Below, one piece after another: positions 1-64,000 of a DNA stretch of 64,000 nt. The notes beneath the pieces are model-generated. The model did not search any database and had not been told where the DNA came from. It worked only from the letters and a program-made list of their open reading frames with translations. The stretch comes from Anaeromyxobacter diazotrophicus. Lineage in GTDB: Bacteria > Myxococcota > Myxococcia > Myxococcales > Anaeromyxobacteraceae. The stretch's first letter is position 1. The number at the start of each line of letters is the position of its first letter. Location of the stretch: positions 62,001-126,000 of the forward strand of contig NZ_BJTG01000001.1 of NCBI RefSeq assembly GCF_013340205.1, read 5' to 3'. The translations under genes were made by a program, and so were the position numbers.

Positions 1-1162
1 GGCCGACCACTGCACCATCTGCCACAAGTGCGCGAAGCCGTGCCCGGTGGACATCGACACCGGCGAGGTCTCGGTGCTCGAGCGCGAGATCCTGATGGCG
101 CACGGGTACAAGCACCACGCCGCCCCGACCCGCGCCACGCTGCGCTACCTCGAGTCCACCTCGCCCGCCTACAACGCGGCCTTCCGCGCCGGGGTGGTCC
201 GGCTCGGCGGCGCGCTGCAGCGGGCCGTGGCCCGGGTCGCCGGGCGCCCCGGCGCCGAAGGGGCGGGCGAGGCGCCCTACCCGCTCCAGCTCCTGCGCTC
301 GCCGCTGCCGCCCATCGACGCGGCCACCATGCGGGCCGCGCTCCCGGAGTGCGGGCCGGGCGAGGCGCTCGTGCTCGAGCCGGACGGGGAGGCCGCGGCG
401 ACGGTGCTCTACTTCCCGGGCTGCGGCTCGGAGCGGCTCTACGGCTCGGTGGGCATGGCGGCGCTGCACGTCCTGCTCGAGAGCGGCGCGCGGGTGGTGC
501 TGCCGCCGCCGTTCCTGTGCTGCGGGTTCCCGGCCTGGGCCAACGCCCGCACCGAGCAGCACGGCCGGATGGTGCTGCGGGACACGCTGGTGCTGAGCCA
601 GATCCGCGAGATGCTCTCCTACCTCGCCTTCGACGCGGTGGTCGTCACTTGCGGCACCTGCCGCGAGGGGCTCGTCGCGATGGAGGCCGGGCCCATCTTC
701 GGCTGCGAGGTGCAGGACCTCGCCCGGTTCGCGCTCTCGCGCGGGCTCGCCGAGCGCACCCGCGCCGCCGCCCCCGCCGGCGGGTACCTGTACCACGCCC
801 CCTGCCACGACTCCCTCGACGGCCAGGGCCCAGCGGTCATCGCCCAGCTCACCGGGGGCGCCGCGGAGAAGGTGCCGCACTGCTGCTCGGAGGCGGGCAC
901 GCTGGCGCTCTCGCGCCCCGACATCACCGACGCCATGCTCCACCGCAAGCGCGCCGCCCTGGGCGAGGCGCTGGCGGAGCGCCCCGAGGGCGCGGTGGTG
1001 CTCACGAACTGCCCGTCCTGCCTGCAGGGCCTCGGCCGCAACGCCGCGCTCGGCGCCGCGCCGCGCCACCTCGCCGTCGAGCTGGCGCGCGCGCTCTCGG
1101 GCGACCGCTGGCCGGAGCTCCTGCGCGAGCGCGCGGCCCGGGCGCAGGCCGTCCGGTTCTGA
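1..1162 (+). CDS. Fe-S/CCG-domain oxidoreductase, C-terminal part (5' end outside window)
   Basis: The open frame runs in from the left edge, so only the C-terminal ~386 residues are present. The first visible residues form a 4Fe-4S ferredoxin motif (C-x2-C-x2-C-x3-CP at residues 4-14). Two cysteine-rich CCG domains follow: one with PGCGSERLYG and CCGFP, the second with HAPCHDSLDG, CCSEAG and NCPSC. This architecture is that of the iron-sulfur part of glycolate oxidase, D-lactate dehydrogenase or heterodisulfide-reductase-like enzymes, in which CCG domains bind Fe-S clusters and pass electrons from an FAD domain. In large bacterial FAD-linked oxidases the same domains form the C-terminus of one long chain; whether that is so here depends on sequence outside the window. 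The substrate cannot be told. A strong hairpin follows the stop codon. Confidence 0.8.
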   Translation, partial: ADHCTICHKCAKPCPVDIDTGEVSVLEREILMAHGYKHHAAPTRATLRYLESTSPAYNAAFRAGVVRLGGALQRAVARVAGRPGAEGAGEAPYPLQLLRSPLPPIDAATMRAALPECGPGEALVLEPDGEAAATVLYFPGCGSERLYGSVGMAALHVLLESGARVVLPPPFLCCGFPAWANARTEQHGRMVLRDTLVLSQIREMLSYLAFDAVVVTCGTCREGLVAMEAGPIFGCEVQDLARFALSRGLAERTRAAAPAGGYLYHAPCHDSLDGQGPAVIAQLTGGAAEKVPHCCSEAGTLALSRPDITDAMLHRKRAALGEALAERPEGAVVLTNCPSCLQGLGRNAALGAAPRHLAVELARALSGDRWPELLRERAARAQAVRF

Positions 1163-1208
1163 CGCGCGGGCGCGGGCCGCGCCCCGCGGCCGGCCGCCGG
1201 GGGGAGAC

Positions 1209-1233
1209 GGGGGCGGGGCCTCACCCCGCCCCC
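1209..1233. terminator. Hairpin between convergent genes, likely bidirectional terminator
   Basis: A perfect 10-bp inverted repeat (GGGGGCGGGG and CCCCGCCCCC) encloses the loop CCTCA. It lies between the stop codons of the Fe-S oxidoreductase (1162) and the convergent binding-protein gene (1247). There is no T tract, so termination efficiency is uncertain, but the position fits a shared terminator. Confidence 0.6.
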
Positions 1234-1246
1234 GAGCCCGGTTCCG

Positions 1247-2398
1247 CTACTTCCAGCCCGGGAACGGCCACACGGCCTTCCCGGCGGCGAGCTCCTGCGG
1301 CCACACGGTGACGTGCTTGCCGTCCTGGACCTGCTCCACCAGCATCTGGTGCTTGTTCTGGTTGGTGTAGCCCTCGTAGTCCTGGAACTTCACCGGGCCG
1401 TCCACGCCGTTCCAGCTGCCCGCGTCGAGCCCCTGGCGAAGCTTCTCGCGGTCGCCGTTCGCCTTGGCGGCCTCCTCCCCCAGGATCATCATCGCGGCGT
1501 AGGCGGTGGCGGCGTGGTAGGTCGGCGGCTTGCCGAACTGCTTCACGTACCGGTCGTTGAACTCCTTCGCGCCCGGCCAGCTCACCTGCGGCGTCCACTG
1601 CGACGAGGCGAAGACGCCGTTCGAGATCGCCTTCTCGTTCGCGAACGGGACCGTCGAGAAGCCGGCCCCGGCGCCCAGGAACGCCTGCGGCGAGAGGCCG
1701 ATCTCGCGCGACTGCCGCATGAGCAGGATGGCGTCCGCGACGTACGACACCATGAAGACGACGTCGGGGTTCGTGCCCTTGAGCTTCACCAGCGTCGAGC
1801 GGTAGTCCGGCGAGCCCTTCGAGTAGGCCTCCTCGAACACCACCTTGAGCCCCTTCTTCTCCGCGTACGCCTTGGCGCTCTTCGAGCCGGAGATGCCGAA
1901 GTCGGTGTTCTCCCCGAGGATGGCGATGGTCTTCGGCTTCCCCAGCGAGAGCGCCATGTCGAGCAGGATCGAGGCGTAGTCGCCGGTGGTGGCCGACACG
2001 CGGAAGACCCACTTGTACCCTTGGCGCGTGATCTCCTCCTTCGACGCGACCGGGTTCACCAGGGGCACCTTGTAGCGCTCGGCGGCCTTGGCCACCGCGC
2101 TCGTCACCGCGGAGGTGTAGGCGCCGACCACGCCGGCGACGTTGTCGCGGGTGGCGAGCTTCTCCAGCGCGGAGAGCCCGATCTGCGGCTTGCCCGTGTC
2201 GTCCTCCCACACGAGCTGCGCGTCGATGCCCTTCTTCTTCAGGTCCTCCTGGGCCAGCTTGATGCCGTTGGTGAGGTTCTCGCCGATGGGGGCCTCCGGG
2301 CCCGTCATCGAGTTGATGACTCCGAGCTTCACCGTCGCCGCGCTGGCCGGCCGGGCCAGTGCCAGGGCGAGCAGCGCGATCCAGGTCTTATTCACCAT
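1247..2398 (-). CDS. Branched-chain amino-acid ABC transporter substrate-binding protein (LivJ/LivK type)
   Basis: 383 residues. The N-terminus is a classic Sec signal peptide (hydrophobic core LALLALALARPASAA), so the protein is periplasmic. The mature part begins TVKLGVINSMTGPEAPIGEN, the hallmark opening of the periplasmic-binding-protein type 1 fold used by LivJ/LivK and related amide or amino-acid receptors, and it carries the family signatures DDTGKP and GVVGAYTS. The start is supported by a GGAGGAG ribosome-binding site 6 bases before the ATG. No permease or ATPase genes accompany it, so it is an orphan receptor whose transporter must be encoded elsewhere. The ligand cannot be assigned; aromatic acids, amides and amino acids are all known in this family. 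Confidence 0.88.
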   Translation of the reverse strand: MVNKTWIALLALALARPASAATVKLGVINSMTGPEAPIGENLTNGIKLAQEDLKKKGIDAQLVWEDDTGKPQIGLSALEKLATRDNVAGVVGAYTSAVTSAVAKAAERYKVPLVNPVASKEEITRQGYKWVFRVSATTGDYASILLDMALSLGKPKTIAILGENTDFGISGSKSAKAYAEKKGLKVVFEEAYSKGSPDYRSTLVKLKGTNPDVVFMVSYVADAILLMRQSREIGLSPQAFLGAGAGFSTVPFANEKAISNGVFASSQWTPQVSWPGAKEFNDRYVKQFGKPPTYHAATAYAAMMILGEEAAKANGDREKLRQGLDAGSWNGVDGPVKFQDYEGYTNQNKHQMLVEQVQDGKHVTVWPQELAAGKAVWPFPGWK

Positions 2399-2484
2399 GT
2401 GTGACTCCTCCGGGGAGGCGAGCCGTGAACCTCCTGTGTACGAGGCCCCGACGAAGGGTGCAAGCGCGACGTGCCCGGCGGGTG

Positions 2485-3252
2485 CTAACGCCCGATCCGG
2501 GTCGGGTGCGCGTAGACGTTGAGCGACTCGCCCCGGACGAACCCGGCCAGCGTCAGGCCGGCCGCCCGCGCCAGGTCCACCGCCAGCGTGGTCGGAGCGG
2601 ACACGCTCGCCAGGATGGGGATCCCGGCCCGCGCCGCCTTCTGGACCATCTCGAAGCTGGCGCGGCCGCTCACGACGAGCAGCGCCGGCCGGCCCGCCTC
2701 CGGGGCGCCCGGCCCGAGGCGGCCCTCGCGCAGCAGCGCGCCGACCACCTTGTCCACCGCGTTGTGGCGCCCGACGTCCTCGCGCGCCACCAGCCGGCGA
2801 CCCGCCGCGTCATGGGCCGCCGCCGCGTGGGTGCCGCCGGTCCGCGCGAAGGTGCCCTGCGCCTCGCGCAGGCTCGCCACCGCCGCCGTCACCACCGGCC
2901 AGGGCACGGCGGGGCCGGCGGGGAGCGGGGCGCAGCAGGACACCAGGTCCTCGACGCTGCGCCGCCCGCACACCCCGCAGGCGGCGGTGGTGAGGCTGCC
3001 GCGCCGGCTCGCCTCGACCCGCTCGACGGCGAGCGCCACGCCGGCGCCCGGGGCCACCTCGACCACGTTGCCGTAGCCCTCCTCGCCGGGCCGCCCGCAG
3101 TGCGCCACCGAGCCGACGTCCGCCGGGGACGCGATGAGGCCCTCGCCCCAGAGGAAGCCGAGGGTCAGGTCCCCGTCGTCCCCGGGGGTCCGCATGGTGA
3201 CGGCGACCGGGTCGCCGGAGATGCGGATCTCGAGCGGCTCCTCCACCGCCAC
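2485..3252 (-). CDS. fdhD: Formate dehydrogenase accessory sulfurtransferase FdhD
   Basis: 255 residues from the GTG at 3252. FdhD moves sulfur from a cysteine desulfurase to the molybdenum cofactor of formate dehydrogenase in the cytoplasm. The family core is clear: VAVEEPLEIRISG at the N-terminus, DLTLGFLWGEGLI, the redox motif ACGVCGRRSVEDL (CxxC near residue 84), FARTGGTHAAA, and REDVGRHNAVDKVVG. The GTG has a GGAGG box 5 bases upstream. However, the frame is open upstream and encodes VHDPRTGAVREDS, which resembles the usual FdhD lead-in, so translation may begin earlier; no ATG, GTG or TTG is available there, only an ATC at 3318 behind a GAGGAGG box. No formate dehydrogenase gene is near. 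glgX is divergent. Confidence 0.92.
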   Translation of the reverse strand: MAVEEPLEIRISGDPVAVTMRTPGDDGDLTLGFLWGEGLIASPADVGSVAHCGRPGEEGYGNVVEVAPGAGVALAVERVEASRRGSLTTAACGVCGRRSVEDLVSCCAPLPAGPAVPWPVVTAAVASLREAQGTFARTGGTHAAAAHDAAGRRLVAREDVGRHNAVDKVVGALLREGRLGPGAPEAGRPALLVVSGRASFEMVQKAARAGIPILASVSAPTTLAVDLARAAGLTLAGFVRGESLNVYAHPTRIGR

Positions 3253-3419
3253 GCTGTCCTCCCGGACGGCGCCGGTGCGGGGGTCGTGGACGGGTCTGCT
3301 GGCGTGGCGCGCGGGGATGGGATGCCTCCTCGAGGGTGTGTTTACCGCATCGCCCGCCGGCGCGCTCGGCGCCCGAACGCCCGCGCGCCGGCGAGCGGCG
3401 CGGTGGCTAGCTTTCCGGC

Positions 3420-5546
<2,127 letters not shown>

Positions 5547-5570
5547 CCGGCGCGCCCGGACGGGCCCCGC

Positions 5571-6524
5571 TCACAGCCTCAACCGGCCGATGAGGGGCAC
5601 GTGGTCGGAGAGCCCCGCGAACGGCGAGCGGCGATCGCCGAAGCGGGCCGTGCCGTCGAGGTCCACCCAGTGCACGCCGTTCCCGAAGAACACGTGGTCG
5701 AGGTGCATGCGCAGCCGCATGAACCCGGCGGTGGGGAAGCCGCGCGGGTCGAGCCCGGTGCAGAGGCCGCAGACCCGCTCGGCGCAGGTGAAGCCCGCCT
5801 CCTCGGTGAGGTGGCGGAAGACCGGCGACCCGGGCGCAGAGTTGAAATCGCCGCACACCACGAACGGCTCGCCGCGGGCGTGCCGCTGGACGAACGCCGC
5901 CAGCGTGCGCGCCTCGTGGACCTGGTTCGGGCCCCAGCCCATGCGGAGCCGCTCCGCCCAGAACTCGCGCGCGAAGGGCGTGGGGAGCGACAGGTGGGTG
6001 TTGAACACGTGGAGCGGGCCGGCGGGCGTGCGGACGCGCATGTGCGCGCAGATGCGGGTCTGCTTGCGATCCTTCCAGCGCTCCACGTGGTGGTGGGTGA
6101 TGTGCTCCGGCGACTCCACGTTGTGGTGGTCGACGGCCAGCCGGTCGCGGTGCACCAGGATGGCGAGGCCGGTGGTGTAGATGGGCACGCCCCGCAGCTG
6201 GTTGACGTGCGCCCGGAAGTAGAAGCTCTCGTAGGGCGAGGTGCGCGCGTCGCCCGCGAAGGCGGCCTCGAGCTCGTGCATGAACGCCTCGAGCTGGGTC
6301 TCGCCGCGCCGGCCGCGGAAGGCCACCCGGGACCGGAGCGAGATGGTCTCGATCTCCTGGAGGCAGACCACGTCCGCCAGCGGCTCGAGCACCGCCAGGC
6401 GCGTCGCGATGCGCCGCTGCGCGGCGCGGGTCGAGGCGAGGCCGCGCAGCCCGTGCCCGAAGTAGCGGACGTTGTAGCTCATCACCCGCAGCGGGGAGCG
6501 CGGCACGGCGGGATCATAAGGCAT
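5571..6524 (-). CDS. Endonuclease/exonuclease/phosphatase (EEP) family hydrolase
   Basis: 317 residues from the ATG at 6524. The frame is open further upstream, but that part is Arg/Gly-rich and unlike a protein, while the ATG directly precedes the conserved start PLRVMSYNVRYFG. EEP hydrolases are Mg2+-dependent phosphodiesterases or phosphatases. The expected motifs are present: MSYNVR, VVCLQEIE with the metal-binding Glu, FNTHLSLP, FVVCGDFNSAPGSP and LSDHVPLIG with the terminal Asp-His pair. There is no signal peptide, so it is probably cytoplasmic. The substrate cannot be told: members act on DNA, phosphoinositides, sphingomyelin or other phosphodiesters. It converges on glgX with only 24 bases between the stop codons. 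Confidence 0.85.
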   Translation of the reverse strand: MPYDPAVPRSPLRVMSYNVRYFGHGLRGLASTRAAQRRIATRLAVLEPLADVVCLQEIETISLRSRVAFRGRRGETQLEAFMHELEAAFAGDARTSPYESFYFRAHVNQLRGVPIYTTGLAILVHRDRLAVDHHNVESPEHITHHHVERWKDRKQTRICAHMRVRTPAGPLHVFNTHLSLPTPFAREFWAERLRMGWGPNQVHEARTLAAFVQRHARGEPFVVCGDFNSAPGSPVFRHLTEEAGFTCAERVCGLCTGLDPRGFPTAGFMRLRMHLDHVFFGNGVHWVDLDGTARFGDRRSPFAGLSDHVPLIGRLRL

Positions 6525-6763
6525 CGGCGGCGCCCGGCGCCGTGCCCGCCCTCTCGCCCGCAACCCGAGAGGACCCCCAACCGCGAGCGCGCCGGCGAGG
6601 GCGCGGGCCGCTCGCGCGCGTCCCAACAGGCTTTTCCGCCCCCGAGGGCGTTGCGAGGATCGCCCCACAGCATGATTGTTGTGGAGCAGGTCACGGCTCC
6701 GAGCCCGAGTCGCCGCGAGCGCGGCTGGGGCCGGTCACCGCCCAGCTTCGTCGAGGAGGTCAA

Positions 6764-6943
6764 GTGGCGCCCACCACCCGGGTCACGCTCGCGCGCGACA
6801 CTTACCTGGCAGCGCTGCGCGCCGCCCGCGCCCACTCCACGGCGCGCACCTGGGCGCGCCTGCTGCGCGCCGCGCGCAACCTGCGCGAGGCGTCCACCGA
6901 GGCCGAGCGCCAGGTGGTGCGCGACCGGCGGCCGCGGCCGTGA
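6764..6943 (+). CDS. Small hypothetical protein (59 aa)
   Basis: A short frame starting at GTG 6764, preceded by a near-perfect Shine-Dalgarno box (GAGGAGG, 4 bases before the start), which is the main reason to call it. The product is basic and predicted helical: an opening VAPTTRVTLARDTYLAAL, then an Arg/Ala-rich helix and the end VVRDRRPRP. No known domain is recognised. It sits 83 bases upstream of the AidB-like gene in the same direction, so it could be a small leader gene of that unit. The 239 bases before it (6525-6763) contain no other gene that can be supported. Confidence 0.45.
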   Translation: MAPTTRVTLARDTYLAALRAARAHSTARTWARLLRAARNLREASTEAERQVVRDRRPRP

Positions 6944-7026
6944 CTCCCGGCCCTTTGCGCCCCCGGTTGGGGTGACGCCCCGATCCTCGGCGGCCCCGCG
7001 GCAGCGCGGCGATCACCTCCCGCTCC

Positions 7027-8691
7027 ATGGCCTTCTTCCAGAGCCCGCCCCAGCTCCAGAACACCTACGCCGCGGACCCGCTCCTCCAGGAGTACCTCGC
7101 CCTCCAGCTCCCCGACGCGCTGGCCCGGTTCGAGCCCGAGCTCCGGCACCTGGGCGAGCTCGCGGCGGGGGAGCTCCTCCGGTTGCAGGAAGCCGACCGC
7201 TGCGCCGAGCCGCGCCACGTCCCGTTCGACGCCTGGGGGCGGCGCGTCGACACCATCGAGCTGACGCCGCTGTGGAAGGCGGCCGCCCGGCTCGCCGCCG
7301 AGCACGGCCTCGTCGCGATCCCCTACGAGCGCCCGCTGGGCGCGCGCTCGCGCCTGCTCCAGCTCGCGCTCCTGCACGTCGTGGAGCCGTCGCTCGACGT
7401 CTACTCCTGCCCCCTCGCCATGTCCGACGGCGCCGCGCGGACCCTGCTCGACCTGGCGCACCCCGCGCTGGTGGCGCGGGCGCTGCCCCGCCTCACCTCG
7501 CGCGACCCCGCGCGCGCCTGGACGAGCGGACAGTGGATGACGGAGCGGACCGGCGGCTCCGACGTCTCCGGCACCGAGACCGTCGCCCGCCAGGACGGCG
7601 CGGGGTGGCGGCTCTGGGGCACGAAGTGGTTCAGCTCCGCCACCACCGCCGAGATGGCGCTCGCGCTGGCGCGCCCCGAGGGCAACCCAGCCGGCGGCCG
7701 CGGGCTCGCGCTGTTCTACCTGGAGACGCGCCTGGCCAGCGGCGCGTCCAACGGCATGGTGGTGCACCGCCTGAAGGAGAAGCTCGGGACCCGCAAGCTC
7801 CCCACCGCCGAGCTGGGCCTGGAGGGCGCCGCCGCCGAGCCGGTGGCGGGACTGACGGAAGGCGTCAAGCACGTCGCCTCCATGCTGAACGTGACCCGGC
7901 TGTGGAACTCCGTCTGCGCGGCCGCCGGGATGCAGCGGGCGCTGGCGCTCGCGCGGGACTACGCCCGGCGGCGGCACGCCTTCGGCGGTCCGCTGCTCGA
8001 GCGCCCGCTCCACGCCGACACGCTCGCCGGCCTGGAGTCGGAGCGGGAGGGAGCGTTCCTCCTCGCCTTCCGCGCCGCGGCCCTGCTCGGCCTGCGGGAG
8101 GCGGGAGAGGCGTCCGCGGCGGAGCTGCTGGCGCTCCGGACCGTCACGCCGCTCGCGAAGCTCACCACCGGCAAGCAGGCGGTGGCCGTCGCCTCGGAGG
8201 CGCTGGAGTGCTTCGGCGGCGCGGGCTACGTCGAGGACACCGGCCTGCCCCGGCTCCTGCGCGACGCGCAGGTGCTCCCGATCTGGGAGGGCACCACCAA
8301 CGTGCTCGCCCTCGACCTCTTGCGGGCGCTCGCGCCCGAGGGCGCGCTGCCGGCGCTCGCGGGCGAGCTGCGGGCCGCCGCCGCGGCCGCGCGCGACCCG
8401 TCGCTGCGGGCGCCCGCGGAGGCGGCGCTGCGCGCGCTGGAGCACGCCCTGGCGTGGCTCGACCGGACCGCGGGCGCGCCCGCGGCCCGGGAGGCGGGCG
8501 CGCGCCGGCTGGCGCTCACGCTCGGTCGCGCGCTCGAGCTGGCGCTCCTGTGCGCCCACGCCCAGGGCTGCCTCGACGCCGGGCGCGGCGGCCGCGCGGC
8601 GGCGGCGGCCCGGCGGCTGGCGCGGAACGGGGTGGACCTGCTGGCGGACGAGCCGGACGCCGCCGGCGCGGCGGCGCTCGCCGGCGGGTGA
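7027..8691 (+). CDS. AidB-like acyl-CoA dehydrogenase family protein
   Basis: 554 residues, the length of AidB and longer than the ~380 of a plain acyl-CoA dehydrogenase. AidB is an FAD flavoprotein of the E. coli adaptive response that binds DNA; many homologues have weak isovaleryl-CoA dehydrogenase activity. Visible features: the N-terminal AidB domain beginning [19 protein letters not shown], the middle beta-domain motif [29 protein letters not shown], the [13 protein letters not shown] stretch, and the dehydrogenase signature [20 protein letters not shown] followed by [13 protein letters not shown]. No ada or alkB gene is adjacent, so a role in alkylation defence is inference; a catabolic enzyme is the alternative. 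Its stop codon abuts that of the convergent YihY gene. Confidence 0.85.
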
Positions 8692-9756
8692 TCACACCTC
8701 GCGCCGGCGCAGCCACAGCGCCGCCCCGACCAGCGCCGCCAGGCCGGCCAGGGCGCGGCCGCGCGCGCTCGCGGCGGCGCGCCCGGCCGCCTCCCCGCGG
8801 GAGAAGGCGCCGGCCGGCTCCAGCGGCTCCTCCACCTCGGTCTTCGTCCCGCTCGCCCCGGAGTCGGCGAGCCGCTTCGCGCCGGCGCGCTTCCCCTCCT
8901 CGGACTTGTGCTCGATGACCGCGTTCGCCTCCGCCCCGGCGAGCAAGACGAGCGACGAGAGCCACATCCACAGCAGCATGACGATCGCGCCGCCGACGGA
9001 GCCGTAGGTGGCGTCGTAGCTGCCGAAGTGGGCGACGTACTGCGAGAAGCCCCAGGAGGCGATCACCCACAGCACGACGCCCATCACCGAGCCGGGCGTG
9101 ATGAACTTGAAGTCCTGCTCCACGTCCGGGAGGACGTAGTAGAGCAGCGCCCACAGGAACATCATGAGGACGCCCGCCACCGGGAACCGGAGCCAGGTGA
9201 GCGCCGTGCCGAGCGGCCCGCCGATGGCGTCGCCGATGGGGCCGGCCGCCACCGCCACCACCCCCGCCACCAGCGCGATGGCGCCGGCCACGAGCGTCAT
9301 GAGCAGCGCCAGGCCGCGCGCCTTCCAGAACGGGCGCCCCTCCTGCACGCCGTAGATGATGTTGAGCGCGCGCTGCACCTCGGCCACGCCGCTGGAGGCG
9401 CTCCACAGGGCGACGACCGCGCCCACCGTGAGGAGCCCCGTCTTGGAGTCGGAGGCGACGGCGCGGATCCGGTCGCCGAGGATCTGGGTCACGTTCGCCG
9501 GCGCGATCTGGCCGAGCTGCTGCACGATCTGCTCCGCCTGGTCGGGCGTGATGACCAGGCTCGCCAGCGCCACCAGGAAGAGGAGGAACGGGAAGAGCGC
9601 CATCACGCCGGAGTAGGTGACGGCGCCCGCCCAGTCGGTGATCATGTCGCGCGTCAGCTCGTCCTTGAACGCGACGGCGAACTCCTTCCAACCCATGCCC
9701 TTGCCGGGGAAGCGCACGCGGACCTCCTGCGAGTCGTCCCCCGTCAAGTTACGCAC
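8692..9756 (-). CDS. YihY/BrkB-family inner-membrane protein
   Basis: 354 residues. The YihY/BrkB family (once called RNase BN) comprises inner-membrane proteins with six transmembrane helices and no agreed function. After a cytoplasmic start (WKEFAVAFKDELTRDMITDW) comes the first helix with the family motif GVMALFPFLLFLVALASL, then SASSGVAEVQRALNIIYGV, later helices, and the conserved ending FGSYDATYGSVGGAIVMLLW. The C-terminal ~70 residues after the last core helix are a charged linker followed by a short hydrophobic segment ending in LRRREV. The GTG at 9756 is the furthest start; the ATG at 9696 (MGWKEF) is a good alternative that loses no family residues. Stop codons of this gene and the AidB-like gene touch. 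Confidence 0.85.
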   Translation of the reverse strand: MRNLTGDDSQEVRVRFPGKGMGWKEFAVAFKDELTRDMITDWAGAVTYSGVMALFPFLLFLVALASLVITPDQAEQIVQQLGQIAPANVTQILGDRIRAVASDSKTGLLTVGAVVALWSASSGVAEVQRALNIIYGVQEGRPFWKARGLALLMTLVAGAIALVAGVVAVAAGPIGDAIGGPLGTALTWLRFPVAGVLMMFLWALLYYVLPDVEQDFKFITPGSVMGVVLWVIASWGFSQYVAHFGSYDATYGSVGGAIVMLLWMWLSSLVLLAGAEANAVIEHKSEEGKRAGAKRLADSGASGTKTEVEEPLEPAGAFSRGEAAGRAAASARGRALAGLAALVGAALWLRRREV

Positions 9757-9810
9757 GGCGGCGCCGGCGAGCGGGGCGCGCCCGCCTGGCGCTCGCCGGG
9801 CCGGCGGCGG

Positions 9811-10332
9811 TCAGAGCCGCACGCGCACCTCGTAGCGCCGGTTCTTCGCCTTCTTGGCGGGGGTGTCGTCGCGCTTCACCAGCGGCCGCTCCGAGCCCAG
9901 GCCCACGGCCGTCACGTCGCTCTCGGGCACGCCCTTCGCCACGAGCTCCTTCCGCATGCGCTCGGCGCGCTTCTGCGAGAGCTCCTTGTTGTGCGCCGCG
10001 CTGCCGGAGGAGTCGGTGTGACCGGAGACCTCGAACTTGAAGCTCCTCACGCCGGCCGCCTCGAGCCGCTTCTTCGCGTCGACGACCGCCTGCGCCAGCC
10101 GACGCGCCTTCTGATCGCACCCCGGCGCCAGCTCGTCGGAGTCGGTCTTGAACGAGCACTGGTTCTTGCGGCTCTCGTCGAGGAGCCGGGTGTTGATCTG
10201 CTTCTCCAGCTTCCCGGCGGCCGCCCCCCCGACGGCCTTCTTGCCGAGGTCCCACGCGGTCTGCGCCGGCGCGGGGCGCGCGGCGAGCAGGACCAGGGCG
10301 AGGAAGGCGAGGCGTGTCGTGAAACGTCCCAT
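9811..10332 (-). CDS. OmpA-family C-terminal domain protein, exported
   Basis: 173 residues. It begins with a Sec signal peptide (LAFLALVLLAARPAPAQ). After a linker of about 60 residues comes an OmpA-like peptidoglycan-binding domain: a short strand FKFEVSGHTDSSGSAAHNKE, the conserved LSQKRAERMRKELVAKGV helix, and the ending GSERPLVKRDDTPAKKAKNR with RRYEVRVRL. These are the residues that bind diaminopimelate of peptidoglycan. There is no beta-barrel and no lipobox, so it is probably a soluble periplasmic protein that holds to the cell wall. It faces away from the DUF72 gene, whose start is 57 bases off, leaving a short divergent promoter region. Confidence 0.85.
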   Translation of the reverse strand: MGRFTTRLAFLALVLLAARPAPAQTAWDLGKKAVGGAAAGKLEKQINTRLLDESRKNQCSFKTDSDELAPGCDQKARRLAQAVVDAKKRLEAAGVRSFKFEVSGHTDSSGSAAHNKELSQKRAERMRKELVAKGVPESDVTAVGLGSERPLVKRDDTPAKKAKNRRYEVRVRL

Positions 10333-10388
10333 GCGGTGCTCTCCAGGGTGAAGGTCAGGATGCAGAGCTTATCCGGAAGAGGCTCTCC

Positions 10389-11114
10389 GTGCGCGTGCTC
10401 ACCGGGACGAGCGGCTTCAGCTACGCGGCCTGGAACGGCGTCTTCTACCCGCCGCGCCTGCCCGCCGGCGCGCGGCTCGCCCACTACGCCTCGCGCCTCG
10501 ACACCGTCGAGGCGAACGCGACCTTCTACCGGATGCCGCGGCCCGAGCTCCTGGCCGGCTGGCGCGCGCAGGTGCCGGCGGGCTTCACCTTCGCCCTCAA
10601 GGCGCCGCGGCGCATCACGCACCAGGCGCAGCTGCGCGGCGCCGACGCGCTCCTCGCCGCCTGGTCGCGCGCGACCGCCGAGCTGGGCGAGGCGCTCGGC
10701 CCGGTGCTGTACCAGCTCCCGCCCACCCTCGCCCGCGACCTGCCGCGGCTGCGCGACTTCCTCGCCCTGCTCCCGCGCGGCGCCGCGAGCGCGTTCGAGT
10801 TTCGCCACCCCTCGTGGTTCCACGACCAGGTCCTGGGGGCGCTCGCCGACGCCGGGGCGGCGCTGTGCGCCGCCGAGACCGACGAGACACGCCCGCTGCT
10901 CGTGACCACGACCTCCTTCGGGTACCTCCGGTTGCGGCGGGCGTGGTACGGCCCGGCCGACCTCGGCCGGTGGGCGGAGCGCCTCCAGGCGCAGCCCTGG
11001 CGGGAGGCGTTCGTCTACTTCAAGCACGAGGACGAGGCCCGCGGCCCCGCCTTCGCGCTGGCCCTGCGGGAGCTGCTGCGCGCCGGGGCGCCCGCCCATC
11101 CGGCGGGGGCCTGA
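10389..11114 (+). CDS. DUF72 (YecE-family) protein
   Basis: 241 residues, the full length of the DUF72/YecE family, which has a TIM-barrel-like fold and no established function. The diagnostic motifs are clear: an opening VLTGTSGFSYAAWNGVFYPP, then YASRLDTVEANATFYRMP, FTFALKAPRRITH, VLYQLPPTLARDLPRL, FEFRHPSWFHD and the closing FVYFKHEDEARGPAFAL, where FxNN or FKHE motifs are normally found. The start is a GTG; the motif begins at residue 2, so little else is possible. It is probably transcribed alone or with the patatin gene 71 bases downstream. Confidence 0.85.
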   Translation: MRVLTGTSGFSYAAWNGVFYPPRLPAGARLAHYASRLDTVEANATFYRMPRPELLAGWRAQVPAGFTFALKAPRRITHQAQLRGADALLAAWSRATAELGEALGPVLYQLPPTLARDLPRLRDFLALLPRGAASAFEFRHPSWFHDQVLGALADAGAALCAAETDETRPLLVTTTSFGYLRLRRAWYGPADLGRWAERLQAQPWREAFVYFKHEDEARGPAFALALRELLRAGAPAHPAGA

Positions 11115-11185
11115 GGTCGGACGCGAGCGGACACGGCCAAAGGGGCACCTCCCGCTCGGCCGCCGGGCGATGGTAGGCTCGCGGC

Positions 11186-12361
11186 ATGCCCGAGCTGGCG
11201 TTGGTCCTCACGGGAGGCGGGGCCCGCGCGGCGTATCAGGTGGGGGCCCTCCGCGCCGTCGGGGACCTGTGGCGCGGGTCGCGCTCGCCGTTCAGCATCT
11301 ACGCCGGGGTCTCGGCGGGCGCCATCAACGCCACCTCCCTCGCCTCCGGGGCCGACGAGTTCCCCGTCGCCGTGGAGCAGCTCGCCGGCGTGTGGCGCAC
11401 CCTCACCCCGGACCGCGTCTACCGCACCGACACCCGGCGCCTGCTCGGGATCAGCACCCGCTGGTTCAAGGACCTGTCGGCGGGAGGCCTGCTGGGCTCC
11501 CCCCGCATGAACTACCTGCTCGACACGGAGCCCCTGCGCGCGCTCCTCGCGCGCACGCTGCCCTTCTCGCGCCTGTCACAGCACTTCCGCTCCGGCGCGC
11601 TGCGCGGCGTGGCGGTCTCCGCCACGAGCTACACCTCCGGCCTCGGCGTCACCTTCTTCGACGGGGTCCGCGAGCTGCAGCCCTGGTACCGGAGCACGCG
11701 CATCGCGGTCCGCCAGCGGCTGCGGCTGCCGCACGTGCTCGCCTCCACCGCCATCCCCATCTTCTTCCCGCCGGTGAAGGTCCGCGGGCTGTTCTACGGC
11801 GACGGCTGCGTGCGGATGCCCGCGCCGCTCTCGCCCGCCATCCACCTCGGCGCGGACCGGATCCTCGCCATCGGCGTGCAGTTCCCGCGGCCCGTCGAGC
11901 TGCCGCCGGAGCGGAGCCGCGCGCCGCGCCGCGAGTTCCTGCCCATGTCGGAGATCGCGGGCGTGCTGCTCGACGCCATCTTCCTCGACGCGCTGGAGTC
12001 CGACCTGGAGCGGCTCGAGCGCGTGAACCGGACGGTGGCCTTCATCCCGCCCGAGCAGCGCGGCACGGCGGCGCAGCCGCTCCGCGCGGTCACGTGCCTC
12101 GTGCTGCGACCGAGCCAGGACCTGGGCACGCTCGCCGCCGACCAGTACACGCGCTTCCCCCGCATGCTCCGGTACCTGCTGAAGGGCATCGGCGCCACCG
12201 GCGAGACCGGCGCCGAGCTCCTGAGCTACCTCGCCTTCGAGCCCGAGTACGTGAACCGCCTCATGGAGCTCGGCTACGCCGACACCATGCGGCGCCGGGT
12301 CGAGGTGCAGGCATTCCTGGAGCCGGAGCGGGAGCGCCTCGCCAGCGGCGGCGGCCCGTAG
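11186..12361 (+). CDS. Patatin-like phospholipase
   Basis: 391 residues. Patatin-like enzymes are acyl hydrolases with a Ser-Asp dyad that act on phospholipids or lipid esters. All three signatures are visible: the oxyanion loop LTGGGARAAYQVG (residues 9-20), the nucleophile elbow GVSAG with Ser43, and the DGCVRMP block with Asp206. No signal peptide or membrane segment is seen, so it is a cytoplasmic or peripheral enzyme; no beta-barrel translocator domain is attached, which distinguishes it from type V secreted patatins. The C-terminal third (from EFLPMSEIAGVLLDAIFLDA) is a helical region often seen in bacterial patatins. It converges on the next gene with an 11-base gap. Confidence 0.88.
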   Translation: MPELALVLTGGGARAAYQVGALRAVGDLWRGSRSPFSIYAGVSAGAINATSLASGADEFPVAVEQLAGVWRTLTPDRVYRTDTRRLLGISTRWFKDLSAGGLLGSPRMNYLLDTEPLRALLARTLPFSRLSQHFRSGALRGVAVSATSYTSGLGVTFFDGVRELQPWYRSTRIAVRQRLRLPHVLASTAIPIFFPPVKVRGLFYGDGCVRMPAPLSPAIHLGADRILAIGVQFPRPVELPPERSRAPRREFLPMSEIAGVLLDAIFLDALESDLERLERVNRTVAFIPPEQRGTAAQPLRAVTCLVLRPSQDLGTLAADQYTRFPRMLRYLLKGIGATGETGAELLSYLAFEPEYVNRLMELGYADTMRRRVEVQAFLEPERERLASGGGP

Positions 12362-12372
12362 CCGGGGCGCCG

Positions 12373-13242
12373 CTACATCCGGTAGCTCACGAACGCCTGC
12401 GCCCCGCGCCGGTCGGCGCGATCGATCCCCGCCCGCCGCGGGCCGAGCAGATCGAGGAACGTGAAGCTCACGCCCACGTCCCACATCCGGCTGGGCGAGA
12501 GCACGGCCGCGGCGCCCACCGGGATCCGGTACGCGTCCGAGAAGCCGTCGAGCGGCCCGTCGAGCGAGGCCGCCGCCGCCACCGCCAGCCGCGGCGAGGC
12601 CTGCACCGCCAGCGTCACCGGGACGCGGAGCAGCTCGCGGTTGCGCGCGACGGTCTGGTAGAAGCCGAAGCTGGTGGTGGCGAGGGGGAAGGCGAGCGGC
12701 TCGTTCCGCACCAGCGCGTCGTCACGGTGTGTCACGCCGACCTCGAGCGACGGCGCGACGGTCAGGGAGGCCGGCCCCCCGCGCAGCCGTGCGACGAGGC
12801 GCCCCTCCACCGAGAGCGCCAGCGGGTCCGTCACCGGCGAGGCGGCGAGCGCCACCCCCACGGCGAGATCGGTGGAGGCGCCGCGCCAGGCGCTCCAGAG
12901 CGAGTCGAGCGACACGTCGCCGTAGACCTTGGGGCACTCGGGCCCGCCCGAGAGGCACAGCCCCTGGAAGTGCCGCACGCCGACCGTGAGCGCGTCGCTC
13001 ACGCCGTAGTAGAAGGCGGGCGCGAGGAAGACGGGCCTCCCGGTGCGTTCCTGGCCGAGCCCGACCCCGAGCGGCAGGGTGATCTCGAACATCCCCTCGG
13101 CCAGGGTGAGCGGCCGGCGGGTAAGCTCGGTGGGCCAGCCCTCCTTCTCGACCGGCTGGTCGAGCACGCTCTCCTGGGCCAGCGCCGCGGCGGGGGCGCT
13201 CGCCGCGAGCAGCGCCGCGGCGGTGACGCGGAGCGAGATCAT
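12373..13242 (-). CDS. Hypothetical exported outer-membrane-type protein
   Basis: 289 residues from the ATG at 13242, chosen because GGAGGAAACCCG stands before it and the signal peptide (MISLRVTAAALLAASAPAAA) begins there. The mature protein alternates short hydrophobic stretches with turns: FEITLPLGVGLGQERTG, DALTVGVRHFQGLCL, PSLEVGVTHRDDAL, MWDVGVSFTFLDLL, and it ends AQAFVSYRM. An aromatic residue near the C-terminus and this beta-rich pattern suggest a small outer-membrane beta-barrel. Two cysteines near residue 98 (LCLSGGPECP) could form a disulfide in a loop. No family is recognised, so the function is unknown. Confidence 0.6.
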   Translation of the reverse strand: MISLRVTAAALLAASAPAAALAQESVLDQPVEKEGWPTELTRRPLTLAEGMFEITLPLGVGLGQERTGRPVFLAPAFYYGVSDALTVGVRHFQGLCLSGGPECPKVYGDVSLDSLWSAWRGASTDLAVGVALAASPVTDPLALSVEGRLVARLRGGPASLTVAPSLEVGVTHRDDALVRNEPLAFPLATTSFGFYQTVARNRELLRVPVTLAVQASPRLAVAAAASLDGPLDGFSDAYRIPVGAAAVLSPSRMWDVGVSFTFLDLLGPRRAGIDRADRRGAQAFVSYRM

Positions 13243-13358
13243 CGGGTTTCCTCCTGGTGGATGCTGGGAGTGGCCCAAGCCTGCCCGCGGGCGCGCCGCG
13301 GCTCAAGGACCGCTCCGGGTACCTCGCGCTCGAGCCCCGCGGCGCGGGGGAGGGCCGC

Positions 13359-14456
13359 TCAGCGCGCCGGGGCGCCGAAGGTGAGCACGGCGCGCTCCTC
13401 GGCCCGCCGGACCTCCCCCGCCAGCGCCCGCACCGCGTACGGGTCGAGCCCGAGCGCGCCCGCGCTCTGCACCACCTCCCGCGCGGCCCGCGCCGCGAAG
13501 AGCGGCTCGCGCACGTCCGCCAGGGCCGAGGTGAGCCGGACGAGGTGCAGGTCGACGAACTCCTCCTCGGCCGGCACGGCCTGGTCGTGGTGGCGGACGC
13601 AGAGCACGGTGAGGTACTGCGGCAGGGACCACACCTGGTGCGCCTCGGCCCCGAGCTCCACGTGGACGCGGTCGAGCAGCCGCTCGAGGCGCGTGGGCCC
13701 GAGGCCCGCGATCCGCCCCTCCGCGAGCAGGCCGGCCACCGCCCGCAGCGCGAGCGACTTGCCGACGTCGTGCAGGAGGCCGCCCAGGTAGGCGCGGTCC
13801 GAGTTCGCCCCGCGGTGGCCGAGCGCCTGCGCCGCCGCCGCCGACCCCACCGCCACCGCGTGCGCGAAGAGCGCGTTCCAGCGCGCGCCGTGCGCGACCT
13901 GCTCGGCGCGGGCCCGCGGGCTGAAGAGCGTGCGCGCCGAGACCGCCGCCGCCACCCGGCCCACCTCGGTGAGCCCGAGCCTCGCCACCGCATCCCGCAC
14001 CGTCTCGAGCTCCTGCACGCCGCGGTAGGCGGCCGAGTTCGCCACCGACAGGACCCCCGCGCTCAGCGCGGGATCGCGCGCCACCAGCCGCGCCAGCTCG
14101 GCCACCTCCGCCTCCGGCGAGGCGGCGAGGTTCAGGATCTGCAGCGCGATGGCCGGGAACGAGGCGGGCTCGGGGCGCGCCTCGGCGAACCGCTCGCGCA
14201 CGAGGGAGGCCAGGCGCTCCTCCTCGAGCTCCTCCTCGTCCGCGAGCGGCGCCGGCTCGGCGGGCTCGGGCATGCCGAGCGCGCGCGCGAACGGCGCGAA
14301 GCCGCCCGCCTCCTCCCCGGCCGCCGCCTCGGCGTGCGGGCCAGCGTCCGGCGGTGCCACGGGCGCGGGCGGAGCGTCCGTGCGGTGGAGCGGCTGGCCT
14401 CGGCCGTGGCGAGGGCCACGGCGGCGTTCCACGAGGTGGCGGAGCCAGCCCAGCAC
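13359..14456 (-). CDS. HDOD-domain protein
   Basis: 365 residues. HDOD domains are divergent HD-type domains used in bacterial signalling, often linked to two-component or cyclic-dinucleotide pathways. Residues ~1-90 are low-complexity Pro/Ala/Glu-rich linker with LADEEELEEERL. The HDOD core follows: FPAIALQILNLA, then LARLVARDPALSAGVLSVAN, RLGLTEVGRVAAAVSARTLF and the HD-like segment AYLGGLLHDVGKSLALR with the His-Asp pair; a second pair occurs in VRHHDQAVP. Most HDOD proteins lack catalytic metal sites, yet this one keeps HD, so hydrolysis is possible but unproven. The start is GTG. A response regulator gene lies divergently 303 bases away and is a possible partner. Confidence 0.82.
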   Translation of the reverse strand: MLGWLRHLVERRRGPRHGRGQPLHRTDAPPAPVAPPDAGPHAEAAAGEEAGGFAPFARALGMPEPAEPAPLADEEELEEERLASLVRERFAEARPEPASFPAIALQILNLAASPEAEVAELARLVARDPALSAGVLSVANSAAYRGVQELETVRDAVARLGLTEVGRVAAAVSARTLFSPRARAEQVAHGARWNALFAHAVAVGSAAAAQALGHRGANSDRAYLGGLLHDVGKSLALRAVAGLLAEGRIAGLGPTRLERLLDRVHVELGAEAHQVWSLPQYLTVLCVRHHDQAVPAEEEFVDLHLVRLTSALADVREPLFAARAAREVVQSAGALGLDPYAVRALAGEVRRAEERAVLTFGAPAR

Positions 14457-14759
14457 GTGTTTCGCTTAGCACCCGCGCCCGCCGTGCAGCAAGGCGAGCC
14501 GGAGCCCGCCTACCTTGGCGCACACCGGGCGGATTGCCACCGAGGGTGCGTACGAGCGCCGTCCCGTCCGGCGGACCTGGCCTCCCGGTGGGGCGAGCCG
14601 CGCTCGGCCGGGCCCCTCCGCGAACGGCCTTGCGCCCTGGTGTCAAGCCGGGTGAGGCGCCCGGTTGGGGAGGCTCAGGGGTGGGGGGTGCCGTGCCCAT
14701 GCTGCGGTGCATAACTGTCAGTGAGGGCTGACCGCGGGGATGGTTCGGGGCCGGAGGGT
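14457..14759. other. Intergenic region between HDOD gene and response regulator
   Basis: This divergent spacer of 303 bases holds no gene that can be supported. It contains a hairpin at 14492-14511 (given separately) close to the HDOD start. The other end has CCGGAGGGT just before the response-regulator ATG. No clear promoter consensus could be picked out in this GC-rich stretch. Confidence 0.4.
14492..14511 (-). promoter_or_regulatory. Stable hairpin in the leader of the HDOD gene
   Basis: Read on the minus strand, AGGCGGGC and GCTCGCCT form an 8-bp stem (one G-T pair) closed by the tetraloop TCCG, a UNCG-type loop with a C-G closing pair. It ends 35 bases before the HDOD start codon, so it would lie in the 5' leader of that mRNA. 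It may be a regulatory leader structure or simply a chance GC-rich fold. Confidence 0.3.
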
Positions 14760-15176
14760 ATGGCGGTGAGCACGATCCTGGTGGTCGAGGACGATCCCGA
14801 CATCCGTTCGGCGCTCTGCTCGATCCTCGAGGACGAGGGCTACCTGGTGGCGTGCGCCGCCGACGGCCAGGAGGCGCTCGGCGCCCTCCGCGCGGGGCTC
14901 CGGCCCGCGGTCATCCTCCTCGATCTCATGATGCCGGTGATGGACGGGCGGGACTTCCGCGCCGCGCAGCTCCGCGATCCTCGCCTGGCCGCCATCCCGG
15001 TGGTGGTCCTCACCGCCGACGGCCGCCTCCAGCAGGCGGCCCAGGCGCTCGGGGCCGCGGACGCGTTCGCGAAGCCCTTCGAGCTCAAGGTCCTCCTCCG
15101 CGCGCTGGAGCGGGTCACGGCCGCCTCCGCGCCGGCCTGCGAGACGCCCGCGCCGCAGGTCGCCGCGCACGGCTGA
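14760..15176 (+). CDS. Single-domain response regulator (receiver only)
   Basis: 138 residues, one CheY-like receiver domain with no output domain. The phosphorylation site is complete: the acidic pair Asp11/Asp12 in VVEDDPDIR, the phospho-acceptor Asp55 in VILLDLMMPVMDG, Thr in VVLTADG and the conserved Lys in AFAKPFELK. It should take phosphate from a histidine kinase that is not encoded nearby. The last ~20 residues are an unstructured Ala/Pro-rich tail. The ATG is close to a GGAGG box (spacing only 2), so the exact start could be the GTG at 14766, which would remove just two residues. The HDOD gene is divergent. Confidence 0.88.
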   Translation: MAVSTILVVEDDPDIRSALCSILEDEGYLVACAADGQEALGALRAGLRPAVILLDLMMPVMDGRDFRAAQLRDPRLAAIPVVVLTADGRLQQAAQALGAADAFAKPFELKVLLRALERVTAASAPACETPAPQVAAHG

Positions 15177-15245
15177 AGCGACGAGGGGGCCGCCCCGGTG
15201 GAGCGGCCCCTCCCTCGCGAGCGCCCTGGAACCTGGCGCGGAACG

Positions 15246-16706
15246 CTAGAACGTGCTGGCCACGGGCTTCGCGACCGCCGCGCCGCCGAGCGCACCCTGC
15301 GCGACCGGGCGCGCGGCGCCGGCCGGCATCGGGCCGCCGTCGCTCGAGTACCCGTGCACGCCCATCTCCGGGAGATCGAGGCCGTTGACCTCGTCCTCCA
15401 GCGAGACGCGGTTCCCGACGATCTTGCCGATCAGGTAGAACGCGAGCGCCGCGAGCGGGGCCACGTACAGCACGTTGGCCGCGATCCCGATCAGCTCCGC
15501 GATGAGCTGCCCGGCGTCCCCGTAGAAGAGGCCGGTCACGCCCCTGGCCACGCCGTTGAGGCCCTGACCGTAGACGCCGTTCGCGAAGAGCCCGAGGGAG
15601 AGGATGCCCCACGCGCCGTTCACGCCGTGCACCGCCGAGGCGCCGACCGGATCGTCGATCTTGAGCTTCGTGTCGATGAACACCGCCGCCGCCACCACCA
15701 GCACGCCGGAGACGAGGCCGATGACCGCGGCCGCCCAGGCCGAGACGAACGCGCACGGCGCGGTGATGGCGACGAGACCGGCCAGCATGCCGTTCGCGAG
15801 CCAGGACGGATCCGGCTTGCCCCACTTGGCCTTGACGTACAGGTAGGCGGCGAAGGCGCCGGTCGCGCTCGCGATCATGGTGTTCGTCGCCACCACGGCG
15901 AGGCGCGTGTCCATGCCGGACAGGGTCGAGCCCGCGTTGAAGCCGAACCAGCCGAAGGCGAGGATGAAGGTGCCGAGCATGACCTGCGGGATGCTGTGCG
16001 GCGCGATGGGGTGGATGCGCCCGTCGGCGCCGTACTTCCCGGCGCGCGGCCCGATCATCTTCGCCAGGACGAGCGCCATCACGCCGCCGGTCATGTGCAC
16101 GACCGAGCTGCCGGCGAAGTCGACGTGCCCGTGGCCGAGCCCGAAGTTGGCGCCGAGCTGGGAGAGCCAGCCGCCGCCCCAGACCCAGTTCGCGTACACG
16201 GGGTAGATGACGGTCGAGATGACGAAGCTGAAGATCACGAACGAGGTGAACTTCCACCGCTCGGCCGCCGCGCCGGTGGGGATGGTGCAGGTCGTGTCCA
16301 TGAAGCACATCTGGAAGAGGAACGTCGTCGCGACCCCCGCCGTGAAGAGCGACAGCGGGTGCAGCCCGAAGCCCGTCATGCCGAACAGGCCGAACGGCTT
16401 CCCCCCGATGTCGATCACGAACTCCTTGGCGAGGATCGCGTTCTCCCCGAACACCGGGCCGACGCCGCCCATCTGCAGCCCGAAGCCGACGAAGTAGAAG
16501 CCGATGATGCCGATGGCGTAGACGAGGAAGTTCATCCCCATCGTGTGCGCAGCGTTCTTGGCGCGGGTGAGCCCCGTCTCGACCAGCGCGAAGCCGGCCT
16601 GCATGAACATGACGAGGAAGCCCGCCACCATCGTCCAGACGATGTTGAGGGCGTTCTGAGTGTCGGTGAGCTGCTTCGCGAGCTCGGGGAGGGTCGGGTC
16701 GGCCAT
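15246..16706 (-). CDS. amtB: Ammonium transporter AmtB
   Basis: 486 residues from the ATG at 16706, which has AGGAG upstream. It conducts ammonium/ammonia through the inner membrane in a homotrimer. Eleven transmembrane helices fit the hydrophobic pattern. Pore residues are present: the twin histidines in SSVVHMTGG and ASAVHGVNGAWG, the aromatic gate region AGFALVETGL, and the AGFAFTEA-like first helix. The C-terminal cytoplasmic tail (LEDEVNGLDLPEMGVHGYSS) is the part that PII proteins contact, followed by a 30-residue Ala/Pro extension. There is no obvious signal peptide, unlike E. coli AmtB. glnB is 1.6 kb away, separated by an antiporter gene instead of being directly coupled. A -24/-12 sigma-54 match stands 35 bases upstream. 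Confidence 0.95.
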   Translation of the reverse strand: MADPTLPELAKQLTDTQNALNIVWTMVAGFLVMFMQAGFALVETGLTRAKNAAHTMGMNFLVYAIGIIGFYFVGFGLQMGGVGPVFGENAILAKEFVIDIGGKPFGLFGMTGFGLHPLSLFTAGVATTFLFQMCFMDTTCTIPTGAAAERWKFTSFVIFSFVISTVIYPVYANWVWGGGWLSQLGANFGLGHGHVDFAGSSVVHMTGGVMALVLAKMIGPRAGKYGADGRIHPIAPHSIPQVMLGTFILAFGWFGFNAGSTLSGMDTRLAVVATNTMIASATGAFAAYLYVKAKWGKPDPSWLANGMLAGLVAITAPCAFVSAWAAAVIGLVSGVLVVAAAVFIDTKLKIDDPVGASAVHGVNGAWGILSLGLFANGVYGQGLNGVARGVTGLFYGDAGQLIAELIGIAANVLYVAPLAALAFYLIGKIVGNRVSLEDEVNGLDLPEMGVHGYSSDGGPMPAGAARPVAQGALGGAAVAKPVASTF

Positions 16707-16740
16707 GGCGTCTCCTGGTGGGTAGGCGGGAGCGCTCGAC

Positions 16741-16756
16741 TGCAGCGGCCGTGCCG
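16741..16756 (-). promoter_or_regulatory. Sigma-54 promoter of amtB
   Basis: On the minus strand the sequence CGGCACGGCCGCTGCA matches the TGGCACG-N4-TTGCA consensus at 10 of 12 positions with the required GG-N10-GC spacing. The start codon of amtB is 35 bases downstream. Sigma-54 control by NtrC-type activators is usual for amtB. Confidence 0.6.
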
Positions 16757-16803
16757 CCGGGCCCGGAGCCACGCGGCGGCGGTTTCCCGCGCGCCGCCCA
16801 GGC

Positions 16804-18654
<1,851 letters not shown>

Positions 18655-18675
18655 CGCGGCCGGCGCGGCGCGGCG

Positions 18676-19359
18676 TCACCCGACGGTGTCGGCGTAGGTC
18701 ATGACGAGGTACATGAGCGCCTCGTCGTCCGACGGGTTGCGGTACGTGTGGGCGGTGTCCGCCTCGAACACGATCGCGTCGCCCTGCTCGAGGCGCTGGC
18801 GAGCCCCCTCGATGTCGATCTCGATCGCGCCCCGGGCCACCACCAGGTTCTCGGTGGTGCCGGGGGCGTGGCCGTCGGCGTGCTCCTCGCCGTGGGGCGC
18901 GAGGCGCAGCTCGTAGAACTCGACCCGCCGCGGCTCGTCGAACGGGAAGAGGGCGCGCGAGCTGTAGGTGCCGTCGTGGTTGGTGAGCGTCTTCGCCTGA
19001 TCGGAGCGCAGGACGAGGACGCCGCCCGCCTGCCGCTGCCCGATGAGGCCCGAGAAGGGCACGCCGAGCGCGGTCGAGATCTTCCACAGCACGTTGATGG
19101 TCGGCGCGCTCTGGCCGAGCTCGATCTGCCCCAGCATGGCGCGGGAGACGCCGGAGAGCTTGGACAGCTTCTCGAGCGAGAGGCCGCGCTTCACGCGCAG
19201 GCGCCGCAGGTTCGCGCCCACGACCGGCGCCAGGTCGGTGGTGGCCGCCGTCACCGGGGCGACCTCGGGCGTGACCGCGGCGGGCGCGGCGTCGCGGGAC
19301 GGCTTGCGCGCGCCGCCGCGGCCCTTCGCGCTGCGGCCGCTCTCCTGGGAGGTCTTCAT
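18676..19359 (-). CDS. XRE-family transcriptional regulator with C-terminal cupin domain
   Basis: 227 residues. Residues 1-45 are a low-complexity Ala/Pro/Thr-rich arm. A helix-turn-helix of the Cro/C1 type follows (GANLRRLRVKRGLSLEKLSK then LSGVSRAMLGQIELGQSAPT), then a linker, then a cupin_2 domain in the C-terminal third (FYELRLAPHGEEHADGH, ENLVVARGAIEIDI, GDAIVFEADTAHTYRN). Such HTH-cupin proteins usually sense a small metabolite and repress nearby genes, often for polyamine, amino-acid or phosphonate use. The cupin keeps two histidines in EEHADGH and a third in TAHTY, enough to bind a metal. It converges on glnB with 21 bases between, and its target is not evident from the neighbourhood. 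Confidence 0.87.
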   Translation of the reverse strand: MKTSQESGRSAKGRGGARKPSRDAAPAAVTPEVAPVTAATTDLAPVVGANLRRLRVKRGLSLEKLSKLSGVSRAMLGQIELGQSAPTINVLWKISTALGVPFSGLIGQRQAGGVLVLRSDQAKTLTNHDGTYSSRALFPFDEPRRVEFYELRLAPHGEEHADGHAPGTTENLVVARGAIEIDIEGARQRLEQGDAIVFEADTAHTYRNPSDDEALMYLVMTYADTVG

Positions 19360-19564
19360 GCCGCCGTTATCCGCAGGAGCGGACGGGTTGTCAACGACAC
19401 AGCCGGCGCCCGGCGCGCCGCGGCGAGGCCGCGCCCGGGGATGACCTGGCCGACCCGGGCGCGCGGAACCCTGCCCATCGGGGCGCTACTTTGTGCGCAC
19501 ATGCACCCCCAGGTTCGAGCATGGAGGGCGCCGCTCGGATGGCGCCTCTCCGAGCGAGGAAGCC

Positions 19565-19912
19565 GTGCCGAGCGTCGTCGCCTACCACCTGGATCCCCCC
19601 GTCACGGCGCAGCCGCAGCAGGTGACCGAGGTGGCCCTGCTCGCCCCCCCGGAGCCGGACGCCGAGGGCCGCCTGGTGCGCGATCTCACGGCGCTGGCCG
19701 AGGCGCCCGCGGCCGGGCCGGTCGCGGTGCAGGTGGAGCGCCGCGGCCCGCAGCTCGAGGTGACGCTCCGCCGCGCCGGGCTCGCCATCGCGCTGCCGCG
19801 GGTCGAGCCCGTGGCGCGCGCGCACGGCGTCGCGCTGGCGTCGGCCTGCAGCGCCGACGGGGTGCTCACGCTCTCCCTGCTCGTGCCGCGCGCCGCCGCC
19901 GTCCGGGGTTAG
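19565..19912 (+). CDS. Hypothetical protein (115 aa)
   Basis: 115 residues from the GTG at 19565, which has GAGGA 4 bases upstream; an in-frame GTG at 19493 would add 24 residues but has no such box. The product has the pattern of a small alpha/beta protein: PSVVAYHLDPPVT, VALLAPPEPDAEGRLVRDL, VAVQVERRGPQLEVTL and a hydrophobic ending GVLTLSLLVPRAAAV. No signal peptide, membrane helix or known domain is recognised. Codon bias is that of a real gene. It converges on the TPM-domain gene with 21 bases between. Function unknown. Confidence 0.55.
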   Translation: MPSVVAYHLDPPVTAQPQQVTEVALLAPPEPDAEGRLVRDLTALAEAPAAGPVAVQVERRGPQLEVTLRRAGLAIALPRVEPVARAHGVALASACSADGVLTLSLLVPRAAAVRG

Positions 19913-19933
19913 CGCTCGGTCGCGGCGGGCCGG

Positions 19934-20566
19934 TCAGGTCCGGCTGGTGCGCAGCCCGTCGGCGAGCTCGTTCCCCGGCGCGTCCGGCCCCCGCGGAAAG
20001 TGCTCCGCGAGCTTCCCGCCGCAGAGCGCGATGGCCTCGCAGAACCCCGCCGCGGGATCGCCGCGGCGCATGCCGGCGGTGAGGGCGTCGACCGCGCGCT
20101 GCCACGCCTCGTCGCCCATGCGGGCGTGGATGCCGTGGTCCCCCATGACGATCGCGCGGCGCTCGAAGAGCGAGGCGAAGACGAGGACGCCGGTCCCCGC
20201 GGCCGTCCGGTGCAGCCCGTGCTCGTGGAAGGCGCGCAGCGCGCGGTCGCGCGTGGCGAGCGCGCGCTCCGCCCGCCCGGCCAGCAGGCGCTCCACCGGG
20301 TCCCACAGCGCCAGGAGCGCGCCCGCGAGCCCGGCGCCGAGCTGCAGGAGCACCAGCTCCGCCAGCGTGAGCGGGACGTGCAGCACGAGCACGAGCGCCG
20401 TGGCCAGCGCCGCCGCCAGGAGAGCCCCGCGGAACCGCGCCTCCGGGTAGCCGTCGGAGCGCTCCACCACCACCGGGACGATCTGGCCGGCGCTGCGCGC
20501 CTCCGCCTCGCGGACGGCCGCCTCCACGCGCGCGCGCGCCTCCTCGCCGAAGAAGCGCTCCATCAT
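19934..20566 (-). CDS. TPM-domain membrane protein
   Basis: 210 residues. The TPM (TLP18.3/Psb32/MOLO-1) fold is seen in two parts. The first, FFGEEARARVEAAVREAEAR with SAGQIVPVVVERSD, opens the domain. It is interrupted by two transmembrane helices (GALLAAALATALVLVLHVPL and LAELVLLQLGAGLAGALLAL), and resumes with TGVLVFASLFERRAIVMGDH and WQRAVDALTAGMRRGDPAAG. This split arrangement is typical of the smaller partner in lemA/TPM operons. The start is one of two adjacent ATG codons. It is the last gene of a three-gene unit behind lemA and a secreted TPM protein, 54 bases from the latter. A role in membrane or envelope quality control is suggested for such operons but is not proven. Confidence 0.8.
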   Translation of the reverse strand: MMERFFGEEARARVEAAVREAEARSAGQIVPVVVERSDGYPEARFRGALLAAALATALVLVLHVPLTLAELVLLQLGAGLAGALLALWDPVERLLAGRAERALATRDRALRAFHEHGLHRTAAGTGVLVFASLFERRAIVMGDHGIHARMGDEAWQRAVDALTAGMRRGDPAAGFCEAIALCGGKLAEHFPRGPDAPGNELADGLRTSRT

Positions 20567-20620
20567 CGGTTCACCCCCAGCGTGGCGCGCCCGCGCGCGC
20601 CGGGTGGAAGCCTCATGGCG

Positions 20621-21415
20621 TCACCATCCTCCGGAGGCGCCGCCGCCGCCGGAGCGGCCGCCACCTCCGCCCCAGCCACCGCCACCTCCGCCACCGCCCC
20701 AGCCGCCGCCGCCCCAGCCGCCGCCACCCCACCCTCCTCCGCCGAAGCCTCCCCCCCACGGGCCGCCGAAGAACCCGCGGCGCCGCGGGCCGAAGCCGCT
20801 GAACATCACGCGCGCGAGGAGGAACAGGATGACGAGGGCGACGATCACGCCCGCCCCGGCCCCCTGCCGCCGGCTCGGCTGCGCCATGCGCCGCGCGGCG
20901 TCCTGCGGCAGCGCGCCCAGCGCCGAGAGGATCTGCACCCCGGCGTCGAGGAGGCCCTGGCCGTACGCGCCCCGCTGAAACGCCGGGGTGATCGTCCCGC
21001 GCAGGATCCGGCCCGCCTGCGCGTCGGTGAGCGCGCCCTCGTTGCCGTAGCCGGTCTCGATGCGGAGGCGGCGGTCCTCGCGCGAGACGAGCACCAGCAC
21101 CCCGTTGTCCTTGCCCTGCTCCCCCAGCTTCCACGCCTGGAAGGCGCGGACGGCGAAGCCCTCCACGTCCTCCCCCTCGAGCGAGCGCACGATGAGGTAC
21201 TGCAGCTGGACGCGGTGCTCCGGCGCCTGCGCCCAGGCGGCGCGGCAGAGCGCCTCGAGTCGGCGCGTCTCGGCCGCGGACAGGAGCCCGGCCTCGTCGA
21301 CGACCGGCCCGGTCAGCGCGGGGACGTCGCGGGCCACGGCGGGCGCCGCGGCGAGGAGGAGGGCCGCGGCCGCGGAGAGGAGCCCGGCCCTCGTCGCGAG
21401 GCGGCCGGCGATCAG
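20621..21415 (-). CDS. Secreted TPM-domain protein with Gly-rich C-terminus (YgcG type)
   Basis: 264 residues if translation starts at the CTG at 21415, whose last two bases overlap the stop codon of lemA as CTGA. The first usual start codon, the GTG at 21337, would begin at ARDVPALTG and leave out a good signal peptide (LATRAGLLSAAAALLLAAAPAVA) encoded just before it, so the CTG is preferred. The mature part is a TPM domain: TGPVVDEAGLLSAAETRRLE, VQLQYLIVRSLEGEDVEGFA, NGVLVLVSREDRRLRIETGY, AGRILRGTITPAF. A transmembrane helix (GAGVIVALVILFLLARVMF) anchors it, and the last ~50 residues are Gly/Trp repeats ending SGGGGASGGW. This is the usual YgcG architecture. It is coupled to lemA. Confidence 0.82.
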   Translation of the reverse strand: MIAGRLATRAGLLSAAAALLLAAAPAVARDVPALTGPVVDEAGLLSAAETRRLEALCRAAWAQAPEHRVQLQYLIVRSLEGEDVEGFAVRAFQAWKLGEQGKDNGVLVLVSREDRRLRIETGYGNEGALTDAQAGRILRGTITPAFQRGAYGQGLLDAGVQILSALGALPQDAARRMAQPSRRQGAGAGVIVALVILFLLARVMFSGFGPRRRGFFGGPWGGGFGGGGWGGGGWGGGGWGGGGGGGGWGGGGGRSGGGGASGGW

Positions 21416-21996
21416 AACTTCACCTTGGGCGCCTGCTCGGCGCCGGCGGTGGTGGCGGTGAACTGGGGCTTCGGTTGCTTGTGGTAGACGAGCGAGTTCG
21501 TGAAGCTGGTGGGCGGCACCGTGACGAGGTTGTTGAAGCTCTGCACCGCCTGGATGTAGCGGTTGCGGGCCACCGCGATCCGGTTCTCGGTGCCCTCGAG
21601 CTGCACCTGCAGGTCGCGGAAGTTCTCGTTGGCGCGGAGCTGCGGGTAGTTCTCGGACACCACCATGAGCCGCCCCAGCGCGCTGCGCAGGCCCGCCTGC
21701 GCGTCCTCGAACTTCTTCAAGTTCTCCGGCGTGAGGTCGTTGGCGTTGAGCTGGACCTGCGTCGCCTTGGCGCGGGCCGCCATCACGCCCTCCAGGGTCT
21801 CGCGCTCATGGGTGGCGTACCCCTTCACCGTCTCGACCAGGTTGGGGACGAGGTCGGCGCGGCGCTGGTACTGGTTCTGGACCTCGCCCCACGCCGCCGT
21901 CACCGCGTTGTCCGACTGGGGGATGGACTGGAACCCGCAGCCGCTCACGGCGAGCACGGCGGCCAGCGCGGCGAGCAGCCTCTTGGTGTCGAGCAT
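21412..21996 (-). CDS. lemA: LemA-family lipoprotein
   Basis: 194 residues. The N-terminus is a lipoprotein signal peptide with the lipobox VSGC (Cys20), which puts the protein at the periplasmic face of a membrane. The LemA domain follows: QSDNAVTAAWGEVQNQYQRR, ADLVPNLVETVKGYATHERE, LEGVMAARAKATQ, and SENYPQLRANENFRDLQVQL with EGTENRIAVARNRY. LemA proteins are long helical hairpins of unknown biochemical role, almost always next to TPM-domain genes, as here. Most LemA proteins have an N-terminal anchor helix instead of a lipobox. It heads the lemA-TPM-TPM unit and diverges from the alkyltransferase-like gene, with only 34 bases between the start codons. Confidence 0.92.
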   Translation of the reverse strand: MLDTKRLLAALAAVLAVSGCGFQSIPQSDNAVTAAWGEVQNQYQRRADLVPNLVETVKGYATHERETLEGVMAARAKATQVQLNANDLTPENLKKFEDAQAGLRSALGRLMVVSENYPQLRANENFRDLQVQLEGTENRIAVARNRYIQAVQSFNNLVTVPPTSFTNSLVYHKQPKPQFTATTAGAEQAPKVKF

Positions 21997-22030
21997 GGCG
22001 AGAGGGTAACGCCGGCCGGGGGCGTGTAAA

Positions 22031-22387
22031 GTGAAACCGGACGTGACGACGAGGAGCGAGCCCTCCGGGTGGGAAGCGTACTACCGCGTGGTGCGGCGCA
22101 TCCCGCGCGGCAAGGTGGCGACCTACGCCCAGGTGGCGCTGCTCGCCGGCCGCCCTCGCGCGGCGCGCCACGTCGGCTTCGCCCTCGCCGCGCTGCGCGG
22201 CAGCGGGAGGCGCGTGCCCTGGCAGCGCGTGCTGGGGAAGCGCTCCGCCACGAGCGCCGGCATCAGCATCCTCGACCCCATGGGCGCGGCGGTGCAGCGC
22301 GATCTGCTGGAGCGCGAGGGCGTCCGCGTGGACGAGCGCGGGCGCGTCTCGCTCGCCGAGCACGGCTGGCGGCCGCGGCGGCGGTGA
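22031..22387 (+). CDS. Alkyltransferase-like protein (ATL, YbaZ type)
   Basis: 118 residues. It has the DNA-binding domain of O6-alkylguanine-DNA methyltransferase (YYRVVRRIPRGKVATYAQVA, LLAGRPRAARHVGFALAAL) but the catalytic PCHRV is replaced by PWQRV. Tryptophan in place of the acceptor Cys defines alkyltransferase-like proteins, which bind and flip O6-alkylguanine without removing the alkyl group and hand the lesion to nucleotide excision repair. The GTG start is set by the short 34-base gap to lemA and might give a leaderless mRNA. It converges with glycogen phosphorylase (4 bases between). The AidB-like gene lies 13 kb upstream, so a second possible alkylation-related protein is in the window. 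Confidence 0.9.
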   Translation: MKPDVTTRSEPSGWEAYYRVVRRIPRGKVATYAQVALLAGRPRAARHVGFALAALRGSGRRVPWQRVLGKRSATSAGISILDPMGAAVQRDLLEREGVRVDERGRVSLAEHGWRPRRR

Positions 22388-22391
22388 CCGG

Positions 22392-24923
<2,532 letters not shown>

Positions 24924-24926
24924 CGG

Positions 24927-26321
24927 CTACCCCCTCCTCATCGACCGCGCCAGCTCGTCGTAGAGGTGGATGGCGCTGCGGGTGGCCTTGGCGAGGTCGC
25001 CCAGGTGCAGGCTCTCGTTCTCCGAGTGGGCGTTGGTGTACGGATCCTCCACCCCGATGAGCAGGGCCGGCACGCCGCCCAGCTCCTTCGCGAACGGCTC
25101 GACGAAGCCGATCGACCCGCCGCAGCCGATGGCCAGCGGCTCGCGCCCGTAGCCCTGCTGGAGCGCGCGGAAGGCGGCCTGGAACGCCGGGTGCGAGGTG
25201 TCGGTCTTCCAGGCCGGGCCGGCGGTCGCGACGTCGAGCTTCACCTCCAGCCCCCAGGGCACCGCCTGCCGCAGCGCCGCGCAGAGCCGGTCGGCGACGT
25301 CCTGCGGGTCCATGTCGGGGACGATCCGGACCCCCACCCTCGCCCACGCGACGTCGTTCACGATGTTGCGCGCGTCGCGGCGGCTGGAGGCCTGGATGGC
25401 GTTCACGGCCAGCGCGGGCTGCCACCAGTTGGTCTCCCACGGGGGCCGCCCGCCCAGGAGCTGCGCGCCGGGCACGAGCCCCACCTGGCGGCGGAAGTCG
25501 GCGTCGGTGGTGGGGAGGCGCTCCAGGCTGCGCCGCTCGTCGGCGGTGAGCGGGCGCACCTTGTCGTAGATCCCCGGGATCGCGATCCGCCCCTGGGCGT
25601 CCACCAGGCCGGCCAGCATCTTCGCCAGCGCCAGCGCCGGGTCGGGGATGGGGCCGCCCCACATCCCGGAGTGCACGCTCTGCTTGAGCGCCCGCACCTC
25701 GACGTCCACCGTCACCAGGCCGCGCAGCGCGATGGTGACCGACGGCACGCCGGTGTCGAAGTTCCCCGTGTCGGTGAGCACCATCGCGTCCGCGTCGAGC
25801 CGCGCCCGGTACTTGCGCAGGAAGGCGGCCAGGTGCTCGGACCCGATCTCCTCCTCCCCCTCGATGAGGATCCGCACGTTGACCGGGACCTCGCCGGCGC
25901 CCCGCACCCAGCTGTCGACCGCGGCGGCGTGGACGAGGATGCCCGACTTGTCGTCCGCCGCGCCGCGGCCGTACAGCCGGCCGTCGCGCTCGGTCGGCTC
26001 GAACGGGGGCGACTTCCAGGCCTCCTCCTCGCCCGGCGGCTGCACGTCGTGGTGGGCGTAGAGGAGCAGCGTCGGCGCCTTCGGGTCGCGCAGGCGCTCG
26101 CCGTAGACGTACGGGTGCGCGCCCTCGACGGTGAGGACCTCCACCCGCTCGAACCCCCGCCGCGCGAGCAGCGCCGCCACCGCCTCGGCGCTCCGCTTCA
26201 CCTCCGCCGCCGGGAAGCCGTCGAAGGAGACGCTCGGGATGCGGACCAGGGCCGCGAGGTCCTCCTGGTAGGCGGCGGCGTGGGCGGCGTGGTGGGCGAG
26301 GGCCTTGTCGATGTCGGGCAC
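24927..26321 (-). CDS. M20-family metallopeptidase (dipeptidase type)
   Basis: 464 residues from GTG 26321, chosen for its GGAGGAGAA box and because the upstream codons give low-complexity sequence. M20 enzymes are di-zinc hydrolases of dipeptides or N-acyl amino acids. The zinc ligands sit in [29 protein letters not shown] and [13 protein letters not shown], with further conserved DTGNFDTG and the late motif [16 protein letters not shown] dimerisation or lid domain occupies the middle ([13 protein letters not shown]). The length and motif spacing match the ArgE/DapE/CPG2 subgroup that includes carnosinase-like dipeptidases. No signal peptide, so cytoplasmic. It is 3 bases upstream of glgP and 74 bases from the divergent ycaO gene. 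Confidence 0.9.
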
Positions 26322-26381
26322 TTCTCCTCCGGGGGCGCGGTGGGCCGCGCAGGCAGGTGACCAGGGCGAGCCGCCGCAGGA

Positions 26382-26387
26382 TATATA
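26382..26387 (+). promoter_or_regulatory. Possible -10 element of the ycaO operon
   Basis: TATATA is the only AT-rich hexamer in the 74-base spacer between the M20 and ycaO genes. It ends 8 bases before the ycaO ATG, so transcription would begin at or next to the start codon and the mRNA would be leaderless. No convincing -35 box is seen. Confidence 0.35.
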
Positions 26388-26395
26388 GGCGCGCC

Positions 26396-27553
26396 ATGCC
26401 CGGCACCGCCTCACGGCCGCGTCGCGACGCCGCCCCCCCCGTGCCCGCCCGCCTGGCGCGGGCGCTGGGCGTGACGCGGGTGGCGCGCGTGACCGACCTC
26501 GACCGGGCGGGGGTGGAGGTGGCCTGCGCCGTCCGGCCCGCCGGCCACGTGCTCCAGGTGACGAACGGGAAGGGGCTCCGGTTCGAGGACGCGGCGCGCG
26601 GCGCGCTCCTGGAGGCGGCCGAGCTCGCCTGCGCCGAGGCGGTCGAGACCTCCAGCCTGCGCTGGGCCAGCGCGGACGAGCTGGCCGCCCGCGGGGAGGC
26701 GCACCTCGCCCCCGCCGACCTGGGCGGCGCGGCCGCGGGCGGGCTCAGGCTCGCCTGGCGCGGCGGCGTCGACCTCCTCGGCTCGCAAAGCGTCCTCGTG
26801 CCGGCGGCGGCCGTCCAGGCGCCGCCCCAGGGCGGCCCGGCGCTCGGGCTCGCCGGCCTGCGCTGGACCTCGAACGGCATGGGGGCGCACCCTTCGCGCG
26901 AGGCGGCCCTGGCGCACGCGCTGCTCGAGGCGGCGGAGCGGCACGCCCTGGCGCAGGCCCTGCCGGAGGGCTGGGACGAGGAGGCGTGCGCGCGGTTCCG
27001 GCTGGCGGCCCCCGCGCGGCGGGCGCCGCGCGCGGCGGGCCTGGCGCGGCAGCTCGCCGGGCGCGGCCTCGACGCGCACCTGTTCCAGCTCCCCACGGAG
27101 CTGGGCCTGCCGCTCGCAGCGGCGCTCCTCTTCGACCGCGAGGAGGGGCCGGTGCCGCTCACGGCCGGCTACGCCTGCCGGCCCGACCTCGCGGGCGCAG
27201 CGCTGGCGGCGCTGCTGGAGGCGGCCCAGTCGCGCCTCACCGACATCCACGGCGCGCGGGAGGACGTCGGGCCGGCCGACCGCAGCGGGGCGGAGCGGCT
27301 GCGGAGGGCGTGCGGGAGGGGAGGCCGCGAGGCCGACCGCGACCGCGGCGGCGACCTCGACCGCGATGCCGACCGCGACCGCGGAGGCGACCGCGACACC
27401 GGGCAGGACCGGGGGAGCGTCCGCGCCCTCCTCGCCCACCTCCGCCGCGCCGGCTTCGACCGGGCGGTGGCGGTGGAGCTCGCCCCGGAGGCGCTGGGGG
27501 TGCACGTGGTGAAGGTGCTCGTGCCCGGGTTCGCCTGCTCGGAGCTCCTGTGA
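26396..27553 (+). CDS. YcaO-domain protein (TfuA-associated type)
   Basis: 385 residues. YcaO proteins use ATP to activate backbone amides; together with TfuA partners they install thioamides. The YcaO fold is clear: the first glutamate helix [40 protein letters not shown] followed by [14 protein letters not shown], and [20 protein letters not shown], the last being a hallmark of TfuA-linked YcaO proteins. The Glu residues in those helices match Mg-ATP ligands. Between this block and the C-terminal strand lies an Asp/Arg-rich insert of about 36 residues made by a 36-bp tandem duplication. The C-terminus ([17 protein letters not shown]) is not the PxPxP tail of azoline-forming YcaOs. No ribosome-binding site is seen before the ATG. 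It overlaps tfuA by 4 bases. Confidence 0.9.
27332..27403 (+). repeat. 36-bp in-frame tandem duplication inside ycaO
   Basis: Two adjacent 36-base units (27332-27367 and 27368-27403) share the opening GCCGACCGCGACCGCGG and encode [12 protein letters not shown] and [12 protein letters not shown]. The units are built of smaller GACCGC hexamers. The length is a multiple of three, so the frame is kept. It expands a charged loop between the last catalytic helix and the C-terminal strand. Confidence 0.8.
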
Positions 27554-28722
27554 GCCGCGGCGGGCTCGTCGTGTTCCTCGGCCCGTCGCTTCCGGCGCGC
27601 GAGGCGCGGCGGATCGCGCGCTGCACCGTGCTGCCCCCGGCGCGACAGGGCGACGTGTGGCGCGCGCTGACGCGCCGGCCCGCGGCGCTGGCGCTGGTGG
27701 ACGGCGTGTTCGAGAGCGTCCCCTCGGTGTGGCACCACGAGCTCCTCGATGCGCTCCACGCCGGGGTGGCGGTGTTCGGGGGCGGCAGCATGGGCGCGCT
27801 GCGGGCCGCGGAGCTGTCCGGGCGCGGGATGGTCGGGGTCGGGCGCGTCTTCGGCTGGTACCGGGACGGCCTCCTCCGCGGGGACGACGAGGTGGCGCTG
27901 CTCCACGCCGGGCCGGAGCTCGGCTTCCGGGCGCTCACGCTGCCGCTCGTCACCGTCCGCGCGACCGCCGAGCTGGCGCGCGGCCGGCGGCTCCTCTCCG
28001 CGCGGGAGGCCTCGGCGCTCGTCGCCGCCGCGGCGGCGATCTTCTACCAGGAGCGCACCTGGCGGGCGGTGCTCGCCGCGGCCGCGCCGCGGCTGCGCCC
28101 CCGCGCCCGCGCCGCCCTCCAGGCGCTCGTGCGCGCCGGCGCCCCCGACCCCAAGGCCGAGGACGCCCGCGCCACCATCGCCGCCGCCGCCGCCTTCGTC
28201 CGGGGCGGCGCCTCGCTCGCGCCCGCCGGCGACCCGCCGCGCCCCTCGTCGCTCGTGCGCCGGCGGAAGCTCTCCGGCGCGCTGGCGGTCGCGCGCGGGG
28301 CGGCGATCCCGGCCGGCGAGGTGCTGGCGCGGGTCGGGGCGCAGGCGCGGGCCGCGGCGCTGCGCGACGACGGCCTCCGGCGGGCGCTCCTGGCCGGCTT
28401 CGCCCGCGCCCTGGGGCTCGCCGCCAGCCCCGCGGAGCGCGGCGCGGCGGCGGACGCGTTCTTCGCCGCCCGGCGGATCCGGCGCGGCGGCCGCGAGGCG
28501 GCCCTGGCGGCGCTCGCGCTCGACGGCGCCGACGCGCGGCGGCTCTTCGACGACCTGGCGCTGGAGCGCCTGCTCCTGGACGCGGCGGCGCGCGCGGTGC
28601 CTGACGGCCCGTCGCCGGACGAGGGCCTGGCGCTCGGCGCGCGGCTGTCGGGCGACTTCGCGCGGGCAGCGGAGGAGCTCGCGCGGCGGCCGCGCCGCGC
28701 GGGCCGGAGGAGGTCGCGATGA
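27550..28722 (+). CDS. TfuA-like protein
   Basis: 390 residues; its GTG overlaps the ycaO stop codon as GTGA. TfuA proteins are partners of YcaO and stimulate thioamide formation, for example in thioviridamide-type peptides and on methyl-coenzyme M reductase in methanogens. The TfuA core is at the N-terminus: GLVVFLGPSLPAREARRI, then ALALVDGVFESVPSVWHHEL and FGGGSMGALRAAEL, followed by GRVFGWYRDGLLRGDDEVAL with LLHAGPELGFRALTLPLVTV. Residues ~130-390 form a long Ala/Arg-rich helical domain of the type seen in larger bacterial TfuA proteins (RRLLSAREASALV, AAAAIFYQERTWRAV). No signal peptide. The stop codon overlaps the SUI1 gene start as ATGA, so all three genes are translationally coupled. 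Confidence 0.88.
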   Translation: MSRGGLVVFLGPSLPAREARRIARCTVLPPARQGDVWRALTRRPAALALVDGVFESVPSVWHHELLDALHAGVAVFGGGSMGALRAAELSGRGMVGVGRVFGWYRDGLLRGDDEVALLHAGPELGFRALTLPLVTVRATAELARGRRLLSAREASALVAAAAAIFYQERTWRAVLAAAAPRLRPRARAALQALVRAGAPDPKAEDARATIAAAAAFVRGGASLAPAGDPPRPSSLVRRRKLSGALAVARGAAIPAGEVLARVGAQARAAALRDDGLRRALLAGFARALGLAASPAERGAAADAFFAARRIRRGGREAALAALALDGADARRLFDDLALERLLLDAAARAVPDGPSPDEGLALGARLSGDFARAAEELARRPRRAGRRRSR

Positions 28723-29096
28723 AGAAGCGGAGCGCGGACGCGGCTCCCCCGGAGGGGAAGCCCTTTCACAACCCGTTCGGCGGGCTGGCCGAGCGGCTCG
28801 GCATGACGCCGGCCCCGGAGGCGCAGCGCGCGCCCCCGGCGCCCGAGGCCCGCCCGGCGCCCGCGCGCGCGGTGGTGCGCCTCGAGCGCAAGGGGCGCGG
28901 CGGGAAGGAGGCGACGATCGTCGAGAAGCTCGAGCTCGGCGCCGCCGAGCGGGACCGGTGGCTGAAGGAGCTGAAGCAGGCGCTCGGCTGCGGCGGAGCC
29001 GTCGAGGGCGAGGCGCTCGTGCTGCAGGGCGATCTGCGCGAGCGCGTGAAGGCGCTGCTCGAGCGCCGCGGCGTGCGCAAGGTCACCGTCGGCTGA
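28719..29096 (+). CDS. SUI1/YciH-family translation initiation factor homologue
   Basis: 125 residues. Bacterial YciH is a homologue of eukaryotic eIF1 and archaeal aIF1, small proteins that bind the 30S subunit near the P site and affect start-codon choice; the bacterial role is not settled. The SUI1 fold covers the C-terminal two thirds: VVRLERKGRGGKEATIVEKL, LKQALGCGGAVEGEALVLQG, DLRERVKALLERRGVRKVTV, ending in Gly. The first ~45 residues are a Pro/Ala-rich arm (HNPFGGLAERLGM is its only ordered-looking part). It is the third gene of the ycaO-tfuA unit and is joined to tfuA by a 4-base overlap, so it is made in step with the modifying enzymes. Confidence 0.88.
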   Translation: MKKRSADAAPPEGKPFHNPFGGLAERLGMTPAPEAQRAPPAPEARPAPARAVVRLERKGRGGKEATIVEKLELGAAERDRWLKELKQALGCGGAVEGEALVLQGDLRERVKALLERRGVRKVTVG

Positions 29097-29137
29097 TCGC
29101 GCCGCGCCGCGCGCGCCCGGCCGGTTATGCAGCGGGG

Positions 29138-29734
29138 GTGGAGCGCACCCGCACCCTGGTCGTGGCCGCCGACCCGCTCGCGCGCAGCGGGCTCGCGGCG
29201 CTGCTCGGGCGCCGCCCCGAGCTGGAGGTGGTGGGCGCCGTCGCGCCCGGCGACCCTCCACCCGGCGGCGCCGAGGTCGCGCTGTGGGACCTCGCCGGGG
29301 ACGAGCTCCCCGAGCTGGGCCGGGCGGCGGCGGTGCCGCCGGCGGTGGCGCTGGTGGCGAGCGAGGAGCAGGCCGCGGCGGCCCTCGCCGCCGGCGCCCG
29401 GGGGCTCGTGTTCCGGGACGGCGGCGAGGAGCGGCTGGCGGCGGCGCTGGTGGCGGCTGCCCGCGGCCTCGTGGCGCTCGACGCGCCGCTCGCGGGCTGG
29501 CTCCGTCCGCCCCCGGCGGCGGCCGCCGCGGCCGGCGAGCACCTCACCCCGCGGGAGCTGGAGGCGCTGCAGCTCCTCGCGGAGGGGCTCTCGAACCGCG
29601 CCATCGCCCTCCGGCTCGGCGTCTCGGAGCGCACCGCCAAGTTCCACGTCGAGGCGGTCCTCGGCAAGCTCGGCGCGGAGAGCCGCAGCGAGGCCATCGT
29701 CCTCGCCGCCCGCCGCGGGCTGGTCGTGCTCTGA
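29138..29734 (+). CDS. LuxR-type response regulator
   Basis: 198 residues from GTG 29138. An N-terminal receiver-like domain (TLVVAADPLARSGLAALL, phospho-acceptor candidate Asp51 in VALWDLAGDELPEL) is joined to a C-terminal LuxR/NarL helix-turn-helix (LTPRELEALQLLAEGLSNRA, IALRLGVSERTAKFHVEAVL). The receiver is degenerate: only one acidic residue precedes beta-1 loop end (Asp12) and the usual Lys is Arg in GLVFRDGGEER, so it may act without phosphorylation. It lies 41 bases behind the SUI1 gene in the same direction and could be read with the ycaO operon. The next gene is the 3' end of an HNH endonuclease on the other strand. Confidence 0.85.
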   Translation: MERTRTLVVAADPLARSGLAALLGRRPELEVVGAVAPGDPPPGGAEVALWDLAGDELPELGRAAAVPPAVALVASEEQAAAALAAGARGLVFRDGGEERLAAALVAAARGLVALDAPLAGWLRPPPAAAAAAGEHLTPRELEALQLLAEGLSNRAIALRLGVSERTAKFHVEAVLGKLGAESRSEAIVLAARRGLVVL

Positions 29735-29956
29735 TCGGCGGGCGCGAGGTCCTTCGCGCATTCGGACGCGGTTGCGCGGCCCCTCTCCCCGCTGCGCCTC
29801 ATGATTCCTCACAAGTCGCCCTAGGCACGTCACAGCCGGCCGAGAGGTGCGTGGCCGTCCAGCGGTCGCCGCCTCGTCGAGCCAGGCGGCACCGTCCGGC
29901 AAGCGCCGCCGGCGAGGCGCCGCCCCCACGTCCGCGGCGCTGTCCGCGAGATCGGC

Positions 29957-31105
29957 TCACGACCCGGTACCGCGCCGTCGCGGCGTGAGCGTCGAGCCAG
30001 CGGCTTCCGCCTCCTCGCCGCACGCCCCTGAAGTACCACCGCCAGCGAGAGCTGGAGCGCTCCGGTTCGCGGCCTTCCGGAACTGGTCCATGTGCTTCCG
30101 GCCAAAGACGTGCTCCGCGTGCAGGGAGTTGTGATCCCAGCAAGCCACTCTCAGGTTGTCGGCGGTGCTGCGCCCGCCGAGCGCCACCGGGTGGATGTGG
30201 TCGAGCTCGAGCCGCTTCGTCGAGCCGCAGACGCTCCCGTCCGGCAGGCGGAAGGCACACCGGCCGCCGTCCCGCTTCCACACCTCCCGAGCCACCGCCG
30301 CCGGGACGTGGCGCGGGTCAGCGGAGGGCTTCTGAGGCGCCGGCCGCGGCCGCTTCACGAGGCCGCGCCGGCGGTCGGTCTTCTCGAGGAGGAGGTCGAG
30401 CGCGGCGGTGAGCACCGCCTCGGTGTCGCCGTCGGGGATGGCGTGGGAGAGCGCGTCTTTCGCGGCGTCGAGCTTGGCGAGGAAGGCCTTCGAGACGGTG
30501 ACGTGGTAGCGGCGGAGCTGGGCGTCGAGCGGCTCCACCTCGTCGCGCGGGCGAGCCGGCGCGGAGAAGAGGTCTGCGTCTGGCTGTACCCTTTCGGACT
30601 TCGCCGGCGAAGTCCGTTCGGGTACAGGCGAGGCGGTGCGCGCCTCCGCGGGCGCGCTCGCGCGCAGTGACGGCGCGGTGCGCGCGAGCGCCGTGACCAC
30701 CTCGCGCCGCGGCGGGTTCGCGACCGGCCTGAGCTCGGCGACGAGCGCCTCCGCCTCGCGCTTCGAGAGGCCGTAGAAGCGCGGCAGCACCTCGCCCGCG
30801 TTCTCCGGGGTGAGCGCCTTCGAGAGCTCGTACACGACCGACATACAGACTCGCCCGTCGCGGAGCGGCTCCACCACGGCGGGGAAGCGCCGGACGAGCG
30901 CGGCGGCCGTCATGCGCCGGGCGGCGGCGCTGCTCGTGAGCCGGAGCTCGCGCTCGAGGTACTGGAAGAGCGACGCGTAGCCGAGCGTGCCCCACCCGCG
31001 CTGGCGGTCGAAGTCCGCCAGGGCGACGAGGAAGTCGGCGAGGCGGCTCCGCTCCTCGGCGAGGAGCGAGGCGATGCGGCGGGAGAGCGCGCGGGCGTCG
31101 GTCAT
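29957..31105 (-). CDS. HNH endonuclease with N-terminal DUF222-like domain
   Basis: 382 residues. The N-terminal helical domain (RRIASLLAEERSRLADFLVA, LFQYLERELRLTSSAAARRM, then VVEPLRDGRVCMSVVYELSK) resembles the DUF222-type region that precedes many HNH nucleases in high-GC bacteria. A linker with YHVTVSKAFLAKLDAAKDAL follows. The C-terminal HNH motif is complete: VWKRDGGRCAFRLPDGS, CGST, LELDHIHPVALGGRST, ADNLRVACWDHNSLHAEHVF, including zinc-type cysteines and the catalytic His. Members nick or cleave DNA; the target and purpose of this family are not known. A second, shortened copy lies at 50.2 kb, so it belongs to a multiplying family. There is no adjacent methylase or phage gene. Confidence 0.85.
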   Translation of the reverse strand: MTDARALSRRIASLLAEERSRLADFLVALADFDRQRGWGTLGYASLFQYLERELRLTSSAAARRMTAAALVRRFPAVVEPLRDGRVCMSVVYELSKALTPENAGEVLPRFYGLSKREAEALVAELRPVANPPRREVVTALARTAPSLRASAPAEARTASPVPERTSPAKSERVQPDADLFSAPARPRDEVEPLDAQLRRYHVTVSKAFLAKLDAAKDALSHAIPDGDTEAVLTAALDLLLEKTDRRRGLVKRPRPAPQKPSADPRHVPAAVAREVWKRDGGRCAFRLPDGSVCGSTKRLELDHIHPVALGGRSTADNLRVACWDHNSLHAEHVFGRKHMDQFRKAANRSAPALAGGGTSGACGEEAEAAGSTLTPRRRGTGS

Positions 31106-31825
31106 ACCCGGAGTGTCTCATGCGTTTCGCGGGGCTCCTGGGACGCGCGAGGTTCGCGCTGGAACGGCTCGGCGACCACACCCGGCGAGAACGGGATCGG
31201 CCGGCCGTCGCGCCTCGGAGCGGCCCGGCGCGGCCGCGAGAGAGGCCTCCTTGCGCCTTCGCGTCCGCCGAAGCGCGATCCGCGCGGAAACGCGTCAAGC
31301 TCCCATGTGGGACGATCCGGACGATAGTTACGATAGGTGAACGCCTCGTCCGGCGGCCCGCATCTGCCGCGGCCCCGCGTATTTCACCCTCGGGACACGT
31401 CGTGAGCCGGGCCACGCCCCGCCGCCTCGAACACGCGGCCCCGCCTCGCGTGCGACGTCCGCCCAACGACCGCGCCCGCCCGCCCGCGCGGCGCCGCCCG
31501 CCCACCTGCCGCGCCCCTCCCTGCCGAACCCCGCCCGCTCGCGCGAAACCGCTCCGAGCTGCGGGCTGGTTGCGAGGCCCCTCTCCCCGGCCCTCTCCCC
31601 GCTCCGCGGGGCGAGGGAGAGGAGCGAGCCCGCGCGGATACCGCGAGCTCGACTGCGAAGATGTGATGAATCGTCAGCCGCTCCGCGGCGCTCGGCGGAA
31701 GAGGATCCCCCTGTCCATCCGCCCAGGCCCGCGCCCTGTCCGCCCGGACGATGTGGCCCGGCCGGCCGCCGCCTAAGGTTCTCGCCGGGCCGCGCACCGC
31801 GGCCGGGGACGGAGCGGGCACGAAG
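31106..31825. other. 720-base gene-poor region upstream of the HNH gene
   Basis: No protein gene can be supported here. The part from about 31395 to 31625 is the conserved upstream flank of the HNH module and matches 51391-51615. It contains at 31578-31622 a CTCTCCCC-rich hairpin repeat. The part 31106-31395 is present only in copy 1 and includes TTGACG and several ATCGT direct repeats on the minus strand, which may mark the promoter of the HNH gene. The segment 31626-31825 leads to the HtrA-like gene and shows no clear promoter. Confidence 0.5.
31578..31622. repeat. CTCTCCCC-rich dispersed hairpin repeat
   Basis: CCCCTCTCCCCGG is followed by CCCTCTCCCCGC, the loop TCC, GCGGGGCGAGGG and AGAGG. 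The core CCCCGC-TCC-GCGGGG is a perfect hairpin. Related sequences occur at 29779-29796 (partial), 51568-51600 (degenerate), 58755-58775 (core only) and 57965-58008, so it is a low-copy dispersed family. Confidence 0.5.
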
Positions 31826-32743
31826 ATGGCGAGCGACATCGGAATCGAGCTGGGGCGCGCGGCGGCGGCGGCGGCGAAGCGGGCGGCCGCGTCGGTGGTG
31901 CGGATCGACGGCGGCGCGCGGTACTCGGCGTCGGGGGTGGTCTGGTCGGCCGACGGCGTCGTGGTCACCGCCGGCCACGGGCTGCACGGCGCGGACGAGG
32001 TGGCGCTCGGGCTGCCGGACGGCTCCGCCGCCCGCGGCGAGGTGGCGGGGCGCGATCCGGCGACCGACCTGGCGGTGGTGCGCACGGGCGCGTCCGGCCT
32101 CGCGCCCGCGGCCTGGGCGGAGGGCGAGCCGGAGGTGGGCGAGCTCGTGCTGGCGGTCACCCGCCCCGGCCGCGGCCCGCGCGCCGGGCTCGGGGTGGTG
32201 GCGCGCACCGGCGGCGCCTGGCGCACCGCCGGCGGCGGCCCGGTCGACCGCTACGTCGAGCTCGACGTGGCGCTGCAGCCGGGGTTCTCGGGCGGCCTCG
32301 CCGCCGACCTGGCCGGGCGCGGCGTGGGGCTCACCAGCGCCGGCCTCGTCCGCGGCACCGCGCTGGCGGTGCCGCCCCCCACGCTCCGCCGCGTGGTCGA
32401 GGCGATCCTCGCGCACGGCGAGGTGCGGCGCGGCTACCTGGGCCTCGCGAGCCTGCCGGTGCGGTTGCCGCCGAGGGCGGCCGCGCTGGCGGGGCAGGAG
32501 ACGGCGCTCCTCGTGACCGCGGTGGAGGAGGAGAGCCCGGCCGGGCGCGCCGGCCTCGGCTTGGGCGATCTGCTCCTGGCGCTGGGCGGCGCGCCGCTGG
32601 CCGACCTGTCGGATCTGTGGCCGGCGCTGGAGGAGGCGCGGATCGGGAGCGCGGTGCGCGCGCGGTTCGTCCGAGGAGGCGCGGTCCAGGAGGCGGAGCT
32701 CGTCGTCGGCGTGCGGGAGCGGGCGCGGGGGGCGCGGCCGTGA
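31826..32743 (+). CDS. Trypsin-like serine protease with PDZ domain, HtrA-like (first of pair)
   Basis: 305 residues from ATG 31826. A chymotrypsin-fold protease domain has the triad His51 (VVTAGHGLHG), Asp81 (DPATDLAVV) and Ser155 (QPGFSGG, where most HtrA proteins have GNSGG). A single PDZ domain follows (RRGYLGLASLPVRL, ESPAGRAGLGLGDLLLALGG). HtrA/Deg proteases handle misfolded proteins and are normally exported, but this protein has no signal peptide or membrane helix: it opens with SDIGIELGRAAAAAAKRAAA. It is therefore predicted to act in the cytoplasm. The end overlaps the second protease gene as GTGA, so the two are made together and may form mixed oligomers. Confidence 0.85.
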   Translation: MASDIGIELGRAAAAAAKRAAASVVRIDGGARYSASGVVWSADGVVVTAGHGLHGADEVALGLPDGSAARGEVAGRDPATDLAVVRTGASGLAPAAWAEGEPEVGELVLAVTRPGRGPRAGLGVVARTGGAWRTAGGGPVDRYVELDVALQPGFSGGLAADLAGRGVGLTSAGLVRGTALAVPPPTLRRVVEAILAHGEVRRGYLGLASLPVRLPPRAAALAGQETALLVTAVEEESPAGRAGLGLGDLLLALGGAPLADLSDLWPALEEARIGSAVRARFVRGGAVQEAELVVGVRERARGARP

Positions 32744-33645
32744 CGGCGCTCGGAGCGCTCTCGCGCGACCTCGAGGCGCTGGTCGCGCGCGCCGCGCCCT
32801 CGGTGGTCGGCGTCGAGCAGCGGCGCGGGCACGGCTCGGGGTTCGTCCTCGCGCCCGACGGCTACCTGCTCACCAACGCGCACGTCGCGCGCGGGGCGGA
32901 GCCGCTCCACGTCCGGCGCTCCGGCTCCGAGCCGCTGCCGGCGGAGCGGGTGGGTCTCGACGCGCGCACCGATCTGGCGGTGCTGCGGGTGCCCGCGTCC
33001 GGCCTCGCGCCGCTCGCGCTGGCGGACCGCCGGCCCCTCGCGCCAGGCGCGCTGGTGATCGCCATCGGCAACCCGCTCGGCTTCGAGCGCTCGGTCACGA
33101 TGGGCGTCGTCTCGGCGCTCTACCGCACGCTCCCGGCCCCGGACGGCGGCGCGCTCGACGGGTTGCTCCAGACCGACGCGGCGGTGAACCCGGGGAACTC
33201 GGGCGGCCCGCTCCTCTCGGCGGAGGGCGAGGTGGTGGGCGTCACCACCGCCATGCTGCCCTGGGCGCACGGCATGGCCTTCGCCATCCCGGCCCGGACC
33301 GCGAGCTGGGTGGCGGCGGTGCTGATCCGCGACGGGGAGGTGCGACGGCCCTACCTCGGGATCGCCGCCCGCGGGGAGGACCTCGCGCCGGCCGCGGCGT
33401 CCGCGCTGCGGCGCACCCGCGGGGTCCGCGTGCTGCGGGTGGAGGGCGGCTCGGCCGCCGAGGCCGGGGGCGTCCGGCCCGGCGACCTCCTCGCCGCGGC
33501 CAACGGCGACGACGTCGCGGCGCTCGACGACCTGCAGCGCGTGCTGGTGCTGACGCCCGCGCCCGAGCTCGCTCTCGACGTGCTGCGCGACGGGGCGCCG
33601 CTGCGGCTCGCGCTGCGCCCCGGCCCCGCCCGCCGCGCGGCGTGA
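32740..33645 (+). CDS. Trypsin-like serine protease with PDZ domain, HtrA-like (second of pair)
   Basis: 301 residues from a GTG that overlaps the previous stop codon. The triad is His48 (LLTNAHVARG), Asp78 (DARTDLAVL) and Ser154 in the canonical NPGNSGGPL. The substrate-binding region AIGNPLGFERSVTMGVVSAL and the regulatory loop around TTAMLPWAHGMAFAIP are well preserved. One PDZ domain follows (RRPYLGIAARGEDL, VRPGDLLAAANGDDVAALDD). Like its neighbour it lacks a signal peptide. It is closer to typical DegP/DegS sequences than the first protein, which suggests an ancient duplication followed by divergence of the upstream copy. Confidence 0.88.
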   Translation: MTALGALSRDLEALVARAAPSVVGVEQRRGHGSGFVLAPDGYLLTNAHVARGAEPLHVRRSGSEPLPAERVGLDARTDLAVLRVPASGLAPLALADRRPLAPGALVIAIGNPLGFERSVTMGVVSALYRTLPAPDGGALDGLLQTDAAVNPGNSGGPLLSAEGEVVGVTTAMLPWAHGMAFAIPARTASWVAAVLIRDGEVRRPYLGIAARGEDLAPAAASALRRTRGVRVLRVEGGSAAEAGGVRPGDLLAAANGDDVAALDDLQRVLVLTPAPELALDVLRDGAPLRLALRPGPARRAA

Positions 33646-33704
33646 CGCGACGGCCCGCGGCGCGGACGCCGCGGGCCGGTCGCTGGCCGGAGCGGCCGCT
33701 TCCG

Positions 33705-34496
33705 CTACTGGCCGGCCGGGTGGCGCGCCTGGCGCGCGCCCATGTCGCGCGAGATCTTCTGCGCGTCCTTGAGGTGCCCCTCCATCTTCTTCTCCGCCTT
33801 CTCGAGCAGCTTCGCGTACTCCTTGTCGCTCCCGTGCTTCGCCTGCTCGGCGGCGGTCTTCACCGCGCTCACGTCCTTCGTGTGGTCCTCCACCATCATC
33901 TGCATGTAGTGCCGGTCGGCCTGGGCGCCGTGCATCCCCTTCAGCTCGTCGAGCATGGTCTGGTGCTCGCTCGTCTTGGACGCGTACTCCGGCGCGCTCG
34001 TGAGCTGCAGGTCGTGCTTCTGCGCGAACGCGTTCGCGTCCTTGTCCATCGCGCCGTGGTCGTCGACCATCTTCTTCGCGAAGTCCTTCACCTTGGAGTT
34101 CGTCGCGTGCGCGCGCATCCAGGTGCCGGCCTGGACCTCGAGCTCGTTCCCCGCGTGCATCTTGGCGAGGGTGCTCGTCATCTCGCTCGTGTCGCCCGGG
34201 GTCCCGCTCCGGGCCGTGGCCGCCGTGTCCGAGCCGGTCGCTCCGGTCGTGCCCTGGGTGGTCATGTCGCTGCGTGCGCCGCCCGCGCCGGGCGCGGTCG
34301 TCTGGTCACGAGGCCCCGTCCCGGTGCCCTCTTGCATGTCGGCGTTCGCCGGCGTCCTCGAGCCCGCGCTCGAGCTCGTGTCCTTGCCGCCGCCGGCTCC
34401 GGCGCCCCCGCCCCCTGCGCCGCCCGCGCCCTGCGCGGCCGCGAGCCCCATCCAGCCGGCGCCGAGCGCCAGCGCCAACCACTTCGTCCTTGCCAT
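33705..34496 (-). CDS. DUF4142-domain exported protein
   Basis: 263 residues from ATG 34496, preceded by AGGAGG. The N-terminus is a signal peptide (TKWLALALGAGWMGLAAAQG). Residues ~20-105 are a disordered linker very rich in Gly, Ser, Thr and Asp ([20 protein letters not shown], then GTTGATGSDTAATARSGTPG). The C-terminal DUF4142 domain is a ferritin-like four-helix bundle: LAKMHAGNELEVQAGTWMRA, SKVKDFAKKMVDDHGAMDKD, LDELKGMHGAQADRHYMQMM, VEDHTKDVSAVKTAAEQAKH. Such proteins are periplasmic and of unknown function; the His and Met residues in MVDDHGAM and HYMQMMVEDH could bind metal. The linker makes it longer than most members. Confidence 0.85.
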   Translation of the reverse strand: MARTKWLALALGAGWMGLAAAQGAGGAGGGGAGAGGGKDTSSSAGSRTPANADMQEGTGTGPRDQTTAPGAGGARSDMTTQGTTGATGSDTAATARSGTPGDTSEMTSTLAKMHAGNELEVQAGTWMRAHATNSKVKDFAKKMVDDHGAMDKDANAFAQKHDLQLTSAPEYASKTSEHQTMLDELKGMHGAQADRHYMQMMVEDHTKDVSAVKTAAEQAKHGSDKEYAKLLEKAEKKMEGHLKDAQKISRDMGARQARHPAGQ

Positions 34497-34669
34497 GCCG
34501 TTCCCCCTCCTGCGTGGTGGTTCGCAGAGAAAGATGGGGACCGGAAGGAGGCCCACCAAGCCCCCGGCGGCGCGCGGCCGGCAGGGCGTGCGCCGCGGGC
34601 GCGGGCGGGCAGGCGGACGAACGGTGAAGATCGCAGACTGGCCAGGGAGCGGCGCCCCGGCCGCCGGCG

Positions 34670-35230
34670 CTACATGAGGCCGAGCGTGAGGCGCGCCGCC
34701 TCGGTCATCCGGCTCTGGTCCCACGGCGGGTCGAAGACGAGCTGGACGTCGACGTCGGCCACCCCCGGCACGCGCTCGACCTTGCTCCGCACGTCCTCCA
34801 CCAGCACCGGCCCGACGCCGCAGCCGGGGGCGGTGAGCGTCATGACCACGAGCACCTTCGCGCCGTCGGGCGACGGCTCGGAGGCGACGTGGTAGACGAG
34901 CCCGAGGTCGACGATGCTGGCTGGGATCTCCGGATCGTAGACGGTCTTGAGCTCGTTCCACACCTTCTGCTCGTCGAAGGGGCCCTCGCTCCGCGTCGCG
35001 CGCGCGGCCTCGGCCTTGGCGGCCAGCTCCACGTACTCGGGGCCGAGCGCGTCCGCGTCGGCGGCGAGGATGCGCGCCAGCCCGCCGCGCTCCGTCATCA
35101 CCGTGACGTTGCCGTCGAGGACCTGCTGCGGGATGACGTACGAGCCCGGCTCGAGGCGCACCAGGAAGCCGCTCGGGATCTGGGTGGCGTCGCAGCCGCG
35201 CTTGAGGAGGACGGGTTCCCTGCGCTCCAT
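34670..35230 (-). CDS. sufT: Iron-sulfur cluster assembly protein SufT
   Basis: 186 residues. SufT carries a DUF59/MIP18 domain and helps Fe-S cluster maturation or delivery. The N-terminal part (KRGCDATQIPSGFLVRLEPG, SYVIPQQVLDGNVTVMTERG) is the SufT-specific region. The C-terminal DUF59 domain has KTVYDPEIPASIVDLGLVYH, LTAPGCGVGPVLVEDVRSKV with the conserved Cys in PGCG, and VQLVFDPPWDQSRMTE. It lies 3 bases behind sufU and is the last gene of the suf operon. SufT is common at this end of suf operons in Actinobacteria, Firmicutes and some Proteobacteria. Confidence 0.93.
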   Translation of the reverse strand: MERREPVLLKRGCDATQIPSGFLVRLEPGSYVIPQQVLDGNVTVMTERGGLARILAADADALGPEYVELAAKAEAARATRSEGPFDEQKVWNELKTVYDPEIPASIVDLGLVYHVASEPSPDGAKVLVVMTLTAPGCGVGPVLVEDVRSKVERVPGVADVDVQLVFDPPWDQSRMTEAARLTLGLM

Positions 35231-35233
35231 CGT

Positions 35234-35686
35234 CTACTCCGTGGTGACGACCTTCTGCTGGGTGGCGAGCGCGTTCCGGAGCGTGTGCCAGACGAGGCTC
35301 GCGCACTTGACGCGGGTGGGGAACTCGCAGACGCCCGAGAGCGCCGCCAGCTTCCCCAGCTCGGAGGCGGGCACCTTGTCCGGCCCCTCGGTCACGAGGG
35401 TGTGGAAGCGCGAGAAGAGCTGCTCCGCCTCCGCCACGGTGTGGCCCTTCACCGCCGAGGTCATGAGGGAGGCGGAGGCCTTCGAGATGGCGCAGCCGGA
35501 GCCCTCGAAGGCGATGTCCTGGATGCGCTCCCCGTCGAGCTTCACGTAGAGCTTGAAGTGATCGCCGCAGAGGGGGTTCAGGCCCTCCGCCTGCCGGTCG
35601 GCGTCCGGGATGACCCGGAAGTTCCTCGGCTTGCGGCCGTGGTCGAGGATCACCTCCTGGTACAGGTCGTCCAGTTCCGAGCTCAT
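35234..35686 (-). CDS. sufU: SUF system scaffold/sulfur-transfer protein SufU
   Basis: 150 residues from ATG 35686, which overlaps the sufS stop codon as ATGA. SufU takes persulfide sulfur from SufS, with a Zn site that depends on three cysteines and an Asp. All are present: LNPLCGDHFKLYVKLDG, EGSGCAISKASASLM, and CEFPTRVKCASLVWHTL. The RVKCA Cys with the insert before it marks SufU, as opposed to IscU. The opening LDDLYQEVILDHGRKPRNF is characteristic. With SufS it should form the sulfur-donating pair for SufBCD. Confidence 0.95.
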   Translation of the reverse strand: MSSELDDLYQEVILDHGRKPRNFRVIPDADRQAEGLNPLCGDHFKLYVKLDGERIQDIAFEGSGCAISKASASLMTSAVKGHTVAEAEQLFSRFHTLVTEGPDKVPASELGKLAALSGVCEFPTRVKCASLVWHTLRNALATQQKVVTTE

Positions 35687-36966
35687 GCGAACATCCTTCT
35701 CACCTTCTCGAGTCCCGCCGCCAGGGCGTCGATCTCGGCGGTCGTATTGTAGATCCCCAGCGACGCGCGCGCCGTGGCGGGCACGCCGAGGCGCGCCATG
35801 AGCGGCTGGGCGCAGTGGTGGCCGGTGCGGATGGCGATCCCCTCGCGGTCGAGGACGGTCCCGATGTCGTGCGGGTGGATGTCGTCCATCACGAACGACA
35901 GGACGGCCGCCTTGCCCGGCGCCGTGCCCAGGATCCGCAGCCCGGGGATGCGGCCGAGCTGCTCCGTGCCGTAGGCGAGCACCTCGTCCTCGTGGCGCCA
36001 GGCCGCCTCCCGCGGCAGGGCCTCCAGCCAGTCGAGCGCCGCGCCGAGCCCCACCGCCCCCGCCATGTTGGGCGTCCCCGCCTCGAACTTGTAGGGGATC
36101 TGGTTGTAGATGGTCTTCTCGAAGGCCACCGAGAGGATCATGTCGCCGCCGCCCTGCCAGGGCGGCATGGCCTCGAGGTGCTCGGCCCGCCCGTAGAGCA
36201 CGCCGATGCCGGTCGGCCCGTAGATCTTGTGCCCGCTGAACGCGTAGAAGTCGCAGCCGAGGTCCTGCACGTCGGCCGGGACGTGCGGCGCGCCCTGCGC
36301 CCCGTCCACCAGCACCGGCACCCCGCGGGCGTGGGCCAGCTCGACGACGCGCTTCACCGGGTTCACGGTGCCGAGCGCGTTCGACACGTGCGACACCGCC
36401 ACGAGGCGCGTGCGCGGGCCGATGCGCCTCTCGAGCTCGTCGAGGAGGAGCACCCCGCGGTCGTCGATGGGCGCCACCACCAGCTTCGCGCCCTTCTCCT
36501 CGCACAGCATCTGCCAGGGGACGATGTTGGAGTGGTGCTCCATGGCGGAGACGAGCACCTCGTCGCCCGCGCCCACCCGCTGCTTGCCGAAGGTGAAGGC
36601 GACCAGGTTGATGGCCTCGGTCGTGCCGCGCACGAAGACGATCTCGCGCGACTCGCGCGCGTTGAGGAACCGGCGCACCCGTTCGCGCGCGCCCTCGTAG
36701 GAGGCGGTCGCCTTCTCGGACAGGAAGTGCACGCCGCGGTGCACGTTGGCGTTCTCCTGGTCGAAGAAGCGCGCCATCGCCTCCACCACCTGGCGCGGGC
36801 GCTGGGTGGTGGCGGCGCTGTCGAGGTAGACGAGCGGCTTGCCGCGCACGGGCCGGGCCAGGATGGGGAAGTCGCAGCGCACGCGCTCGACGTCGAACCC
36901 GTCGGCGACCGGCTTGTGCAGCGTCACCACTTCCGCCTCGGGCGGGCTGGGATGGACCACCCTCAT
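35683..36966 (-). CDS. sufS: Cysteine desulfurase SufS
   Basis: 427 residues from ATG 36966, overlapping the sufD stop as ATGA. It is a PLP enzyme that takes sulfur from cysteine. The class-II desulfurase core is complete: VYLDSAATTQRPRQVVEAM, NANVHRGVHFLSEKATASYE, VSAMEHHSNIVPWQ, DGAQGAPHVPADVQDLGCDF, the PLP-binding Lys in YAFSGHKIYGPTG (about residue 240) and the persulfide Cys in RTGHHCAQPLM (about residue 380). The short Cys-loop RTGHHCAQPLM marks the SufS group. The N-terminal 25 residues before the enzyme core are variable. Confidence 0.96.
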   Translation of the reverse strand: MRVVHPSPPEAEVVTLHKPVADGFDVERVRCDFPILARPVRGKPLVYLDSAATTQRPRQVVEAMARFFDQENANVHRGVHFLSEKATASYEGARERVRRFLNARESREIVFVRGTTEAINLVAFTFGKQRVGAGDEVLVSAMEHHSNIVPWQMLCEEKGAKLVVAPIDDRGVLLLDELERRIGPRTRLVAVSHVSNALGTVNPVKRVVELAHARGVPVLVDGAQGAPHVPADVQDLGCDFYAFSGHKIYGPTGIGVLYGRAEHLEAMPPWQGGGDMILSVAFEKTIYNQIPYKFEAGTPNMAGAVGLGAALDWLEALPREAAWRHEDEVLAYGTEQLGRIPGLRILGTAPGKAAVLSFVMDDIHPHDIGTVLDREGIAIRTGHHCAQPLMARLGVPATARASLGIYNTTAEIDALAAGLEKVRRMFA

Positions 36967-38252
36967 GCGACCTCCCTCAGCAGCTCGCCCGAAGGGAGCC
37001 GCGCCGTGACCGCCCGGCGCACGCGCGCCCGGAGCTCCTCCGGGCCGACCCGCTGCACCAGCTCGGCGGCGAAGGCCCAGGTGAGGAGCGCGCGGGCCAG
37101 CGGCTCCGAGATCCCGCGCGAGCGCAGGTAGAAGAGCTGATCGGGCGAGAGCTGGCCCACCGACCCGCCGTGCGAGCACTTCACGTCGTCGGCCAGGATC
37201 TCGAGCTGCGGCTTCGTGTCGACCACCGCGTCGTCCGAGAGGAGCAGGCTCGAGCTCACCTGGCCCGCGTCGGTCTTCTGTGCGCCGGGCCGGACCAGGA
37301 TCCGGCCGGCGAACACGCCGCGGGCGGTGTCGCCGAGGATGCCCTTGAAGACCTCGCGGCTCGTGCAGCGCGGGCTGGCGTGGTCGACGTGGACGAAGTG
37401 ATCGTGGAGCTGGGTGCCCGAGGAGACGTTCAGGCCGTGCAGGTCGCACCTCGCCTGCTCGGCGGCGAGCAGCGCGCGCGCCTCGACCCGCGCCAGGCGC
37501 CCCCCGAGCGCGATGGACTGCCCCACGAAGCGGCTGGCGGCGCCCTGCGTCAGCTGCAGCGCGCTCACGTGGAACGCCTCGGGGGCGTCCTCCTGCAGCC
37601 GGTCGTGCTCGAGCTGCGCGCCCGCGCCCAGGGCGACCTCGGTGACGGCGTTCACCAGGTAGGCGCCGCGGCCCTGGTAGTGCTCGACCACCGTGGCCTG
37701 CGCGCCATCGCCGAGGGCGATGAGGTTCCGAGGGTGGCTGGCGGTGGACCCACCGCCGGCGTGCGAGCAGAACACGAGGTGCAGCGTGGGCTGGCACTTC
37801 ACCCCAGCGTCGAGCTCCACCAGCGCGCCGTCGTCGAACAGGGCGGCGTTCAGCGCGACGAACGCGGGGCGGGCCCCCGCGCCGCCGACGCCGAGGCGCG
37901 GCTCGACCGCCGCGGGCCGCTCGCGCAGCGCCGCGGCGAGGCTCGAGAGCCGGACTCCGGCGGGGAGCCCCGCCAGGTCGCTCGCGGCGGGGTCCAGCCG
38001 GCCGTTCGCGAACACGAGCCGCGGCGCCGGCGGCAGGTCGGCGCCGGCGGCGCGCCCGGCGGGCGCGGGCGCGAAGGCCTGCGCCGCCAGCGGCGCCAGG
38101 TTGGTGAAGCGCCAGTCCTCGTCCTTCGCGGTGGGGAGCTTCCCCGCCAGGAAGGCGTCGCGCCCCGCGGCGCGCAGCGCGGCCAGGAAGCCGGGCTCCC
38201 CACCGCGCGGGAGCGCGAGCTGCGCCGCGAAGCTCTGCTCCGCGGTGTTCAC
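36963..38252 (-). CDS. sufD: Fe-S cluster assembly protein SufD
   Basis: 429 residues from a GTG that overlaps the sufC stop codon. SufD is the partner of SufB in the SufBC2D scaffold complex. It shows the SufB/SufD right-handed beta-helix core in DGALVELDAGVKCQPTLHLV, QATVVEHYQGRGAYLVNAVT and QLEHDRLQEDAPEAFHVSAL, and the C-terminal helices with DDVKCSHGGSVGQLSPDQLF, YLRSRGISEPLARALLTWAF. The His in KCSHG corresponds to the residue required for cluster assembly at the SufB-SufD interface. The N-terminal ~100 residues are less conserved, as is usual. Order sufB-C-D-S-U-T is the common gram-positive and delta-type arrangement. Confidence 0.95.
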   Translation of the reverse strand: MNTAEQSFAAQLALPRGGEPGFLAALRAAGRDAFLAGKLPTAKDEDWRFTNLAPLAAQAFAPAPAGRAAGADLPPAPRLVFANGRLDPAASDLAGLPAGVRLSSLAAALRERPAAVEPRLGVGGAGARPAFVALNAALFDDGALVELDAGVKCQPTLHLVFCSHAGGGSTASHPRNLIALGDGAQATVVEHYQGRGAYLVNAVTEVALGAGAQLEHDRLQEDAPEAFHVSALQLTQGAASRFVGQSIALGGRLARVEARALLAAEQARCDLHGLNVSSGTQLHDHFVHVDHASPRCTSREVFKGILGDTARGVFAGRILVRPGAQKTDAGQVSSSLLLSDDAVVDTKPQLEILADDVKCSHGGSVGQLSPDQLFYLRSRGISEPLARALLTWAFAAELVQRVGPEELRARVRRAVTARLPSGELLREVA

Positions 38253-39028
38253 GGGCGCGCCTCCGCCGGCGCCGTCCGCGGCGGCGGCTCCTTCTCGATC
38301 CAGCCGTAGCCCTTGTGCTCGAGCTCGAGCGCCAGCTCCGGGCCGCCGCTCGTCACGATGCGCCCGGCGGCCATCACGTGCACGTGGTCGGGCCTGATGT
38401 AGTCGAGGAGCCGCTGGTAGTGCGTCACGACGATCATCGCCCGGTCCTTCGACCGGAGCGCGTTGACGCCCTCCGCCACCACCCGCAGGGCGTCGATGTC
38501 GAGGCCGGAGTCGATCTCGTCGAGGACCGCCAGCTTCGGCTCCAGCACCGCCATCTGGACGATCTCGTTCCGCTTCTTCTCGCCGCCCGAGAACCCCTCG
38601 TTCACGCCGCGGTTGGCGAAGGAGGGATCCATCTTCACCAGCTTCATCTTCTCCTTGGCGAGCGCGAGGAAGTCCATCGCGTCGAGCGGCTCCTCGCCGC
38701 GCGCCTTGCGGATCGCGTTGAGCGCGGTGCGCAGGAAGTACATGTTGGCGACGCCCGGGATCTCCACCGGGTACTGGAAGGCGAGGAAGACGCCCTGCGC
38801 GGCGCGCTTCTCCGGGGAGAGCGCCAGCAGGTCCTCGCCCTGGTACAGCACGCGCCCGCCGGTGACCGTGTACGCGTCGCGCCCGGCCAGGACGCCCGCC
38901 AGCGTGCTCTTGCCGGAGCCGTTCGGCCCCATGATGGCGTGCACCTCGCCCGCGCCGACCTCGAGGTCGAGCCCGTGCAGGATCTCCTTGTCCGCCACCT
39001 TCGCCTTGAGTCCCTGGATGCTCAGCAT
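38249..39028 (-). CDS. sufC: Fe-S cluster assembly ATPase SufC
   Basis: 259 residues from ATG 39028. It is the ABC-type ATPase of the SufBC2D complex. Walker A is MGPNGSGKSTLAGVLAG, the ABC signature appears as NEGFSGGEKKRNEI, and Walker B as PKLAVLDEIDSGLDIDAL; the His switch lies in IVVTHYQRLLDYI. The Glu in FSGGE and the DSGLD pattern are typical of SufC and separate it from transport ATPases. An upstream in-frame start at 39079 would add a basic segment encoded inside the palindromic repeat and is rejected. A 21-bp palindrome lies in the 61-base gap to sufB. Confidence 0.96.
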   Translation of the reverse strand: MLSIQGLKAKVADKEILHGLDLEVGAGEVHAIMGPNGSGKSTLAGVLAGRDAYTVTGGRVLYQGEDLLALSPEKRAAQGVFLAFQYPVEIPGVANMYFLRTALNAIRKARGEEPLDAMDFLALAKEKMKLVKMDPSFANRGVNEGFSGGEKKRNEIVQMAVLEPKLAVLDEIDSGLDIDALRVVAEGVNALRSKDRAMIVVTHYQRLLDYIRPDHVHVMAAGRIVTSGGPELALELEHKGYGWIEKEPPPRTAPAEARP

Positions 39029-39054
39029 GTCTCGCCGTTCCCCTCGTTCGCGCC

Positions 39055-39075
39055 GGCGGGGGACGAGCCCCCGCC
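39055..39075. repeat. 21-bp palindromic repeat (PR21), copy 1, between sufB and sufC
   Basis: Arms GGCGGGGG and CCCCCGCC flank the loop ACGAG; CCAC follows. It sits in the only real intergenic gap of the suf operon. It may act as an attenuator or mRNA stabiliser between sufB and sufC. Other copies: 43051, 51005, 62676 and 63015. Confidence 0.85.
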
Positions 39076-39089
39076 CCACGCCACCGCTG

Positions 39090-40525
<1,436 letters not shown>

Positions 40526-40529
<4 letters not shown>

Positions 40530-41047
40530 GGCGTCATTCCCGTGCTGGCGCTGCGTGAGAGGAGGCTCCGGGGCGCGGCGTCCGGCTCGCACCCGGACGG
40601 CACCGGCCGCAGCGCGGGCGCGCCCGGCGCCCCCAGGTGGACGAGCCGCGGGCCCAGCGCGGAGAGGGGGAGGCGCTGCAGCGTGCGCTGGATCGCGCGG
40701 CTGATCGGCCCCCAGTGCCCCTTGGCGAGGCAGGTCGGCTCGAGCGAGCAGCCCCCGTCGAGCACGCTGCACTCCGTGAGGGCGACCGGGCCCTCCAGCG
40801 CCTCGACCACCGCGGCCACCGAGATCGCGTCCGGGGTGAGCGCCAGGCTGTACCCGCCGCGCCGGCCGCGGTGCGAGGTGACGAGGCCCGCCTTCGACAG
40901 TTCTTTCAGGATCTTGGAAGCGGTCGGGAGCGGGACGCGCGAGCAGCGCGCCAGCTCCTGCGCCGTGCGGACGCCCGGCGTCCCACCCTGCGCCAGATGG
41001 GTGAGCAGCACGAGGCCGTAGTCGGTGAGCTTGCTCATCCGCAGCAT
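40526..41047 (-). CDS. Rrf2-family Fe-S regulator of the suf operon
   Basis: 170 or 173 residues; two ATG codons, 41047 and 41038, are possible, and the conserved domain begins at the second ([18 protein letters not shown]). An Rrf2 winged helix ([40 protein letters not shown]) is followed by three cysteines and a His in the spacing of IscR: Cys90, Cys97, Cys103 and His108 counted from the second ATG. These should ligate a 2Fe-2S or 4Fe-4S cluster, so the protein probably reports cluster supply and controls its own operon. The last ~45 residues are a disordered Pro/Ala/Ser-rich tail not found in IscR. It is translationally coupled to sufB. An inverted repeat lies just upstream. Confidence 0.9.
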
Positions 41048-41068
41048 GGGGACCCTGGGGAGCGAATC

Positions 41069-41102
41069 AGAACCGGGCTGGTACGATTAGCGACCGAGTT
41101 CT
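41069..41102. promoter_or_regulatory. Inverted repeat upstream of the Rrf2-suf operon
   Basis: AGAACCGG (41069-41076) and CCGAGTTCT (41094-41102) form an imperfect palindrome with a 17-base spacer. It ends 22 bases upstream of the first Rrf2 ATG on the minus strand. Its position fits an operator for the Rrf2 protein, but the sequence is not a clear copy of the known IscR boxes. Confidence 0.4.
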
Positions 41103-41158
41103 AACGCCGGAGCGCGGCGGCGCATTCGAAATTCGTCCTGAACCGCCCAGCTGGGGGT

Positions 41159-41707
41159 CTAGAACGACCCCCGCGTGAGCGGGCCGTCGACCGCCTGCCC
41201 GCCCCGCTCCGCGTAGACGTGGTCGCCGACGATGGTGAGGGCGAGCCGCGTCCGGCGGTCGTCGCGGGCGGCGAGCGCCGCGAGGAGCCGGGGGTCGGCG
41301 GCGAGCAGGTCCACCCGCGCCAGGCGGGCGAGCTTTGCCTCGCGCGCCTCGGCGAGGAACGCCTCCATGCGCGAAGGCGCGTCGAAGAGGACGCCCACCC
41401 TCGCCTGCCCGGCGCGGTCGGCCTCGCGCTGGATCCGCGCCGGGTCCGGCCGTCCCACCCGCACCCACAGCTCCTTCTGGCCGGTGAGGTCGTCCGCGTA
41501 CAGGTCGGGCGCGTCGGGATCCGAGAGCCCGGGCCCGAACGCGATGCGCTCCTGGTGAAACCAGCAGAACGCCAGCACCCGCAGCCACATGCGCTCGAGC
41601 GTCTCCGAGGGATGACGCGCCGCCCGGATCTGGAGCGACAGGTGGAGCCCATTGTCCACATGGCTCAGCGCCACGTCGAAATCATACAGTGTGGCGGTGA
41701 GCGCCAT
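41159..41707 (-). CDS. YaeQ family protein
   Basis: 182 residues from ATG 41707, which has GAGGAGG in a good position. YaeQ proteins adopt a fold related to PD-(D/E)XK nucleases; E. coli YaeQ was first noted as a suppressor of an rfaH defect, and the molecular role is unknown. Family motifs: MALTATLYDFDVALSHVDNG, ARHPSETLERMWLRVLAFCW, AFGPGLSDPDAPDLYADDLT, LWVRVGRPDPARIQREADRA, ending with DHVYAERGGQAVDGPLTRGS. The acidic residues in SDPDAPDLYADDL and the KELWV segment fit the nuclease-like core. Its 5' end overlaps the start of the divergent gene by 11 bases. Confidence 0.85.
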   Translation of the reverse strand: MALTATLYDFDVALSHVDNGLHLSLQIRAARHPSETLERMWLRVLAFCWFHQERIAFGPGLSDPDAPDLYADDLTGQKELWVRVGRPDPARIQREADRAGQARVGVLFDAPSRMEAFLAEAREAKLARLARVDLLAADPRLLAALAARDDRRTRLALTIVGDHVYAERGGQAVDGPLTRGSF

Positions 41708-42263
41708 CCGCGTCCTCCTCGTCGGCCTCCTGCTTACCGCAGTTCCGCTCGGCGCGCGCGCCGAGGACCGGAGCTGGGGGTTGGGTCTCCAGCTCGACGC
41801 CGACTCCCCGGCGGGCGGCGTCGCCGCCCTCACCTTCCGCCCCTTCGTGCCCTGGGCGCGCCTCCACGGCGGGGTGACCTGGAACTACTACGCGTTCGGG
41901 CTGCAGGGCGGCCTCACGCTGGCGCCCTTCCGCTCCTGGGCGAGGCCGACCGCGACCGTCGAGGCGGGCACCACCTTCGACGCCGACCTCCGCTCGCCGC
42001 TCTCGGGCCTCCACGTCCCCGAGGCCTGGAAGGCCTCGCTCTCGAGCGTCGGCTACGCCTACGCCTCGGGGCTGCTCGGCCTCGAGCTCGGGAACCCGGA
42101 CGGCACCACCTTCTTCCTGCGCGCCGGGGTGTCGCGCGCCTGGAGCACGCTGCGCGGCGTCAGCGGCGCCCCCGCGGGCTCCGGGACGGCCAACTCCACC
42201 CCCATCCACCTCGCCGCCTGGGTGCCCGCCGCCAGCGTCGGCGTCGCGCTCCGGTTCTGGTGA
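41697..42263 (+). CDS. Hypothetical exported protein
   Basis: 188 residues from GTG 41697; GTG 41691 is an alternative. A signal peptide is clear (AIRVLLVGLLLTAVPLGARA). The mature protein reads like a small outer-membrane beta-barrel: SWGLGLQLDADSPAGGVAAL, LHGGVTWNYYAFGLQGGLTL, RPTATVEAGTTFDADL, and it ends AAWVPAASVGVALRFW, with Phe-Trp at the C-terminus like many barrels. No family recognised. Start codons of this gene and yaeQ overlap in opposite directions, so promoters must lie inside each other's coding sequence. The next lipoprotein gene follows at once and may be part of the same unit. Confidence 0.6.
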   Translation: MSAIRVLLVGLLLTAVPLGARAEDRSWGLGLQLDADSPAGGVAALTFRPFVPWARLHGGVTWNYYAFGLQGGLTLAPFRSWARPTATVEAGTTFDADLRSPLSGLHVPEAWKASLSSVGYAYASGLLGLELGNPDGTTFFLRAGVSRAWSTLRGVSGAPAGSGTANSTPIHLAAWVPAASVGVALRFW

Positions 42264-42271
42264 CCCCCGCC

Positions 42272-42802
42272 ATGCGCACCGCCGCCCTCGCCGCCGCGCT
42301 CCTCGCCCTCGCCGGCTGCAGCGCCGACCTGCAGGTCGACCGCGTCTGCGTGACCTCCCCCGGCTACACCGTCCCGAGCGCGCGGGTGCCGGGCGTCACC
42401 TCCGCCCCGCTGCCCCCGGTCCAGCTCGCCTTCGCGCTCGGCTCGACCGTGCCGGACCTGGCGCAGAGCGGCGTCCACGACGTCCAGGTCCTCTTCCGCT
42501 CCGCCGCGCTCGACTCGACGCAGAGCGCCGACTTCGTCACGACGCTCACCGTGAGCGCGGTCCCGCCCTCCGGGAGCACGCTGCCGAAGCTCCCGCTCGG
42601 CACCTACCAGCGCCCGGCCACCGGAGCCGGGACGTCGATCGAGGTCACCGGCGACGGGGCCGAGCTCTTCCCGTACCTCCAGTCCGGCCAGCTGGTGCTC
42701 GAGCTCTCGGGCACCGCCGATCCCAGCCAGGCGCCGGGCGGGAGCTTCACCGCCGGCGCGACGCTGTGCGCCGAGGTGAAGGCGGCCGTCAGCTACCTGT
42801 AG
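42272..42802 (+). CDS. Hypothetical lipoprotein
   Basis: 176 residues from ATG 42272; a GTG at 42260 overlaps the previous stop and is also possible. The lipobox ALAGC (Cys16) marks a lipoprotein. The mature part is beta-rich with low charge: DLQVDRVCVTSPGYTVPSAR, PVQLAFALGSTVPDLAQSGV, FVTTLTVSAVPPSGSTLPKL, QSGQLVLELSGTADPSQAPG. Two cysteines (VCVTS and TLCAEV) may form a disulfide. The organisation as an exported barrel-like protein followed by a lipoprotein suggests they work together at the outer membrane. No known domain. It converges on recQ with 7 bases between. Confidence 0.6.
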   Translation: MRTAALAAALLALAGCSADLQVDRVCVTSPGYTVPSARVPGVTSAPLPPVQLAFALGSTVPDLAQSGVHDVQVLFRSAALDSTQSADFVTTLTVSAVPPSGSTLPKLPLGTYQRPATGAGTSIEVTGDGAELFPYLQSGQLVLELSGTADPSQAPGGSFTAGATLCAEVKAAVSYL

Positions 42803-42809
42803 CGCGCGC

Positions 42810-44645
42810 TCAGCGCGCGGCGCACAGGAGCGGCAGGAAGGCCTCCGCGTAGGCCGCGGCCTTCCTGCGCCCGACGCCCTTCACCGCGGCGAGCTCGAGC
42901 TCGTCGCGCGGGCGCTGCTCCACCAGGGCGCGCAGCACGGCGTCGGAGAAGACGCAGTAGGCGGGGAGGCTGCGCTCGGCCGCGAGCTGCTTGCGGACGG
43001 CGCGCAGCGCCTCGAAGAGCTCGGCGCCCTCGGTGTCCATCGGCTCGGGCGGCGGGGGACGAGCCCCCGCCCTGCTCGCGCCGGACCCTGACCGCTCCTC
43101 GCGACCGTGGGCGCGGGCGGTGCGGACGGGCTTCGCCTCGGAGACGAGGTCGCCCCCGCCGCACAGGTCGCAGCTCTCGCGGCAGGGCTCGATCCTCTCG
43201 CCGAAGTGGCGCACCAGCGCCTGGTGGCGGCAGACCGCGTCCTCGGCCAGGCGGAACATCTCCCGCGCCTGCTTGCGCTGCAGCTCCGCCACCTCCGCGT
43301 CGCCGCCCTCGGCCAGCCGGTCCCAGCTCGCCACGTCGGCCCAGGAGTAGAAGAGCACGCAGTCGGAGGGCGCGCCGTCGCGGCCGGCGCGGCCGATCTC
43401 CTGGTAGTAGCCCTCGATGGAGCGGGGCATGTCGCGGTGGATGACGTAGCGGATGTCGGGCTTGTCGATGCCCATCCCGAACGCGACCGTGGCGCACACC
43501 ACCTCCACCTCGCCCGACTGGAACGCGTCCTGGGCGCGGGTGCGGTCCTCCGGCTCCATCCCGGCGTGGTAGGCGGTGGCGCGCACGCCGTGGTCGCAGA
43601 GGAGCTCGGCGGTGGCCTCCACCGACTTCCGGGAGAGGCAGTAGACGATGCCGCTCTCGCCCGGGCGCGAGCGGACGAGGCGCAGGAGCGCGTCGCGCGT
43701 CTTGAGGCCGCGGCCGGCCATGGCGGCGCCGTGGCCGCGCCCCTCGCCCTTCTGGTAGGCGTGCAGCCGGAGGTTCGGGCGGAAGAAGGTGCCGCGGAGC
43801 ACGAGCGGGTCGCGCATCCCGAGCTGGTCCGCGATGTCGCGGGTCACCTGCGCGGTGGCGGTGGCGGTGAGGGCGAGCACCGGCAGCCCGCCGAAGCGCG
43901 CCTTGAGGTCGCGCAGGTTGCGGTAGGCGGGGCGGAAGTCGTGGCCCCACTGGCTGATGCAGTGCGCCTCGTCCACCGCCAGGGCGGAGAGCCGCACGCC
44001 CTCGAGCGCGGCCCCGACCGACGCCTCCAGGCCCTCGGGCGCGGCGTAGACGAGCTCGAGCTCGCCGCGCCGGATGCGCTGCACGCGCGCGCGCCGCTCG
44101 TCCGGGTCGAGGCTCGAGTTGAGGAAGGTGGCGCGGACGCCCACCCGCGCCATGGCGTCCACCTGGTCCTTCATGAGCGCGATGAGCGGGGAGACGACCA
44201 GGGTGGTCCCCCCCAGCACGCGGGCCGGGATCTGGTAGGTGAGCGACTTCCCGGCGCCGGTGGGCATGACCCCGAGGCAGTCGCGCCCCGCGAGCACTGC
44301 CTCGATGATGGCCTCCTGCCCGGGCCGGAAGGCCTCGTGCCCGAAGACCTCGCGCAGCACCTGGCGGGCGGAGGCGCGGGGCCGGTCCGGCGGGGGGGCG
44401 CGCAGCGCCTCGGCCACCGCCTTGAGCGCCGCCAGCTCCCCGGGGCCGAAGAGGGCTCGCTCGCTGCGCCACAGCGCGCGGAGCGCCTCGAGCCGCGCCT
44501 CGCAGCGGCGCCGCAGCGCGAGGTCGCTCCGGTCGCCCGCGGCCCAGGCCGCCTCGAGCGCCTCGACCTCGCCGCGGACCTCGCGGGCGCGCGCCGGCCC
44601 ATCGCTCGCGAAGAGCTCGAGGCTTTTCGTTGTGGGGGGCGGCAC
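42810..44645 (-). CDS. recQ: ATP-dependent DNA helicase RecQ
   Basis: 611 residues. RecQ unwinds DNA 3' to 5' in recombination and repair. Helicase motifs: FRPGQEAIIEAVLAGRDCLG, Walker A MPTGAGKSLTYQIP, DEAHCISQWGHDFRPAY (DEAH box), ATATAQVTRDI, FGMGIDKPDIRYVIH, QEIGRAGRDGAPSDCVLFY. The RecQ-C-terminal zinc site is CRHQALVRHF with CRESCDLC, and an HRDC domain ends the protein (FEALRAVRKQLAAERSLPAY, VKGVGRRKAAAYAEAFLPLL). Two oddities: an extra ~95-residue helical N-terminal extension (VEALEAAWAAGDRSDLALRR), and a Gly/Arg/Pro linker before the HRDC domain that contains a PR21 palindrome. Between zinc site and HRDC the winged-helix domain is very short or absent. Start is GTG. Confidence 0.93.
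   Translation of the reverse strand: MPPPTTKSLELFASDGPARAREVRGEVEALEAAWAAGDRSDLALRRRCEARLEALRALWRSERALFGPGELAALKAVAEALRAPPPDRPRASARQVLREVFGHEAFRPGQEAIIEAVLAGRDCLGVMPTGAGKSLTYQIPARVLGGTTLVVSPLIALMKDQVDAMARVGVRATFLNSSLDPDERRARVQRIRRGELELVYAAPEGLEASVGAALEGVRLSALAVDEAHCISQWGHDFRPAYRNLRDLKARFGGLPVLALTATATAQVTRDIADQLGMRDPLVLRGTFFRPNLRLHAYQKGEGRGHGAAMAGRGLKTRDALLRLVRSRPGESGIVYCLSRKSVEATAELLCDHGVRATAYHAGMEPEDRTRAQDAFQSGEVEVVCATVAFGMGIDKPDIRYVIHRDMPRSIEGYYQEIGRAGRDGAPSDCVLFYSWADVASWDRLAEGGDAEVAELQRKQAREMFRLAEDAVCRHQALVRHFGERIEPCRESCDLCGGGDLVSEAKPVRTARAHGREERSGSGASRAGARPPPPEPMDTEGAELFEALRAVRKQLAAERSLPAYCVFSDAVLRALVEQRPRDELELAAVKGVGRRKAAAYAEAFLPLLCAAR
43051..43071. repeat. PR21 palindromic repeat, copy 2, inside recQ
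   Basis: Arms GGCGGGGG and CCCCCGCC with loop ACGAG, a perfect copy. Read in the recQ frame (minus strand) it encodes the linker AGARPPP between the zinc-binding region and the HRDC domain, so it has been accepted in frame. Confidence 0.85.
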
Positions 44646-44739
44646 GGCCGGCGGAGTCTACACGAGACGGGCCGGCGGCTGCGCCTTCGGCGCTTTTCGC
44701 TCGCTGGCGCGAGCGGCCGCCGGCTGCGCCGACATGGAC

Positions 44740-44762
44740 GTCGGGGGGCTCTGCCCCCCGAC
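44740..44762. terminator. Perfect hairpin between recQ and the OB-fold lipoprotein gene
   Basis: Arms GTCGGGGGGC and GCCCCCCGAC pair over 10 bp around the loop TCT, followed by a run of C. It lies in the gap between recQ (start 44645) and the stop codon at 44833 of the upstream lipoprotein gene, both on the minus strand. It probably terminates the lipoprotein transcript, or is a dispersed repeat. Confidence 0.5.
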
Positions 44763-44778
44763 CCCCCCCCTCACGGAA

Positions 44779-44805
44779 GCGGCGGGCCCCAGAGGGACCC
44801 GCCGC
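44779..44805. terminator. Second hairpin downstream of the OB-fold lipoprotein gene
   Basis: GCGGCGGG and CCCGCCGC pair over 8 bp, then one mismatch, then CCC-AGA-GGG. It is 27 bases beyond the stop codon of the OB-fold lipoprotein gene on the minus strand and is the better placed of the two hairpins to end its transcript. Confidence 0.55.
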
Positions 44806-44832
44806 CAGGACCGCAAAGGGGGGTGGCCTCGC

Positions 44833-45663
44833 CTACTTCATCACCTTCGCGTCCTCGATGATGACCGGGTAGGCGTAGCCCGCGCCGAAGTCCTTGTCGG
44901 TCACGATGACGCCCTTGGCGGTCACGACGTCGCCCACGCCGACCGCGTCGGAGGTGGTGACGGTGAGGTCGTTGGTCTTGCTGTCCGGCGAGCCGCTGCC
45001 GTCGCGGAGGTGGAGGAAGTTCTTCCCCATGACGGCGGTGAACTTGACCACCTGCCCGCGCACCGCCACCGGCTTGCCCTTCAGCTTCGCGCGCTGCGAC
45101 CAGATCTCCTCGATGGTGCGGCCGTCGGCGCCGGCCGCCTTGGCGACCTTCTTCACCTCGACGTCGTTCGGGCCGGTCACCACCGCCTGGTGCTGCGCGG
45201 CGAGCTGCGCCGGGTTGGGGGGGCCACCGGCGCCCTCGCCCATCGCGGGGGGAGGCATCCCGCCGCCCATCGCGCCGCCGCCCATGGCGGGCGGCATGGG
45301 GGCCACCTCGCCGCCGGGCGCGGCCAGCGTGCCGAAGTACACCACGTCGAACTTGCGGTTCAGCTCCTTCGACTCGAAGTTCTGCATCGGGAAGGCGTTC
45401 CCGACGCCGACCTCGTCGCCCGCCTTCTTGTCGGTCCGGGTGACGGCCGCCCAGACCTCGCCGGACGCCGTGGCGAGCTTCAGGTAGCTGTACTGGGAGA
45501 CGTCGATCTTCTCGAGGACCTTCCCGCGCAGGATCTGGCGGTCACCGCCGGCCGCCTGGGCAGCCGGCGCGCCGCCCGCGGCGGCGGGACGCTTCGGCGC
45601 CTCGGGCTTCTTGCAGGCCGCGAGGGCCAGGGTCACCACCGCCACAGTCAGCAGACGACGCAT
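44833..45663 (-). CDS. Lipoprotein with two OB-fold-like (NrfJ-type) domains
   Basis: 276 residues from ATG 45663, which has GGAGG upstream. The lipobox is LAAC (Cys17). The first domain, DRQILRGKVLEKIDVSQYSY with LKLATASGEVWAAVTRTDKK and NAFPMQNFESKELNRKFDVV, matches the small OB-fold protein NrfJ found near cytochrome nitrite reductase genes in Deltaproteobacteria. A Met/Gly/Pro-rich linker (PMPPAMGGGAMGGGMPPPAM) follows, then a second OB-like domain (KPVAVRGQVVKFTAVMGKNF, LHLRDGSGSPDSKTNDLTVT). OB folds bind nucleic acids or other ligands; at the outer membrane or in the periplasm a DNA role is unlikely. The Met-rich linker might bind copper or another soft metal. No nrf genes are present here. 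Confidence 0.65.
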   Translation of the reverse strand: MRRLLTVAVVTLALAACKKPEAPKRPAAAGGAPAAQAAGGDRQILRGKVLEKIDVSQYSYLKLATASGEVWAAVTRTDKKAGDEVGVGNAFPMQNFESKELNRKFDVVYFGTLAAPGGEVAPMPPAMGGGAMGGGMPPPAMGEGAGGPPNPAQLAAQHQAVVTGPNDVEVKKVAKAAGADGRTIEEIWSQRAKLKGKPVAVRGQVVKFTAVMGKNFLHLRDGSGSPDSKTNDLTVTTSDAVGVGDVVTAKGVIVTDKDFGAGYAYPVIIEDAKVMK

Positions 45664-45801
45664 GGATACGAACCTCCAGAAGGTAGGGTCAAAAGGGCCC
45701 CGGATCGCGAGGGGGCGTACCATAACCCGCGAGGGAAGGGAATCGATCCACCAGCGGCAAGGAGCGCACGCCGGCCCCGGCGCCGCGCGGACGGCCGGCG
45801 C

Positions 45802-46563
45802 CTAGCCGCGCAGCTTGTAGCCGGTGCGGAGCATCGCGTAGGCGCCCGCCAGCGCGGCGGCCGCCAGCGCCGCGACGAGGCCCAGCCCGACCGCCGGGTG
45901 GGCGTCCGAGAGGCCGAGCATCCCGTAGCGCACCCCGTCGACCATGTAGAACACCGGGTTCACGAGCGTGAACTGGCGCAGGCCCGGCGTGAGCATCTTC
46001 GCCGAGTAGAAGACGCCGCCCAGGAAGGTGAGCGGCGTGATGATGAAGGTGGGGAAGAAGTTCACCTGCTCGAACGAGCTCGCCCAGACCGCGGTCATGA
46101 AGCCGAGCGCCGCGAAGGCGGTGGCGACGAGCAGGAGCATCAGCACCGCGAAGAGCGGGTGCGCCAGCTCGAACCCGGCGAAGGCGCCGGCGACCGCCCA
46201 CATGACGGCGCCGACCAGCGCCCCGCGCAGCACGGCGGCGCCCACGAAGCCGGCCAGGACCTGACCGTACGAGAGCGGCGACACGAGCAGGTCGAAGATG
46301 GTCCCCTGCAGCTTCATGACGAACAGCGACGAGGCGCTGTTGAGGTAGGCGTTCGAGACCACCCCCAGCGTCACCAGCCCGGGGACGATGAAGCGGGCGT
46401 ACGGCACCCCCTCCACCTCGCGCAGCCGGCTCCCGAGCGAGAAGCCGAACACGACGAAGTAGAGCGTGGTGGTGACGAGCGGCGAGAGCAGCGTCTGCCC
46501 GGGCACCCGCAGGAAGCGGCGCACCTCCTTGTCGAGCAGCGTGCGCAGGCCGAGCGAGCTCAC
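45802..46563 (-). CDS. ABC-2 type transporter permease
   Basis: 253 residues from a GTG that overlaps the stop codon of the ATPase gene as GTGA. Six transmembrane helices fit the hydrophobic pattern. The ABC-2 family is recognised from LGLRTLLDKEVRRFLRVPGQ, TLYFVVFGFSLGSRLREVEG, YARFIVPGLVTLGVVSNAYL, and the conserved helix FFPTFIITPLTFLGGVFYSA followed by NPVFYMVDGVRYGMLG. With the ATPase it makes an exporter of the kind used for drugs, polysaccharides or lipids (the NodJ/YadH group). The substrate is not evident from the neighbourhood. Confidence 0.9.
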   Translation of the reverse strand: MSSLGLRTLLDKEVRRFLRVPGQTLLSPLVTTTLYFVVFGFSLGSRLREVEGVPYARFIVPGLVTLGVVSNAYLNSASSLFVMKLQGTIFDLLVSPLSYGQVLAGFVGAAVLRGALVGAVMWAVAGAFAGFELAHPLFAVLMLLLVATAFAALGFMTAVWASSFEQVNFFPTFIITPLTFLGGVFYSAKMLTPGLRQFTLVNPVFYMVDGVRYGMLGLSDAHPAVGLGLVAALAAAALAGAYAMLRTGYKLRG

Positions 46564-47516
46564 GGCGCCTCCCGCGGCGCGGCCGCGGCGCTGGCGCCGC
46601 CGCCGCCGGCCCGGAGCAGGCTCACGAACACGTCCTCGAGCCGCATGCGCGTCGTCTCCACGTCCTTCACCTGGAGGCCCGAGCGGGCGAAGGCCGCCAG
46701 CGCCGCGCCGAAGGAGGCGCCGGGCGCGGCGTCCACCGCCACCACCAGCCCGTCCTCCTCGAGCCGCGCCCCCACCGCCGAGAGCTCGGGCGGCAGCGCC
46801 GAGGCCGGCGCCGCCAGCGTGGCGCGGAGCGTCTTGCCGGCGTGGCGGCGCATGAGCGCGTCCTTGTCGTCGAGCACGAGGAGGCGCCCGCGGTCGATGA
46901 CGCCGATGCGGTCGGCCAGCTCCTCCGCCTCCTCCAGGTAGTGGGTGGTGAGCACGATGGTGGTGCCGCGGTCGCGCAGGAGCCGCACGTAGCGCCAGAG
47001 CGACTGCCGGAGCTCGACGTCCACCCCGGCGGTCGGCTCGTCGAGGAAGAGGACCTTGGGGTCGTGCACGAGCGCCTTGCCGATGAGCAGGCGCCGCTTC
47101 ATGCCGCCGGAGAGGGCGCGGGTGTTGGCGCGCCGCTTCGCGACCAGGTCGAGCGCCTCGAGCAGCTCGACCAGGCGCGCCTCCGGGAGCTCCACGTCGA
47201 AGTACCCGGCCTGGATGCGGAGCGACTCCTCCACCGTGAAGAACGGGTCGAAGTTGATCTCCTGCGGGACGACCCCCACCGCGCGGCGCGTGAAGCGGTA
47301 GTCGCTCACCACGTCGCGGCCGAGCACGCGCACCTCGCCCTCGCTGGCGCGCAGGAGCCCGGCCACGATGGAGATGAGCGTGGTCTTGCCGGCGCCGTTC
47401 GGGCCCAGCAGGGCGAAGATCTCGCCCGCCTGGATGTCGAGCGTGACGCCCGCTAAGGCCTGGAAGGCGGCGAAGCGCTTCTTCACGCCGCGGAGGGTGA
47501 CGACGGGGGTGGGCAC
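46560..47516 (-). CDS. ABC-2 type transporter ATP-binding protein
   Basis: 318 residues from GTG 47516. Walker A (LLGPNGAGKTTLISIVAG), signature (TRALSGGMKRRLLIGKAL), Walker B (PKVLFLDEPTAGVDVELRQS) and the switch His (TTHYLEEAEELADRI) are all intact. The C-terminal ~80 residues are the variable extension of drug- or polysaccharide-exporter ATPases (KTLRATLAAPASALPPELSA, ETTRMRLEDVFVSLLRAGGG). It is coupled to the permease gene downstream. The start codon is 30 bases from the divergent methyltransferase gene, and no ribosome-binding site is visible, so the mRNA may be leaderless. The frame is open upstream but runs into the divergent gene. Confidence 0.92.
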   Translation of the reverse strand: MPTPVVTLRGVKKRFAAFQALAGVTLDIQAGEIFALLGPNGAGKTTLISIVAGLLRASEGEVRVLGRDVVSDYRFTRRAVGVVPQEINFDPFFTVEESLRIQAGYFDVELPEARLVELLEALDLVAKRRANTRALSGGMKRRLLIGKALVHDPKVLFLDEPTAGVDVELRQSLWRYVRLLRDRGTTIVLTTHYLEEAEELADRIGVIDRGRLLVLDDKDALMRRHAGKTLRATLAAPASALPPELSAVGARLEEDGLVVAVDAAPGASFGAALAAFARSGLQVKDVETTRMRLEDVFVSLLRAGGGGASAAAAPREAP

Positions 47517-47546
47517 GGGTCGCGCGCGAATGTAACACTCGGCGGC

Positions 47547-48323
47547 ATGGGCCGCCGCTCGGTCTCGCTCCAGGATCAGGATCGCTGGGTCTTCAACCGG
47601 CTGGCCGGGGCGTACGCCGCGCGGCCCGGCTACCCCGGGGCGCTGGTGGAGCGGCTCGCCGCGCTCGCCGGCGGCCCCGGCGCGCGCGCCGCGGACCTGG
47701 GCGCGGGCGTCGGGCACCTGGCCCTGCCGCTCGCCGCCGCCGGGCTCGAGGTGAGCGCGGTGGAGCCGGCCCGCGCCATGCTCGACGCGCTCGCGCGGCG
47801 CGCCGCGGCCGCGCCCCGCCTGGCGCCGGTGCACGCCGCCGCCGAGGCGACCGGGCTCCCCGGCGGCGGCTTCGACCTCGTGCTCCTGGCCGACGCGGTG
47901 CAGTGGGTGGACCCGGAGCGATGCGGCGCGGAGGCGGCGCGCCTGCTCCGGCCCGGGGGGACGATCGCGCTGGTCGAGGCGCGGTTCGCCGACACGCCCT
48001 TCATGGAAGGGCTGGCCGCCCTCCTCGCCCGCGAGAACCCGAAGGCGCGGTCCCGCCCGGCCGGCGCGGGGCGGCAGCTCCTCGCCCTGGCGGCGCCCGG
48101 CGCCTCGCCGGCCGAGGAGCGCTTCCGGCAGGAGGCGGCGCTCGACCCGGCGGCGCTGGAGGGCGTCCTCCGCTCGCTCTCCTTCGCCGGCCCGGCGCTG
48201 GCGCCCGCGCGGCTGGCGGCGCTCCTGGCCGAGGCGGAGCGCCTGGCGGCGCGCGCCGGCGGGGCGCGCTTCGAGCGCGAGCTCACGCTCCGCTGGGCCC
48301 GCCGCCGGCCTCGAGCGGCTTGA
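47547..48323 (+). CDS. Class I SAM-dependent methyltransferase
   Basis: 258 residues. The fold is that of a Rossmann-type methyltransferase: an opening helix QDRWVFNRLAGAYAARPGYP, motif I ADLGAGVGHLALPLAAAGLE which binds S-adenosylmethionine, motif II VSAVEPARAMLDALARRA, motif post-II FDLVLLADAVQWVDPERC and motif III LLRPGGTIALVEARF. The QWVD segment is typical of the UbiE/COQ5-like subgroup and of tcmP-type enzymes. Residues ~150-250 would form the substrate-binding helical part. Substrate unknown. The 3' end overlaps the convergent FemAB-like gene by 41 bases. Confidence 0.85.
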   Translation: MGRRSVSLQDQDRWVFNRLAGAYAARPGYPGALVERLAALAGGPGARAADLGAGVGHLALPLAAAGLEVSAVEPARAMLDALARRAAAAPRLAPVHAAAEATGLPGGGFDLVLLADAVQWVDPERCGAEAARLLRPGGTIALVEARFADTPFMEGLAALLARENPKARSRPAGAGRQLLALAAPGASPAEERFRQEAALDPAALEGVLRSLSFAGPALAPARLAALLAEAERLAARAGGARFERELTLRWARRRPRAA

Positions 48324-49482
48324 GCACCGGGGCCTCGGCCCGCCAGCGCGCCAGCGCCTCGCGCCGCGCCCGCACCTCCTCCGCCAGGTGGCGCCGCAGC
48401 GGCGCGTCGAGCCGCCGGTCGAGGAAGAGGTGCGCCGAGCGCGTCAGCGCCGGCTCGAAGCCGCGCACGAGCTTGTGGTCGCCGCCCGCGCCCCCCTCGA
48501 AGGCGGCGAGGCCGCGCCGGATGCACTCGTCGACCGAGTGGTAGAGGCAGACGTTGAAGTGCAGGAAGGGGTGCTCCTCGCGGCAGCCCCAGTACCGGCC
48601 GTAGAGCCGCTCCGGCGAGGCCGCGTTGAAGGCCGCCGCCACCAGCGCGCCCCCGCGGCGCGCCTCGACGATCTCGAGCGCCTCCGGCATCGCGGCGAGG
48701 ACCCGGCGGTAGAAGCCGCGGTTCACCCAGCGCATCCCCCACTCCATCCGGTCGACGCTGCGCCGGTGCAGCTCGAACATGGCGTCGGCCCAGGTGGTCG
48801 CCTCGGCCGCGAGCTCGCCGCCGCGCACGGTGCGCACGGCGATGCCCTGCCGCGCCGGCGCCGCGCGCTCGCGCCGGAGCGCGTTGCGCCGCTTCGAGCC
48901 GAAGCGCGCCAGGAACTCCTCCGGCGTCCGGTAGCCGGCGTTGCGCCAGTGGTACTGGAAGTCGATCCGCTCGGCCAGGCCGGCCCCGGCGAGCGCCGCC
49001 GCCTCGTCCTCGGCCGCGAAGAGCACGTGCACCGAGCGGTACCCCTCCTCCTCGGCCAGCGCGCGCGCCCCCGCCAGGAGGGCGGACGCCGCCGGGCCCC
49101 TCGGCTCGCCCGCCGCCACCAGGAGGCGCCGGCCGGTCGCGGGCGTGAAGGGCACCGCCAGGAGCAGCTTCGGGTAGTAGTCGAGCCCCGCGCGCTCGGC
49201 GGCCGCCGCCCACTCCCAGTCGCGCGAGAAGTCGCCGTCCGAGCCGTGTCGCGCGTAGGCGGGCGCCGCCGCGACGAGCTCGCCCCCGCGCCAGAGGGTG
49301 AGGTGGCGGGCGCGCCAGCCAGTCCGGAGCGACGCCGACCCCGACTGCTCCAGGGCGTCGAGGAAGGCGTGGCGGACGAACGGCCCGGCGGCGGCCGGCT
49401 CGTGCGCCGTGAGCGCGTCCCAGGCCGCCCCCGGCACCTCCGAGACCGCCTCCAGGACGCGTAGGGCGAGCGGCGGGTGCAC
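48283..49482 (-). CDS. FemAB-like/COG3146 acyltransferase family protein
   Basis: About 399 residues if the GTG at 49482 is the start; the frame is open further and no ribosome-binding site is clear, so the N-terminus is uncertain. The COG3146 family, annotated as peptidoglycan-biosynthesis-related and structurally like GNAT/FemAB acyltransferases, is recognised by VPGAAWDALTAHEPAAAGPF, HAFLDALEQSGSASLRTGWR, FSRDWEWAAAAERAGLDYYP, FQYHWRNAGYRTPEEFLARF, GSKRRNALRRERAAPARQG, RRSVDRMEWGMRWVNRGFYR and EEHPFLHFNVCLYHSVDECI. The substrate is unknown. It overlaps the methyltransferase gene tail to tail. Confidence 0.8.
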   Translation of the reverse strand: MHPPLALRVLEAVSEVPGAAWDALTAHEPAAAGPFVRHAFLDALEQSGSASLRTGWRARHLTLWRGGELVAAAPAYARHGSDGDFSRDWEWAAAAERAGLDYYPKLLLAVPFTPATGRRLLVAAGEPRGPAASALLAGARALAEEEGYRSVHVLFAAEDEAAALAGAGLAERIDFQYHWRNAGYRTPEEFLARFGSKRRNALRRERAAPARQGIAVRTVRGGELAAEATTWADAMFELHRRSVDRMEWGMRWVNRGFYRRVLAAMPEALEIVEARRGGALVAAAFNAASPERLYGRYWGCREEHPFLHFNVCLYHSVDECIRRGLAAFEGGAGGDHKLVRGFEPALTRSAHLFLDRRLDAPLRRHLAEEVRARREALARWRAEAPVLKPLEAGGGPSGA

Positions 49483-49647
49483 CCGGAGGTTCCTAGCGGG
49501 GCGGGGCGGCGCCCGCCGCGGGAGGGCCGCCGGCCGCGCAGCCGGGCGTCCGGCCGGCGGTCCGTACCGATTCGCCTCGCCCCGGCGGGGCGCCTTGCCG
49601 GGGCCCCGCGCGGCGCGGAGGATCGAGGCACACGAACGGAGGCGCCC

Positions 49648-50121
49648 ATGATCCCCTCGATGATCGACTCCTACCTGCGAGAGCACCGGCTGAGGTTCGA
49701 GCACTACGTGCACCCGCGCGCCGTGCCCGCCCAGCGGCTCGCGGCCGCGGAGCACGTGCCGGGCGCCCGCGTGGCGAAGGCGGTGGTGGTGAGCGTCGAC
49801 GGTCACGTCGCGCTCGCCGTCGTCTCGGCCGCCACCCACGTCGACGCCGAGGTGCTGCGCCAGGCGCTCCACGCCCAGGAGGTGCACCTCGTCCCGGAGA
49901 GCCGGTTCGCCGACCGGTTCTGGCCGTGCGAGCCCGGCGCCGAGCCGCCGCTCTCGATGTTCGGCGTGCCCATCTACGTGGACGCCGACGTCGCCCGCGA
50001 GCCGTGGCTGCTCATGCGCGGCGGCACGCACGAGGACGCGATCCAGGTCGACACCGACGACTGGCTGCTCTCCGAGCGCGTCCGCATCGTCGAGGGGCTG
50101 GCCGCGCCGCCGGTGATGTGA
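49648..50121 (+). CDS. YbaK/aminoacyl-tRNA deacylase-like protein
   Basis: 157 residues from ATG 49648, with an ACGGAGG box. YbaK/ProX domains hydrolyse mischarged aminoacyl-tRNAs such as Cys-tRNA(Pro) or Ala-tRNA(Pro). The domain is seen as FEHYVHPRAVPAQRLAAAEH, VAKAVVVSVDGHVALAVVSA with the conserved Lys in AKAVVV, VHLVPESRFADRFWPCEPGA and EDAIQVDTDDWLLSERVRIV. The GxxxP-type motif (PLSMFGVPIYVDADVA) is present but slightly divergent from Ec-YbaK, so the tRNA preference cannot be named. It is followed by the 3' flank of the second HNH module. Confidence 0.8.
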   Translation: MIPSMIDSYLREHRLRFEHYVHPRAVPAQRLAAAEHVPGARVAKAVVVSVDGHVALAVVSAATHVDAEVLRQALHAQEVHLVPESRFADRFWPCEPGAEPPLSMFGVPIYVDADVAREPWLLMRGGTHEDAIQVDTDDWLLSERVRIVEGLAAPPVM

Positions 50122-50245
50122 ACGGGTCAGCCGCTCTTGCCGTCCCCGGCGTCGCCGGTGCAGTCCGGCGCCGAGCTGCGAGGTGTCGGTGAGCGGGGCC
50201 GGTTAGGCGTTGCCCCGCGTCCGCGGCGCGTTCCGCGAGAGCGGC

Positions 50246-51391
50246 TCACGATCCGGTGCCGCGCTGCGGCTGCGTTCCCGCCGTGCCGCCGGTCGCTGGG
50301 CCCGGACCGCACGCCCCTGAAGTGCTTCCGCTGGCGGAGTTGATGGAGCACTCCGGTCCGCGTTCCTTCCGGAACTGGTCCATGTGCTCCCTCCCGAAGA
50401 CGTGCTCCGCGTGCAGGGAATTATGGTTACGGCAAACCAGCCTCAGGTTGTCGGCCGTGCTGCGCCCGCCGAGCGCCACGGGCTGGATGTGATCGAGCTC
50501 CAGCATCCAGGTGCTCCCGCAGCGGCGGCCGTCCGGTGAGCACCAGGCGCAGGGCCCGCCGTCGCGCTTCCAGACCTCCCGCCTCACCGCGGCCGGGATG
50601 GGCTCGCGCTGGCCCGGAGCCGGTGCCGGAGGCGGCGCCTTCTCGGCCGGCGCTGGGCTCTTCCGCTGGCGCGACGGCTCGACCGCGCCGCGGCGCTTAC
50701 CATGCTTCTCGATGGCACACTTCACCGCCTCGCGGAGGAGCGCGCCGAGCTCGCCGTTGCGGACCTTGTGGGCGAGGAGCGACTTCAGCTGGTCGAGGTC
50801 CTTCTTCAGCTCGGCGTCGATGGTGACCCGCAGCGAGTAGCTGTCGGCGTCGATGGCCTCGAGCGTGGCCCGGCGCGGTGGGGGAGGTCGCGGCGGCTCG
50901 AGCTGCGGCGGGCATGCCTCTGCTCCGGGGACTTCGAGCCTCGAGGGATTCCCCGAGGTCCCCGGGGCCCACCGCACCGCCCCCCGCGCCGCCTCGGGCT
51001 GTGGGGCGGGGGCTCGTCCCCCGCCGCGGTCGAGCTCGAGGCAGCCCGCCTCGAGCGGCCTCGAGAGCGCAGCCGCCGTCTCGACCGCCCCCGCCAGCCG
51101 CCGCAGCCCCTCCCGCGGCGCCCGCCTCGGTTGCAGCGTCGCCACGAGGTGCTCGGTCTCCGCCTTGGTCTTGAACGCGGCGCGCCCGACGACCTCCTCC
51201 CAGTTCCCCTCGGTGAGCACGGGCCCGAGCGCGGCGGCGGTGGAAAGGGAGAGCCGCCCGTCGCGCAGGGGCTCCGCGAGCCCCGGGCGCCGCCGCAGCA
51301 CGCGCATCGCCGCGATGCGCCGGCCGGCGGCCCCCTCGCTGAGATGCAGCGCCCGGACGCACCACTCCCAGAGGGACGGGTATCCGCCCAG
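50246..51391 (-). pseudogene. HNH endonuclease gene with 5' deletion
   Basis: The reading frame encodes the HNH protein from GGYPSLWEWCVRALHLSEGA onward, equivalent to residue 42 of copy 1. The first ~41 residues of copy 1 and about 290 bp of upstream DNA are missing, and no convincing start codon with a ribosome-binding site is found at the junction; the open frame continues into non-coding flank up to 51799. The remaining parts are intact: LRRRPGLAEPLRDGRLSLST, EHLVATLQPRR, a long Pro-rich linker holding a PR21 copy (GGGRAPAPQPE), and the HNH domain VWKRDGGPCAWCSPDGRRCG, LELDHIQPVALGGRST, CRNHNSLHAEHVFG. The nuclease domain shows no decay, so a shortened protein from an inner start (for example ATG of MRVLRRRP) cannot be excluded. 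Confidence 0.65.
51005..51025. repeat. PR21 palindromic repeat, copy 3, inside the second HNH gene
   Basis: A perfect copy in reverse orientation (GGCGGGGG, loop CTCGT, CCCCCGCC). In the minus-strand frame it encodes GGGRAPA within the linker before the HNH domain. The corresponding place in copy 1 of the HNH gene lacks it, so it arrived after the duplication. Confidence 0.85.
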
Positions 51392-51641
51392 TCGTAAGCC
51401 GGACCACGCCCCGCCGCCTCGGACGCGCGGCCCCGGCTCGCGAGCGACGTTCCCCATCCGGCGGCGCCCGCCGCCGGGGCACCGCCCGCCACCTGCCGCG
51501 CCCCTCTTTGCCGAACACCAGTCGTTCGCGCGGCACCGCTCCGAATCTCGGGCGGGGGTTGCAGGGCCCCTTCCCCGGCCCTCCCCGCTTCGCGGCCGAG
51601 GCAGGAGAGAGAGCCAGCGAGCGCCAGGGAGCACCCGGCGG

Positions 51642-51956
51642 TCACGCCCCCGCGACCGCCTTCTCCCGCCGCCCGGCCCGCGCCCGGGCGCCGGCCGGCG
51701 CTCCGGCCACCACCAGCCGCGAGGGCGCGAGCGCCCACGCCACCACCAGCCCGCGCCCTTCGAGCCGGAGCTCCCCGCCCGGCTCGAGCACGTGGTCATC
51801 GCGGTCGCCCTCGCGCGTCACCAGCACGCACCCGGAGGTGGCCCGCAGCACCAGCCCCGCGCTCCCGGCCCGCAGGCGCAGGGTCGCGTCCCGCGCCAGC
51901 TCGTGCACGCCCTGCCTCCCTCCGTGCCCCGGCGCCCACCACCGCGTCGTCGTCAT
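51642..51956 (-). CDS. DUF2917-domain protein
   Basis: 104 residues. DUF2917 proteins are small cupin-like proteins of unknown function, common in Proteobacteria. The pattern fits well: HELARDATLRLRAGSAGLVL, then RATSGCVLVTREGDRDDHVL where most members read VWLTxEGDxxDH, and EPGGELRLEGRGLVVAWALA. No signal peptide. The C-terminal 25 residues are an Ala/Arg-rich tail. It is divergent from a LysR regulator, with a strong palindrome in between, so this gene is the most likely target of that regulator. Confidence 0.75.
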   Translation of the reverse strand: MTTTRWWAPGHGGRQGVHELARDATLRLRAGSAGLVLRATSGCVLVTREGDRDDHVLEPGGELRLEGRGLVVAWALAPSRLVVAGAPAGARARAGRREKAVAGA

Positions 51957-52028
51957 GGTGCTCCTCCTCGGCCTGGCCGCCTCGCCGGGCCACGCGGTGG
52001 ATCCTGGTGCTCGCGCATCACTTCATCA

Positions 52029-52057
52029 ATGCACGATCGAGCACGACGATCGTGCAT
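52029..52057. promoter_or_regulatory. Perfect 11-bp inverted repeat between DUF2917 and LysR genes, probable operator
   Basis: ATGCACGATCG (52029-52039) and CGATCGTGCAT (52047-52057) are perfect inverted copies separated by the 7 bases AGCACGA. A further half-site ATGCAC occurs at 52060-52065. The site lies 30 bases before the LysR start and 73 bases from the DUF2917 start, as expected for a LysR-type autoregulatory operator. Confidence 0.75.
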
Positions 52058-52086
52058 CCATGCACGGGCCCCGTTACGTCCCCGGG

Positions 52087-52959
52087 ATGCTCGCCTGGGA
52101 CGACCTCCGCATCTTCCTCGCCGTCCACCGCACCCGCAGCCACGCCGGCGCGGCGCGGGCGCTCCGCGTCGCGCCCACCACGGTGGGGCGGCGGCTCGCG
52201 GCGCTGGAGGCGGCGGTCGGGGCGCGGCTCTTCACCCGCGCGCCGGAGGGGCTCGCCGCCACCGCCGCGGCGCGCGCCCTCCTGCCGCGCGCCGAGCGGG
52301 TCGAGGCGGAGGTGCTCGAGGCGGAGCGGGAGCTGGCCGGCGCCGACGCGCGCGCCACCGGCACGGTCCGCATCACCTGCGGCGACGGCTGGGCCACCTA
52401 CGTGCTCGCGCCGGCCCTGCCGGCCTTCCTCGCGGCGCACCCGGGCCTGACGGTGGAGCTCGTGGGCGACGTCCGCGCCGTCGACCTCACCCGCGGCGAG
52501 GCGGACGTGGCGCTCCGCCACTTCCGCCCGCGCGAGCGGTCGCTGGTGGCGCGGCGGCTGGGGGACGAGCGGCTCGGGCTCTACGCGGCGCCCGCCTACC
52601 TCGCCCGCCGCGGCACGCCCCGCACCGCCCAGGACCTCGCCGCCCACGACCTCGTCCTGTTCGAGCGCGAGCTCGACCGGGCCCCCGGCCAGGCGTGGCT
52701 GCGGGAGGTCGCGGCCGGCGCGCGGGTGGCGCTCCGGACGCGCACCACCACCGCCATGCACGCGGCCTGCGCCGCCGGCGCCGGGGTGGCGCTGCTCATG
52801 GCCGAGGTGGTCGCCTCCGACCCGCGCTACGTCCGTGTCCTGCCTCGCCTGGAGCCGCCACCGAACGAGATCTGGGCGGTCACCCACCCCGACCTGCGCG
52901 CCGCCGCCCGCGTCAGCGTCGCGCTGCGCTGGCTGACGGAGCTGGCGCGGCGCCCCTGA
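52087..52959 (+). CDS. LysR-family transcriptional regulator
   Basis: 290 residues from ATG 52087, where the conserved domain begins (LAWDDLRIFLAVHRTRSHAG). The helix-turn-helix is AARALRVAPTTVGRRLAALE with AAVGARLFTRAPEGLAATAA. A substrate-binding domain of the PBP2 type follows: GTVRITCGDGWATYVLAPAL, PAFLAAHPGLTVELVGDVRA, DLTRGEADVALRHFRPRERS, LGLYAAPAYLARRGTPRTAQ. The AWDDLR opening with TVGRRLAALE is typical of the subgroup exemplified by small LysR regulators that sit next to a single divergent target. Its effector is unknown. It converges on the PilZ gene. Confidence 0.92.
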   Translation: MLAWDDLRIFLAVHRTRSHAGAARALRVAPTTVGRRLAALEAAVGARLFTRAPEGLAATAAARALLPRAERVEAEVLEAERELAGADARATGTVRITCGDGWATYVLAPALPAFLAAHPGLTVELVGDVRAVDLTRGEADVALRHFRPRERSLVARRLGDERLGLYAAPAYLARRGTPRTAQDLAAHDLVLFERELDRAPGQAWLREVAAGARVALRTRTTTAMHAACAAGAGVALLMAEVVASDPRYVRVLPRLEPPPNEIWAVTHPDLRAAARVSVALRWLTELARRP

Positions 52960-52979
52960 CGACCTCCGACCGGAGCGCG

Positions 52980-53387
52980 CTACCGCTTCCCGGCGGCGGG
53001 CCGGGCGCCCGCGCGCGCCACCAGGGCCGCCAGCTCGCGCTCGAGCAGCTTCTCGCTGCCCAGGTTCACCTCGACGAGCCGCCGCAGGTGCGCGGCGCTG
53101 TCGAGGTCGAGCTCGCGGCAGCTCACGCCGATCTCGCGGCCGCGGGCGTGCGCTATCTCACCGCGCATGAGGATGGTGGCCGGGCCCTGGTCGAGCTGGA
53201 CGAGGAGCCGGCACGCCTGCCCCCCGACGGCCACCAGGGGGGCGCGGGTCCGGACGAGCGCGCCGCGCAGCGAGATGTCCACGAGCTCGCAGGCGGTGCG
53301 CGCCGCGCCGATCTCGAGCGCGGCCGGCCGGGAGAGCGCGATGCGGGAGAAGTCGCGCCGTTCGGCGTGCGAGGCGACGGTGGTCAT
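52980..53387 (-). CDS. PilZ-domain protein
   Basis: 135 residues from ATG 53387. PilZ domains bind cyclic di-GMP. The two binding motifs are recognisable: the RxxxR region as ERRDFSRIALSRPAALEI near residue 10, and DxSxxG as CELVDISLRGALV. The rest of the barrel is RLLVQLDQGPATILMRGEIA and GREIGVSCRELDLDSAAHLR. A helical C-terminal tail ends in RPAAGKR. A stand-alone PilZ protein acts as a soluble second-messenger adaptor; its partner is unknown. GGTGCTCC-type sequence before the ATG includes GGAGGTGC, a good ribosome-binding site. Confidence 0.85.
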   Translation of the reverse strand: MTTVASHAERRDFSRIALSRPAALEIGAARTACELVDISLRGALVRTRAPLVAVGGQACRLLVQLDQGPATILMRGEIAHARGREIGVSCRELDLDSAAHLRRLVEVNLGSEKLLERELAALVARAGARPAAGKR

Positions 53388-53505
53388 GGAGCACCTCCGG
53401 ACGCGGCGCGCGTCCCAGCTCGATGCTCCTCCTCGCCCGCTGCGCAGGCGAGTCCCGCGATCCGGTGAGGCGCGCCGCACTGGGCCGCCGGACCCGCCCC
53501 GCCCG

Positions 53506-54084
53506 CTACGGGTGCGCCGCCTGATCCTCGGCGCCGGCCGGGTAGCCCTGGCCGGGCCGCGCGCCCTGCGCGAGCCGCTCGACCAGCGCGTCGCTGAACG
53601 CCTCGAGGTCGTCCGGCTTGCGGCTCGTGATCCAGTTCCGGTCCTCCACCACCTCGGCGTCCTTCACCTGTGCGCCGAGCTGCCGGAGGTCCTCCTGGAT
53701 GGTGGGCCAGGCCGTGAGGGTCCGCCCCTTCACGAGCCCGGCGGTGATGAGGAGCTGCGGCCCGTGGCACACGGCGGCGATGGGGCGCTGCGCCGCGTCG
53801 AACGCCTTCACGAACTGCACGAACCGAGGGTCGATCCGCAGGTGGTCCGGCGAGTAGCCGCCCGGGATGAGGAGGGCCACGTAGTCGTCGGGCTTCGCCT
53901 CCGCGATCCCCTTCTCGGCGGTGAGCTTCTCCCGGCCCGCCTTGCCGGCGATGGTCTGGCCCGCCTTGGCGCCGATGAGGTCCACCTGGTACCCCTCGCT
54001 CCTGAGCCGGTCGTAGGGGACGCGGAACTCCGAGTCCTCGAAGCCGTCGCCGATGATGCACGCCACGCGCGCGCGCTGCGCCAT
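53506..54084 (-). CDS. PfpI/DJ-1 family protein (type 1 glutamine amidotransferase-like)
   Basis: 192 residues. The family includes the archaeal protease PfpI and the YhbO/YajL deglycases and chaperones. Key residues: GDGFEDSEFRVPYDRL with the conserved Glu, LLIPGGYSPDHLR, and the nucleophile elbow AAVCHGPQLLITAGL with Cys106-His107. DRNWITSRKPDDLEAFSDAL closes the domain. Reaction type (protease, deglycase or glyoxalase) cannot be decided from sequence. An AGGAGG box stands before the ATG. It is divergent from the YwiC-like gene. Confidence 0.9.
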   Translation of the reverse strand: MAQRARVACIIGDGFEDSEFRVPYDRLRSEGYQVDLIGAKAGQTIAGKAGREKLTAEKGIAEAKPDDYVALLIPGGYSPDHLRIDPRFVQFVKAFDAAQRPIAAVCHGPQLLITAGLVKGRTLTAWPTIQEDLRQLGAQVKDAEVVEDRNWITSRKPDDLEAFSDALVERLAQGARPGQGYPAGAEDQAAHP

Positions 54085-54218
54085 GTGTTCCTCCTGAGGG
54101 GGGCGCCTCCTCGCGGACGGCCGCCCCGCGGTGGTTGGGGAGCCGGTAACCTGCGCATCGGATCGGGGCCGGGCGAGGGCGTGCGCGCGGCGCCCGATCC
54201 GCAGTAGAACCGGCCAGC

Positions 54219-55049
54219 ATGCCCGAGACCGCCACCACCACGGCCGCCCGGCCGCCCGAGCCCACCCGCACCCGCACGCTCGTGCCGCACGAGCACGGCG
54301 CCTACGGGCAGCTCCTCCTGCCCCTCGTGACCGCGCTGGCGCTGGGCCGCCCGACCGCCGCCGCGCTGCTCCTCACCTACGCGCTCGTCGCCGCGTTCGT
54401 CGCGCACGAGTCGCTGCTGGTGGTGCTCGGCCAGCGGGGCGTGCGCGCCACCGCCGGCGACGGCGCCCGCGCGCGACGGGTGCTCCTCCTGCTGGGCGCC
54501 CAGGCGGCCGCCACCGGCCTCGCCGGCCTCGTCCTCGCCCCGCCGCTCGCGCGGGCGGCGCTCGCGCTGCCGGCCGCGCTGGCGGCGGTGGTGAGCTGGC
54601 TCGTCGCGGCGCGGAAGGAGAAGACGCTCGCGGGCGAGGTGGTGGTCGCGGCCGCCCTCTCCTCGGGCGCGCTGGCGGTCGGGCTCGCGGCGGGCGCTCC
54701 ACCCGCCTGGGCGGTGGGGGCGTGGCTCACCTGGCTGCTCGCCTTCACCACCGCCACGCTGGCGGTGCAGGCGGTGCTGGTGCGCGCCCGCACGAAGGGA
54801 GCCCGCGATCCCGGCCTCGCGTACGCCGCGGCGGCGCTGGCGCTCGTCGGCGGCGCGTTCGCCGCGGTGCCGCTGGCCGGCCTGCCCCGGGCGGCGCCGG
54901 TGGCGCTCGCCCCCACCGCCGCGCTCTCGGTCGCGGTCTGCCTGGCGCGCGTCTCCGCCAAGCGCCTGCGGGAGCTCGGCTGGGCCATCGTGGCGAGCGG
55001 CGTGGTGACGCTGCTCCTGCTGGTGGGCGGCCTGCGGTGGATCGGGTAG
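54219..55049 (+). CDS. YwiC-like membrane protein
   Basis: 276 residues with about seven to eight transmembrane helices. The YwiC-like family is recognised by the N-terminal motif VPHEHGAYGQLLLPLVTALA (usually PxEHGxxxM/Q), followed by TAAALLLTYALVAAFVAHES and LVAARKEKTLAGEVVVAAAL with the conserved Glu, and TWLLAFTTATLAVQAVLVRA. Members are inner-membrane proteins without assigned function; B. subtilis YwiC is near nitrate-respiration genes, but no such genes are near here. It is followed 44 bases later by surE in the same direction. Confidence 0.82.
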   Translation: MPETATTTAARPPEPTRTRTLVPHEHGAYGQLLLPLVTALALGRPTAAALLLTYALVAAFVAHESLLVVLGQRGVRATAGDGARARRVLLLLGAQAAATGLAGLVLAPPLARAALALPAALAAVVSWLVAARKEKTLAGEVVVAAALSSGALAVGLAAGAPPAWAVGAWLTWLLAFTTATLAVQAVLVRARTKGARDPGLAYAAAALALVGGAFAAVPLAGLPRAAPVALAPTAALSVAVCLARVSAKRLRELGWAIVASGVVTLLLLVGGLRWIG

Positions 55050-55093
55050 GCCGGGAAGGCGAGCCGCGGGCCGGGGTCTGGTAGATTCGGCGC

Positions 55094-55858
55094 GTGCGCA
55101 TCCTGCTCTCGAACGACGACGGCGTGCACGCGCCGGGGCTGGCCGCGCTGGCGGGCGCCTTCCCGGACGACGAGGTGTGGGTGGTCGCGCCCGACCGCGA
55201 GCAGTCCGCGACGAGCCACTCCATCTCGCTCCACCGGCCGCTGCGCCTCGCCGAGGTGGCGCCGCGCTGGTACGCGGTGGACGGGACGCCCACCGACGCG
55301 GTCTACATGGGGCTCAACCTCGTGCTGCGCGGCAGGCGGCCCGACGTGGTCCTGTCGGGCGTGAACCACGGCCCGAACCTCGGCACGGACGTCCTCTACT
55401 CCGGCACCGTCGCCGCGGCGATGGAGGGGGCGCTCCTCGGCTGCCACGCGATCGCGGTGTCGCTGGCGGGGCCGCCCCCGCACGCGTTCGAGCACGCGGT
55501 GGCCTTCGCGGCCGCCCTGGCGCGGCGGCTGGTGCAGCACCCCCCCGCGGCGCCGGCGCTCCTCAACGTGAACGTGCCGCCGGGGCCGGTGAAGGGGTTC
55601 CGCTTCGCGCGGCTCGGCCGGCGCACCTACGGCAACGAGGTGGTGGAGAAGCGCGACCCGCGCGGCCGCCCGTACTACTGGATCGGCGGCGAGGGGGGCG
55701 CGGTCAACGAGGACATCCCCCACTCCGACTGCAACTGCGTCTTCCAGGAAGGGCTCGTCTCGGTGTCGCCGCTCCACCTCGACTGGACCCACGGCGCGCT
55801 CCTCGACGAGATGCGGAGCTGGACGGTCGAGGGCTATCGCAAGGAGCCCATCCCGTGA
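55094..55858 (+). CDS. surE: 5'/3'-nucleotidase SurE
   Basis: 254 residues. SurE is a metal-dependent phosphatase of nucleoside 5'- and 3'-monophosphates. The N-terminus carries the metal site RILLSNDDGVHAPGL (Asp-Asp pair) and the rest is typical: VWVVAPDREQSATSHSISLH, WYAVDGTPTDAVYMGLNLVL, VVLSGVNHGPNLGTDVLYSG, TVAAAMEGALLGCHAIAVSL, LLNVNVPPGPVKGFRFARLG. The GTG start is fixed by this N-terminus. The stop codon overlaps the start of the peptidase gene as GTGA. A surE-nlpD-like pairing is common in bacteria and is often linked to stationary-phase genes. Confidence 0.96.
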   Translation: MRILLSNDDGVHAPGLAALAGAFPDDEVWVVAPDREQSATSHSISLHRPLRLAEVAPRWYAVDGTPTDAVYMGLNLVLRGRRPDVVLSGVNHGPNLGTDVLYSGTVAAAMEGALLGCHAIAVSLAGPPPHAFEHAVAFAAALARRLVQHPPAAPALLNVNVPPGPVKGFRFARLGRRTYGNEVVEKRDPRGRPYYWIGGEGGAVNEDIPHSDCNCVFQEGLVSVSPLHLDWTHGALLDEMRSWTVEGYRKEPIP

Positions 55859-56583
55859 GGCGCGCCGCGCCCGGCCTGGCGCTGGCGCTCGCCCTGGCCG
55901 CCTGCGCGCACCGCCCGCCCGGCCCCGCCGGCGGCCCCCCGGTCCCGCTCACCAGCCCGGAGCCGCACGTCGAGCCGGACCTGGTCGGGGTGACGCACGT
56001 CGTGAAGAAGGGCGAGACGGTCTACCGGATCGCGCGCGCCTACGGGGTGCCGGTGCAGGAGCTGCTGGAGGTGAACGACCTCTCCGACCCGCGGCAGCTC
56101 GCGGTCGGGATGGAGCTGTTCGTGCCGGGCGCGGCGCGCGCGGTGGAGGTGCCGGGCGCGGCCGGGGCCGGTCCCGCCGAGGAGGAGCCGCTGCCCCGCC
56201 TCGACCGCGCCCCCCCGGCGCGCCTGCGCTGGCCGCTGCAGGGCGTCCTCTACAGCCGCTACGGCGTCCGGCAGGGGCAGCGCCACGACGGGATCGACAT
56301 CGCCGCGCCGGAGGGGACCGCGGTCGGGGCCGCCGAGGCCGGCACGGTGGTCTTCGCCGGCGAGCAGTCTGGCTACGGCTCGATCGTCATCGTCCGCCAC
56401 GAGGGCGGGCTGCTCACCCTCTACGCCCACGCGAGCGCGCTGCTGGTGCGCCAGGGCGAGCGCGTCGCCGCCGGCCAGGTCATCGCCCGGGTCGGCCAGT
56501 CCGGCCGGACCACCGGTCCGCACCTGCACTTCGAGGTGCGAGAGGGTACGCGGCCGCGCAACCCGCTCACCTACCTCCCCTAG
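55855..56583 (+). CDS. LysM/M23 lipoprotein, NlpD-like peptidoglycan hydrolase or activator
   Basis: 242 residues. A lipoprotein signal (ALALALAACAHRPPG, lipobox AAC) is followed by a LysM domain for peptidoglycan binding (THVVKKGETVYRIARAYGVP, ELLEVNDLSDPRQLAVGMEL), a linker and an M23 domain (LYSRYGVRQGQRHDGIDIAA, GYGSIVIVRHEGGLLTLYAH, GRTTGPHLHFEVREGTRPRN). The zinc ligands of active M23 enzymes (HxxxD in RHDGID and HLHFE) are present, so unlike E. coli NlpD it may cleave peptidoglycan. It is coupled to surE, as nlpD is in many bacteria. Confidence 0.92.
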   Translation: MRRAAPGLALALALAACAHRPPGPAGGPPVPLTSPEPHVEPDLVGVTHVVKKGETVYRIARAYGVPVQELLEVNDLSDPRQLAVGMELFVPGAARAVEVPGAAGAGPAEEEPLPRLDRAPPARLRWPLQGVLYSRYGVRQGQRHDGIDIAAPEGTAVGAAEAGTVVFAGEQSGYGSIVIVRHEGGLLTLYAHASALLVRQGERVAAGQVIARVGQSGRTTGPHLHFEVREGTRPRNPLTYLP

Positions 56584-56640
56584 GCGCGCGCCTCGGCCGC
56601 GGACCCGAGGGGTGATAGGCTGGGCGCCTCCGGAGAGCCC

Positions 56641-57159
56641 ATGACGAACGAGCTGCGCGCCAGCATCCGCGACGTGCCCGACTTCCCGAAGAAGGGCATC
56701 GTCTTCAAGGACATCACCCCCGTCCTCGCCGACGCCAGGCTCTTCCGCGGGGTCATCGACGCGCTCGCCGAGCGCTACCGCGGGCTCGGCATCGGGAAGG
56801 TCGTCGGGATCGAGTCGCGCGGCTTCATCTTCGCGGCGCCGCTGGCGGTGGCCCTGGGCGCGGGGCTCGCCATCGTGCGCAAGCCGGGCAAGCTGCCCTG
56901 GCGCACCGTCCGCGAGGTGTACGCGCTCGAGTACGGCGAGGACGCGCTCGAGATGCACCTCGACGCGGTCGGGCCGGGGGAGCGGGTGCTGGTGGTGGAC
57001 GACGTGCTCGCCACCGGCGGCACCGCCGGGGCGGTGGGCCGGCTCGTGACGCGCCAGGGCGCGGAGCTGGTGGGGTTCGCCTTCCTGCTCGAGCTGGGGT
57101 TCCTGCACGGCGCCCGGCGCCTCGGCGCCGGCAAGGTCCACGCGCTCGTCCAGTACTGA
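56641..57159 (+). CDS. apt: Adenine phosphoribosyltransferase
   Basis: 172 residues, the usual length. It makes AMP from adenine and PRPP in purine salvage. Motifs: [20 protein letters not shown] at the N-terminus, [40 protein letters not shown] and the PRPP loop [20 protein letters not shown]. The ending [20 protein letters not shown] is typical. The ATG at 56641 starts the conserved N-terminus. It lies 57 bases downstream of the M23 gene and 18 bases upstream of the MBL gene in the same direction. Confidence 0.97.
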
Positions 57160-57177
57160 GGCGTTAGAACAGGGGGC

Positions 57178-58014
57178 GTGCCCGCCGCGCCGCCGCCCTC
57201 CGACCACCTGAAGTTCCTCGGGACCGCCGGGGCCCGGCACGTGGTCGCCACGCAGGTGCGCCACTCGGGCGGGCTCGTCTACGCGCTGGGCGGCTTCAGG
57301 CTGTGGGTCGATCCGGGCCCGGGGGCGCTCGTGCGCGCGCTCGCCTCGCGCCCGAAGCTCGACCCGGCGCGGGTCGACGCGCTCTACCTCTCGCACCGCC
57401 ACCTCGATCACGCGGGCGACGCCACGGCGGTGCTGGAGGCGATGACCGGCGGCGGCTTCAAGCGGCGCGCGGCGCTCTTCGCGCCGGGCGACGCGCTCGA
57501 GGACGACCCGGTGGTGTTCCGGTATGCCCAGGCGTTCCCGGCCCGGATCGAGCGGCTTCGGGCGGGCGGCGCCTGGGAGCTCGCGCCGGGGATCACGCTC
57601 GCGACCCCGCTCGCGCACGACCACGGCGTCGAGACCTACGGCTACCGCCTCACCGCGCCCGGGGTCTCGGTCGGGCACGTGGTGGACACCTTCTGGATGG
57701 ACGCGCTCGCGGAGGCGTACGCCGGCGTCGAGGTGCTGCTCGTGAACACCACCCGGCTCCAGGGCGGCGACCGCCGCCTGCTCCACCTCGGCGCGGACGA
57801 CGCCGAGCGGCTCATCGCGGCGGTGCGACCCCGGCTGGCGGTGCTGACGCACTTCGGGATGCAGCTCGTCCGGGAGGGTCCGGAGCGCGTGGCGCTCGCC
57901 ATCTCGGAGCGGACCGGCGTCCCGACCCTGGCGGCGCGCGACGGTCAATCGCTGCCGCTGCCGCCCCCTCTCCCCGCCCCTCACCCGGGGGAAGATGGTA
58001 GAGAGGGGCCGTGA
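57178..58014 (+). CDS. MBL-fold metallo-hydrolase
   Basis: 278 residues. A metallo-beta-lactamase fold with the zinc motif YLSHRHLDHAGDATAV (His73, His75, Asp77, His78), further His in TPLAHDHGVETYGYRL and VLTHFGMQLV, and Asp in SVGHVVDTFWM. It opens KFLGTAGARHVVATQVRHSG, resembling the RNase Z/PhnP-like group of phosphodiesterases, but the exact substrate is unknown. The C-terminal tail (PPPLPAPHPGEDGREGP) is encoded by a CTCTCCCC-type hairpin repeat. It is coupled to the following flavin reductase gene by a GTGA overlap. Confidence 0.85.
   Translation: MPAAPPPSDHLKFLGTAGARHVVATQVRHSGGLVYALGGFRLWVDPGPGALVRALASRPKLDPARVDALYLSHRHLDHAGDATAVLEAMTGGGFKRRAALFAPGDALEDDPVVFRYAQAFPARIERLRAGGAWELAPGITLATPLAHDHGVETYGYRLTAPGVSVGHVVDTFWMDALAEAYAGVEVLLVNTTRLQGGDRRLLHLGADDAERLIAAVRPRLAVLTHFGMQLVREGPERVALAISERTGVPTLAARDGQSLPLPPPLPAPHPGEDGREGP
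57965..58008. repeat. CTCTCCCC-rich repeat at the 3' end of the MBL gene
   Basis: CCCCTCTCCCCGCCCCTCAC and, 20 bases on, AGAGAGGGG at the other end of the segment form an imperfect inverted repeat with the inner CACCCGGGGG. It is related to the repeat at 31578. It encodes the C-terminal tail of the MBL protein, so it has moved into the end of a gene. Confidence 0.4.
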
Positions 58015-58721
58015 CCCTCGCCTCGGCCCCGCTCATCGGCGCCCGCGTCCTCGCCGCCTGGGACGAGACCCCGGCGCTCCGCGCGGTCAGGCTCCAGCTG
58101 CCGCCGGACGCCGCGCGCGCGCACGAGCGCCCGGGCCAGGTGGTGAAGCTCCACACGTCGGCCGGCGAGGCGTACTTCGCGCTCGCCAGCGCGCCGGACC
58201 CCGCCGGCATGGTCGACCTGCTCGTGAAGCGCGGGGGCAAGGTGGCCGACGCGGCCGTGGCGGCGGCGCTGCCCGGCGCCGACATGGCCATCACCGCGCC
58301 GTTCGGGAAGGGGTTCCCGGTCGAGGAGGGGCACGGCCGGCACGTGCTGCTCTTCGCCGCCGGCTCCGGCATCGCGCCCATCCGCGCACTCGTCCAGCAC
58401 GTGCTCGCGCACCGCGAGGAGTTCGACCGCGTCACGCTCTTCTACGGCCAGCGGCGCGGCCGCGACTTCGCGTACCAGCGCGAGCACCTCGCCTGGGAGC
58501 GCGGGGGCGTGCGGGTGGTGCTCTGCCCGTCGCAGGAGGACGAGGCCTGGCCGGGCGTCCGCGGGCGGGTACAGGAGGTGGCGCGCTCCCTCGCCTTCGG
58601 CGGCGCGCCGCCGGAGAGCTCGGTCGCCTTCGCCTGCGGCATGACGGCGATGGTGGACGACGTGCGGGCCACCCTCGCCCGCGCCGGCATCCCACCCCAG
58701 CGCGTGCATCTGAACTTCTAG
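58011..58721 (+). CDS. Ferredoxin-NADP reductase-like flavoprotein
   Basis: 236 residues from a GTG overlapping the previous stop codon. FAD-binding domain of the FNR type: RAVRLQLPPDAARAHERPGQ, VVKLHTSAGEAYFALASAPD (where FNR enzymes have RxYS, here YFALAS), then the NAD(P)-binding domain VLLFAAGSGIAPIRALVQHV, FYGQRRGRDFAYQREH, and FACGMTAMVDDVRATLARAG, the last matching CGPxxMV of reductases. The RxYT/S motif is degraded (FALAS), so flavin binding may be altered. No 2Fe-2S domain. It probably oxidises NAD(P)H to supply a redox partner not encoded nearby. Confidence 0.82.
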   Translation: MTLASAPLIGARVLAAWDETPALRAVRLQLPPDAARAHERPGQVVKLHTSAGEAYFALASAPDPAGMVDLLVKRGGKVADAAVAAALPGADMAITAPFGKGFPVEEGHGRHVLLFAAGSGIAPIRALVQHVLAHREEFDRVTLFYGQRRGRDFAYQREHLAWERGGVRVVLCPSQEDEAWPGVRGRVQEVARSLAFGGAPPESSVAFACGMTAMVDDVRATLARAGIPPQRVHLNF

Positions 58722-58739
58722 CGGGGCGTGCCGCCCCGC
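58721..58739 (+). terminator. Terminator hairpin after the reductase gene
   Basis: GCGGGGCG and CGCCCCGC pair perfectly over 8 bp around TGC, beginning at the last base of the stop codon. No T tract follows. A second small hairpin (CCCCGC-TGC-GCGGGG) lies at 58760-58774. Together they should end the surE-to-reductase run of genes. Confidence 0.6.
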
Positions 58740-58836
58740 CCGTCCAAAGCTTCGCCCTCCCCCGCTGCGCGGGGCCCCCTCCTCTTCAGCCACCTTCGCC
58801 GCCACCGCCCGGCCCGCGGACGCGGTAAGAAGAGCC

Positions 58837-59877
58837 ATGGTCCCGGCCCGCACCGCGCACGCCGTCTTCATCCTCCTGGCGCTCCTCGCGCTCGCGCTGC
58901 TCGTCGTCATCCTGCTGCCCCTGTGGACGCCGCTCTTCGTGGCGGCGGTGCTGGCGGGGGCGCTCGGCCCGGCCACCACCCGGCTCGCGGCGGCCCTGGG
59001 GGAGCGGCGCAAGCTCGCCGCCGGGCTGCTCACCGCGGCGGTGCTGGTGGCGGTGGTCGCCCCGCTCTCCGCGCTGGGCGCGGTCCTCGTCCCGCAGATC
59101 CAGGCCGGCGTGGGCTGGCTGCGGCAGGTGCTGGCGAGCCACGCGCTCCAGAACGTGGTCGAGCACGTCCCGGCGTCACTGCGGCCCTTCGCGGAGCGGC
59201 TGGCCGAGGCGGTGCCGTCGAGCCTGGGGCGGCTGCAGGAGCTCGCCGCGTCCGAGGGGGCGCGGGCCGCCACGGTGCTGGGGAGCGTCGTCTCCACCAC
59301 CGGCAGCGTGCTGTTCCAGAGCATCCTGACCCTGGTCGCGCTCTACTTCCTCCTGCTCGACGGGCCCGCGCTGGTGGAGTGGCTCAACGAGGCCATCCCG
59401 GTGAAGCGGGGGCAGGTCTCCGAGCTCCTGCGCGACTTCCGGCGCGTCACGGTGACCGTGCTCGTCTCCACCATCGCCACCGGCGGCGTGCAGTCGGTCC
59501 TCGCCACCGTCGGCTACTACTTCGCGGGGGTGCCGAACCCGATCTTCTTCGGGGTCACCACCTTCATCGTGTCGCTCATCCCATTCCTGGGCGCCACCGT
59601 GATGGTGGTGGCGCTGGGACTGGTCCAGCTCCTCACCGGCCACACCGCCGCGGGCGTGGGCCTCACCCTGTTCGGGATCGGGGTGGTGGGCATGATCGAC
59701 AACGTCGTGAAGCCGCTCTTCATCCGCGGGGGCGTGCCGATCCATGGCGCGGTCATCTTCTTCGCGCTCTTCGGCGGGCTCGCCGCCTTCGGCCCGATCG
59801 GCTTCCTGGTCGGCCCGCTCGCCGTCACCTTCGTGGTGGCGGTGGTGCGGATGTACCGCCGCGACTTCGGCGCCTAG
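58837..59877 (+). CDS. AI-2E family transporter (PerM/TqsA type)
   Basis: 346 residues with about eight transmembrane helices. Signatures of the family: the N-terminal pair VFILLALLALALLVVILLPL and LWTPLFVAAVLAGALGPATT, the periplasmic coil with LRQVLASHALQNVVEHVPAS, the motif VALYFLLLDGPALVEWLNEA, LIPFLGATVMVVALGLVQLL, and GIGVVGMIDNVVKPLFIRGG followed by FGPIGFLVGPLAVTFVVAVV. Members export quorum-sensing AI-2 or move other solutes and Na+. Which applies here cannot be told; no luxS is present in the window. Confidence 0.9.
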   Translation: MVPARTAHAVFILLALLALALLVVILLPLWTPLFVAAVLAGALGPATTRLAAALGERRKLAAGLLTAAVLVAVVAPLSALGAVLVPQIQAGVGWLRQVLASHALQNVVEHVPASLRPFAERLAEAVPSSLGRLQELAASEGARAATVLGSVVSTTGSVLFQSILTLVALYFLLLDGPALVEWLNEAIPVKRGQVSELLRDFRRVTVTVLVSTIATGGVQSVLATVGYYFAGVPNPIFFGVTTFIVSLIPFLGATVMVVALGLVQLLTGHTAAGVGLTLFGIGVVGMIDNVVKPLFIRGGVPIHGAVIFFALFGGLAAFGPIGFLVGPLAVTFVVAVVRMYRRDFGA

Positions 59878-59892
59878 CGGCGGGCCGGCGCC

Positions 59893-60141
59893 CTACCCCT
59901 CCGCCCGGAAGGCGCGGAAGGCGAGCAAGGTCTCGGTCTCGCGGATGCCGGGGAGCTTCTGCACCCGGCCCGGGATGACGTCGCTGAAGGCGTCGTAGTC
60001 GGGCGCGTAGAGCTTCACGAGCAGGTCCCAGGGCCCGGTGATGGAGTGGACCTCCGAGACGCCCTCGATCTCCATGAGGGCGTTCGCGACCTGCTCGATC
60101 TTGCCCAGCTCGCACCGGACCAGCACGAAGGCGGCTTTCAT
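59893..60141 (-). CDS. Stand-alone Lrp/AsnC ligand-binding (RAM) domain protein
   Basis: 82 residues. The whole chain is one RAM domain: KAAFVLVRCELGKIEQVANA, LMEIEGVSEVHSITGPWDLL, VKLYAPDYDAFSDVIPGRVQ, and KLPGIRETETLLAF. There is no helix-turn-helix. Such single-domain Lrp relatives bind amino acids and probably sense small molecules or regulate partner proteins by oligomerisation. The gene follows the acyl-CoA dehydrogenase gene by 9 bases and is presumably co-transcribed, which suggests that it reports amino-acid or acyl-CoA levels for that pathway (inference). Confidence 0.9.
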   Translation of the reverse strand: MKAAFVLVRCELGKIEQVANALMEIEGVSEVHSITGPWDLLVKLYAPDYDAFSDVIPGRVQKLPGIRETETLLAFRAFRAEG

Positions 60142-60150
60142 GCCCGCATC

Positions 60151-61962
60151 TTACGCCCAGCCGAGCGGATACTTCCCGGCCTCGAGCGTCTTCGTCACGA
60201 TGATCTCGCGCAGGGCGGTCAGGTCGGCCGGGTCCTCGTCGAACAGCTTGCGGAGGCGCCCGAGGTGCTCCCGGCAGGCGGCGACGTCGGTGACGGTGGC
60301 GCGGAGCGCCCGCTTCGCCTGCGCGTAGGCGCGCTCGTGCGCCTCGACCGCGTAGAGCTTGACGCACGCCTCGGCCACCGGCTCGACCCGGCCGTCGCGC
60401 GCCGACTGGAGGGCCCGGGCGACGGCGCTGTCCACCGCGTACGCCTCGATGGCCACGTCGGCCAGCGCGCCCAGCACCTCCTGCTTCTCGGAGAGCGCCG
60501 GGCCGAAGGTCTCCACCGCCGCCTGCAGGGCGTACACCATGAGGTGCTTGTTGAGCTCGGCCAGGCGCCGCTCGCGCGCGAGCGGGCCGGGGCCGGGCCG
60601 CGGCAGCTCGCCCCGCGCCGCCGCCTCGCCCACGGTGCGGGCGAGCTGCGGCAGCGGGAACTGACCCTTGGCGGCGCGCTTCAGCAGGGTGCCGGGGATG
60701 AGCATCCGGTTGATCTCGTTCGTCCCCTCGAAGATGCGGTTCACCCGGTTGTCGCGGTAGACGCGCTCGATGGCGTACTCCTCCACGAAGCCGTACCCGC
60801 CGTGGATCTGGAGCGCCTCGTCGGCGGCCTGCGACAGCGCCTCCGAGCCCCACACCTTCAGGATGGACGCCTCGATGTTGTACTCCTCGACGGCGGCGAT
60901 GACCGCCTGGTCGAACGCGGGCGTGCCGTGCGCCGCGCCGGACCGCGCCATCCGCTCGTCGATGAGGCCGGTGGTGCGGTAGCTCATCGCCTCGCCGGCG
61001 TAGACGAGCGCCGCCATGCGGGCGAGCTTCTCGCGGACGAGGCCGAACCCGGTGATGGGCTGGCCGAACGCCCGCCGGTCGCGGCCGTACTCGACCGCGA
61101 GCTGCAGCACGCCGCGGCAGCCGGCCACGCACCCGGCGCCCAGCTTGAGCCGGCCGATGTTGAGGATGTTGAACGCGATGCGGTGACCCTTGCCCGGCTC
61201 GCCCAGCAGGTTCTCGGCCGGGATCTTCGCGTCCTCGAAGATGAGCGGGCAGGTCGAGCTGCCCCGGATGCCCATCTTGTGCTCCTCGGCGCCGAGCGAG
61301 AACCCGGGGGTCCCCTTCTCCACGATGAAGGCGCTGAACTTGTCGCCGTCGATCTTGGCGAACACGATGAAGACGTCGGCGAAGCCGGCGTTGGTGATCC
61401 ACTGCTTCGAGCCGTTCAGCACGAAGTGCTTGCGGTCGGGCGTGAGCACCGCCTTCGTGCGCGCGCCGAGCGCGTCCGAGCCGGACGACGACTCGGAGAG
61501 CGCGTAGGCCGCCACCCACTCGCCCGAGACGAGCTTCGGCAGGTACCGGCGCTTCTGCGCCTCGGTCCCGAAGTAGACGATGGGCAGGGAGCCGATGCCG
61601 ACCTGCGCCCCGAAGGTCACCGACCAGGCGCCGAGCCTCGCCATCGCCTCGGTGACGAGCATCGACGAGGTCTCGTCCTGGCCCAGCCCGCCGTACGCCT
61701 CCGGCACGTCGAGCCCGAGGAGCCCGAGCTCGCCCGCCTCGCGCAGGAGCTGCCGCACGAACGGATAGTCCTTCTTCTCGATGCGGGCGGCGTTCGCGAG
61801 CACCCGCTCCTCCGCGAACTGCTCCGCGGTCCGGAAGAAGGCGCGCTGGTCCTCGGTGAAGTCGTCGGGGGTCCGGATGCGCTCCTGGCCGACCGGGGCG
61901 AGCAGGAACCCGCCGCCGGGCGGGAGGGCGGAAACATCGAGGATCTGCGCTGGGTTCGACAT
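60151..61962 (-). CDS. Acyl-CoA dehydrogenase (long form, ACADVL-like)
   Basis: 603 residues from ATG 61962, chosen because upstream sequence is not protein-like. An acyl-CoA dehydrogenase core of ~380 residues (QFAEERVLANAARIEKKDYP, LGLLGLDVPEAYGGLGQDET, ALSESSSGSDALGARTKAVL, NGSKQWITNAGFADVFIVFA, QIHGGYGFVEEYAIERVYRD, RIFEGTNEINRMLI) is followed by a ~170-residue C-terminal helical extension as in mitochondrial very-long-chain ACAD. The catalytic base is Glu in FVEEYAIE or in IFEGTNE depending on subtype; the long-chain type uses a Glu in the latter region. It oxidises acyl-CoA in fatty-acid or amino-acid breakdown, with ETF as acceptor. The stand-alone RAM gene follows. Confidence 0.9.
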   Translation of the reverse strand: MSNPAQILDVSALPPGGGFLLAPVGQERIRTPDDFTEDQRAFFRTAEQFAEERVLANAARIEKKDYPFVRQLLREAGELGLLGLDVPEAYGGLGQDETSSMLVTEAMARLGAWSVTFGAQVGIGSLPIVYFGTEAQKRRYLPKLVSGEWVAAYALSESSSGSDALGARTKAVLTPDRKHFVLNGSKQWITNAGFADVFIVFAKIDGDKFSAFIVEKGTPGFSLGAEEHKMGIRGSSTCPLIFEDAKIPAENLLGEPGKGHRIAFNILNIGRLKLGAGCVAGCRGVLQLAVEYGRDRRAFGQPITGFGLVREKLARMAALVYAGEAMSYRTTGLIDERMARSGAAHGTPAFDQAVIAAVEEYNIEASILKVWGSEALSQAADEALQIHGGYGFVEEYAIERVYRDNRVNRIFEGTNEINRMLIPGTLLKRAAKGQFPLPQLARTVGEAAARGELPRPGPGPLARERRLAELNKHLMVYALQAAVETFGPALSEKQEVLGALADVAIEAYAVDSAVARALQSARDGRVEPVAEACVKLYAVEAHERAYAQAKRALRATVTDVAACREHLGRLRKLFDEDPADLTALREIIVTKTLEAGKYPLGWA

Positions 61963-62054
61963 GGGCGAAGGCTCCGTTGATTCTCGGGTCAACAGCCGCA
62001 CTCGAACATGTCGACGCCGCTGCGCCGCGTCAACCGAACCGCCGCGAGGCCCCC

Positions 62055-63005
62055 TCAGGGCCAGCTGGACGCCGGCCCGTGCCAGTCGGCGGTGACCTCG
62101 AGCCACATGGCGAGGCCGGCGAAGCGCCCGTACGGAGCGTACCAGGCGCGCAGGGCGCGGTCGGTGGGGACCCGGCGGCGCCCGCGCAGCCGCATGAGCT
62201 TCGCACGGGTCCAGGAGTCGAGCGCCAGGTGGTCGTGGCGCCCGAGGAGCCGGAGCAGGTGCTCGGTGGCGTAGGGGCCGTAGCCCGCGAGCCCGGCGAT
62301 CTCCTCCGCCAGCGCCCCGGTGGCGCGCGCCGGATCGCGCCAGGCCTCCACGTCGAGCTCCCCGCTCGCCACCCGGCGCGCCAGCTCGCGGAGGGCGCCG
62401 GCGCGGTAACCGGCCCGGACGGCGTCGCGGTAGAAGCGCTCCGGCGCGGCCGCCATCGCCTGGGGCGACGGGAACGCGCGCGCGCCGCCGGGGCCCGGCT
62501 CCCCGAGCCGCTCCACCAGGTTCGCGGTCATGACGCGGGTGAGCGCCCAGGAGCAGTTGGTCGTGCAGAGCGTCTTCACCGCGTCCTCGAAGACCGTCGG
62601 CGAGCGCAGCAGGCGCCCAGCCCCGCGCTCCGCAGCCCAGGCGAGGGCAGGCAACGAGGAGCGTGCACGCCGTAGGGCGGGGGCTCGTCCCCTGCCCGCC
62701 TCGAGCTCGCGGATCCTGGCGTAGAAGGGGGCGAGGTCCTCGTCGAGCCCGAGGCAGACGCGCACCTGCCGCCGCGCCTCCGCGGACTCGGCCGCCGAGA
62801 GCCGGCCCTCCGCCCGGACGCGGAGCGCGAGCCCGCCGCCCGCGCCGTCCCGCGGCGCCACCTCGACGTCCACCACCCGGCCCGGCGCGAGCCGGAGCGG
62901 GCGCGCGAGCACCTTCCGCCCGGCGTCGTAGCGCCAGGGCGCGAGGTCGTAGAACCCGTGGCTGCGGACGGTGAGGTCGAGGTCGAAGGGGGAGGGGGTG
63001 TCCAC
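62055..63005 (-). CDS. Helix-hairpin-helix (HhH-GPD) DNA glycosylase family protein
   Basis: 316 residues. A DNA-repair glycosylase of the HhH-GPD superfamily, close to the AlkA/OGG-like groups. The C-terminal domain holds the helix-hairpin-helix and Gly/Pro loop (AEEIAGLAGYGPYATEHLLR) with the catalytic Asp in GRHDHLALDSWT. Other motifs are SPTVFEDAVKTLCTTNCSWA, near the start of the domain, and RVMTANLVERLG. The N-terminal 110 residues form a beta-domain (DLTVRSHGFYDLAPWRYDAG). A linker segment RGRAPA at about residue 105 is encoded by a PR21 repeat. The base specificity is not known. Opposite alkylation proteins in the window (AidB-like, ATL) make an alkylated-base role plausible. Confidence 0.85.
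   Translation of the reverse strand: MDTPSPFDLDLTVRSHGFYDLAPWRYDAGRKVLARPLRLAPGRVVDVEVAPRDGAGGGLALRVRAEGRLSAAESAEARRQVRVCLGLDEDLAPFYARIRELEAGRGRAPALRRARSSLPALAWAAERGAGRLLRSPTVFEDAVKTLCTTNCSWALTRVMTANLVERLGEPGPGGARAFPSPQAMAAAPERFYRDAVRAGYRAGALRELARRVASGELDVEAWRDPARATGALAEEIAGLAGYGPYATEHLLRLLGRHDHLALDSWTRAKLMRLRGRRRVPTDRALRAWYAPYGRFAGLAMWLEVTADWHGPASSWP
62676..62696. repeat. PR21 palindromic repeat, copy 4, inside the glycosylase gene
   Basis: Arms GGCGGGGG and CCCCTGCC around CTCGT; one base differs from the consensus arm. Minus-strand translation gives GRGRAPAL, close to the GGGRAPAP of the HNH copy, in the same frame. It lies in a linker between the N-terminal and catalytic parts. Confidence 0.75.
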
Positions 63006-63014
63006 GGCGCTGGC

Positions 63015-63035
63015 GGCGGGGGACGAGCCCCCGCC
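63015..63035. repeat. PR21 palindromic repeat, copy 5, between glycosylase and secA
   Basis: A perfect copy (GGCGGGGG, ACGAG, CCCCCGCC) followed by CTACCGG. It lies 9 bases before the glycosylase start and 40 bases after the secA stop codon, and may end the secA transcript. Confidence 0.8.
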
Positions 63036-63075
63036 CTACCGGTCGTTGTCGGGGGGGCCCTGCGCCCCGCCGCCG

Positions 63076-64000
<925 letters not shown>

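Follow-up and report, generated by a model that had tools for sequence, protein, structure and literature searches.

What does a YcaO-TfuA gene pair modify when its immediate neighbor encodes a translation-factor-like SUI1 protein and no gene for a precursor peptide is found beside it? This question is raised by a locus of Anaeromyxobacter diazotrophicus located in the window that we analyzed (the whole stretch of 64,000 nucleotides), in which the genes for YcaO, TfuA and a SUI1-fold protein are joined by 4-nt overlaps (GTGA and ATGA). This arrangement and the firm Pfam identities of the three proteins agree with the original prediction, which had proposed that the pair modifies a protein or a ribosomal component rather than a secreted peptide and had seen in the SUI1 gene a hint at the translation apparatus. 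The features of the window that bear on this question are the following:

24927..26321, minus strand: M20-family metallopeptidase, divergent neighbor (Pfam PF01546, 6.7e-31; NCBIfam PRK07907)
26396..27553, plus strand: YcaO-domain protein of 385 aa, core myxobacterial clade (Pfam PF02624, 1.3e-54)
27550..28722, plus strand: TfuA, 390 aa (Pfam PF07812, 5.9e-40)
28719..29096, plus strand: SUI1-superfamily protein of 125 aa, lineage-specific operon neighbor (Pfam PF01253, 2.4e-13)
29138..29734, plus strand: LuxR-type regulator after SUI1, marking a conserved frame of M20, pair, SUI1 and LuxR (Pfam GerE, 8.1e-18; synteny)
34670..36957, minus strand: SufT-like protein, SufU and the cysteine desulfurase SufS (NCBIfam: SufU 5.2e-47, SufS 2.5e-176, SufT-like 1.1e-59, the last just under the cut-off)

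The YcaO protein of the window scored 186.2 bits against PF02624 (cut-off 25.7) and the TfuA protein 136.2 bits against PF07812 (cut-off 30), which places them in the YcaO superfamily and the TfuA family, respectively; each is the only one of its kind that a profile search found in the genome, counted for YcaO over the Pfam cut-off. The best NCBIfam models were those of the proteins for McrA-glycine thioamidation, with 120.5 bits for YcaO (TIGR03266/NF033432 pair; equivalog cut-off of 365 not reached) and 176.4 bits for TfuA (equivalog cut-off of 235.2 not reached), and the nearest solved relatives are MJ1094 by sequence (2.4e-13) for YcaO and the Methanosarcina TfuA 6xp8 for TfuA. An AlphaFold2 model of YcaO (mean pLDDT 87) found its best Foldseek matches in a LynD-type heterocyclase (4v1v) and in methanogen YcaO (6peu/6cib). 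Residues E73, E76, E178, E181 and R182 are invariant in an alignment of 25 orthologues; the paired Glu residues among them (E73/E76 and E178/E181) presumably bind ATP and Mg, a role that we take from YcaO structures in general. The TfuA-type hallmark motif that had been read from the sequence, [12 protein letters not shown], is present as well. The protein also contains a low-complexity insert rich in Arg and Asp, [20 protein letters not shown], at about residues 311-341 (window 27327-27416), a poorly conserved spot modeled with low confidence.

The AlphaFold2 model of TfuA (mean pLDDT 92) divides the protein into an N-terminal TfuA domain (about residues 1-220) and a second, helical domain that makes up the C-terminal part (about 224-380). 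In a structural comparison of the model, the N-domain matched Methanosarcina TfuA 6xp8 with a Z score of 31.4 and 1.4 A over 215 residues; the Foldseek/VIA comparisons covered mainly this domain. Residues 224-390 of the strongly basic TfuA protein are confidently predicted as helices with a short hairpin, and the C-terminal domain is absent in genus g5. A Pfam search with this domain from 27 members gave no match beyond chance, and a sequence comparison with the PDB gave no credible one. We dismissed a SurA/chaperone-like fold for it, which appeared in a single Foldseek row (rank 13, E 1.2) and is far too weak.

Genes for TfuA are present in 109 of 195 genomes of the phylum. By alignment of orthologous YcaO proteins, the YcaO-TfuA pairs fall into a core class, whose near-complete members score at least 309 bits, and a secondary class with scores of at most 214 bits. 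The core pair was found in 108 of the 145 genomes of the order, four of these 108 being fragments at contig ends, and in 91 of the 115 genomes of good quality. In a maximum-likelihood tree, the core YcaO sequences form a clade with 100/100 support apart from the secondary ones; within it, genera cohere and families mostly do so, while the deep branches are weakly supported and family f1 appears in two pieces. The core pair is widespread and old in the Myxococcales, where it has been inherited mostly vertically, and it is mostly single-copy, whereas secondary pairs are multi-copy. Both YcaO and TfuA evolve under purifying selection, with dN/dS values of about 0.1-0.4, TfuA follows and overlaps YcaO in nearly all loci, and the 4-nt overlap of the YcaO stop with the TfuA start is kept in most loci and in all major families. 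In a scan across GTDB, the core YcaO was almost confined to Myxococcales, including Myxococcus xanthus, Corallococcus, Archangium and Anaeromyxobacter; Acanthopleuribacter and Eremiobacterota have weaker pairs of about 32% identity in which TfuA lies upstream of YcaO. We also noted the core myxobacterial pair in a database record labeled Comamonas sp. KCTC 72670, which is probably misnamed or mixed.

Loss of the core pair from several genomes of good quality, namely in genus g4 and in four near-closed genomes of genus g33 (family f6), shows that it is dispensable. The four g33 genomes (G119, G128, G130 and G131) have retained a secondary pair. The losses in g33 offer a natural comparison for the search for the substrate. 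Across the family, identity to the proteins of the window is about 52-63% for YcaO and TfuA and 70-73% for the neighboring M20 protein; the faster divergence of the pair counts against a very static substrate.

If the pair acted on a peptide, as in clusters for ribosomally synthesized and modified peptides (RiPPs), its precursor gene might be expected close by. The gaps that flank the operon, 74 bp upstream and 41 bp downstream, leave scant space for such a gene. We compared 758 uncalled open reading frames of 18-140 aa within 4-5 kb of 55 core loci and found none common to different families, which upholds the statement that no short peptide gene lies near the pair and counts against a linked RiPP precursor, in a comparison that ran without a positive control on a class of genes that differ fast. 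The neighbors of these 55 loci vary by family: an M20 peptidase in f1, a sensor/regulator pair and an oligoendopeptidase-like gene in f2, and a peroxiredoxin-like gene with other unrelated genes in f6 (those of f2 and f6 named by eye). No tailoring, export/transport or maturation gene was conserved with the core pair in the 55 loci, a neighborhood unlike that of a RiPP cluster. The secondary pairs L249, L251 and L253 of large-genome Myxococcaceae, partly examined, are likewise without an obvious precursor, so that a missing precursor is by itself weak evidence; in L249 and L251, the gene in front of the pair is very large and, by eye, protein-kinase-like.

That the pair makes a thioamidated RiPP from a precursor encoded elsewhere in the genome is therefore a reading to be weighed. 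Of the YcaO-TfuA pairs studied in bacteria to date, most have been assigned to RiPP clusters, automated mining placed Corallococcus pairs among the dominant "thioamidated RiPP" families (PMC8120280), and moderately fast divergence together with losses in some lineages is how an accessory metabolite pathway behaves. Against it stand the empty neighborhoods and the mostly single-copy, vertical inheritance that sets the core pair apart from the multi-copy secondary pairs, and we regard this reading as rather unlikely.

Proteases do occur near the operon. The original prediction had seen none within 3 kb, but the M20 metallopeptidase gene begins 74 bp upstream on the opposite strand. Because this gene keeps its position, by synteny, in a relative that has no pair at the site, the M20 metallopeptidase is probably not part of the YcaO-TfuA system. 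Two HtrA-like serine proteases (trypsin/PDZ) are encoded 2.7-4.5 kb downstream of the operon (31826-33645), in tandem and with genes that overlap by 4 nt.

The partner that had directed attention to translation is the SUI1 protein. It is a member of the SUI1 superfamily as described, but it falls short of the NCBIfam model for YciH (TIGR01158), with 64.1 bits against a cut-off of 111.65. Genes of the SUI1 family are present in 123 genomes of the order, and 22 genomes have SUI1 and no core pair. Where both occur (about 101 genomes), SUI1 adjoins the pair in 8, or in 9 if a contig break in G039 is bridged, and all these adjacencies lie in genera g1-g3 of the family of the window. Among GTDB loci, the linkage was seen in 3 of 76, two of them named Anaeromyxobacter. 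The three-gene order, which was to be looked for in other Myxococcota according to the original prediction, is thus limited to three genera of Anaeromyxobacteraceae and is broken even within the genus of the window: genome G040 has M20-SUI1-LuxR without the pair at the site and carries the pair on another contig, a case in which contamination of this metagenome assembly is a caveat. In one genome of genus g5, the order is M20-YcaO-TfuA-LuxR, with SUI1 not at the site. A lack of conserved SUI1 linkage outside the species had been named at the outset as speaking against the proposal, and beyond part of one family this is what we found. The coupling of YcaO-TfuA to SUI1 is real in one branch and gives no sign of a general functional bond.

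The C-terminal Gly of SUI1, previously suggested as a candidate site of modification, is found in most genomes whether SUI1 is linked to the pair or not; we rejected it since the SUI1 protein of G041 ends in Ser despite adjoining the pair. We considered uL16 as well, because the YcaO of E. coli thioamidates Met82 of this ribosomal protein (PMC13063428) and because the loop ETRMGTGKG of this protein is present. YcaO enzymes acting on uL16 are described as a group that does not diverge rapidly and are said to lack TfuA (PMC13063428). The E. coli enzyme is strongly acidic, with a pI of 4.4, whereas the core YcaO proteins have a median pI of 8.3 (core TfuA, 10.3) and that of the window a pI of 6.8, with TfuA adjacent. 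In 30 genomes, no difference in the uL16 loop tracked the presence of the pair; the loop is alike with and without it and hence uninformative as a signature. This loop, the non-acidic YcaO and its fast divergence leave uL16 without support as the target and concern this ribosomal protein only.

Thioamidation of a translation component, be it SUI1 (with the C-terminal Gly as one possible site) or uL16 close to the peptidyl transferase center, thus has in its favor the translational coupling in Anaeromyxobacter and relatives and the E. coli precedent. The lineage-restricted linkage and the 22 SUI1 genomes without the pair leave SUI1 or translation unsupported as the target, and the Ser end in G041, the same-genus genome with its pair elsewhere and the faster divergence of the pair than of M20 point the same way; we therefore consider this reading improbable. 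SUI1 is probably an operon passenger in one branch and not a component of thioamidation.

The bond itself might be another one. The YcaO superfamily catalyzes several reactions, and the core clade has NGxGAHP where secondary YcaO proteins have an NGLASGNH-type stretch, so that formation of an azoline, an amidine or a macroamidine, or a regulatory role, deserves mention. However, TfuA, a marker of thioamidation in the cases studied (PMC5589413, PMC6511847), overlaps YcaO in nearly all loci, the closest curated models for both proteins, albeit below their cut-offs, are those for McrA-glycine thioamidation, and the neighborhoods of the core pairs showed no E1-like partner. We give a bond other than a thioamide, or a regulatory function, a very small chance.

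Our best explanation, to which we assign about even chances, is that YcaO-TfuA is a stand-alone backbone thioamidation system that introduces a C=S bond into one cellular protein encoded elsewhere. The stand-alone reading rests on the pair keeping its own 4-nt overlap while its neighbors change by family and no precursor-like open reading frame is shared, and the chemistry would follow from homology. YcaO would bind ATP and Mg and activate the backbone amide oxygen of the substrate by phosphorylation; TfuA, together with YcaO, would deliver sulfide, for which a ThiS-type thiocarboxylated carrier is the probable donor; and the resulting C=S group would be analogous to the thioglycine of McrA or the thio-Met of uL16. 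According to the study of E. coli YcaO, ThiS-like thiocarboxylated carriers and TfuA supply sulfide in organisms living outside sulfidic places (PMC13063428), and the genome encodes a ThiS protein with a GGG C-terminal end. The SufT-like, SufU and SufS genes are part of a Suf-type cluster 5.6 kb beyond SUI1 in the window, and Suf genes lie about 1 kb beyond TfuA/SUI1 in two relatives (L042 and L044). This proximity, seen only within the family, is suggestive only, and a Suf-type cysteine desulfurase is a possible source of the sulfur. We infer both the sulfur source and the nature of the substrate, for which a cellular protein appears likelier than an unlinked peptide. The proposal that a protein rather than a secreted peptide is modified thus fits a mostly vertically inherited, precursor-less pair with changing neighbors, while its extension to SUI1 or translation does not stand.

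More specifically, and with somewhat less assurance, we suggest that Myxococcales possess a bacterial TfuA-dependent thioamidation of a specific cellular protein unrelated to McrA and uL16, in which the C-terminal domain of TfuA could help to recognize the target. In the papers that we consulted, McrA and uL16 are the only two protein targets described for YcaO thioamidation, and more are expected by the authors of the uL16 study (PMC13063428); if our reading is true, it adds a further case. We found nothing specific in the literature on the function of this pair in Myxococcus. Since a conserved precursor-less pair occurs in culturable bacteria including Myxococcus xanthus, the substrate question is directly testable, and mining that treats all YcaO-TfuA neighborhoods as thioamidated peptide clusters may miscount the whole clade.

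Among known systems, the third protein of the operon shares the SUI1 domain with YciH/SUI1 (eIF1-like) proteins and differs from them in its score below the YciH cut-off and its lineage-restricted link to the pair. The thioviridamide and thiovarsolin RiPP pairs consist of the same two enzymes and presumably perform the same chemistry, but next to the core pair, which is mostly single-copy and vertical, no genes for a precursor, for tailoring or for export are conserved. The uL16-type YcaO of E. coli and other Pseudomonadota likewise acts on a cellular protein and has no linked precursor; it carries an added TPR domain and is acidic and without TfuA, whereas the YcaO of the window is a plain, neutral to basic protein of 385 aa accompanied by TfuA. 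The YcaO-TfuA pair of methanogens, which thioamidates a Gly of McrA, is a stand-alone two-gene unit with a stop/start overlap (PMC5589413) and no precursor gene, as is the pair studied here. The two differ in that both myxobacterial proteins fall under the equivalog cut-offs, that about 170 aa form an additional domain at the C-terminus of the TfuA of the window, and that the substrate must be another one, since a myxobacterium would not be expected to have McrA. While not an equivalog member by score, the pair resembles that of the methanogens most in its way of working.
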